Shown one piece after another: positions 1 through 37,806 of a stretch of DNA of 37,806 bases. The notes beneath the pieces were generated by a model. That model was not told the DNA's origin. It searched no databases and worked only from the letters and a program-made list of their open reading frames with translations. Each line of letters starts with the position of its first letter. The first letter of the stretch is position 1. Origin of the DNA: Burkholderiales bacterium (GTDB taxonomy: Bacteria; Pseudomonadota; Gammaproteobacteria; Burkholderiales; Usitatibacteraceae). The stretch covers positions 1-37,806 of the forward strand of contig JANYBL010000074.1 in the NCBI GenBank assembly GCA_025360815.1, read 5' to 3'. Both the position numbers and the translations under genes were made by a program.

Positions 1-227
1 ACGTATTGATCGAGAATGTCGCAAATTTCTTGCGGTGTTGGAAGATCATTTTTGCTTGTTTTAGCATTCGGGTCAGCTTGCGCTTCTTCGCGAATGATGT
101 CGTTGCACAGATCGATGCACTCGTCACAAATAAATACCGATGGCCCTGCAATCAGCTTACGCACTTCATGCTGGCTTTTGCCACAGAAGGAACAGTACAG
201 CAGTTTTTCGCCAACTTTCTCGCTCAT
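1..227 (-). CDS. clpX: ClpX, ATP-dependent Clp protease ATP-binding subunit (N-terminal part only)
   Basis: The first 75 codons of ClpX, the AAA+ unfoldase that feeds substrates to ClpP, are present; the gene runs off the left edge. The protein opens [19 protein letters not shown] and carries the zinc-binding-domain cysteines C12, C15, C34 and C37 in the CxxC...CxxC spacing typical of ClpX, with the following PTPQEI segment that leads into the AAA+ domain. The ATG at 225-227 has a GAGG ribosome site (complement of 234-237) six bases upstream. It lies downstream of clpP on the same strand after a 143-bp spacer, the usual tig-clpP-clpX order. Walker motifs and the ClpP-contact loop lie outside the window. 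Identification is secure; the rest of the gene is unseen. Confidence 0.95.
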
Positions 228-370
228 TACCGACCTCAATTGAACATTGGTGGCGCAATGAAAAATTCACCTGCAAGCCGCCAACTGCCGCGCACCATAG
301 CGCATATTTCTACTGATTTTTGCTTCTCTGCCTGCCGCTGATTTTGTCTCTGTTGGGCGACAATAATTCG

Positions 371-1066
371 CTACATCTGACTACGATTTTCCAATACCTT
401 ATCGATGATACCGTATTTCATTGCCTCTTCTGAGGACAAGAAATTATCGCGGTCAGTATCACGCTCTATTACTTCAATCGGTTGCCCGGTATGCTTCGCC
501 ATGATCTCATTTAGGCGCTGCTTTACGAATAGAGTTTCGCGGGCATGGATCGCGATATCTGAAGCTTGGCCGCGGAACCCGCCGGATGGCTGATGGATCA
601 TGATGCGCGCGTTGGGCAGCGAAACGCGTTTGCCTTTAGCGCCAGCGCAAAGTAGGAAGGCGCCCATGCTGGCGGCAAAACCGGTACACATCGTTGAGAC
701 ATCGGATTTGATAAACTGCATCGTGTCGTAAATCGCCAATCCAGCCGAGACAGAACCACCGGGTGAATTGATGTACAGCGAAATATCTTTGTCCGGATTC
801 TCGCTTTCCAAAAACAAGAATTGAGCGACGATGACGTTCGCCATCATGTCGTTAACTTCGCCGACCAAAAACACGACGCGGTCTTTGAGCAAGCGCGAGT
901 AAATGTCGAACGCTCGCTCCCCGCGGCCCGATTGTTCAATGACCATCGGTACATAACCCAAGCCCGTGGCGGGCGTGTAACCCATGCCGGCGTAATCATC
1001 ACGATGCCCGGCAGCCATACCAGTCAAGTCATAGGCGCGGGATTGATATTCGTTAAAATTTTTCAT
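371..1066 (-). CDS. clpP: ClpP, ATP-dependent Clp protease proteolytic subunit
   Basis: This is the serine peptidase barrel that degrades proteins unfolded by ClpX or ClpA in the cytoplasm. The 231-residue product has the full catalytic triad: Ser133 in GFAASMGA, His158 in MIHQPSGG and Asp207 in RDTDRDNF, with the family spacing of 25 and 74 residues. The sequence before [21 protein letters not shown] is about 38 residues, somewhat longer than the E. coli propeptide, so self-processing near residues 35-45 is likely. A downstream start is possible, but the ATG at 1066 has an AAGGA site about seven bases upstream. The gene starts 8 bp after the tig stop, so the two are probably co-transcribed. 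Confidence 0.97.
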
Positions 1067-1074
1067 GCTTTTCC

Positions 1075-2406
1075 TTATTTACGTACTATTTCCATAATCT
1101 CATCAAATGTTTTCGTCACCGTACTGACATCCATGGATTTCGCCGCCCACTCCACCACGTTATCTTCAAGAACCATGCCTTCAACTTCTTGCAAACGCTG
1201 CGCATCGTTGTAATACCAGCGAACCATTTGCTGCGGATCTTCAAAACTTTCGGCATGCTCTTCGACAACGGTGCGGATCTGGGCAGGAGTCGCTTTAAGT
1301 TCATTTTTCTTGACGACTTCATTCAAGATGAGGCCAAGTTTGACGCGCTGTTCTGCGCGTTCAATAAACAATTCAGCGGGCAATTGCAGATCTTTGGTGG
1401 TCATGCCGCGCGCTTGCAAATCTTGCACTGCTTGCTCTTGCAAACGGCCAATCTCGGCGTCCACTAAGGCCCGCGGCAAATCCAACGTCGCGACATCCAT
1501 TAACGCAGCCATCACCTGATCTTTAGTTTTGGTCTGAATTCGCTTTTTCAACTCACGCTCCAAATTTGCTTTGATTTCCTCACGCATTTTGGCGATGTCG
1601 CCATCCAAAACGCCCAATGATTTTGCAAATTCAGCATCAATTTCCGGCAACTTTGGGGCATTAACAACCTTGAGGGTGACCGTGAACTGCACGGTTTTGC
1701 CTGCTAATTCGACCTGATAATCTGCCGGAAATGTTAAGTCGAAGGTTTTGGTGTCTGCACCCTTCATGCCCATTAGTGCCGCTTCAAAATCGGGCAACAT
1801 GCGCCCCTCACCAAGCACGATTCCGAAATTTTGCGCGTCGCCACCTTTGAACGGCTCGCCGTCCAATTTGCCGACAAAGTCAACAACCAAGAAATCGCCG
1901 TTTTCAGCTGCGCGATCTACTTTGTCGTGCGTAGCCCGCTGCTTACGAAGCGTATCGAGGGTGTTGTCAACTTCTGCGTCGCCCACAGTGGCGGTTGGTT
2001 TTTCCAGCTTTTTACCAGCCAGTGCGCCCATTGAGACTTCTGGGTAAACCTCGAAACTCGCTGTGAATTCAAATTTGTCAGCGGCATCGCCAGTGTTGGC
2101 AGGCGCGAAACGCGGATAACCAGCCACCCTCAATTGCTGCTTATTGACCTCATCAGCAAATGTCTTTTGCACTGCATCTGACATCACCTCTTGACGAACT
2201 TGATAGCCATATTGATTGGCCACAATGTTGAACGGCACCTTGCCAGGGCGGAAGCCCGGCATTTTGGCCGTGCGAGCAATATGCTTTAGGCGCGATGTGA
2301 TTTCGGATTCGACATCGACGGCAGGCAACGAGAGAGTCAGATTGCGTTCAAGTTTGTTGACAACAGTCGTGCTGGGGAGGTTAGAAGTAGTGGCCTGTGC
2401 TTGCAT
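1075..2406 (-). CDS. tig: Trigger factor, ribosome-associated chaperone and prolyl isomerase
   Basis: Trigger factor binds ribosomal protein uL23 at the exit tunnel and shields nascent chains. The 443-residue length is normal. The ribosome-docking signature GFRPGKVP is at residues 51-58. An FKBP-type PPIase domain follows (about 165-250, with [20 protein letters not shown]), then the long helical C-terminal arms rich in Glu, Lys and Gln. The first 15 residues ([15 protein letters not shown]) are a short extension relative to E. coli. The ATG at 2406 has GGGAA just upstream. It heads the tig-clpP-clpX cluster, with a tRNA-Leu gene upstream on the same strand. Confidence 0.97.
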
Positions 2407-2664
2407 AGTGTTTCCCGTTTCGATTGATTCGTGTTTAAAAGCTAACTGCAGTCACTGATTGACCACTTGCAAGCGTTTTTGATACGTACTGGATATTTCA
2501 GAATGTTATGAAAAAATTCGCACCGAACCGACAATTTTTTGCCAACCCGAACGAGCGCAGTAGAAGCGCGGCAGACGACAATGGCCTCGTAAAGATCGCA
2601 TGACGCAATGCGAAATGTATTTTGACCATTGGTTTACAGCTGATGTATCAATGTTTGCACCATT

Positions 2665-2749
2665 TGGTGCGAGAGAAGGGACTCGAACCCCCACGCCTTA
2701 CGGCGCTGGAACCTAAATCCAGTGCGTCTACCAATTCCGCCACACTCGC
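2665..2749 (-). tRNA. tRNA-Leu, anticodon UAG, CCA encoded
   Basis: Read on the minus strand, the 85-nt sequence folds as a class II tRNA. It has a D-arm with GGTAG, a five-pair anticodon stem CTGGA/TCCAG around loop TTTAGGT (anticodon TAG), a short variable arm CGCCGTAAGGCG, and the T-loop GTTCGAGTC. The discriminator is A and CCA is encoded (complement of 2665-2667). The acceptor stem pairs GCGAGTG with CTCTCGC and has one U-U mismatch at pair 6:67. The position just upstream of tig is common in betaproteobacteria. Confidence 0.95.
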
Positions 2750-2978
2750 ATATTCGGGATTTTACCGTAAACAATCTACCTTCGCGTATTGCAGCATGAC
2801 TTTTTATTCGACAATCCAGAAAAAAGTGTTTGATTTCACAACTATAATTAACAGCTCTGCCTAGAAAGCCGCAGAAAGTGTCAAGAATACCCAAGGCGAC
2901 GTTGTGACGATCGGCCTCTAAACAGTTTCGCGACCGTCATAACGAAAAATAACCCTGAGCCACCATAAGTAACCACCC

Positions 2979-3800
2979 GTGCCCGTTGACCATTACGAAA
3001 ATTTTCCGGTTGCATCCTGGCTACTGCCTCCACGACTTCGGCATCCTATCGAAGTGATCTACCATTTTGCCCGGTCGGCGGACGACTTCGCCGATGAAGG
3101 CGATCTACTGCCTTCCGAGCGGATTCAGTTGCTCGACGGTTACAGCCTTGAATTGGACGCGATTGCCGCGAATGCCGATACCAATGCGCCGATGTTTTTG
3201 TCGTTGGGCAAGGTCATTCGCGAAAATCAATTGCCGATGAAGCTATTCCACGATCTGCTCGATGCGTTCAAACAGGATGTTACAAAAACACGCTATGCAA
3301 ATTTCGCCGAACTAATCGATTATTGCCGACGCTCGGCTGATCCGATCGGCAGGCTGTTGCTGCATCTTAATCATGCGGCAACGCCTGAAAATTTGCTGAT
3401 GAGTGATCAAATTTGCTCTGCGTTACAGCTGATCAACCATTGGCAAGATGTGGCAGTTGATTGGCAGAAAAACGACGGTGGACGCGTTTATTTGCCGCAG
3501 GACGAACTACAACAGTTTGGCTTGAGTGATGCCGATATCGCGAATTGCAACACAAATACCGCTTGGCAAAATATGATGCGCTTCCAGTGCCAACGGGCCC
3601 GTCAAATGCTGCAAGAAGGTAAGCCGCTCGGGCGCGTACTACGTGGGCGCATGGCGGCGGAGTTGCGCATCATCATTGCGGGCGGCGCGACGATTCTGGA
3701 TAAAATAGATGCTGCCGATGGCGATATATTTCGCCATCGCCCCAAACTGAATAAATGGGATTGGCTGAAGGCGGCGCCGCGTGCTTTACTGCCGCTTTAA
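2979..3800 (+). CDS. hpnC: HpnC, squalene synthase component (hydroxysqualene synthase)
   Basis: HpnC belongs to the trans-isoprenyl diphosphate synthase (squalene/phytoene synthase) superfamily. In the HpnCDE route it converts presqualene diphosphate to hydroxysqualene. Of 273 residues, the opening MPVDHYENFPVASWLLP is typical of HpnC. The two Mg-binding aspartate motifs are D35-D39 (DDFAD) and D157-D161 (DVAVD), with RVYLPQDEL after the second. The start is GTG at 2979. The gene opens a same-strand run hpnC-hpnD-hpnE, so the three very likely form an operon making squalene for hopanoids. No squalene-hopene cyclase gene lies in the window, so the end product is inferred. Confidence 0.92.
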   Translation: MPVDHYENFPVASWLLPPRLRHPIEVIYHFARSADDFADEGDLLPSERIQLLDGYSLELDAIAANADTNAPMFLSLGKVIRENQLPMKLFHDLLDAFKQDVTKTRYANFAELIDYCRRSADPIGRLLLHLNHAATPENLLMSDQICSALQLINHWQDVAVDWQKNDGGRVYLPQDELQQFGLSDADIANCNTNTAWQNMMRFQCQRARQMLQEGKPLGRVLRGRMAAELRIIIAGGATILDKIDAADGDIFRHRPKLNKWDWLKAAPRALLPL

Positions 3801-3813
3801 AAAGATCGAAACG

Positions 3814-3912
3814 ATGACCCCTGACCAATACCGCCGCTACAAACAAAAACATAAAGTCGGCACTCCAAAAACCGAGCGCTCGCTTTATTTTGTCAACCAA
3901 TATTTCCGATGA
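3814..3912 (+). CDS. Small ORF (32 aa) that duplicates the start of hpnD
   Basis: Between hpnC and hpnD an ATG at 3814 opens a 32-codon frame beginning MTPDQYRRYKQ. Its first six codons equal those of hpnD (MTPDQY). The underlying DNA at 3812-3835 matches 3907-3930 with one mismatch, a spacing of 95 bp. Its TGA (3910-3912) overlaps the hpnD ATG (3909-3911) as ATGA, in a different frame. An A-rich AAAAAG precedes it, whereas hpnD itself has no clear Shine-Dalgarno. It may act as a coupling leader for hpnD translation or be a harmless duplication scar. No known peptide is recognised. Confidence 0.4.
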   Translation: MTPDQYRRYKQKHKVGTPKTERSLYFVNQYFR

Positions 3913-4742
3913 CCCCTGACCAATACTGCCAAAATAAAGCGGCACAATCCGGTTCCAGCTTTTATTACAGCTTCCGATTTCTGCCCTCGGATAGGCGCCG
4001 CGCGATTACGGCACTGTATGCCTACTGCCGCGAGGTAGACGACATCGCCGACGAGGTTGAAGATGTCAACGTTGCCCGCGCCAAGTTGGGCTGGTGGCGC
4101 GCTGAAGTGGCGAATTTGTTTGCGGGACATCCAACGCATCCGGTGACCAAAGCGCTCGCACCTGCAACCAAACAATTTGGCGTTGATGCATTGCGACTGA
4201 ATGAAATTATCGACGGTATGGAGATGGATTTGTCGCGCCGGCGCTATCAGGATTTCGAATCACTCCGGCTTTACTGCCACCGGGTCGCTGGTGTTGTTGG
4301 GCAATTATCGGCAAGTATTTTTGGCTTTTCTAACCCAAAAACCCTCGTCTACGCCGAAAACCTAGGGCTGGCGTTTCAGTTGACCAACATCATTCGCGAT
4401 GTCGGCGAAGATGCGCGGCGGGATCGAATTTATCTGCCGCAGGAAGATTTGGCCAAGTTTGGCGTCACCAATGCCGATATTCTTGATTGCAAACATTCCC
4501 CTGCCTTCGAGCAACTCATGGCGCACCAAGCTGATCGGGCTAAGTCCTTCTATGGCGCGGCGTTTGAGGCATTAATGCCTGAAGATCGCCGTCCGCAAAG
4601 GCCCGGGCTTATTATGTCGGCTATTTACAGCACATTACTTAATGAATTGGAGCGCGATGGCTTCAAGGTATTGAGCCAGCGCACCTCCCTCACCCCGCTG
4701 CGCAAGCTTTGGATTGCATGGAAAACTTGGGTGTTTGCGTGA
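3909..4742 (+). CDS. hpnD: HpnD, presqualene diphosphate synthase
   Basis: HpnD condenses two farnesyl diphosphates to presqualene diphosphate, the first HpnCDE step. The 277-residue protein has the family features in order: SFYYSFRFLP, the first aspartate motif DDIAD (D44-D48), GMEMDL at about 103-108, and the second motif NIIRDVGEDARRDRIYLP with D164 and D168. The start was chosen at 3909 because MTPDQYCQNKAAQSG is a normal HpnD N-terminus. There is no good ribosome site, and the ATG overlaps the stop of the upstream small ORF, which suggests translational coupling. hpnE follows after about 24 bp. Confidence 0.94.
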   Translation: MTPDQYCQNKAAQSGSSFYYSFRFLPSDRRRAITALYAYCREVDDIADEVEDVNVARAKLGWWRAEVANLFAGHPTHPVTKALAPATKQFGVDALRLNEIIDGMEMDLSRRRYQDFESLRLYCHRVAGVVGQLSASIFGFSNPKTLVYAENLGLAFQLTNIIRDVGEDARRDRIYLPQEDLAKFGVTNADILDCKHSPAFEQLMAHQADRAKSFYGAAFEALMPEDRRPQRPGLIMSAIYSTLLNELERDGFKVLSQRTSLTPLRKLWIAWKTWVFA

Positions 4743-4766
4743 TCGGCTGCCAACAACGGTGTTGAA

Positions 4767-6143
4767 TTGAAAAAATATTTGAGGGAGGCAAAATCCGTCG
4801 CAATCATTGGTGGCGGTTATGCTGGCATGGCGGCAGCAGTGAAATTAGCCGAATCAGGTCAGATCTGTACCGTCTTTGAGGCCGCCAAAACCCTTGGCGG
4901 TCGCGCCAGACGCATTACGTACAAAGGCGCAGCGCTTGATAACGGCCAACATATTTTGTCGGGCGCCTATACGGAATTGCTGCGTTTGATGGCCTTGGTT
5001 GGCGTACCCGATACCGCCTTTGATCGGGTTCCGCTGAATCTGACGTTTGCATGGCCGACTGCCGGCGCGCCGACTGCATTTGCACTCAGCACGCCGACGC
5101 TTCCCGCTCCGCTACACATGGCAGCGGGATTGCTGTCAGCGAAGGGGCTTAACTGGGCAGAACGCTTGGCGGCAATTCGTCTTCTACGAGCGCTTAAAAA
5201 ATCCAGATTCAAAGTGGATGCGAGGATGAGTGTCGCGGAGTTTTTACGCACGCACCAGCAGCCCACCAAACTCATCCAGTTTCTGTGGCAGCCATTGACC
5301 ATTTCTGCTCTGAACACGCCGCTGGCAACGGCTTCAGCGCAAGTGTTTGCCAATGTCCTGCGCGACGCCTTGGCGGCAGGTCGCGCAGCAAGCGATTTGA
5401 TTTTTCCAAAGGTCGACCTGTCGCAGCTTTTCCCCGATCCCGCCGCGCATTGGTTGGCGGGGAAAGGTGCAACGGTAAAGTCCGGCGTGCGCGTCACCGC
5501 AATTGAGAAGGCCGACGCTGGCTTCGACATCATTTATGGCGCAGGAAGTGATGCGCAACCTGAAGTACGTGAAACATTTTCACACATCATATTGGCCGTG
5601 GCGCCGCACCAGCTGGGCTCATTCGCGAGTTTGGACAGTGAGATTCAAGCTATTTTTTCAAACGCGGTTGACCATTTCCAATACGAGCCGATCACCACGA
5701 TTTACCTCGCTTTTCCGCCGCAAAATACATCCTCAACTATTCTGATGCCAAGGTCAATGCTCGGCCGCACCAATGGCATGGTGCAATGGTTTTTTGACCG
5801 GGAAGCCTTGAGCAACCAGAATGGGAACATTGGCGTTTATGCGGGCGTCGTGTCGGCATCTGGCATGCATGAACGATGGTCGTTAGATGAAATTGCAACT
5901 GTTGCGTTGCGTGAATTACGAGATTGGCTTCCCAATTTGCCTGCCCCACTTTGGCATAAAGTTGTCCATGAAAAACGCGCCACCTTCGCGTGTACACCCA
6001 ACCTGACGCGGCCGGCTTCTGAAACAGCCGCGCGAGGCTTGGTGCTGGCGGGCGATTACGTAGCTTGCGATTATCCGGCGACGTTAGAAGCTGCCGTTCG
6101 CAACGGCTGCCACGCAGCCGATATAGTCCACGCCGACATGTAG
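4767..6143 (+). CDS. hpnE: HpnE, hydroxysqualene dehydroxylase (FAD-dependent)
   Basis: HpnE is a flavoprotein of the phytoene-desaturase/amine-oxidase type that reduces hydroxysqualene to squalene. The 458-residue product has an N-terminal FAD-binding fold with IIGGGYAGMAAAVKL and, about 20 residues on, FEAAKTLGGRAR. Near the C-terminus GLVLAGDYVACDYPATLEAA matches the FAD-contacting end of this superfamily. The start is uncertain: TTG at 4767 is assigned, but a second TTG at 4779 lies immediately before a GAGGGAGG stretch, and neither has a convincing ribosome site. It completes the hpnCDE set. Confidence 0.92.
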   Translation: MKKYLREAKSVAIIGGGYAGMAAAVKLAESGQICTVFEAAKTLGGRARRITYKGAALDNGQHILSGAYTELLRLMALVGVPDTAFDRVPLNLTFAWPTAGAPTAFALSTPTLPAPLHMAAGLLSAKGLNWAERLAAIRLLRALKKSRFKVDARMSVAEFLRTHQQPTKLIQFLWQPLTISALNTPLATASAQVFANVLRDALAAGRAASDLIFPKVDLSQLFPDPAAHWLAGKGATVKSGVRVTAIEKADAGFDIIYGAGSDAQPEVRETFSHIILAVAPHQLGSFASLDSEIQAIFSNAVDHFQYEPITTIYLAFPPQNTSSTILMPRSMLGRTNGMVQWFFDREALSNQNGNIGVYAGVVSASGMHERWSLDEIATVALRELRDWLPNLPAPLWHKVVHEKRATFACTPNLTRPASETAARGLVLAGDYVACDYPATLEAAVRNGCHAADIVHADM

Positions 6144-6225
6144 CGCCTGCGCCAATATCCTCCGAGACCTACGACAAAATGCATACCAAATCATTTTACG
6201 AACCAACTTTCTACGACATCCCAAT

Positions 6226-6993
6226 ATGCACGCAATGCCGTCAAACTATCAGCCGCCAACCGACTTTTTACAGGACCGCGTAATACTCGTCACCGGTGCG
6301 AGTCAACCTCACAGTTTGGGGCGAGCCGCAGCCATGGCCTACGCCGCTCATGGCGCAACCGTTATTTTGCATGGACGCGATATGCCAAAGCTCGAAGCTG
6401 TTTACGACGAAATTGAGTCGCAAGGCTATCCCAAGCCTGCCATCATGGCGCTAGATTATCTCAAGGCCACACAATCAGATTTGGACGGTTTTGCCGAAAC
6501 GATACGCGGCACGTTCGGACGCTTGGATGGCATTTTTCATGGCGCGTCGCATTTCTCACCATTGATGCCGCTGGCCTTACAAGGGTTAGAGGTTTGGCAG
6601 AAACAGCTCACCGTTAATTTAGCGGTTCCGGTTGCACTGACCAAAGCGTGTATGCCGCTGCTGGCGATGCCGCCCAAGGCAACAAATTTGCAGCATGGGG
6701 CCAACATCATCTTTTTGTCAGAATCGCACGCCGCCACCGCAATGCGCCCCGGCACCGCCTATTGGGGGCCATTTGCCGTCGCCAAGGGAGCGTTGCAATC
6801 AGTCGTTGATATTTGGCAGGCAGAAATGTTTGGCCCAAATATTGTTCGATTTCATCTCTACGTACCGGGGCCAGTATCAAGCCCCATGCGCCACAAAAGC
6901 CATCCCGGCGAGCTCACATCACAGCTTCCTAGCCCGGCAAGTCTCGCAAACGCATTTTTGTATCTCATGGCCGAGCCGGGAAACACGCCCTAA
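6226..6993 (+). CDS. Short-chain dehydrogenase/reductase family protein (YciK-like), catalytic Tyr replaced
   Basis: This 255-residue SDR-fold protein resembles the YciK group. It has VILVTGASQPHSLGRAAA as the dinucleotide loop, an unusually long version of TGxxxGIG, and LDGIFHGAS in place of NNAG. The active-site region has the conserved Ser (FLSESHA), but the YxxxK motif reads WGPFAVAK, so Phe stands where the catalytic Tyr belongs; the Lys is kept. Normal oxidoreductase activity is therefore doubtful. ATG codons at 6226 and 6235 are both possible and neither has a strong ribosome site. It lies 83 bp after hpnE on the same strand, so it may be read with the squalene genes, but no role in hopanoid synthesis can be claimed. 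Confidence 0.82.
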   Translation: MHAMPSNYQPPTDFLQDRVILVTGASQPHSLGRAAAMAYAAHGATVILHGRDMPKLEAVYDEIESQGYPKPAIMALDYLKATQSDLDGFAETIRGTFGRLDGIFHGASHFSPLMPLALQGLEVWQKQLTVNLAVPVALTKACMPLLAMPPKATNLQHGANIIFLSESHAATAMRPGTAYWGPFAVAKGALQSVVDIWQAEMFGPNIVRFHLYVPGPVSSPMRHKSHPGELTSQLPSPASLANAFLYLMAEPGNTP

Positions 6994-7330
6994 CCGCTAT
7001 CCTTAGGCAGCTCCCCCGCGTTACTGTCGCCGCCTGCCGCGATTAGGGGACGCCTAAGTGACGCTTAATCTGCTTAAGCCGCTTGACGCGCTGTAATATG
7101 TAGCGAATTGTCATCAGATTTCGGTAAACTACTGATAATAGACAAAAATCGGTTATCAGAAGACGCACTTTTAGTCTTTGAGAATTATTTTGCATCCATC
7201 GGGATCTGCAAACGTGCACAGCTAAACATGTATCGTTAGCTGCTGAAGACCACCAATCGCGCCAGTGCAAGTATTGCACTAACAGAAGCTCTCAACGTAT
7301 AGACGCACAGACAATAAACGACGGAACATT
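6994..7330. other. Intergenic stretch without a recognised gene
   Basis: This 337-bp spacer separates the hpn/SDR genes from the cyclase cassette. No convincing ORF, RNA gene or terminator was seen. The AT-rich part around 7094-7145, including TTGTCA at 7108-7113, could hold the promoter of the cyclase cassette, but no well-spaced -35/-10 pair stands out. Confidence 0.6.
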
Positions 7331-8752
7331 TTGAACGATAAACTAGATCAAGGAAATCGGACTTTTATCGGCAGCGTATGCTTTGTCGATATTGTTGGAT
7401 ATTCGAAAAAATCCGTTTCCGAACAAATCATGATGAAAGATCGCTTCACGATGTTGCTATCGGAAGCGCTGAAAGATGTTGCCATTGACCAACGGATCAT
7501 CCTTGACACCGGCGATGGCGCAGCGATCAGTTTTTTGGGAGATCCTGAAGACGCACTCTTTGTTACGATGCACATGCGTGATTTTTTGCAACGCGCATTG
7601 ATTGACGCCGATGAAGTCACGATTGCTAGTGAACTCGGATTACGAATCGGCATCAATTTGGGACCGGTCAAACTAATTCGCGACATCAACGGCCAACCCA
7701 ATATTGTGGGTGACGGCATTAATGTTGCGCAACGCATCATGAGCTTCGCCCAGCCTACGCAGATCGTGGTCTCGCGTTCTTACTATGATGTGGTGTCGGT
7801 TATTTCTGAGGAATACGCGAAACTTTTTCACTACGAGGGCTCCCGCACGGACAAACATGTCCGCGAGCATGAAATTTATATTGTCGGCGAATCCGCTGCC
7901 GCTTTTAATCAAGCCAAGGCCGGCATGGTTGATCGGGCGGCAACCACCAATACGAATACGAAACTCAAAGCTGCGCAGGTTAGTCTATCCGCTGGCGTCC
8001 GTGGAAGCGACGCCTCGGACCATGGGTCGCAATGGTACGAAAGTGGCGGCAGTGGCGGACTCGTCACATTTTTGCAGGATCGAAAAAAGCGCATGACCGT
8101 AGGCGGCATTCTGACCGCTGTAGTGTTGGCCCTGGTAGTCGCGTTAGTCATGAAAAAACCAAATCCAGCGTCATCTCCCCCGATGAGTGAAGCTGGCAAA
8201 TCCCTTGATAAGCCTGCCGGGTCACCGACACTGCAAACGAATGCTGCCAATACCAAGAATGACCTTGGCAAAACTGACGTAGCGCCAGGAACGTTGGCAG
8301 CCGTCACTGACCCGTCGAAACCAGCTGACGGGTCTGCAATATCAACAACCCAGACTGGTCGCGATCCGACCGCTAACGCCACCATGGCGCAATCAGCGCC
8401 GCCAGCATCGGCGCCGACAACCGTCTCTGTTTTGCCAACTGTGGGCGCGCTCGATAGTGCGGCGCCCGCAGTGGCAGGAAAGCCAGCAGATAGCGCAAAA
8501 ACTGGCAAAGCTGATCCCGGTAAAATAGAAGCGCTCAAACCAGCGTCTGGGACCGTTTTATTTAATATTCAGCCTTGGGGTGAAATTTTAGTCAATGGCA
8601 AATCGGTTGGCGTTTCACCGCCGCTAAAACACATTAAATTGCAACCGGGCAAATATAAAATTGAAGTTAAAAACTCGACGTTCACGCCGTTGACGACCAG
8701 CATCGAAGTAAAATCCAAAGAAGAAACGCCGATCAAACACCGGTTCCAATAA
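7331..8752 (+). CDS. Class III adenylate/guanylate cyclase domain, one membrane span, C-terminal PEGA domain
   Basis: A 473-residue protein with three parts. Residues 10-190 are a class III nucleotide cyclase domain: metal-binding Asp20 (CFVDIVGYS) and Asp62 (TGDG), and the transition-state pair Asn131/Arg135 in INVAQR. The two residues that normally select the base are changed (Leu58 for Lys, Asn124 for Asp/Thr), so the product may not be cAMP. Residues about 257-274 form one membrane span after RKKR, followed by a long Ala/Pro/Thr/Lys linker. Residues 406-473 form a PEGA-type domain (ILVNGKSVGVSPPLKHIKLQPGKY) that should lie in the periplasm. The start is TTG at 7331. It precedes a lipoprotein and a Ser/Thr kinase on the same strand, suggesting an envelope signalling unit. 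Confidence 0.88.
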   Translation: MNDKLDQGNRTFIGSVCFVDIVGYSKKSVSEQIMMKDRFTMLLSEALKDVAIDQRIILDTGDGAAISFLGDPEDALFVTMHMRDFLQRALIDADEVTIASELGLRIGINLGPVKLIRDINGQPNIVGDGINVAQRIMSFAQPTQIVVSRSYYDVVSVISEEYAKLFHYEGSRTDKHVREHEIYIVGESAAAFNQAKAGMVDRAATTNTNTKLKAAQVSLSAGVRGSDASDHGSQWYESGGSGGLVTFLQDRKKRMTVGGILTAVVLALVVALVMKKPNPASSPPMSEAGKSLDKPAGSPTLQTNAANTKNDLGKTDVAPGTLAAVTDPSKPADGSAISTTQTGRDPTANATMAQSAPPASAPTTVSVLPTVGALDSAAPAVAGKPADSAKTGKADPGKIEALKPASGTVLFNIQPWGEILVNGKSVGVSPPLKHIKLQPGKYKIEVKNSTFTPLTTSIEVKSKEETPIKHRFQ

Positions 8753-8891
8753 CTTCTTGTTTGCCTTGCAGGGAGTGCCATTTCTTTATGTTTTTTGGCT
8801 AGGTTTGCGTACCTTTGCGTATAGTAGGCATACTGTTGTTATTGTCACTGTCTCACTGATATCCGTGAATCGCAAACTAGGTTTCGTTCAA

Positions 8892-9779
8892 ATGATTAAT
8901 CGCTCCGTCCGCCACCTGCCGTTTGCTACCTTTTTTGCAATGTTGTTGAAGCGTCCTACTGGACACGTTGCTGGTATATTTTTTGCTGTTTTCGCCGCAT
9001 TGTCGATTTCCGGGTGCGTCGTGCCGCCGAAGCCGGTTGCAAACGCCCCTGCCGCAGAAGACCTCGTCAGGCAACAAAGACTTGAGCGTGCACAGGCGCA
9101 TCTTGCGGATGGCCTCAAGCGCTACGATGCCGGCACGTATGATGAGTCAGTGCGCAGCTTTTTACTCGCCCTCGATACCGGATTGCTCAACCCAACCCAA
9201 CAAATTACAGCGCGCAAACATATGGCATTCATGCACTGTGTGAGTGGCCGCGAGGCGGCCTGCAAAGAAGAGTTTGAGAAAGCCTTTGCGCTTGACGCCA
9301 AATTTGAACTGACGCCCGCCGAGGCTGGCCATCCGACCTGGGGTCCGGTGTTTCGCCAGCTAAAAACGGAAATTGATATCCGTAAATCCGGACGCAGTCT
9401 TCAGCTGCCACCGAAGCCATTGACTGCGGCAGAGAAGCTGATCGTCGAGGCCACGACGGCTTACGATGCCGCCGATTACAACAAAGCGATTAAATCGTAT
9501 CAAGACGCGCTTAAAGAAAGCGTTACCGATGAGGATAAAATTCGCGTAACTAAATTTATGGCATTCAGCTATTGCCTGAGTAACCGTCCGAGCCTATGCC
9601 GCGCTGAATTTGAGAAATTATTGCTTCTGAAGCCTGACTTTGACCTTGAGCCCGCAGAAGCGGGACACCCTTCTTGGGGACCGTCCTTTAGAACCGTTAA
9701 AATTAAACAAAAAGCCGCTGCCGCAGCGGCGGTATCAAAGTCCGCTCCCACAACGCCGCCAACTCCGCCAAAGAAATAA
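8892..9779 (+). CDS. Lipoprotein with two tandem TPR-like modules (TssQ-like)
   Basis: The predicted envelope lipoprotein has 295 residues from the ATG at 8892. The open frame extends upstream to 8757, but that part looks like spacer. The lipobox LSISGC puts the lipidated Cys at residue 42, although a later ATG at 8940 would give a more usual 26-residue leader. The mature part holds two homologous modules of about 95 residues. Each has a TPR-like helix pair (YDAGTYDESVRSFLLAL; YDAADYNKAIKSYQDAL), a CxnC pair (HCVSGREAAC; YCLSNRPSLC) and a PAEAGHPxWGPxFR motif. I associate that motif with lipoproteins named TssQ next to type VI secretion genes, but no such genes are visible here. The gene ends 12 bp before the kinase. 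Confidence 0.85.
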   Translation: MINRSVRHLPFATFFAMLLKRPTGHVAGIFFAVFAALSISGCVVPPKPVANAPAAEDLVRQQRLERAQAHLADGLKRYDAGTYDESVRSFLLALDTGLLNPTQQITARKHMAFMHCVSGREAACKEEFEKAFALDAKFELTPAEAGHPTWGPVFRQLKTEIDIRKSGRSLQLPPKPLTAAEKLIVEATTAYDAADYNKAIKSYQDALKESVTDEDKIRVTKFMAFSYCLSNRPSLCRAEFEKLLLLKPDFDLEPAEAGHPSWGPSFRTVKIKQKAAAAAAVSKSAPTTPPTPPKK

Positions 9780-9791
9780 AATTTTGCCGCC

Positions 9792-11192
9792 ATGATTGAA
9801 ACGCTGGGTCGCTACAAAATACTTTCCATCATTGGCCAAGGCGCCATGGGTGTGGTCTACAAGGCTGTCGATCCGATGATTGATCGGACGGTAGCGATCA
9901 AGACCGTCAATTTATCGCTCAACAAAGACGACTTAACCGAATACGAAGCACGGTTCCAGCAAGAGATTAAAGCTGCCGGGCGCTTAAATCATCCCAACAT
10001 CGTTACCATTTATGATGTGGGACGAAATGAAAACATGGCCTATATGGCGATGGAGTTTCTAGAGGGCAAGGAGCTAAAAGATATCCTAGCCGAGGGTGAA
10101 CGTCCCAAAGTATCGTCGGTCGTGGATTGGATCGCGCAGTCTGCATTGGGGCTTGCGGTTGCACATGAAAATGAAATCATCCACCGCGACGTGAAACCGT
10201 CAAATATCATGATTGTGCGCGGCGGTCTCGTCAAGATCACCGATTTCGGCATTGCTCGCATGACTGCCTCGGCCGTTAAAACGATGACCGGTTTGATTCT
10301 CGGCAGCCCCCGCTATATGTCGCCCGAGCAAGTGATTGGCCGAACACTAGATCACCGCACCGATATTTTTTCGTTGGGCGTTGTGCTCTACGAAACGCTT
10401 ACCGGTGTACCACCATTTGATGGCGACAACGTCAACGCGATTATGTACGCAACCGTCAATCACCCGCCGCCGAATCCCTCCGCGCTTAATCCCGAGGTAC
10501 CGGCGATGCTCGATTTAATCGTTGCCAAAGCGCTCGCCAAAACGGTCGATGAGCGCTATCAAACGATGGCCGAATTTGCGCATGATCTGACTGAAGTCAA
10601 AAGGCAGATGCAAATCGGCAAGCCTCGCGCGGAAGTGATCGCTAGGAGTGCGCCGCCGCAACCCAAGGCGGGCAATCTTGAAGCGCTAGGTTTGGGCGCG
10701 GGTATGGGTCGTTATCAGAAAAACGATGAAGCCGTCGAAGCGGCCCCGCCGTTAAAGCTTGCCCAAACATTTGATTCTTTTGATGCCACGATGCGCCTTG
10801 CGGCCATCACAAACCAGACGGCGCAGTTTGCGCAATATATTTCCGACACGAAAAAAATGCGTGCTTATGCGGGCGACATTACCGATGAGCGCCTCAAAGG
10901 CCGACGCAGTAACGATCCTGCCAGCCTGACCCTTGGTCCAGAATTGATAGACGGCGATTCGGGTACGCCCGTATCGAAGAAAATCACCGTGGATTCATTG
11001 GGGTCGTTGGATGCGACAACCAGCACTGCAACATCAACGTCGGGCAAACGCCGCCCCGGAGACGATACTACCGTTGTCTTGTCGCCCTACGATGATAGCG
11101 AGGTAGAAACAGCTACCTGGGTGCCGGTCGCGGTGTTAGTGGTGTTGGCATGTGCTGTAATTGGTTTGTCGGCCGCGTTAATTTTTCGCTGA
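9792..11192 (+). CDS. Hanks-type Ser/Thr protein kinase with C-terminal membrane anchor
   Basis: A complete eukaryotic-like kinase domain fills residues 7-275: glycine loop GQGAMGVV (15-22), ATP lysine K37 in VAIK, helix-C Glu58, catalytic loop HRDVKPSN with Asp133, DFG at 151-153 and MSPEQ at the end of the activation segment. The activation loop has several Thr/Ser residues (TASAVKTMTGL) suited to autophosphorylation. A 165-residue low-complexity linker ends in one membrane span (about 445-465, VPVAVLVVLACAVIGLSAAL) with almost nothing after it, so the kinase faces the cytoplasm with no external sensor of its own. Sensing might come from the neighbouring lipoprotein or PEGA protein. The start ATG at 9792 has no clear ribosome site, and translation may be coupled to the gene 12 bp upstream. 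Confidence 0.95.
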   Translation: MIETLGRYKILSIIGQGAMGVVYKAVDPMIDRTVAIKTVNLSLNKDDLTEYEARFQQEIKAAGRLNHPNIVTIYDVGRNENMAYMAMEFLEGKELKDILAEGERPKVSSVVDWIAQSALGLAVAHENEIIHRDVKPSNIMIVRGGLVKITDFGIARMTASAVKTMTGLILGSPRYMSPEQVIGRTLDHRTDIFSLGVVLYETLTGVPPFDGDNVNAIMYATVNHPPPNPSALNPEVPAMLDLIVAKALAKTVDERYQTMAEFAHDLTEVKRQMQIGKPRAEVIARSAPPQPKAGNLEALGLGAGMGRYQKNDEAVEAAPPLKLAQTFDSFDATMRLAAITNQTAQFAQYISDTKKMRAYAGDITDERLKGRRSNDPASLTLGPELIDGDSGTPVSKKITVDSLGSLDATTSTATSTSGKRRPGDDTTVVLSPYDDSEVETATWVPVAVLVVLACAVIGLSAALIFR

Positions 11193-11279
11193 ACAAAAAT
11201 TTTCGCCTTCTTGGTTGTGATGTGGCTCTTTAAGTAAAACATCCGCATCCATGTGCGCTGCAGAAGCGCCGCCACAGGC

Positions 11280-12170
11280 TCACACAATTTTGATCGACAA
11301 ATTGGGCAATTTATCAATATGACACTCGATCACATCGCCCCTCACGACTGGCCCGACATTTTCTGGCGTGCCGGAATAAATAATATCGCCGGGGAACAAT
11401 TCGAACGCTTCAGACAGCTTGGCAATTTGCTCGGCGACTGACCATATCATTTGGTTTAAATTCGCGTTCTGCTTCATCTCACCATTTACTTTCAGCCAAA
11501 TCGCCCCCTCATAAAATTTGCCGATTTCAGTTGCCGGATGAAGCGGCCCAACCGGTGCAGAATGATCAAAGCTCTTACCGATTTCCCAGGGTTTCTTTTG
11601 ATCACCTAACGCACGCTGCAAATCACGCCGCGTCATATCGAGCCCCAAGGCATAGCCGTAAACATAGTCAAGTGCTGATTCGACACTGATGTTCCGCCCC
11701 CCTTTGTTGATTGCCGCCACCAGCTCAACCTCATAATGATAATTTTTCGTGAGTGTCGGATATGGGTGATCGGCAACGGTTCCGGCGGCCACGTTTTGAA
11801 TGGCATCAGTCGGCTTCTGAAAAAAGAACGGCGGCTCACGTGTCGGATCCGAGCCCATTTCGCGGGCGTGGGCTGCGTAATTGCGACCAATACAATAAAT
11901 GCGACGCACCGGAAAGCGTGCGGATTGGCCGACGATTGGGATTGAGATGGTTTCGATGTTAAACAGTGTTGGCATGGTGTTCTTGTTGGATGAATTAGAC
12001 ATGTTGGAAGCTGCCCCTTTGCTGTTATCTTTGCTGTTGCCACCAGCCGAGTTCGTGGCACATCCGCCCAAGAGACCGAGCGAACCTACCGCCGCCAACG
12101 CGCTGCCGGAGAGCATCGCATGCGTATTTTTAAGCATCATACGGCGTGTCATTTTAACCATCTCAGTCAT
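11280..12170 (-). CDS. Fumarylacetoacetate hydrolase family protein with Tat/lipoprotein leader
   Basis: From residue 66 on, the 296-residue protein is a standard FAH-fold enzyme of the fumarylpyruvate-hydrolase/acylpyruvase type. It has FPVRRIYCIGRNYAAHAREMG, PPFFFQKPTDA, metal ligands Glu147 and Glu149 (YHYEVEL) and Asp178 (LGLDMTRRD), and FPGDIIYSGTPENVG. Before it comes a leader with twin arginines (TRRMMLK, 8-14), a hydrophobic stretch and a lipobox LLGGC with Cys37, then a Ser/Asn/Gly-rich linker. This predicts Tat export and lipidation, unusual for a family that is normally cytosolic. The start at 12170 was chosen for its AGGAGG site; the frame is open further upstream. An internal ATG at 11975 would give the ordinary cytosolic form. 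Confidence 0.9.
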   Translation of the reverse strand: MTEMVKMTRRMMLKNTHAMLSGSALAAVGSLGLLGGCATNSAGGNSKDNSKGAASNMSNSSNKNTMPTLFNIETISIPIVGQSARFPVRRIYCIGRNYAAHAREMGSDPTREPPFFFQKPTDAIQNVAAGTVADHPYPTLTKNYHYEVELVAAINKGGRNISVESALDYVYGYALGLDMTRRDLQRALGDQKKPWEIGKSFDHSAPVGPLHPATEIGKFYEGAIWLKVNGEMKQNANLNQMIWSVAEQIAKLSEAFELFPGDIIYSGTPENVGPVVRGDVIECHIDKLPNLSIKIV

Positions 12171-12175
12171 CTTAT

Positions 12176-12181
12176 CCTCCT
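12176..12181 (-). promoter_or_regulatory. Strong Shine-Dalgarno fixing the FAH-family start
   Basis: AGGAGG on the minus strand lies five bases before the ATG at 12170. It is one of the strongest ribosome sites in the window. It supports translation of the full leader-bearing form rather than the longer open frame or the internal start. Confidence 0.8.
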
Positions 12182-12377
12182 GAATTTTTTGGATCACCGG
12201 TATTGAAAGACAAGAGTACCGGACTAGGTGGCGGCGCAATTGACGTAAACTAAGATGCGAGCCAAGCCGCCAACCACACCGAAAAATAAGGAAGAATGCC
12301 TCAAGCTCTAGACCTGATGCGGTGTTTACGATAAATGGCGTTGGCCAGCCGCCAATATAGTGCTAAAAAGCGATGCC

Positions 12378-13490
12378 TTATCCGTTTACGTTGCTCGGCG
12401 CGTACTGCATTGCCGCATCCTGTCGGCGTTGATTCACCGATTCATCGATCACTTGGTCAGCGGTAATGCTGCGCTTAATTTTTGCGGCCAACGCGAACAC
12501 GCCATTTCGTGATTCATCGTGCATTTGTCCCCGATAATCGGGCTGCGGCAAAATAGGCAGTGGCGAGTTGTAAAGCAGCCCGACAGTGCCAAGCTGTTGC
12601 GACATCCAGCCAAGCGCAATATCAGACAGCTGCGGCTGTTCATAGCCTCCTCCCACATCCCCGTGTCCCCCGACAAACCAGCGTTGCTCAACATAAGCCC
12701 TGGCATCCCACGGCGTGTAGTTAAAATCGGCGCGAAACTCATCGACGGCTAGCGCATGAAAGCCATATTTCACGAGCGGGTTTAACGCCGTGTCGGCGAA
12801 GCGGAATAAATCAACGCGTTTGTTTTCCTCTTGATACACCGGCAAACCGAGCGAGCCCACCGTATCCCACACACCAACTGCTTCAACGGGAACATAACGG
12901 ATCATGTGCTCTTCACCAACTTGAAAACCCGCTGACTGAACTTGCAGCCATAAATTGTTGATCAATTTTTGCGCAAGATTAGCGTTGCGCTGCTGCCGAT
13001 AATACGCCCAGACATAAAAGCCATAGCGATAGGCATCTTCTTTGCTCGCAATGTTCAGCTTGGCATAATCCATTACACCGGCTTTGGTAATCATGCCCGC
13101 CAATGCCCGTGCCGTGTAGGCGCCGCGACTAAAGCCAGCGATGACAATCTTGTCCCCCGGCTGATAATTGCGGCAAATGAAGGTATAGCCGCGAACGATG
13201 CGCGAAATAATGCCCGCCCCAAACGCGCCGCCCAGTAATCGTTCAATGACGTTATCTGAATCGCCCACACCGTGAAGATATTTGGCGTGTTGTATGATCG
13301 TGCGATTAGCCCCGTTTATCAGCACCCGCTCGCCCTCGCCCCGCAGCTGCCAAGAGTCCAGCGTGTCATCTCCAGCGAGGTTGTGGTACAACTTTAGGAC
13401 ATTTGTGGCCGTTGTCTGCCCGTCGTTGTCCTGATCAACGTTGGAGCCATTCCAAGTGCCGTCAGCAAGAAAGGCAATCACTTTTGACAT
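12378..13490 (-). CDS. DUF2235 alpha/beta-hydrolase domain protein
   Basis: The 370-residue product is a DUF2235 protein, the family that includes Tle1-type phospholipase effectors of type VI secretion and many uncharacterised hydrolases. Visible landmarks are FLADGTWNGS at the N-terminus, the nucleophile elbow GFSRG (Ser121), an acid candidate Asp209 in GVWDTVGSLG, and His276 in GGHGDVGGGY. No signal peptide or extra domain is seen, so export by a general route is not indicated. The start at ATG 13490 is supported by GGAG (complement of 13497-13500) six bases upstream; the frame also opens at a TTG four codons earlier. No VgrG, Hcp or immunity gene is adjacent, so an effector role is not supported. 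Confidence 0.88.
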   Translation of the reverse strand: MSKVIAFLADGTWNGSNVDQDNDGQTTATNVLKLYHNLAGDDTLDSWQLRGEGERVLINGANRTIIQHAKYLHGVGDSDNVIERLLGGAFGAGIISRIVRGYTFICRNYQPGDKIVIAGFSRGAYTARALAGMITKAGVMDYAKLNIASKEDAYRYGFYVWAYYRQQRNANLAQKLINNLWLQVQSAGFQVGEEHMIRYVPVEAVGVWDTVGSLGLPVYQEENKRVDLFRFADTALNPLVKYGFHALAVDEFRADFNYTPWDARAYVEQRWFVGGHGDVGGGYEQPQLSDIALGWMSQQLGTVGLLYNSPLPILPQPDYRGQMHDESRNGVFALAAKIKRSITADQVIDESVNQRRQDAAMQYAPSNVNG

Positions 13491-13593
13491 ACTGAACTCC
13501 AATCGTAGGCACCACGAACAAAAAATGAAACGCTAGCATTGGCGGGGCACCCAAGTCAAAATGCCGCCGAAAAAGTCGTCCCATCAAGGATGT

Positions 13594-14529
13594 TTACTTT
13601 TCAAACGGTACCACCAGATGTTTTTTGAAAAATGCCTCCGCGCGCAGTTTCGTATCTTCAGTGGCCGCAACATTGGCCGCGACCGCTTGGCGCTTGCTGC
13701 TCGGCGTATCGTAGGAATGTTGTGCGCCGATGTAGCGGACAAATATCAAATCGCTGCCATCCGCGTTGCTCAATGTTGAACTGGGACTGTCGCCCACCAG
13801 TTTTTCACACTTGGCAACGCTTACCTCCTCATCTTCCGTGCCAATTAGTAGCAATAGCGGCGCATAGGACTGATACCGACTACCGTAATGCTTGCTTACT
13901 GGCGCGCAAGCGGGATAAACAGCGATAGCAGCGCGGAAGCCGGTTTCGGGCGTAGGTTTTTCAAATCCAACGCTACCGCGCGCCATCGTTGATAATGCCG
14001 CGCTGCCGCCATTTGACCAGCCCTGCAGGAACACATTATTTTTTTGCACATCTGCGCGACTGCGCAAGTATTTAAGCCCCATGTACGCGTCGAAAGGACG
14101 CACGGTGATTTCGTTGATCTCACGCGGACGGCTGCCGTTATTAGTACCTGCTTCGAAGCCTTTGAAATAGCCGCGTGGACCGAATGTATCGATGTAGAGC
14201 CCGATATATCCACGATCTGCCCAGAATTTACCCCACAGAACTGTGCGAGCGGCGAGCGTGGTGGCATCGTACTGCTTGGCACTGGAGCTATAAACGCCGG
14301 AGCGACCATGCAGCATCACCACGGCGGGTCGTGCGTCCGGCCACAATTTTGCATCTGGCAGGTACATGAACCCGATCAACTTGACCTTGTCATCGGCACT
14401 ATTAAAGGTGACTGTTTCGGGCATGAGCGATTGCGCTAAAATTGCAGACGGCAAAAATAACGAGAAGAAAAATAGCAAGCAGAACGACAAGGAAAACAAA
14501 TTCAAAGAATGGGTCAAGCATGGCTTCAT
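13594..14529 (-). CDS. Exported dienelactone-hydrolase-like alpha/beta hydrolase
   Basis: The 311-residue product starts with a long hydrophobic signal peptide ending in PSAILA|Q, so it should be periplasmic. The remaining sequence is a DLH-type alpha/beta hydrolase: oxyanion region VVMLHGRSG, GFSRG-like elbow GWSNGGS (Ser172), acid Asp233 in LIGTEDEEV and His271 in GAQHSYD. DLH enzymes proper use Cys; here the nucleophile is Ser, as in many broad esterases. The start at ATG 14529 was chosen because it begins the signal peptide; the frame extends 24 codons further upstream. It shares strand and neighbourhood with the FAH-family and DUF2235 genes, making a run of three hydrolase genes. The substrate is unknown. 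Confidence 0.85.
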   Translation of the reverse strand: MKPCLTHSLNLFSLSFCLLFFFSLFLPSAILAQSLMPETVTFNSADDKVKLIGFMYLPDAKLWPDARPAVVMLHGRSGVYSSSAKQYDATTLAARTVLWGKFWADRGYIGLYIDTFGPRGYFKGFEAGTNNGSRPREINEITVRPFDAYMGLKYLRSRADVQKNNVFLQGWSNGGSAALSTMARGSVGFEKPTPETGFRAAIAVYPACAPVSKHYGSRYQSYAPLLLLIGTEDEEVSVAKCEKLVGDSPSSTLSNADGSDLIFVRYIGAQHSYDTPSSKRQAVAANVAATEDTKLRAEAFFKKHLVVPFEK

Positions 14530-14705
14530 AAGTCTTGAGTTAATGTTCAATGCCGCCTCCAAAAATGAACCCAACATTGCTGCGCAAGGCGCACGTGCCA
14601 AAATATCCGCGAATGATCATTACAATATTACGCATAAATTGATTTAATGTTTTAGCATCATAAGATATGACGATAGGACAAGTATCATAAAGTCGCTTCG
14701 GCTGT

Positions 14706-14725
14706 ATTCAGCCGCATTCAGCCGC
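14706..14725. repeat. Exact 10-bp tandem duplication (attcagccgc x2)
   Basis: Two adjacent identical copies of attcagccgc lie in the spacer upstream of the pilin-like gene. This belongs to a recurrent class of 10-11 bp tandem duplications in the window. Confidence 0.9.
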
Positions 14726-14760
14726 AGTTTCCAACGGCAAGCACGCAAGCAAAAACAAGT

Positions 14761-14790
14761 ACAAGCAAGTACAAGCAAGTACAAGCAAGT
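14761..14790. repeat. Exact 10-bp tandem repeat (acaagcaagt x3) with degenerate flanks
   Basis: Three identical copies of acaagcaagt are followed by decayed copies (cccagcaagg) and preceded by aaaaacaagt. The array lies about 47 bp upstream of the TTG start at 14837, so a copy-number change could alter promoter or leader spacing. It is too short and has no spacers to be a CRISPR. Confidence 0.92.
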
Positions 14791-14836
14791 CCCAGCAAGG
14801 CACAGTAAAAGACCATCAGACAAAGAGGCAATTAAA

Positions 14837-15475
14837 TTGAACATCAGCGCGTCCAAAGTTTTCCTTGCAGCAGCAATCGTAGTGACGATTATGATGACGG
14901 CTGCCGGCCTTTATTTACAGGAGCAGCGCAACAAGCTCGCAATTGAAAAAGCCGCTGTCGAACAAACCATCGCAGCAGCCAAGCAACAACAAACATCACT
15001 CGGGCACGTCAATTCCAGTGCGGAAAAATCTACAGCCGACGCACAGCAAATCACACAGTCGCTCAATAAAGCGGTGGATGCGAGCAGACAATATCAACAA
15101 GAGCTTAGCGAGCGGGGCAAACGGGACAAGGCATTAAGCGAAGCGGTGATGATCTCCCAAGAGGTGAAAATGGCGACCGCTGAATATTTTCAAAGTGAAG
15201 GAAAATGGCCGGTCAACCAGTTAGCCATAGGCATGCCGCCGGCTGAGCGTTATAAAAACGAAACGCTGCGCAGTGTCAGTATTGAGCCATTCGGCCAGTC
15301 GCTGCGCATTCGTATCAAATTCATAAGCCCACAAAGTTCTACAGGCAGCTTAGAACAACAGCTTCACTACCTTGGCAACACGAGCGAGGCAGGTCGAATT
15401 TCATGGGCCTGTGTGAGCCCAGACATCAAGGATATTGCCGAGTTGCTGCCTACTTGCAAGTACCAGCCCACCTGA
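14837..15475 (+). CDS. Membrane-anchored coiled-coil protein with a type IV pilin-like C-terminal domain
   Basis: The 212-residue product has an N-terminal membrane span (about 8-27), a long Gln/Ala/Lys-rich helix likely to form a coiled coil (about 28-100), and a C-terminal part that resembles the globular domain of type IV pilins. Supporting features are ALSEAVMISQEVKMATAEYFQSEG followed by KWPVN, a predicted beta region, and the closing pattern RISWAC(192)...LLPTC(207), equivalent to the pilin C-terminal disulfide loop. There is no prepilin peptidase motif (G|FTLIE) at the N-terminus, so it is not a processed pilin. The start is TTG at 14837, with AGAGG eight bases upstream. Its function is unknown. 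Confidence 0.72.
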   Translation: MNISASKVFLAAAIVVTIMMTAAGLYLQEQRNKLAIEKAAVEQTIAAAKQQQTSLGHVNSSAEKSTADAQQITQSLNKAVDASRQYQQELSERGKRDKALSEAVMISQEVKMATAEYFQSEGKWPVNQLAIGMPPAERYKNETLRSVSIEPFGQSLRIRIKFISPQSSTGSLEQQLHYLGNTSEAGRISWACVSPDIKDIAELLPTCKYQPT

Positions 15476-15567
15476 ATTGATTGCCTTCGTTTTGTCACTA
15501 CCTAGGCGCGCACTGAAGTCAATGCCAAAGCCAGCGGTCGGAATTAGGCCACCCGGCATTTGGACTA

Positions 15568-17079
15568 TCAGTTTTGCGAAACTGGTTGCGCCAAGTGTGA
15601 ATGGTTGATCGCGTAAAAAAAATAGCCCACGAGCGCCAGCGCCATCCACACACCAAACACCACAAAAGTAATTGCCGATAGATCTTTGATAATGTAGACG
15701 CACGATAAAATACTTAAACCGGGAATGAAATAAGGACCGAACGGGACACGGAAACCTTTGCCATGTTTCGCCACACTGCTCGCGGCCTCTTCGGCGCTGA
15801 CATGAAAGCGCTTTCCCCGCACCAGTGGCACCGCGGCTGATACCACCGCAAACGCGCAAAGCGTTCCCAAGCTCACCATGTCCCACAGATACGTTGAATC
15901 CACCGTGCCCGCAACTAAGGCGGCAAAAAAGCAAACGATGACCGTGTTATGAGCAGGTACTTTACGATTGCGGCTGACACGCTTAAACGTTGGCCCAATC
16001 AAGCCATCACAAGCTACTGCATACAAAATACGCGTTTGGCCGTACAGCGATGCAAGCGCCACGCTGAACACCGAAATCACCGCCCCTGCCGATAACACCA
16101 AGGCGGGCCAAACCTTGCCCGTGACGTTTTGCAGAATCACTGCAAGTCCTGCTTCTTGTCCGTCAAATTTCGCAGCCGCCTGCGCACCAAGTGCCGTGAT
16201 GGCCACCAACATATAGCAGACCGTTACCACGACCAAGGCGCCGATAATGCCGCGCGGCACATCACGCCGCGGGTTCTTGGCCTCGGCACCGCCAGTGGCT
16301 ACTGTATCCAAACCGACAAACGAGAAAAATACCGTTGCCGCTGCCGCCGTTACGCCGGTCATCCCGGCGTGACCTTTGCTATTGTCGGTATTAAAAAAGG
16401 GTGTGAAATTATTCGCGTCAAAGCCCGAGATTGCGATCACGGCGAAGAAAATTAAGATGGCGATTTTAATGAGCACCATGATTGAATTGACCGTCGTCGA
16501 TTCCCGTGCGCCGCGCAGCAATAAAACACCGCACATAAAAATAAGCAGAATTGGCGGTAAATTGATTTGCGCCAAATGAATTTCCATTCCATTTGTGCCC
16601 GAGACAATTGTCGGCGAACGCAGCGCCTGCGGGATATGCCAACCAAATGCATTTTCAATAAAATTATTCAAGTAAGCTGACCACCCAATCGCGGTGGCGC
16701 TGCCGGAAAGACCGAATTCCAGTATTAAACAGGCAGCCACAATGTAAGCAAAAAATTCGCCTACTGTGACGTAAATATACGAATACGACGAGCCTGAAGC
16801 TGGAATGCGCGACGACAACTCGGCATAACAAAGTGCTGTTAATCCAGCCGTAAATGCCGCCATCATAAACGACAAAATAACTGCCGGTCCCGCCTTCGGA
16901 ACCGCTTCAGCGAGCGTAAAAAAAATACCGGTGCCAATGGTCCCACCCACACCCAACATCATTAGCGAAAATACGCCCAAGGTTTTTTTGAGTTGCTCCG
17001 CTTCATGCAGCTGTGGCTCAAGATGCGAATCAATAGACTTGGTGCGAAACAGTTTTTGGAACCGTGCTTGCGTTTTCAA
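15568..17079 (-). CDS. APC superfamily amino-acid permease
   Basis: A 503-residue inner-membrane transporter of the amino acid-polyamine-organocation superfamily, close to the cationic-amino-acid-transporter/YfnA group. After a polar N-terminus of about 35 residues comes the substrate-binding unwound helix motif GVGGTIGTGIFF, then ELSSRIPASGSSYSYIY in helix 3 and about twelve hydrophobic spans in all. FVGLDTVATGGAEAKNPRRDVPRGI is the conserved loop after helix 6. The substrate cannot be read from sequence. The gene is convergent with the pilin-like gene and lies 192 bp downstream of the propeller-GGDEF gene on the same strand. Confidence 0.92.
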   Translation of the reverse strand: MKTQARFQKLFRTKSIDSHLEPQLHEAEQLKKTLGVFSLMMLGVGGTIGTGIFFTLAEAVPKAGPAVILSFMMAAFTAGLTALCYAELSSRIPASGSSYSYIYVTVGEFFAYIVAACLILEFGLSGSATAIGWSAYLNNFIENAFGWHIPQALRSPTIVSGTNGMEIHLAQINLPPILLIFMCGVLLLRGARESTTVNSIMVLIKIAILIFFAVIAISGFDANNFTPFFNTDNSKGHAGMTGVTAAAATVFFSFVGLDTVATGGAEAKNPRRDVPRGIIGALVVVTVCYMLVAITALGAQAAAKFDGQEAGLAVILQNVTGKVWPALVLSAGAVISVFSVALASLYGQTRILYAVACDGLIGPTFKRVSRNRKVPAHNTVIVCFFAALVAGTVDSTYLWDMVSLGTLCAFAVVSAAVPLVRGKRFHVSAEEAASSVAKHGKGFRVPFGPYFIPGLSILSCVYIIKDLSAITFVVFGVWMALALVGYFFYAINHSHLAQPVSQN

Positions 17080-17271
17080 GATGGATTATTTTCAGTTGAG
17101 CGTTATTAAGGCATCGTGGAACAGTGTGGAAAATAAGATTGCAGACCATTCGCAAAAGCAGAAACCAATGGCCACAACGCGAAAATCGAACACTGCACGG
17201 CGGTTAAGACCGATAGCTTACACGCCAAACGCCAACCTTTCTGTTGCACTGCTTTTGAACACACTCATCAC

Positions 17272-20200
17272 TTATGCCGCGTTATCGATCTGGGAGCCCG
17301 CGCCCATATGCACCTTGTTGCGCCCCCCGCGTTTCGCCGCATAGAGCGCCTGATCGGCCTCGGCGATCAACAAATCAAAGGGGCCTTCATCATCCGGAAT
17401 GCGCGAGCCTATACCAACCGAAACGGTGATGGCTAGTGCCGAGCGGTCCACCGCATCGCGCATAGTTTCCGCCATATTTTGGGCAATTTTTGCATTTGCA
17501 CCCGGTAACACGACAAGGAATTCTTCGCCACCATAGCGCGCCAACAAATCTTCGCTACGCCGCAAACAGCGCAACAGAGTTTGCGCGACACGTTTCAACA
17601 ACTCATCACCCGCCAAGTGGCCGTGCGTGTCGTTATATTGCTTAAAGTGATCTACGTCGATCATCAATATAGACAACGGCCGCTGCTGCTCTCGACAACT
17701 TAGCCAAACTGCATCGAGGTAACCGTCCACACGCCGGCGATTGGAGATACCAGTCAATCCGTCGATATGGGCGATGAGTTCGAGCCGACGATTTGCATCC
17801 GCCAGCTCACGTGTTCGCTCAGCCACCTTATTTTCGAGTTCTAGGTTTGCGCTTTCGAAGCGCGTTGTGCGACGGCGTGCCACAATCAATACTAATAACC
17901 AACCCAACGCTAAAAGTGCCAGCAACGTCAGTGTGCGCGCCAGTAACGTGGCATGCCACGCTGGCATAACTTCAAATTTATAGGGGCTAGTTTCGGACTC
18001 GCGTTCCAACGAGTCTTTCGCCCGAATGCGCATTGTGTAGTCGCCTGGCTTGAATGCCGAATAGGTATACGTGTGCGAGCTCGTCCAACCCGACATTGCG
18101 TCCTCTATGCCAACCATCCGTCCTTGGTAGCGCTTAATGCCATTGCGTGCCAATTCGGGCAACGAAAAATCAAATCGAAGACTGAAATCCCCTGACGAAA
18201 ATTGCAGCGGACGGTCGGGATTAATCGGCTGCTGAACCTCGGTGCCATCGGCAAAGATTTGCGTCACGCCACGCAACACCACCGAGTGCGGCATCTCACC
18301 AGCGATGGGCATCGGCGGCAGAGGCAGCATTGGCGGGATTGACGCGGTTGGTTTTGCCTGATTGATCCGGCTATGCAGGAGCAAGCTATTGGTACTCATA
18401 AATATTATGTTGCCGACTGAATCAACGAAATGGCTGTTAATTGCACCGCGCTTTAACGCACGAATATCATGCACTCGCCAATTGCCGTCCGCCATTTGCT
18501 GAAGGACGCGGCTATCGCTATAGGCCCAAAGAATTTTGTTCTTTTCGCCGTCGATTGTGGACACAAAGGTAAACGTTTCGGTAGCACCTCGCAGGGCGGC
18601 GAGATTGCCGAGATTGATTGGCGAGAATTTTTCGCCTTCAAGCCCAAACAATCCCGCGCGCGTACTTGCAACGACCATTCCATTGGGCAGCAAGCTGACC
18701 TCGGCGTTCGCGATTTGACCGACTTTAAGGCCATCTTTCTCGTCAAATCGCCGTGATCCAATCATCTCACCATCGGTCGAGAACCGGTAGCGCCATGCGC
18801 CATGCCGCGCGGTGCCAACCCATAACTCCTCGGCGCTAACCTCCGCCACATTGGTAACAGAGCCTTTCAAATCGTCTTGCGCTGGGGGCGAAACCTGAAT
18901 ATCAGCAAAGGCGGATATAGGGCTGGCAACGGCTCCCTGTCTTACCGCAAACTTGGCACCACCAATAAAGATTGATCGCAGCCCATCGTCGGTTCCCATG
19001 AAAATATGATTTGGGCGAAATCGGGAGCGTGTAAAAAGTCGCGGATAAAGCAGATCAGTTGAAACTTGCCGGGTGGTCCCGCCGGTAGCCTGGGTAGAAA
19101 TTTTGCCCGCAGCTCCGGTTGCCACGTCTGGCGAAGAACTGCCGGCTCGGCGCGTCTCAATCAGCATCAAGTGGTGCGCGCCCGCCAGCAAAGCCCGATG
19201 CGAATCGATACCAAGCAGATCGTACCCGTTCGTATCGCCCCACTTCACAGGCAAAAACTGGACGCTGCCCGCCTCGATCTTCGCTCTCATCATGCCGGCG
19301 CTGGTCAGCAAATAACGCTCTCCGCGCCATTCCGCTAGCTGCGAGATATTGCTGGTGACGCCATTTTCACTACCGAGCACCGACCATTCAGTGGGCCAAC
19401 GAATTTTATAAAGTACCTCCTCAGACAACACGAGAAGCGCATTGTTAACGCCCTGGTAAATACTCGTCAAATAGCCCGATTCAACATTGATCTGGCGCCT
19501 GACCTGCAGGTTCCCGTCCATTATATAAAGCGTACCTTCAGCACTCAACAGCCCAATCGTGCCGTCACTGAGGGCTATGCCACGCGAAAAATTTGTTGCT
19601 ACCGGCATATTTGCTGGCAGCTTCGCCGGGCTCAAAGTCGTCTCATCAAGGCGCCACCATTTGCCATCGGCTGCCGCGCCCAACAATCCGCCGTCACTCA
19701 GCGGTACCCAGATATGCACTAAATTGGTTAAAATTTTTGAAGCGGCAATGAGCTGCCAATCATTATTGTCGCCCTTGCTTCCAACCCGAATTTTTACCCC
19801 CTCACCACGAAATTGCAGAAACGTTTTTTCATTGTGTCGGATGATCAAGCCGAACTTTTGTTCATCGTACCAATGCATCGTGCTGTTATCAGCAGGGCTC
19901 CACAGGAAAACATCGTTTAGTGCGCGGAAATAGACGCCCTCCGGGGTGACCAGCGTTTCCCATATATCGGTAAATTCACGGGCAACCTTTGCATCACCGC
20001 CGCCGGCCTGGTTGATGCGATCCCTGAACAAAGGCGTAAGGTCTTTGAAGCTATTTTTGCCATTTTTATCGCGTTGTAAATAGCCAAAATAGTTAAATCC
20101 GCCAACATAGATACGACCATCGGCCGCAACCGCCAACGAGCGCACCAATTCGCCGTTAGGCAATGCAATCAAACGCCATTGCTCGCCGTCAAATTCCAAC

Positions 20201-20598
20201 ACGCCGCCCGTCGTACCGATATAAACAATGCCGGCGCTATCTTGGGCGACACAAAAGTGCTGTGGGAACACATCAATGTCAGGCACAAACCGATCAATCG
20301 GCGGGTTACCAACAATCGGCGCAGCGTTGTTTGCGGACGCCGCCGTGGGCGCGTTGACTTTAACCGCTGTCGCGGCTGCTTTCGCAACACTGTGTTTGTT
20401 CACGACACTCGGGATACTGGCCTCACCGTCGGCTTTGCTTGCTATCGCAAATGCAGGAGAAGCAATTGGCGGTTGGAGTGACAGTAACAAGGCAACGGCT
20501 GTGGCCGTCCTGAGGAAGCGGTAAGGCTGCCATCGGTCTTTTTTGCGAAAGGACAAAGCCATTCTTGTACAAAAAAATGACTTAAGGATTGTTTTCAT
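17272..20598 (-). CDS. Propeller-sensor diguanylate cyclase (Reg_prop/Y_Y_Y-GGDEF)
   Basis: A 1108-residue membrane protein predicted to make c-di-GMP. A signal or anchor sequence (about 25-55) is followed by some 750 residues of beta-propeller repeats of the two-component-regulator type, with units such as GTTGGVLEFDGEQW and VGTARHGAWRYRF. A Y_Y_Y-like beta domain (about 780-885) comes next, ending SETSPYKFEVMPAW. One span (about 893-916) leads to a short coiled coil and a GGDEF domain with intact active site GGEEF (1023-1027) and an inhibitory I-site RSED (1014-1017). No EAL domain is present. Starts at 20598 or the ATG twelve codons later are both possible. The ligand is unknown; carbohydrate sensing is common for this architecture but is only inference here. 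Confidence 0.93.
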   Translation of the reverse strand: MKTILKSFFCTRMALSFRKKDRWQPYRFLRTATAVALLLSLQPPIASPAFAIASKADGEASIPSVVNKHSVAKAAATAVKVNAPTAASANNAAPIVGNPPIDRFVPDIDVFPQHFCVAQDSAGIVYIGTTGGVLEFDGEQWRLIALPNGELVRSLAVAADGRIYVGGFNYFGYLQRDKNGKNSFKDLTPLFRDRINQAGGGDAKVAREFTDIWETLVTPEGVYFRALNDVFLWSPADNSTMHWYDEQKFGLIIRHNEKTFLQFRGEGVKIRVGSKGDNNDWQLIAASKILTNLVHIWVPLSDGGLLGAAADGKWWRLDETTLSPAKLPANMPVATNFSRGIALSDGTIGLLSAEGTLYIMDGNLQVRRQINVESGYLTSIYQGVNNALLVLSEEVLYKIRWPTEWSVLGSENGVTSNISQLAEWRGERYLLTSAGMMRAKIEAGSVQFLPVKWGDTNGYDLLGIDSHRALLAGAHHLMLIETRRAGSSSPDVATGAAGKISTQATGGTTRQVSTDLLYPRLFTRSRFRPNHIFMGTDDGLRSIFIGGAKFAVRQGAVASPISAFADIQVSPPAQDDLKGSVTNVAEVSAEELWVGTARHGAWRYRFSTDGEMIGSRRFDEKDGLKVGQIANAEVSLLPNGMVVASTRAGLFGLEGEKFSPINLGNLAALRGATETFTFVSTIDGEKNKILWAYSDSRVLQQMADGNWRVHDIRALKRGAINSHFVDSVGNIIFMSTNSLLLHSRINQAKPTASIPPMLPLPPMPIAGEMPHSVVLRGVTQIFADGTEVQQPINPDRPLQFSSGDFSLRFDFSLPELARNGIKRYQGRMVGIEDAMSGWTSSHTYTYSAFKPGDYTMRIRAKDSLERESETSPYKFEVMPAWHATLLARTLTLLALLALGWLLVLIVARRRTTRFESANLELENKVAERTRELADANRRLELIAHIDGLTGISNRRRVDGYLDAVWLSCREQQRPLSILMIDVDHFKQYNDTHGHLAGDELLKRVAQTLLRCLRRSEDLLARYGGEEFLVVLPGANAKIAQNMAETMRDAVDRSALAITVSVGIGSRIPDDEGPFDLLIAEADQALYAAKRGGRNKVHMGAGSQIDNAA

Positions 20599-21420
20599 CG
20601 TGCAATTTGGTTGTGAACCGGATGGGCGCTCTTTTTAGGCTTCCTCTAACGGGCTCTATACAGACACTTTTCTTGTCTTTTTCAACAACGTGCGCAAGCG
20701 CTCGATTTTTTCCTCAAAGAGAAGCCTTTGGATGTTGCTTGGAACCTATTCCCGGCAAGTGGCGAATTCTGGAGCGTTCATTACAACACAGTCGATTCAA
20801 AGTGTCATTACCAAAAGCCTGAAAGATTGTTAACAAAACAACACCCGCAATTGCGCACTCAGCAAGGGCCCGGCCGTCGCGGACTTGCCAGTGCGCGGCC
20901 GCAAAAGACCGTACGTTTAACGGACTCAGGTCCGCGCCCAGCCATTCAGGCAAAATGTCACAACGGGACGGTCGTAAAAATAGATGTACTGCCGCTTAAG
21001 CTGGACACCGAAACGGTTTAGGGTAGCGAAATGTGTCGCGAGCAACATAGAAAAGGCGGATGCTAGCGATTTCAAATGTTTGGCTGGGACGCGCCTAAAC
21101 GATATGTTCTCGTGCTTTCGACGCCGAGAATTCTTCGTCGCCTGGCTTTCGTGAACCGCCGAGAATACAGCAGCACTGTAATCCGAAAAAGCAAAGAAGC
21201 GGCAAACTGTTTCGTAATCGTAGACCTTAGACGTTAAGTATCGAAATACGATTCTTTCCGACCCACCGTGATCGTCCGCACAACAGTCTTCCATCGGCGG
21301 CTCTCATCGACCTAAGCCATTATTCAGGCTACGCTCTCCTCGCTTGCAAAACCAACAATTAAACCCATCTGAAATTTTGTAATTAGTCAGTATTTTGCAA
21401 CCATTATTTTAGGAGCCATT
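20599..21420. other. Long intergenic region without a recognised gene
   Basis: This 822-bp region lies between divergent genes. Short open frames exist on both strands, the longest being 122 codons on the minus strand at 20926-21294, but none shows a recognisable domain, a ribosome site or protein-like composition. No tRNA, repeat array or clear terminator was seen. Its right end must hold the peroxiredoxin promoter. Given the decay nearby, it may be eroded coding sequence. Confidence 0.5.
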
Positions 21421-22092
21421 ATGCCCGTCGCAACGTCATTACGAATCAACGATACCGCCCCCAATTTCACCGCAAACACTACCCACGGCCCGATCGATTT
21501 TCATCAATGGATCGGCGATAGCTGGGCGATTTTATTTTCACATCCCAAGGATTTCACCCCGGTCTGCACGACGGAATTGGGCTATATGGCCAAGATCGAG
21601 CCTGAATTCACCAAGCGCAACACCAAGCTTATTGGCTTGAGCTTGGATGCAGTCGACAACCATGCCAAATGGGCGAGCGATATCGAGGAAACGCAGGGCG
21701 CTAAGGTCAAGTACCCCATGATTGGCGACACCGATTTAAACGTCGCCAAACTCTACAACATGCTACCCGCCGAAGAGCCCGGCACAGCCGACGGCCGCAC
21801 CGCCGCCACCAATGCTACCGTGCGCTCAGTATTCGTCATCGGGCCAGATAAAAAAATCAAACTAATGATGACTTACCCGATGACAACAGGCCGTAATTTT
21901 GATGAAATTTTGCGCGCGCTCGACTCGATGCAACTCACCACCAAATATAAAGTTGCTACACCCGTCAATTGGAAAAACGGCGAAGACGTGATTATTGCCG
22001 GATCGGTAACAGATGAGGATGCCAAGAAGATTTATCCTGAGGGGTGGAAGACGGTAAAACCGTATTTACGGGTCGTCAAGCAGCCGGGCTAA
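21421..22092 (+). CDS. 1-Cys peroxiredoxin (Prx6 type)
   Basis: A thiol peroxidase that reduces hydrogen peroxide and organic peroxides. The 223-residue length and the long C-terminal extension (VATPVNWKNGEDVIIAGSVTDEDA, then KKIYPEGWKTVKPYLRVV) mark the Prx6/AhpC-TSA 1-Cys group. The peroxidatic cysteine is Cys49 in HPKDFTPVCTTE, and no resolving cysteine is apparent. The start at ATG 21421 has an excellent AGGAG site at 21411-21415. It is monocistronic: the next genes downstream are the decayed ars genes on the other strand. Confidence 0.95.
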   Translation: MPVATSLRINDTAPNFTANTTHGPIDFHQWIGDSWAILFSHPKDFTPVCTTELGYMAKIEPEFTKRNTKLIGLSLDAVDNHAKWASDIEETQGAKVKYPMIGDTDLNVAKLYNMLPAEEPGTADGRTAATNATVRSVFVIGPDKKIKLMMTYPMTTGRNFDEILRALDSMQLTTKYKVATPVNWKNGEDVIIAGSVTDEDAKKIYPEGWKTVKPYLRVVKQPG

Positions 22093-22245
22093 TCCGATCA
22101 ACATGCTCGAGCTCCTCTTCTGGCGGGGGCTTTGGGCAGGTGGTCGTCCTGTTTGGTGACGGCGGATATGTTTCAACAAGCAGCAGAACTAAACCTTCCC
22201 GCTGCTACCGAGTGCCAACCGCGCCACTGGAAACGCCGCGTCGAT

Positions 22246-22323
22246 CTTGTTGTTAACGGCGGCGTTGGTTGCAGCGTTAGTGGCGACGTTGGTGGCGACG
22301 TTGACGGCGACGTTAGTGACCGA
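22246..22323. repeat. 12-bp period low-complexity tract
   Basis: Units of the form gttrgtggcgac repeat in register at 22276, 22288 and 22300, with eroded copies on both sides. Read on the minus strand they give a VATN-type repeat in the tail of the arsC remnant. It is probably slippage-generated sequence in a region under no constraint. Confidence 0.75.
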
Positions 22324-22650
22324 ATCACCAGCCGACTCACTGGCCGAATCGGCGCCCGGTCCACTCCCCGTCTCACCGCTCGTTTTAGATCCAGTTTCAA
22401 TCCCGGTTTCAATCGCGGTTTCAACGCCCGAAACTGCGGTTCGGTGGATACGTTTCAATTCATTCGCGAGTGCCAAATGCGCCCGCTTTTCGATGGGCAG
22501 ATTCACTAAAAACTCGATGCGCCGCTTGATGGCGAAATAGGCCTGCTCAAACGCGGCGCGCTTTGTCTCGTCATCACCATTGGTGTCCGATGGATCGGGG
22601 AAACACGAGTGCGCGGTCGCCGGATGTCCCAGCCAGACGGGGCACGCTTC

Positions 22651-22672
22651 ACCTGCTGCGTACCTGCTGCGT
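22651..22672. repeat. Exact 11-bp tandem duplication disrupting arsC
   Basis: acctgctgcgt occurs twice in tandem. Removing one copy restores the reading frame from RDNAAG to EACPVW in the arsC remnant, so the duplication is the frameshift event. Confidence 0.9.
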
Positions 22673-23006
22673 TATCGCGAACAGCGATGATGATGTCCAG
22701 ATGCGGTGCGTCGGGTTTGGCAAAATTATCCCAAGAATTACGTTTGAATTACGCGCGCGCATAGCCTCATTTTTCGACAACCTCCAGCGCGAAAGGATTG
22801 GGCGACGACTTCGGTTGGCTACTCGCGCTGAACGCTTGGAATTTGCCCTCACACAGCTTGTTCAAGAGCGCTTCGGCCATGACCGAGCCGGCTAATGGTG
22901 CGTAAATAAAGAGAGAACGTTAAAGATCTGATCAGTCATGACAACACACCGTTCGCTTTACAATCTCAGCGACGTCGTAAGAGATGTTTTCATTGCAGAA
23001 ATTGCT

Positions 23007-23471
23007 GTCAGGCAGGAGGTGTTGCGACGATCACCACCTTCGGTCGCGCCGAGGTCAACTTTCTTTTGGCGGCTGTATTCCCATAAACCGGGACGGTATC
23101 AAGTAAGCGAAAGCGCTCCTACGCAATGCTGGATGGGTCAAGCAACCATTATTTATCTGCTTTGACCTAACAGCAATTTGCACCCTGCTCTGCCGTAATT
23201 GCGGTGTCGGTATTTTGTAATCGCCGACAAATCTCTTGCTATTCGTCATCGCTATCGGCCTGAAATCCAAGATGGCCAACTCCGGTCGAGTCGGCACACT
23301 GAGGCACGCTCAGAAATCGCGGAATGGATGCGCGGATCATCAAGCATCCATTTCGCATAATTAGGTTTTTGGATGGTTGGCGTGACACCAAACATTGCTG
23401 AACAAAAACGTGTGCTGTGCTCAAGGCTGTTCAATGCTGTTCAATGCAGCATGCGCGTGACATCGCTTCAT
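23007..23471 (-). pseudogene. Degraded arsI/cadI-like glyoxalase-fold metal resistance gene
   Basis: On the minus strand the ATG at 23471 overlaps the arsR stop as ATGA and opens MKRCHAHAALNS. After a 10-bp duplication the frame continues LEHSTRFCSAMFGVTPTIQ, then KPNYAKWMLDDPRIHSAIS, typical of the ArsI/CadI family (vicinal-oxygen-chelate fold). A further shift gives TGVGHLGFQADSDDE. Later pieces ANCC*VKADK*WLLDPSSIA*E match the family's cysteine pair and DPxGIAWE segment, but with three in-frame stops at positions normally Tyr or Trp. The gene is clearly inactive. ArsI lyases cleave the C-As bond of organoarsenicals; whether the ancestor was ArsI or the related CadI cannot be settled. Confidence 0.8.
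23426..23445. repeat. Exact 10-bp tandem duplication disrupting arsI/cadI
   Basis: gctgttcaat is repeated twice in tandem. On the minus strand this duplicates attgaacagc and shifts the frame between HAALNS and LEHSTRF near the start of the arsI/cadI remnant. Confidence 0.9.
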
Positions 23472-23812
23472 GCTGCTCCCCTTTTGGGAATGGCGATGGG
23501 CTTTTTCTGTGGTTTGCAATCAACTTTCGTAGGGCAGCTCGCCCCCGCGCAACAGTTCTCGGTCAAATATTCGACTAGGCCGGTCATCGTCGAAAAATTG
23601 ACAGCGTGGATAAGCGAGCGCTCGTTTGGTGCGGCAACCGTCAGCCCGGCGCCGATCAGCTCTTTCCAGTGAAATGAGAGCATGCCGCTGGCAACTTCTA
23701 GTCTTTCGGCAATAACGTCGGCGGTCAACCCCTCGCGTCCCGCCTCAACCAACAGACGATAGATGCCGAGCCGTGTTTCTTGTGCGGCGCTGACGATGCT
23801 TTTTTTCTACAT
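23468..23812 (-). pseudogene. arsR: arsR-like ArsR/SmtB repressor, start region broken
   Basis: The minus strand encodes most of an ArsR-family winged-helix repressor: AAQETRLGIYRLLVEAGREG, then LTADVIAERLEVASGMLSFH, WKELIGAGL, and a C-terminal LVEYLTENCCAGASC with the cysteine pair used for arsenite binding in many proteobacterial ArsR proteins. The expected start ATG at 23812 is followed at once by a TAG codon, and the N-terminal helix is a few residues short. Translation from a TTG at 23752 would lack the first helix. It heads the decayed arsR-arsI/cadI-arsC set, so a non-functional state is likely, though a leaky or alternative start cannot be excluded. Confidence 0.78.
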
Positions 23813-23976
23813 TTCTAGTAATGTCGAAACATACGACGAGCTGTCAAGCTCGCTTCGAATTCTTCTTTGCGCAATGATTCTGGACTTCTCGCCAAACTCA
23901 TACCGCCGTTCTGCCTGGCCAGATTTTGCAGAAATGCCCCACTGAGGACACGGCCGTGATCGAGACATCCGCGCTG

Positions 23977-23982
23977 TATAAT
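23977..23982 (+). promoter_or_regulatory. Candidate -10 element for hflX
   Basis: A perfect TATAAT lies 35 bp before the hflX GTG start. The -35 region (about 23954-23959) does not match TTGACA well, so this is only a plausible sigma-70 promoter. Confidence 0.4.
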
Positions 23983-24017
23983 TCAAGGTTACGCTATCAA
24001 CCAAAAAGAACCAGCCC

Positions 24018-25481
24018 GTGCAAAAAGAGCCCGCATCAGCAACAGAACAAAAAATGAAGTTCGCAGTCGTAGCGGCGGTTCAGCTCCCCAGTGTCAGCGA
24101 TGTCGAGTTTGAGGCGTCGTTAACCGAGCTCCGCGAGTTGGCTAAAACCTTGGGCTATAAAGTTATCCGCACTTTCACGCAAAAACGGGCGGGATTCGAT
24201 TCGGTAGCTTATCTGGGCAAAGGTAAGCTCAAGGAAATTCGCCACTATGTCGGCAATCAGCCAGATGCAGACAATGAAAATGGCGAGGCTGATCTACCGG
24301 ATGCTGCAGATGGACAACCAGCAGATCACGCCACTGAAGAAATCGACGCGCTCTTGATCGATCATGAAATCTCGCCCTCCCAGGCGCGCAATCTTGAAAA
24401 CGAGATTGGTTGCGAGGTGATGGATCGCACAATGGTGATCCTCGAAATCTTTCATCGCAATGCCCGCTCCCGTGCGGCACGGGCGCAGGTCGAGATCGCG
24501 AGGCTTGGCTACATGGCGCCGCGACTGCGCGAGATGGCGAAGCTGGTTGGTCCACAGGGGAGACAGCGTAGCGGCACCGGCGGGCGCGGGTCGGGCGAAT
24601 CGCATACCGAATTAGATAAGCGCAAACTGCGCGATCGCATTGCCGAATTAAATCAAGAGATTATTGCAATGGAAGCGGAGCGCAAGACGCAACGCGCACG
24701 CAGGCAGGAAAGCCAGGGGCTCAACCACGTCGCCATCGTCGGCTACACCAACGCGGGCAAATCCACGTTGATGCGCGCGCTGACGGGTAGCGAGGTATTG
24801 GTTGCCAATAAGCTATTCGCAACACTAGATACGACCGTACGCGCGCTCCATCCGGAGACGGTTCCACGCATTTTGATGAGTGACACCGTCGGTTTTATTA
24901 AAAATTTACCTCACGGGCTGGTGGCCTCGTTCAAATCAACGCTGGATGAAGCACTGGATGCATCGCTTTTGCTGCATGTGATTGACGCGAGTGACCCGGG
25001 GTTTGAGCGGCAATTGCAGGTGACCGATGAAGTGCTGGCCGAGATTGAGGCCGATTCTGTGCCAAAGATTCTCGTGTTTAACAAGATTGATTATATTGGC
25101 GCTGAAGGCAGCGGAAGCGACGATAAAGCAAATAAAGCCAACACAACCAATGCGGCCCATACGGCCCATGCGGCCCATACGGCCGCGCAACGTGAGCATG
25201 AAGCAATACTGCGCGCCAAGTATCCTGGTTGTATTGTCATGAGCGCGTATCGCCGGGAAGATATCGTTGCCCTGCACCAACACATAGTGTCATTTTTCCA
25301 GCAAGATTTAATCGAGGCAGAGCTTTTTTTACCTTGGTCGCAGCAACAACTGCGCGGAAATATTTTTGCAAGTTGTGAAGTGATTGGTGAACGTGCCGAA
25401 GTTGAGGGCGCGTACTTTAGCGTGCGCGGCGAAGCGACATTGGTCGAGGGATTGCGGGAGCAGATTGAGTCGGCAACGTAA
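24018..25481 (+). CDS. hflX: HflX, ribosome-associated GTPase
   Basis: HflX is a GTPase that splits stalled or heat-damaged 70S ribosomes. In 487 residues one sees the N-terminal HflX domain (FTQKRAGFDSVAYLGKGKL, LIDHEISPSQARNLE), the glycine-rich linker GPQGRQRSGTGGRGSGES, a coiled coil, and the GTPase domain with G1 GYTNAGKST (242-250), G3 DTVGF and G4 NKID. Two insertions stand out: an acidic Asp/Glu/Ala segment at about 80-108, and an Ala/His/Thr/Asn-rich segment just after NKID, encoded by a 9-bp period repeat. The start is GTG at 24018. In many proteobacteria hflX follows hfq; here it stands alone. Confidence 0.95.
   Translation: MQKEPASATEQKMKFAVVAAVQLPSVSDVEFEASLTELRELAKTLGYKVIRTFTQKRAGFDSVAYLGKGKLKEIRHYVGNQPDADNENGEADLPDAADGQPADHATEEIDALLIDHEISPSQARNLENEIGCEVMDRTMVILEIFHRNARSRAARAQVEIARLGYMAPRLREMAKLVGPQGRQRSGTGGRGSGESHTELDKRKLRDRIAELNQEIIAMEAERKTQRARRQESQGLNHVAIVGYTNAGKSTLMRALTGSEVLVANKLFATLDTTVRALHPETVPRILMSDTVGFIKNLPHGLVASFKSTLDEALDASLLLHVIDASDPGFERQLQVTDEVLAEIEADSVPKILVFNKIDYIGAEGSGSDDKANKANTTNAAHTAHAAHTAAQREHEAILRAKYPGCIVMSAYRREDIVALHQHIVSFFQQDLIEAELFLPWSQQQLRGNIFASCEVIGERAEVEGAYFSVRGEATLVEGLREQIESAT
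25152..25184 (+). repeat. 9-bp period in-frame repeat within hflX
   Basis: Alternating gcggcccat and acggcccat units occur in tandem and encode an Ala-Ala-His/Thr-Ala-His run in the loop after the NKID motif. The period is a multiple of three, so the frame is kept, in contrast to the 10-11 bp duplications elsewhere. Confidence 0.85.
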
Positions 25482-25656
25482 ATTCAAATAGCGACATTTT
25501 GCGATGCCGCTATTCAGCCGTGTCGGTATCTCAAACTAATACAAGCGCTGTTTTTCGATGATGGGGCTTATGCGTCACCATTAACACAGCGCATTTTTGC
25601 GGTGTTGCACGAATACTTTTTTGCGATGTGTCGATCGAACCTGATACATCGTAGCG

Positions 25657-26277
25657 GTGATAACGAGACGCATCAGGCGAGTCATCAACCCATCGCGATC
25701 AAGCCAAAAACGAGGAACCAATACTGGTTACCGCCCGCTCGGTATCGACACGCACCGTGTTAACGTTTTTTTACTAGTCTGCACAGTCGCTGCGTTGGCT
25801 TTGGTTAGCCCGCAATCGATCGCTGACCTACTTTCGCCAGTTGAACAGAGAATGGTGGATTCGATCAAGGCGCGGTCACCGGCGGCGTTGCAGTTGCTTG
25901 AGCGAGCGGTCAATATAAACAGCTGCACCATGAACCACGGCGGCGTGCGCGAGGTGGGAAAGCACTTTCGCGCACAGCTTGATGAAGTTGGCTTCGTCGC
26001 TAAATGGGTGGACACGCCGGCTGCCCTGTAGCGTGCTGGGCATACTGTTGCGACACACCAAGCGAGGGGGAAGCCAGACGGCAAAGACCAGGGAAAGCTG
26101 AGGGGGAGTCAACAAGCTAAACGGCTGTTGTTGATTGGACATCTCGATACCATGTTTGAAAAGGACAGCGCCGTCGCAGCATGGAAGCCGGACGCGAACG
26201 GTAAGCGCATTGCCGGGCAAGGTGTGTCGGACATGAAGGGTGGCCCATTGATAGCTGATTGCTCGGCTAGTTTTTAA
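25657..26277 (+). pseudogene. Truncated M20-family metallopeptidase (carboxypeptidase G2-like)
   Basis: The frame from 25657 encodes a signal-like segment (VFLLVCTVAALALVSPQSIA), then LSPVEQRMVDSIKARSPAAL, LLERAVNINSCTMNHGGVREV and KWVDTPAAL, closed by a TAG at 26029-26031. The same frame continues past the stop with LLLIGHLDTMFEKDS, the HxD metal site of M20 peptidases, and RIAGQGVSDMKGG, the next metal-site motif. It then ends after a few unrelated codons at 26277, missing about 200 C-terminal residues including the catalytic Glu and the dimerisation domain. The stop and the truncation make it inactive. Its end overlaps the 3' end of the convergent btuF-like gene by 11 bp. Confidence 0.85.
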
Positions 26278-27199
26278 TGTTGCGCCGGGCCTCATTTAAC
26301 GCGTCGCAAACTTCCGCAACGCCATCAATAAATCGCGGCCCTTGACGCAAAATGTGATCGGCATTGATACCGTAGATTTGTTTATCTCTCGCCGCTTGGA
26401 TGCCCTCATAGCTGCTTCGTCGTGCTTCCACTTTGCCGGCCTGTTTCGCCGACTTTGGATACAAAATCACCTGCGGCTGCATCGCGACCATGGCTTCTCG
26501 TGATGGCGTAAAAACGAGGCTGGGCGCGGCTTTCCAAATATTTTCACCACCGCAAAGGGTAATCGCTTCACTAATGGCATGATCGCCGTTGATCGTCATT
26601 AGCGGCAATTCGCCAAGTTCAAAGAAGACGGAAATTTTGGGTTTATTGGCGTGGGATTTTTGTAACCCTAACGTGCGCGATTCAAACTGGTTGGCGGCTT
26701 TTTCTGCGCCTGCTGGACTGCCCGCGAGCTTGCCAATATCGCGCAACACCCGCGGCACATCGGCCATTTTTGCGACTTCTGCGGCGTAAACCGGGATACC
26801 CAAATCGCGCAAGCGTTGCAAATCTTTTTCGCGGTTGCCGCTCTTCCATGCCAGCACCAAATCGGGTTTGAGTGTCAGCAATAATTCAAACGAAACGCCG
26901 CTGAAATCAGCAACTTGTGGCAGCTTTTTCGCCTCAGGGGGGAAATCGCTGTATGCCGATACGGCAACCAGCGATGCGCCCGCCCCCGCTGCGTAAGCCA
27001 GTTCAACTAGTGACGGGGCGATGGCAATAATTCGCTTGGCGGGTGTCGTTAACGTGACCGTTTTGCCTGCATCATCGCGAACTGAAATCGCTGCCGGAAC
27101 ACCAGCATTGGCGGGCACTTCCGAACCATTTGCCGCCAAGAAGGCAGCCAATACTAGGGTTTTGCCAATTTCTCGCATGACGCGATGATTGCCGGTCAA
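26267..27199 (-). CDS. Periplasmic cobalamin-binding protein (BtuF-like, class III solute-binding protein)
   Basis: A 310-residue substrate-binding protein for an ABC importer, most like BtuF for vitamin B12. After a signal peptide (VLAAFLAANGSEVPANA) come the family patterns RIIAIAPSLVELAYAAGAG, VAVSAYSDFPPEAKKLPQV, LKPDLVLAWKSGN and ELGELPLMTINGDHAISEAITLCGGENIW. The assigned TTG start at 27199 overlaps the upstream stop as TTGA; the ATG at 27178 gives a more conventional signal peptide. No BtuC or BtuD permease genes are adjacent, so its partners must lie elsewhere. It is third in a run with two DAHP synthases. A heme or siderophore ligand is the main alternative. Confidence 0.85.
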   Translation of the reverse strand: MTGNHRVMREIGKTLVLAAFLAANGSEVPANAGVPAAISVRDDAGKTVTLTTPAKRIIAIAPSLVELAYAAGAGASLVAVSAYSDFPPEAKKLPQVADFSGVSFELLLTLKPDLVLAWKSGNREKDLQRLRDLGIPVYAAEVAKMADVPRVLRDIGKLAGSPAGAEKAANQFESRTLGLQKSHANKPKISVFFELGELPLMTINGDHAISEAITLCGGENIWKAAPSLVFTPSREAMVAMQPQVILYPKSAKQAGKVEARRSSYEGIQAARDKQIYGINADHILRQGPRFIDGVAEVCDALNEARRNIKN

Positions 27200-28164
27200 G
27201 CCGGGGCCTGCGCTTGCAGCGGTGCTTTTGTCGTCGCTTGGCTAGTAGCGCGCTCGTTTGCTTGATTGGCCACTTTTTTCGCCAACACCAGCCGCTTCAA
27301 ATAAGCCTCCCGCGCAATGGCGACATCTTCTAAAAAGTATGGCAGTTCTTCCAAGGTAATCGCCTGCGCCGCATCGACCAGCGCCTTTTTCGGCGCAGGA
27401 TGCATATCGACGAGCAGCATATTCGCGCCCGCAATCACGCCCTGCACGGCGACGTGAAAAATATCCAAAATCCCGTCCGGTGATGCGCCGCGAGCGCCAA
27501 CGGAATGTGACGGATCGACACAAACGGGCATGCGCGTCAGGCGATGCACCACCGGTACATGACCAAAATCGATCAAATTGCGATGCGGATCGCCAAAATT
27601 GGTTTTCATGCCGCGCAGTCCGAAAACGATTTTTGTATTGCCTTCAGATGCGCAATATTCAGCTGCCATCAGTGATTCATCGAGCGTAATACCAAAGCCG
27701 CGTTTTAGCAAAATCGGGTACGCATGTTGCCGCCCGACGGCTTTGAGTAGTTCAAAATTTTGCGTGTTGCGCGTGCCGATTTGCAACATCGCACCGGTCG
27801 CATTGCCGCTCTGGCGCATCGCGTCGTTGATTTCATCTATATGGGATTCACGCGTGACTTCCATCGAAATCACTTTGATACCGTATTTGCCCGCCAGCTC
27901 GAAAACCCACGGCAAACACTCGCGTCCCATGCCTTGAAACGAATACGGGCTAGAACGGGGCTTATACGCCCCCATTCGGGCACAAACTTGGCCATGCTCT
28001 TTTAAACATGCAAAGGTTTGCTCGACATATTCCTTGGTATCAACCGCGTTCAAACCGGCGAAAGTATGGAGATTGTCCTGACTGAAGGTTACGCCGTTAT
28101 AGCTGAAGGCGGTGTTGTGCTCGGACGCTTGATGGCGGCCGAGAATGCGTAGTTCAATTGCCAT
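27196..28164 (-). CDS. DAHP synthase, AroA(G)/type I-beta-like (3-deoxy-7-phosphoheptulonate synthase)
   Basis: A 322-residue TIM-barrel aldolase of the DAHP/KDO8P synthase family. The signature ARMGAYKPRSSPYSFQGMG is characteristic of I-beta DAHP synthases (Bacillus AroA type). LLKRGFGITLDESLMAAEYC and PVCVDPSHSVGARG carry further phosphate- and metal-site residues. It would join phosphoenolpyruvate and erythrose 4-phosphate at the first shikimate step. No fused chorismate mutase or ACT domain is seen, but a polar Ala/Gln/Thr tail of about 25 residues is present. It lies 51 bp after aroG, an unrelated-subclass enzyme for the same reaction. A different 3-deoxy-keto-acid product is possible and would need testing. 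Confidence 0.8.
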   Translation of the reverse strand: MAIELRILGRHQASEHNTAFSYNGVTFSQDNLHTFAGLNAVDTKEYVEQTFACLKEHGQVCARMGAYKPRSSPYSFQGMGRECLPWVFELAGKYGIKVISMEVTRESHIDEINDAMRQSGNATGAMLQIGTRNTQNFELLKAVGRQHAYPILLKRGFGITLDESLMAAEYCASEGNTKIVFGLRGMKTNFGDPHRNLIDFGHVPVVHRLTRMPVCVDPSHSVGARGASPDGILDIFHVAVQGVIAGANMLLVDMHPAPKKALVDAAQAITLEELPYFLEDVAIAREAYLKRLVLAKKVANQANERATSQATTKAPLQAQAPA

Positions 28165-28215
28165 TATGTTCGCTCGTATTCATCGTTGTTTGTGGTTAGC
28201 GGTTGTTCGCTGTCG

Positions 28216-29361
28216 CTATTCGGTGGCGGAGTGAATGGCTAACCGACGCGCCCGAACCGAGGCCGCCAAGCCGTTCAACAGCGTTTCGGTGTCGGCCCAA
28301 TTGATGCAAGCGTCTGTTACTGAAACGCCATATTCCGACGCTTTTCCATTCGCGATATCTTGGCGGCCCGCATTAATGTGACTCTCGACCATTACGCCTA
28401 TAATGCGCGGATCGCCCTTTGCCAATTGCACCCCAACATCAGCACCGACTTCCATCTGACGCTGATATTGTTTGCTTGAGTTGGCATGTGAAAAATCGAC
28501 CATCACGCGTGGCGCCAAGCCCGCCGACGCCAACTCCTTGCAGGTCGCATCTACGCTGGCAGCATCATAATTCGGTGTTTTTCCGCCGCGTAAAATGACG
28601 TGACAATCTTCATTACCAGCCGTCGAGACAATTGCTGAATGTCCCTGCTTGGTAACGGATAAAAAGTGGTGCGGCGCGGCGGCAGCTTTCATCGCGTCGA
28701 CTGCGATTTTGATATTGCCATCGGTGCCGTTTTTAAAGCCGACCGGGCATGACAATCCAGAGGCCAGCTGGCGGTGCGATTGGCTCTCGGTCGTGCGTGC
28801 GCCAATCGCCCCCCAGGCGATAAGGTCGGCAAAATACTGCGGCGAAATCAGATCAAGATATTCGGTGGCCGCGGCCAAGCCCAGTTCATTAATCGCCAGC
28901 AATAATTTGCGGGAAACGCGCAGCCCCTTGTTGATGTCGTAGCTTTCGTTCATATCTGGATCGTTAATAAAGCCCTTCCAGCCAACCGTGGTACGCGGCT
29001 TTTCAAAATAAACCCGCATCACGATCGTAAGATCAGGCTCTAGTGTGAGCCTGAGCGCCTGCAAGCGCTTGGCGTAATCCAACGCGGTGTCGTAGTCATG
29101 AATCGAGCACGGACCAACGATGACCAGCAATCGATCATCACCACCGTGCATAATCCGATGAATTTCATCTCGTGCGCGATAGACGGTGGCCGATGCTTTT
29201 TCGGTGCACGGAAACTCACGCATCAGATCACCGGGCGGCGCTAGTTCCTTAATTTCTTTGATGCGTAAATCGTCGGTGTTGTAGCGCATGGTTTCATCCT
29301 GGATTTGATGATGATCAGGGTCGTTGTTAACGACTTTAAGTTTCACAGTGACGGGAGACAT
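28216..29361 (-). CDS. aroG: DAHP synthase, AroG/AroF/AroH type (I-alpha)
   Basis: The first enzyme of aromatic amino-acid synthesis, 381 residues and colinear with E. coli AroG. Visible features are the metal-binding Cys in LVIVGPCSIHD, the substrate loop EKPRTTVGWKGFINDP, SVTKQGHSAIVSTAGNEDCHVILRGG, and VMVDFSHANSSKQ. The N-terminal arm (RYNTDDLRIKEIKELAPP), which in this family forms the feedback site, is present; which amino acid inhibits it cannot be read here. The start is ATG at 29361. About 64 bp upstream lie a strong intrinsic terminator and before it an aromatic-rich leader ORF, so expression is probably controlled by attenuation. Confidence 0.95.
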   Translation of the reverse strand: MSPVTVKLKVVNNDPDHHQIQDETMRYNTDDLRIKEIKELAPPGDLMREFPCTEKASATVYRARDEIHRIMHGGDDRLLVIVGPCSIHDYDTALDYAKRLQALRLTLEPDLTIVMRVYFEKPRTTVGWKGFINDPDMNESYDINKGLRVSRKLLLAINELGLAAATEYLDLISPQYFADLIAWGAIGARTTESQSHRQLASGLSCPVGFKNGTDGNIKIAVDAMKAAAAPHHFLSVTKQGHSAIVSTAGNEDCHVILRGGKTPNYDAASVDATCKELASAGLAPRVMVDFSHANSSKQYQRQMEVGADVGVQLAKGDPRIIGVMVESHINAGRQDIANGKASEYGVSVTDACINWADTETLLNGLAASVRARRLAIHSATE

Positions 29362-29430
29362 TATTGCATTCCTGGTGGGCTAACAATTTGAAATCGGAAT
29401 TTGCAGAAAAGTTGAAACAAAACACAAAAA

Positions 29431-29460
29431 AAACCGCCGGACTGTTTAGCCCGGCGGTTT
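29431..29460 (-). terminator. Intrinsic terminator in the aroG leader (attenuator)
   Basis: On the minus strand, a perfect 10-bp stem AAACCGCCGG/CCGGCGGTTT with a 10-nt loop is followed by a run of eight T. It lies after the leader ORF stop at 29483 and before the aroG start at 29361, so it would end transcription ahead of aroG unless the hairpin is prevented. The leader segment TTAGGCGG (complement of 29508-29515) can pair with CCGCC in the 5' arm plus CTAA in the loop, a candidate antiterminator. Confidence 0.85.
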
Positions 29461-29482
29461 TGGATTTGGTTTGAAACGCTTT

Positions 29483-29560
29483 TTACGCTTGCGTACAACC
29501 CTTCCAGCCGCCTAAGCTCGGAAAGAATGTATACCAAAAATAAAATGCAAAAATCATCAT
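29483..29560 (-). CDS. Aromatic-rich leader peptide of aroG (25 aa)
   Basis: A 25-codon ORF beginning with two Met codons contains FAFYFWYTFF at residues 4-13 and a further Trp at 19, so 9 of 25 residues are Phe, Tyr or Trp. Its stop is 22 nt before a strong intrinsic terminator, which in turn precedes aroG. This is the architecture of amino-acid biosynthetic attenuators such as those of trp and pheA: ribosome stalling at aromatic codons would favour an antiterminator. A small hairpin CCgAGC/GCTGG overlaps the codons just after the aromatic run and holds the candidate antiterminator segment in its loop. No clear Shine-Dalgarno is visible, and either Met may start the peptide. The frame is open further upstream into msrB. 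Confidence 0.75.
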   Translation of the reverse strand: MMIFAFYFWYTFFPSLGGWKGCTQA

Positions 29561-29633
29561 GTATTGATAGTAACAGGGGTTTTCAGGAATTGTCCAGCCT
29601 GAATACTTTTTTCGACGACATTTAGCTATGAGA

Positions 29634-30206
29634 TCAAGCGACGGAAGGTTTAAAAACCAATGCCGCTCCATTATTACACCAGCGTTGCCCGGTCGGTTGT
29701 GGTCCGTCAGTAAACATATGCCCGTGATGGCCGCCACATTTGGCGCAATGGTATTCGGTACGCGGGTAGATCAATTTAAAATCGCGTTTTTTATCAAAAG
29801 CGCCTGGCAAGGTGGTGTAGAAACTGGGCCAGCCCGTGCCGCTTTCAAATTTCATTTCTGAGGTATAAACCGGCAAATCGCAGCCCGCGCAGTGAAACAC
29901 GCCTTTACGTTTTTCATCGCCGTGCGGGCTGGAATTCGGGCGCTCGGTGCCTTCGTCACGCAGCACGTTAAACTGGGCAGAAGTTAGGCGTTTTTTCCAT
30001 TCCGCCTCGGATAATTCTAATTTTTCGATTTTGGTCATCGGAGCACTCGCTTGTTTAAGGGCAATCTTGACATTTTCAGTCTTTGGATCAGCTGGTGGTT
30101 TTTGTGCCATCGCGGTCTTTGGCTGGGTAGCCATCCCCGCGATGCCCGCCACGCCAGCCGCGCCGGCCGCACCAAATAATATTGATAAAAAATTTCTACG
30201 TTTCAT
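29634..30206 (-). CDS. msrB: Peptide-methionine (R)-S-oxide reductase MsrB, Tat-exported
   Basis: MsrB reduces the R-epimer of methionine sulfoxide in oxidised proteins. Residues 60-190 are the full catalytic domain: TERPNSSPHGDEKRKGVFHC, zinc cysteines C106/C109 (CAGC) and C154/C157 (CAKC), GTGWPSF, HHGHMFTDGP, and the catalytic Cys177 in QRWCNNGAALVF. It is preceded by a twin-arginine leader (KRRNFLS) with an Ala/Gly-rich hydrophobic stretch ending near TAMAQ. That predicts folded export by the Tat system and a periplasmic repair role. The start at 30206 has GGAG five bases upstream. No msrA or electron-donor gene is adjacent. Confidence 0.94.
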   Translation of the reverse strand: MKRRNFLSILFGAAGAAGVAGIAGMATQPKTAMAQKPPADPKTENVKIALKQASAPMTKIEKLELSEAEWKKRLTSAQFNVLRDEGTERPNSSPHGDEKRKGVFHCAGCDLPVYTSEMKFESGTGWPSFYTTLPGAFDKKRDFKLIYPRTEYHCAKCGGHHGHMFTDGPQPTGQRWCNNGAALVFKPSVA

Positions 30207-30392
30207 TGGAACTCCATATTGAGAAACACATTCCGGTACGAGAATAGATGCGGCCGATTAAAAATTAAATGGCGCCTTCCAGAAATCAGTCGCATGGTTT
30301 GGCAAAGGCTTACAACTAGGTGTGTTACGGTCCTGCAACACAATTGGTTTCAACATTTTAATTGCCGTCAATTCACAGCGTAAACTAATCAT

Positions 30393-30926
30393 ATGATTAT
30401 TCTCGAAACACCGCGCCTTAGGTTACGCACCTTCAATACCGACGATGCGGCATTTTTTATGGCACTCGTCAACGATCCCGCGTGGGAGCGCTTCATCGGC
30501 AAACGCAATCTAACAAATCTCGATGACAGCCGGACCGCTATTTTGAACGGACCAATGGCAATGTACGCGCGTTACGGCTTTTGTTTATATGTCGCTGAAC
30601 TTAAGTCTGATGACACGGCTGTTGGTATTTGCGGCCTGATTAAACGTGAGCAGTTGATCGATGTGGATTTGGGGTTTGCATTTTTAGAGCGCTATCGAGG
30701 CCATGGCTATGCGAGAGAGGCCGCAAGCGCCACGACGGAATATGCCGAAAAAACGCAAGGCTTGAAACGGATTGTTGCCATCACATCGCTCGATAATGAA
30801 AGCTCGATTTCTCTCCTGGAGAAAGTCGGCTTTAAGTTTGAAAAACTAATGTCGTTCAATGCCGAAGCTCCCGAAATAATCGATACAAAACTGTTTTCTT
30901 GTGAATTTGAAGAAGGAATCAAATAA
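30393..30926 (+). CDS. GNAT family N-acetyltransferase (RimJ/RimL-like)
   Basis: A 177-residue acetyl-CoA-dependent acetyltransferase. ETPRLRLRTFNTDDAAFFMAL at the N-terminus and the acetyl-CoA pyrophosphate loop RGHGYA (102-107) are typical of the RimJ/RimL-type GNAT group. LDNESSISLLEKVGFKFE is the conserved closing segment. Members acetylate protein N-termini or small molecules, and the substrate cannot be inferred. The ATG at 30393 has a weak ribosome site. The stop overlaps the next start as TAATG, so the following gene is probably translationally coupled. Confidence 0.9.
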   Translation: MIILETPRLRLRTFNTDDAAFFMALVNDPAWERFIGKRNLTNLDDSRTAILNGPMAMYARYGFCLYVAELKSDDTAVGICGLIKREQLIDVDLGFAFLERYRGHGYAREAASATTEYAEKTQGLKRIVAITSLDNESSISLLEKVGFKFEKLMSFNAEAPEIIDTKLFSCEFEEGIK

Positions 30927-31480
30927 TGAGGTCATGTTTGTGGATTTTCTGCACGTTGCTAATACTGATTTGGTCAGCCCCTTTGCTGGCGCAACCGGCT
31001 GCGACCGTCGCTCCCCCTGCAGCTACCCCCACAACCTCACCTAGTCGTCCTGAACCCAGTCCGCCTGAACCCAGCAAAGGGATCGGCTACGCGACGCCGC
31101 AAGCGGCGCTGGACGCGCTGCGCAAACGCACCGATGTGGAAATCGGCGTACAAAGAAAGTGGTTGGTGATTCGCGACAATCCTAATAAAGCGATTTGGAC
31201 ATTCGCACCGCCAGATCATCCTGCCTATCCCACCGTGATCAAGCGCATGGTTTCCAGCAAGGACGGGAACGAGAAAATGGAAACCAGCGCGCTGTGTCAA
31301 GCCAAGCGCGAGGCCTGCGACGCCATGATGAAAGACGTGCGGGCGATGGACGAAAAAATGCGCGCAACACTGCAAAAGACCATGCCTAAAAAACTAGCTG
31401 GTGAGGCTGGGTCTGATCAACCGCAGCCCACCTCGCCACAAACACCCTTGGCTGCGCCACCAAAGTCTGCGGGGCAGTAG
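30926..31480 (+). CDS. Exported protein of unknown function
   Basis: A 184-residue protein with a signal peptide (about 1-22, ending PLLAQ), a Pro/Ala/Thr/Ser-rich linker (23-50), and a compact central region of about 100 residues. That region contains GIGYATPQAALDALRKRTDVE, WLVIRDNPNKAIWTFAPPDHPAYP and VKRMV, a two-cysteine stretch (LCQAKREAC) and a charged helix; a Pro/Gln-rich tail follows. I do not recognise a named domain. It is probably periplasmic. Its start shares one base with the acetyltransferase stop. The linker is encoded in part by a 15-bp imperfect repeat at about 31049-31075. Confidence 0.75.
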   Translation: MRSCLWIFCTLLILIWSAPLLAQPAATVAPPAATPTTSPSRPEPSPPEPSKGIGYATPQAALDALRKRTDVEIGVQRKWLVIRDNPNKAIWTFAPPDHPAYPTVIKRMVSSKDGNEKMETSALCQAKREACDAMMKDVRAMDEKMRATLQKTMPKKLAGEAGSDQPQPTSPQTPLAAPPKSAGQ

Positions 31481-31527
31481 ACGATGCACCGACCCTGCAA
31501 TTTGCCCAGCATTTATAACGCTTCCCG

Positions 31528-32430
31528 ATGAAGAAAAGCCCCCCAATTGCGACGACGGCAGCTCCGGTAGCCGCAAAAAAATCGCCGCCGCCACTCGCCT
31601 ATGATGTGCGCCCCGGACAGTCGATTGAATTACTGAAAGAGCTGCATATCCTGACCCGCGAGGGGAAGATGAACCAGGACAGCCAGCGCAAGCTAAAGCA
31701 GGTTTATCACTTGTTTCAGTTTATCGAGCCGCTGCTAAAAGAAGTTCAGGCGACCCAGGCAAAGAGTGGATCACAAAAATACGGTATTCAGCTTGTCGAC
31801 CATGGTGCGGGGAAGTCATATTTAGGGTTTATTTTGTATGATTTGTTTTTCAAAACGCTGAGCGATGAAAGTCACATTTTCGGCATCGAAACCCGCGACG
31901 AACTGGTCAAAAAATCACAAGTATTAGCCCAAAAGCTCGCTTTCCAGCGCATGACGTTTTTAAATTTATCCGTTGCTGATTCGATTACATCGTCATTTCT
32001 GCCAACCAATATCGATATTGTCACTGCGCTCCATGCCTGCAACACCGCCACCGACGATGCCATCCGATTTGCACTGCATAAGCAAGCCAAATACATGGTG
32101 CTGGTGCCCTGCTGCCAGGCCGAGGTTGCGTCTATTTTTAATAAAAACAAAGGCGCATCATTAGCCAACAATGCGCTGACCGAGATTTGGCGGCATCCGC
32201 TGCACACCCGCGAATTCGGTAGCCAAATCACGAACGTCCTGCGCTGTCTGCAATTAGAATCACATGGCTACCAAGTCAAAGTAACCGAACTCGTCGGCTG
32301 GGAGCATTCGATGAAAAACGAATTGATCATCGCCACCTACAAAAATTTGCCGCGCACGCGGCCTCAGGAGCGGCTTGCCGAGGTGTTGGAGACGCTGGGG
32401 TTGGGGGAAATGCGGGAGCGATTTTCGTAG
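31528..32430 (+). CDS. SAM-dependent methyltransferase (METTL25/TRM13-like, Methyltransf_32 type)
   Basis: A 300-residue protein with a class I methyltransferase core. Motif I reads LVDHGAGKSYLGFILYD (from residue 89), followed by FGIETRDELV for motif II. ALHACNTATDDAI and VLVPCCQAEV are the patterns shared by the METTL25/TRM13-related family. The first 25 residues are Lys/Pro/Ala-rich and probably disordered. Eukaryotic relatives include tRNA 2'-O-methyltransferases, but bacterial members are poorly characterised and the substrate here is unknown. The ATG at 31528 has no strong ribosome site; the gene follows the exported-protein gene by 47 bp. Confidence 0.82.
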   Translation: MKKSPPIATTAAPVAAKKSPPPLAYDVRPGQSIELLKELHILTREGKMNQDSQRKLKQVYHLFQFIEPLLKEVQATQAKSGSQKYGIQLVDHGAGKSYLGFILYDLFFKTLSDESHIFGIETRDELVKKSQVLAQKLAFQRMTFLNLSVADSITSSFLPTNIDIVTALHACNTATDDAIRFALHKQAKYMVLVPCCQAEVASIFNKNKGASLANNALTEIWRHPLHTREFGSQITNVLRCLQLESHGYQVKVTELVGWEHSMKNELIIATYKNLPRTRPQERLAEVLETLGLGEMRERFS

Positions 32431-32877
32431 TACCTTGTAGTCAAATCCGCTAAGCCAATATGCCCTAAAAGCCTCGCTGAGACTGCCTTTCGATAAAATT
32501 GTGCCGATCCTACCCACCATATGATCGGTAAATTGTGCCACTCGTTTAGGTGCGTCATCGGCGCATAATTTCAATTTTCTTAACGTGGTGTTTTCGTCGT
32601 TTTAGCAATCTACGAAGCCTTGTATGTATGTGAGGCGACCATCACGGGCAAACTGAACGATGCGGTCAAATTTTGATTCACTATCTGCGCACGCATCCCA
32701 ATCAGTGCAGAACTTCCCACGCACGGTGTCCAGTACCGACAGCGTTCGCAATGATTCAAAGCCCATTCATCAGGCGAATTTTCTGGCGATTTCTGGCGAT
32801 AAATCGCTGTTCACTTTAGTTATCCAACGGGCATGACAAATTTTAAAATAGTTGTCGGATTCGATTGTATCGCTACT
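32431..32877. other. Intergenic region with an uncertain 54-codon ORF
   Basis: This 447-bp stretch lies between two convergent genes. The minus strand at 32602-32766 holds a 54-codon frame (MGFESLRTLSVLDTVRGKFC at its start, FARDGRLTYIQGFVDC at its end) that reads like a protein C-terminus but has no ribosome site and follows two stop codons. It may be a gene remnant. An exact 10-bp duplication lies just outside it. No RNA gene or strong terminator was seen. Confidence 0.45.
32781..32800. repeat. Exact 10-bp tandem duplication (ttctggcgat x2)
   Basis: Two adjacent identical copies of ttctggcgat lie in non-coding sequence upstream of the small minus-strand ORF remnant. Same class as the other 10-11 bp duplications in the window. 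Confidence 0.9.
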
Positions 32878-34116
32878 TTATTTTGCGCCCCCCACCTTCG
32901 TGACCCCCCGCAAAACCATCCCTTCAATCGCTTCATCCCCATACCCCAACTCCCGCAAAATCTCTCGTGAATGCTCACCTAAATGCGCGGGTAACGAGCG
33001 GATTGATGGCGGGGTTTCGCTCCATTCGCCGATGGGTGACGTCGCTCTAATCCGGCCTTCGGTGGGATGGTCGAATTCGGGCAGGAAACCGGTGGCCTGC
33101 AGGTGTTCGTCTTCTAACAATGAATCAATCGAGTGCATGGTGGCAACGGGAATGTCCGCTTTTTCTAGCAGCGCCCGCCAAAAGGCGGTGGTGTTGGATT
33201 GAATCGTGGCGGCGACAAATTCATAGACCTCATTGATGTTGGCGGCGCGGGCGGAATGGTCTTTGAAACATGCGTCTGTTTTTAAATCAGCACGGCCGAT
33301 AGCGTCAAAAAACGCGCCCCAATGCTTATCGTTATAGATTAAAACACACAAAAATCCATCCGAGGTTTGATATGGCCTCCGATGCGGCGCGATCAGCCGC
33401 GCATACGCCGTTTCCCCCAGCGGCGGCTCGAAGGTTTTACCACCCATGTGATCGCCCAAAACGAACTGCGAAAGCGCTTCAAACATGGTAACTTCGATGG
33501 CCTGGCCGATACCGGTTCGCTCGCGGTGAAACAAGGCGGCTAACACAGCGTTCACCGCGTGCAAACCGACACTTCTATCGCCGATTGTCACGGGCGCATA
33601 GCGCGGCAGTCGGCCGGTTTGGCGTTGTGACAATGAGGGAATGCCAGTGATGCCTTGGATAAGATCGTCGTAGGCGGGGCGTCCTGCATAGGGGCCTTTT
33701 TCGGCGTAACCAAATGCACCAATGTAGATGATCTTAGGGTTAACTGCCCTGACAGCCTCATAGCTCAAGCCTAGCCGCGCCATGGATTGCGGGCGGACGT
33801 TGTAGACGAGCACGTCAGATTGCGCAGCGAGCTTTAAACAGGCTTCAAGCCCTTCGGCTTGCTTTAAATCGAGCACGATTGAGCGTTTATTTCGATTCAA
33901 ATGGAGATGTATATGCCCCATGCCTGGCGAAACCATCGGCCCGACCCACCGCATATTGTCGCCATCGCGGGTTTCGACTTTAATCACGTCAGCCCCCATA
34001 TCACCGAGGAGTTGCGTGCAATAGGGTCCCATAATGACTGACGTCAGATCAAGGACATTTATACCGGCGAGTGCGCCTTTGTTTTCAGTGGTGAGTGTGG
34101 CGGTTGGATTTGGCAT
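32878..34116 (-). CDS. Class III CoA-transferase (CaiB/BaiF family)
   Basis: A 412-residue family III CoA-transferase, which moves CoA between carboxylic acids through enzyme-bound anhydrides. Typical features are LAGINVLDLTSVIMGPYCTQ and LLGDMGADVIKVE at the N-terminus, LHLNRNKRSIVLDLK, and the catalytic-Asp segment GRPAYDDLIQGITG (Asp150 is the likely nucleophile). The closing LPAHLGEHSREIL is the usual end of the family. Substrates vary widely (formyl, carnitine, succinyl, alpha-methylacyl and others) and no adjacent catabolic genes narrow the choice. It follows relA on the same strand after about 107 bp. Confidence 0.92.
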   Translation of the reverse strand: MPNPTATLTTENKGALAGINVLDLTSVIMGPYCTQLLGDMGADVIKVETRDGDNMRWVGPMVSPGMGHIHLHLNRNKRSIVLDLKQAEGLEACLKLAAQSDVLVYNVRPQSMARLGLSYEAVRAVNPKIIYIGAFGYAEKGPYAGRPAYDDLIQGITGIPSLSQRQTGRLPRYAPVTIGDRSVGLHAVNAVLAALFHRERTGIGQAIEVTMFEALSQFVLGDHMGGKTFEPPLGETAYARLIAPHRRPYQTSDGFLCVLIYNDKHWGAFFDAIGRADLKTDACFKDHSARAANINEVYEFVAATIQSNTTAFWRALLEKADIPVATMHSIDSLLEDEHLQATGFLPEFDHPTEGRIRATSPIGEWSETPPSIRSLPAHLGEHSREILRELGYGDEAIEGMVLRGVTKVGGAK

Positions 34117-34223
34117 TTATAGTCCGTCGTTATTTTTTGAATCATGTGATTGAAAGGCCCTCTCTTACCCAAGCCTGTCGGCTACCCGCCGCCTCAGACT
34201 GCAGCCTTGGGAGAAAGAAGCGC

Positions 34224-36587
34224 TCAGCGCCTGCGCACTGTCTCGACGCTGGGGACGTCCGCCACCGTTCTGAGGAGCCGAACCAGCTGCTCGGCCCGCT
34301 TAATTTCCACCGTAAACCGCATCGATGCCAGGTTCCCGCGCGTGATCGTATTGACCGCAGTGACATTGATACGCTCATGCGACATCGCCTCGGATACATC
34401 GCGCAACAGACCTTGGCGGTCTACAGCGGTAACTTCAATATCGGCGGCGAACGGTTGTTGATCGACATTCCCCCACTGCGCAGGCATAAGCCGCTCGCGC
34501 TGATCGCTGGCGAGGCTGGTGATGTTGATGCAATCGAGGCGATGCACCATCACGCCGCGCGTTTTGGTGACAAAGCCAATGATCGGATCGGTTGGCAACG
34601 GCTTGCAGCATTTGGCGACCATCGTGGCGATATTGTTGACCCCCAATACCAGCACGCCGCTGGACGATTTACCGGTCCTGACGGCACTTAATCCGCCGAC
34701 CATTTCTTGCGCGGCCCGGACGCCGGAAGTTGGCTCAAACTCTAGCACAGGCGCGGCACTTGGGGACATTGACGATTTTGCTGCCGTCAATTCACGCAAC
34801 ACGATTTCAATCTGGTGCGAGGTGATTTCACCGCGCCCAATCTCGGCCAAACACTCATCCAGGCCGCGATGGTTCAATGCTGTCGCCACCTTTTCCAACG
34901 CAACCGATGTTGCAGAATTTCGCGCTAATTCTTTCTCAAGCGCCAGGCGGCCATGCGCGACATCGACTTCAAAATATTCCTGGCGGAACCATGCTTTAAC
35001 TTTTGAAAGCGCGCGATGGCTCGCCAAATACCCCAACTGGGGGTTCGCCCAATCCCGAGACGGGCCGCCCTGCTTTGCGGCTAAAATTTCAACCCGCTGT
35101 GCATTTTGTAGCTTGGTGATGAGCGGCACGATTTGCCCGTCCAACTTGGCGCCCCGGCAACGGTGGCCAAGATCGGTGTGGACGTGATACGCAAAGTCAA
35201 CCGGGGTCGAGCCCGCCGGTAGATCAACGACTTTACCCTGCGGCGTAAATACGTAAACAGTGTCGTTAAACAAACCCTGCTTAATCTGTTCTGAAAAGCC
35301 GCTCTGATCAACGAGCTCGCGTTTCCATTCAAGCACCTGGCGCAGCCATGCAATCTTTGATTCGAAGCGCTTATCCGCCGCTGTTTTATTAGCACCGCCC
35401 TCTTTATATCGCCAATGTGCCGCCACACCGTGTTCCGAGGCATTGTGCATCTCATGAGTGCGTATCTGCACTTCCAAGGTCTTTCCCTCGGAATCAATGA
35501 CAGCGGTGTGTAGCGATTGATAATTGTTGGCTTTCGGCTGGGCGATGTAATCATCAAACTCGCCCGAAATTGGCTGCCAGTGGTCATGAATGAGCCCCAA
35601 AACCGAATAACAATCGGCCACGTTATCAACCAATACGCGAACGGCACGAATATCGTAGACCGCCTCGAACGCCAAGTTTTTCGATTGCATTTTGCGGTGA
35701 ATCGACCAAATGTGCTTTGGGCGTCCGGCGATTTCAGCTTTGATGCCAAGCTTGTCGAGTTCAGTGCGCAGATTTGCGAGCACAACGGCAATATAAGCTT
35801 CCCGCTCGATGCGTTTGCCATCCAGCATGGTGGCGATGTGTTTGTATAAATCGGGTTCTAAGAAGCGAAACGATAAATCCTCGAGTTCCCATTTGATGGC
35901 AAACACGCCGAGCCGATTGGCTAACGGCGCAAACAAATCCCGGGTTTGCTCTGCTGCGGCACGGCGAATCACGTCGCTCGCTCTGGTAATCGAGCGCATC
36001 ATCACGACACGCTCGGCAAGTTTAATCAACACCACGCGGACATCATCGGCCATCGCCAGCAGCATCTTGCGAAGCGTTTCGATATTCGGCGCCTGTTGAA
36101 GCGTCGGGGCCAACGAGGTTGCCTCGATCCGGCCTGCTCTAACCACACCGCTGACCAAGCCAGCTACCGCGACGCCGAACAGATCAACGATGGCGGCATG
36201 ATCAAGCTGACCCACGTTTTTTGCACCTTTTACGCTCTTCACCTGTGCCGCCGCACCAAAAATGAGCGCAGCCGCCAGCGTCTCACTATCGGCATCAATG
36301 CCGAGCAAAATAGAAGCGGTTTCAATGGCCCGGTTTAAGGATTCAATTTGCGCAGGGTTGGTTTCGGGCGCAATGGCCCGTCCGCAGACAAAATCGAAGG
36401 CGCGGCGCGCGATCAAGCCTTCCTCTGCCCTTGCGTCTAGGCGTTCTGCCAAGCGGGTGAACTGATACGCCACCGGCATATTTGCAACCGGCACTTGCCG
36501 AGCATCATCTATTGGCGCTAGGGTCGGTAAATCAACGGCTACGTCAATGGGCGCAGAATCGGGCAATGAAATGTCGTGGGTCAGCAT
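34224..36587 (-). CDS. relA: RelA, (p)ppGpp synthetase with degenerate hydrolase domain
   Basis: A 787-residue ribosome-associated alarmone synthetase of the stringent response. The N-terminal HD-hydrolase fold is present but inactive: where Rel/SpoT have LLHDxxED the sequence reads ALIFGAAAQ (about 108-115), and KLADRxHNMR has become KLAERVVMMR. The synthetase domain is intact (about 285-395), with GRPKHIWSIHRKMQSKN, YDIRAVRVLV, FDDYIAQPKANNYQSLHT, and EVQIRTHEMH. TGS follows (NDTVYVFTPQGKVVDLPAGS), then a Cys-containing region (KCCKPLP...HRLDC) and a C-terminal ACT domain. A separate SpoT/Rel hydrolase is therefore expected elsewhere. The ATG at 36587 has no strong ribosome site. Confidence 0.95.
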   Translation of the reverse strand: MLTHDISLPDSAPIDVAVDLPTLAPIDDARQVPVANMPVAYQFTRLAERLDARAEEGLIARRAFDFVCGRAIAPETNPAQIESLNRAIETASILLGIDADSETLAAALIFGAAAQVKSVKGAKNVGQLDHAAIVDLFGVAVAGLVSGVVRAGRIEATSLAPTLQQAPNIETLRKMLLAMADDVRVVLIKLAERVVMMRSITRASDVIRRAAAEQTRDLFAPLANRLGVFAIKWELEDLSFRFLEPDLYKHIATMLDGKRIEREAYIAVVLANLRTELDKLGIKAEIAGRPKHIWSIHRKMQSKNLAFEAVYDIRAVRVLVDNVADCYSVLGLIHDHWQPISGEFDDYIAQPKANNYQSLHTAVIDSEGKTLEVQIRTHEMHNASEHGVAAHWRYKEGGANKTAADKRFESKIAWLRQVLEWKRELVDQSGFSEQIKQGLFNDTVYVFTPQGKVVDLPAGSTPVDFAYHVHTDLGHRCRGAKLDGQIVPLITKLQNAQRVEILAAKQGGPSRDWANPQLGYLASHRALSKVKAWFRQEYFEVDVAHGRLALEKELARNSATSVALEKVATALNHRGLDECLAEIGRGEITSHQIEIVLRELTAAKSSMSPSAAPVLEFEPTSGVRAAQEMVGGLSAVRTGKSSSGVLVLGVNNIATMVAKCCKPLPTDPIIGFVTKTRGVMVHRLDCINITSLASDQRERLMPAQWGNVDQQPFAADIEVTAVDRQGLLRDVSEAMSHERINVTAVNTITRGNLASMRFTVEIKRAEQLVRLLRTVADVPSVETVRRR

Positions 36588-36885
36588 GGATAACGTTTTT
36601 AAACTATTTGAACTATTCTAAGCGAACTGTGAGCCAACGCTAACCCGACCCTAACTTTGCTCACGGCCAACTCGACGTCAACTCGAACTCAACTCGAACT
36701 CAACAACATGCCGATCACCTGCAATGGAGGACGAAAAGACGGTATATTCACGGCATGGTGTTTGCTTTTATCCTGCTGATAAATATAGAACACGCTGTAA
36801 AACTCAATTTAAAAAATGTAACGAACTGATTATTTTCGTCACCAGCGCACTCCACCTGAGAATTGACCACCAAAGGTCTCTAAAC
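36588..36885. other. Divergent intergenic region between relA and the ATP-grasp gene
   Basis: A 298-bp spacer that should hold both promoters. It contains an 11-bp tandem duplication at 36680-36701. The AT-rich segment at about 36755-36830 is a plausible promoter area, but no well-spaced sigma-70 pair is clear. Confidence 0.5.
36680..36701. repeat. Exact 11-bp tandem duplication (aactcgaactc x2)
   Basis: Two adjacent identical copies, followed by aac and preceded by an imperfect related copy (ccaactcgacgtc), in the relA upstream region. Confidence 0.9.
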
Positions 36886-37806
36886 ATGGCACTCAAAAAG
36901 TTCTTCAACGAGATGTATCACGACGACGGCAAACCACGCCCCCATTACCAGGCGTTCGGTGATTGGCTCGCCAACACACCGCCCGAAAAAATCACACAGA
37001 ACCGACAAGCAGCCGATTTGCTGTTTCATCGTGTCGGTATCACCTTCGCCGTTTATGGTGAGGCCACTGGCACAGAGCGTTTGATCCCATTTGACATCGT
37101 GCCGCATGTGATCCCCGGCGCACAGTGGGAACGGGTTTCCAAGGGGCTGAAACAACGAGTCACGGCATTGAATGCCTTTTTACACGATATCTATCACGAA
37201 CAAAACATCCTTCGTGCAGGCAAAGTGCCAGCCCACAAAGTGATCGAAAATTCCCAGTTCCGTCCGGAGATGATTGGCATTAATTTGCCTGGTGGCATTT
37301 ATGCACATGTCGCAGGGATCGATTTGGTCAAAGATTCAGACGGCGAATACTATGTACTTGAAGACAATTTACGCACACCGTCTGGCGTCTCGTACTTGCT
37401 CGAAAACCGCAAAATGATGATGCGACTATTTCCCGAATTGTTTGCGCAGCAACGGGTGAGGCCCGTCGATCATTATCCCGACTTGCTGCTGGACACCCTG
37501 CGCAATGCCGCGCCTGTTGGCGTTGACAACCCAACAATTGTCTTGATGACACCGGGCAATTTTAATTCCGCTTATTTTGAGCACGCTTTTTTGGCGCAGC
37601 AGATGGGCATTGAGTTAGTCGAAGGCGTTGATTTGTTTGTACAAGACGACACCTTGTTCATGCGCACCACGCAAGGGCCCAAAAAAGTCGATGTGGTCTA
37701 CAGACGTATAGACGACGATTTTATTGATCCCGAGGCATTCCGCAAGGATTCCATGCTCGGCGTTCCCGGCCTCATGCGAGCATACCGCGCGGGGCGGGTG
37801 ACATTG
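36886..37806 (+). CDS. Circularly permuted ATP-grasp family protein (partial, 5' part)
   Basis: The first 307 codons of a circularly permuted type 2 ATP-grasp protein (formerly DUF404/DUF407); the gene continues past the right edge. Characteristic stretches are FDIVPHVIPGAQWERVSKGL, KQRVTALNAFLHDIYHEQNI, the ligand segment GEYYVLEDNLRTPSGVSYLL (with ENRKMM), and VDVVYRRIDDDFIDPEAFR. The start at ATG 36886 follows an AAAGG site. In many bacteria this gene heads a set with an alpha-E domain protein, a transglutaminase-like protein and sometimes a proteasome-type peptidase. Those would lie to the right and cannot be seen. The reaction is thought to be ATP-dependent ligation, with substrate unknown. 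Confidence 0.92.
   Translation, partial: MALKKFFNEMYHDDGKPRPHYQAFGDWLANTPPEKITQNRQAADLLFHRVGITFAVYGEATGTERLIPFDIVPHVIPGAQWERVSKGLKQRVTALNAFLHDIYHEQNILRAGKVPAHKVIENSQFRPEMIGINLPGGIYAHVAGIDLVKDSDGEYYVLEDNLRTPSGVSYLLENRKMMMRLFPELFAQQRVRPVDHYPDLLLDTLRNAAPVGVDNPTIVLMTPGNFNSAYFEHAFLAQQMGIELVEGVDLFVQDDTLFMRTTQGPKKVDVVYRRIDDDFIDPEAFRKDSMLGVPGLMRAYRAGRVTL

Follow-up and report, generated by a model that had tools for sequence, protein, structure and literature searches.

A candidate ribosome-mediated attenuator with clustered Phe, Tyr and Trp codons upstream of DAHP synthase genes in Burkholderiales

The window, meaning the whole 37,806-nt stretch of DNA that was analysed (contig JANYBL010000074.1 of a Burkholderiales bacterium), carries a DAHP synthase locus on its minus strand, where the order is msrB, a promoter-like site, a leader open reading frame (ORF), a terminator hairpin with its T-run, aroG, and a second DAHP synthase gene. 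In order of transcription the features are as follows:

29634-30206, minus strand: msrB, upstream of the leader and on the same strand as aroG
29567..29596, minus strand: candidate promoter, TGGACA, 18-nt spacer and extended -10 element TGT-TACTAT (9/12 matches, TG before the -10)
29483..29560, minus strand: leader ORF MMIFAFYFWYTFFPSLGGWKGCTQA plus stop codon, 25 codons with nine F/Y/W, with counterparts in relatives
29522..29551, minus strand: control codons F A F Y F W Y T F F; F/Y/W clusters also occur in the 50 curated members of the element (see below)
29508..29512, minus strand: candidate antiterminator strand GGCGG, within the leader ORF and beginning 12 nt on from the first nucleotide of the final cluster codon
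29430..29461, minus strand: intrinsic terminator hairpin, 5' arm CCGCC at 29457-29453, 3' arm GGCGG at 29438-29434, -23.9 kcal/mol
29426..29433, minus strand: T-run of eight T, the end of the terminator
28216..29361, minus strand: aroG, AroFGH-type (class I-alpha) DAHP synthase (NF006723, 588 bits, cut-off 568, residues 25-373)
27196..28164, minus strand: second DAHP synthase, Bacillus subtilis-like (I-beta), 51 nt downstream of aroG

The NCBIfam model starts at Met25 (29289), which may be the true start of aroG instead of the annotated ATG at 29361. The second DAHP synthase matches PF00793 above its cut-off (139.8 bits) and scores under the curated NCBIfam cut-offs (TIGR01361, 203 bits against 267.75); it is probably on the aroG transcript, and a relative of it occurs in 16 of the 17 loci of the window's family, being missing at L013. 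The first-pass annotation had named aroG as the target of an attenuator; aroG does lie downstream, and the gene arrangement suggests that both DAHP synthase genes of the cluster, and not just aroG, are probably under the control of the leader. Tandem aroG copies were seen in some genomes (G013, G015, G016, G017, and G218). At gathering thresholds, Rfam gave no match at the leader region; elsewhere in the window it placed a tRNA gene at 2668-2749 on the minus strand (52 bits).

An attenuator is expected to combine a short leader ORF holding clustered codons for the pathway's end products, an intrinsic terminator between that ORF and the structural gene, and an antiterminator that competes for the terminator's 5' arm. 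The ORF at 29483-29560 has the first of these, since nine of its 25 codons specify F, Y or W, eight of them within the cluster; the coordinates and counts given for it by the first-pass annotation hold, except for the stem of the hairpin. When the 500-nt upstream region in the window was dinucleotide-shuffled 3,000 times, no shuffle had seven aromatic codons in nine, and three had six aromatic codons in nine together with a terminator.

Upstream regions of aroG were taken from 31 near genomes including the window's own (29 with aroG), from 49 named loci, and from 220 genomes of the order, at least 169 of which had an aroG match at E 1e-90; for the last set, 80 regions were hand-picked among the matches listed, spread over genera and not random. 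Three loci with a partial aroG (L030, L078, and L079) were left out. An automatic rule (ORF of 9-45 aa, at least five F/Y/W in nine codons, terminator no more than 90 nt from the stop) recovered an aromatic leader ORF with a terminator in 47 of the 179 remaining regions, compared with 0/179 reverse complements and 1/3,580 dinucleotide shuffles. Removal of four second copies or repeat genomes (L031 and L033-L035) and addition by eye of seven loci that failed the rule (L003, L008, L050, L124, L128, L166, and L173) gave 50 curated members; L032, with a leader identical to that of L003, was not added.

Curated carriers make up 46 of 131 genomes and 11 of 32 families, and 85 genomes were counted as being without a leader. 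The element was found in 17 of 18 genomes of the window's family, in 1/5 of family f49, and in no fewer than two thirds of the genomes examined from each of nine others; the eighteenth genome of the window's family (G002) has GGCGG and the terminator at a locus cut by the contig end and was counted as being without. No leader was found among the genomes examined in 21 of the 32 families. The 47 named loci added, as curated carriers, Glaciimonas immobilis (L077), a MAG labelled Burkholderiaceae (L046), and the MAGs L050, L052, and L066, whereas named Alcaligenaceae, Methylobacillus, Aeromonas, and Shewanella loci gave none by the detector. In Shewanella L059 and L061, an aromatic ORF with a TTG start, LFAFDYWQRRFFIFGFR, lies ∼290-237 nt before the aroG match, with no terminator by the rule. 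At L120 (G139), positions 307-403 contain a terminator and flanking RNA (32.5 bits) in which no aromatic leader ORF was found; it was counted as being without and is perhaps a decaying copy.

An alignment (A1) and covariance model (R1) were built from 43 of the 50 members. R1 recognised L098, which is inside the count of 46/131, and L047, a named locus outside that count from a MAG labelled Gallionellaceae. In 35 of 35 carrier genomes run, chosen as carriers, the aroG leader was the best match to R1; other matches reached at most 36.9 bits among the matches listed, a range in or near which the weak aroG leaders of G209 (34.6 bits) and G149 (40 bits) also fall. The secondary aroG copies of Burkholderia multivorans, Caballeronia insecticola, and a Variovorax sp. 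had no leader in 600 nt.

The second expected component, the intrinsic terminator, lies between the leader ORF and aroG, with the leader stop codon 21 nt upstream of the hairpin and the annotated aroG ATG 64 nt past the T-run. It had been described as a perfect 10-bp GC-rich hairpin followed by eight T; the T-run is as described, and the stem differs slightly, having 14 pairs by the tool's count (eight G-C, five A-U, and one G.U). Across members the core reads ACCGCC...GGCGGT. The flanking pairs covary between A-T and G-C in relatives (n = 50), the pair inside the core being A-T in 30, G-C in 15, and other in five, and the pair outside it A-T in 46 and G-C in four; the terminator thus shows compensatory changes. 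The pattern ACCGCC-N3-25-GGCGGTTTTT has four matches at three places in this genome, so the stem is not a common terminator there.

The hairpin could, in principle, terminate msrB, with the aromatic ORF a chance frame; msrB does lie upstream on the same strand, and no leader was seen in the aroG regions of 21/32 families. Against this stand the rarity of ACCGCC...GGCGGTTTTT in the genome, the conservation of the ORF with GGCGG at a near-fixed spacing, and the position of the leader promoter between msrB and the hairpin. Moreover, tblastn found msrB in only eight of 34 member loci searched (those >2,000 nt, covering at most ∼1.5-2 kb upstream; the loci of 16 other members were too short), yet leader and terminator persist. 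Because msrB stands beside so few of the searched loci, a plain msrB terminator is unlikely, and we give this explanation a very low probability.

The promoter just mentioned is the sole promoter-like site on the minus strand from msrB to aroG and belongs to the leader. Transcription is predicted to start at 29560, which is the A of the leader ATG, so that the message would be leaderless; no Shine-Dalgarno sequence was seen in the 20 nt preceding the window's leader ORF. All 17 members of the window's family have the motif TGnTAnn[AT]T with its end 5-10 nt upstream of the leader start, vs ∼0.2% of shuffles, a count favoured by the partial choice of leader start codons on the -10 box, after which fifteen starts were set by hand. 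Outside that family, six of 33 members show the arrangement that predicts a leaderless message, and leaderlessness is therefore not general; G. immobilis (L077), for one, has the leader but no such promoter. Leaderless leader ORFs are described for attenuators of Sinorhizobium meliloti (trpL; PMC7298713) and Streptomyces lividans (PMC8079986). The predicted leaderless terminated message of ∼135 nt has the same layout as rnTrpL (PMC7298713), and the main product might accordingly be a short RNA or peptide acting in trans (rnTrpL/peTrpL-like), with attenuation of aroG secondary; peptide ends and RNA loops diverge quickly among the members, however, and such a role seems very improbable.

The third component is the antiterminator. 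The segment proposed for it, 29508-29515, reads UUAGGCGG and holds the conserved GGCGG (29512-29508), so that it had been correctly placed. This pentamer is a copy of the terminator's 3' arm, and 46 of 50 members have it downstream of the aromatic codons; counted from the first nucleotide of the final cluster codon, it starts at 14 nt in 26 of the 46 (range 8-20; window 12 nt). Shuffling the sequence that follows the cluster gave GGCGG at 14 nt in 0.6% and anywhere in 15%. Its frame relative to the ORF is distributed 36/8/2 across the three reading frames; therefore it is the RNA, not the peptide, that is conserved. In L028, which has no GGCGG, ACCGGCG stands instead and is complementary to the CGCCGGU of its own terminator. 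When the RNA free beside a stalled ribosome was folded before the 3' arm, at least four of the five arm bases paired with the ORF in 42/50 members. An antiterminator mutually exclusive with the terminator on its 5' arm is thus present as pairing potential, and its covariation is weak: the bases next to GGCGG and to CCGCC pair with each other in 28 of 46 members, where permutation gave a mean of 24.6 (p 0.023), and the inner helix favours own over swapped partners (p 0.0012). In these related sequences, both results lend modest further support to the antiterminator. The comparison of upstream regions of relatives that the first-pass annotation had called for thus recovered aromatic codons, terminator, and antiterminator strand, all conserved; the compensatory changes sought alongside them are present in the terminator and weak, among related sequences, in the antiterminator.

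The footprint of a ribosome reaches ∼12-13 nt forward, counted from the first nucleotide of the A-site codon. With a ribosome stalled at the last cluster codon, GGCGG would be the first RNA to emerge free.

The identity of the control codons bears on which amino acids are sensed. F is present in all 50 curated leaders, Y in 48, and W in 28, while in the window's family all 17 leaders contain F, Y, and W, with at least one Trp in the cluster. Joint sensing of Phe, Tyr, and Trp, as first proposed, is thus likely in the window's family and less likely outside it. The residue counts in the wider group would also suit a real attenuator that is effectively a Phe and Tyr sensor with incidental Trp codons, and the AroR leader of Corynebacterium glutamicum, with Phe-Tyr-Phe, reportedly responds to Phe and not to Tyr (PMC11802643); the 17/17 leaders with Trp clustered beside F and Y speak against it. 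This is a sub-case of the attenuator reading, with which its odds overlap, and it appears unlikely, if by no means negligible. L047 and, in family f43, L098 and L128 have few aromatic codons (YAHFTFP, FFFTFP) with GGCGG and terminator intact, as if the sensor were narrowing.

In many leader peptides, a P-x-A motif (codons CCN NNG GCG) recurs between the cluster and GGCGG. Such a motif after the cluster could be an arrest motif, in which case the leader peptide would sense a free amino acid or small molecule by nascent-chain arrest, as TnaC does, and not tRNA charging. However, members differ in which aromatic residues they carry and in what order, while aromatic character is kept, and GGCGG underlies much of P-x-A yet occurs in three frames, as if the RNA dictated the end of the peptide; arrest of this kind is accordingly given very little credence. 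Alternatively, P-x-A may reflect a GCC-GGC micro-hairpin or a pause at proline. Between close leader pairs, differences are most frequent at third codon positions (85, vs 45 at second and 36 at first), a point in favour of the attenuator, and codon differences are 64 synonymous vs 66 non-synonymous; within same-family clusters, 57 differences are synonymous aromatic, 55 change an aromatic to another aromatic codon, 53 change an aromatic to a non-aromatic codon, and 46 are non-aromatic. From these comparisons, the coding constraint on the peptide does not appear strong.

The reading as a tRNA-sensing attenuator fits less well as regards the distance to the stop codon and the protector of the antiterminator. 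GGCGG lies 27 nt from the stop codon in the window, >19 nt in 22 of 46 members, and ≤16 nt in 21 of 46; in those 22, the window included, a ribosome paused at the stop codon would not normally cover it. For a general 1:2 protector fold there was little excess over codon-shuffled controls: in naked RNA, GGCGG was paired upstream with a mean probability of 0.75 vs 0.70 in the controls, with 28 of 46 members exceeding their own control. In untranslated RNA the antiterminator probability exceeded 0.5 in only 6/46. GCC-N3-5-GGCGG micro-hairpins were counted in 32 of 46 members vs 6.0 expected, and their GCC, which a ribosome stalled at the last aromatic codon would cover, could be the protector; a recurring proline codon could also cause the GCC excess. 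No local hairpin at GGCGG was found in 10 of 46 members, among them the window and the related L003 and L008.

DAHP synthase control in Escherichia coli relies on the repressors TyrR and TrpR and on three isozymes. A search of the window's genome (G000) with E. coli TyrR gave five matches, all from residue 189 or later, that is, in parts shared with other activators of this type; full-length TyrR was not seen. Both recognised DAHP synthases of the genome, aroG and the I-beta-like gene, lie downstream of the candidate switch; the only other PF00793 protein (contig C8, 235.7 bits) scores like the presumed KDO-8-phosphate synthase group, and no type II DAHP synthase was found in the genome. On the same reading of PF00793 scores, the leader locus accounts for every recognised DAHP synthase in 26 of 35 leader-bearing genomes, and nine (G066, G073, G112, G132, G146, G149, G164, G180, and G208) have additional ones; by-eye comparison showed no correlation between Trp in the leader and the number of DAHP synthase loci. 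In the same genome, trpE (L188, contig C12) is preceded by a Trp-only leader ORF, MSFTKSSPWWRWQIWR, which has another ATG immediately upstream; no terminator passed the automatic rule there. The pheA gene sits behind another same-strand gene, with no aromatic leader in ∼300 nt upstream.

A comparative survey of proteobacterial attenuators was reportedly made by Vitreschak et al. in 2004. In the open-access literature, with subscription journals mostly outside that coverage, no betaproteobacterial attenuator before aroG was found. In that literature, the nearest known systems are AroR of C. glutamicum, upstream of aroF (Neshat et al. 2014, as cited in PMC11802643 and PMC4046766), and the uORFC-13-1 motif upstream of aroF in Acholeplasma (PMC8632094). 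Like the present element, AroR places an aromatic leader peptide before a DAHP synthase gene and acts through attenuation by ribosome stalling, the mechanism proposed here; unlike it, AroR is actinobacterial, carries Phe-Tyr-Phe only and reportedly responds to Phe and not to Tyr, whereas the present leaders are betaproteobacterial, with mixed F/Y/W codons and other RNA signals. The uORFC-13-1 motif, a putative Phe leader ORF with a terminator by that paper's own hypothesis, likewise precedes a DAHP synthase gene, but its 24 sequences come from the genus Acholeplasma and unassigned environmental DNA and it is restricted to Phe (PMC8632094). The S. meliloti trpL (PMC7298713) and S. lividans (PMC8079986) mRNAs start at the leader start codon, as is predicted here, but those leaders read Trp and other amino acids.

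The enterobacterial pheL/pheA attenuator (Rfam RF01859, Phe_leader) gave a weak full-length match to the window leader in a 280-base search (30 bits, E 0.0026); membership was rejected at a gathering threshold of 55 bits, and the gene and codon mix differ here. Unrelated sRNA families reached equally low E-values against the window leader (Atu_C9, 0.0022; AaHKsRNA41, 0.0025), so the match may be due to chance, and a 25-kb search of 20 other members gave no Phe_leader match at E up to 0.5. The kind of element is therefore already known; its mixed F/Y/W sensing, RNA signals, and lineage are new as far as we know.

Taken with its anatomy, conservation, and pairing potential, the element is very probably a ribosome-mediated transcription attenuator that gates entry to aromatic amino acid synthesis; the comparative tests support the attenuator proposed in the first-pass annotation, and from them we infer the mechanism, namely a leaderless start, stalling, antiterminated and terminated states, and dependence on aminoacyl-tRNA. 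Transcription would begin at the leader AUG. If charged Phe-, Tyr-, or Trp-tRNA ran short, the ribosome would stall in the FAFYFWYTFF codons and leave GGCGG free to pair with CCGCC as the terminator's 5' arm emerged, and with this antiterminator formed, RNA polymerase would continue into aroG and the second DAHP synthase gene. If all three charged tRNAs were plentiful, the ribosome would pass over GGCGG towards the stop codon, CCGCC would pair with the downstream GGCGG of the terminator, and transcription would end at the T-run.

A bolder version extends this to a single lineage-wide switch over betaproteobacterial shikimate entry, in which the message is leaderless, the leading edge of the stalled ribosome acts as the ruler that places GGCGG 14 nt past the last aromatic codon, the GCC under the ribosome is the only protector, and a shortage of any one tRNA opens all DAHP synthases; we put it forward tentatively, as somewhat less probable than its failure in at least one part.

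DAHP synthase acts as the valve of the shikimate pathway. All recognised DAHP synthases in the genome of the window appear to be preceded by one RNA switch that mixes Phe, Tyr, and Trp codons; if so, a single OR-type sensor would replace three repressor-isozyme pairs. The element provides a regulatory hypothesis for aroG in 11 of the 32 families examined of the order, and its near-fixed 14-nt spacing offers a natural series on how the leading edge of the ribosome sets an attenuator.
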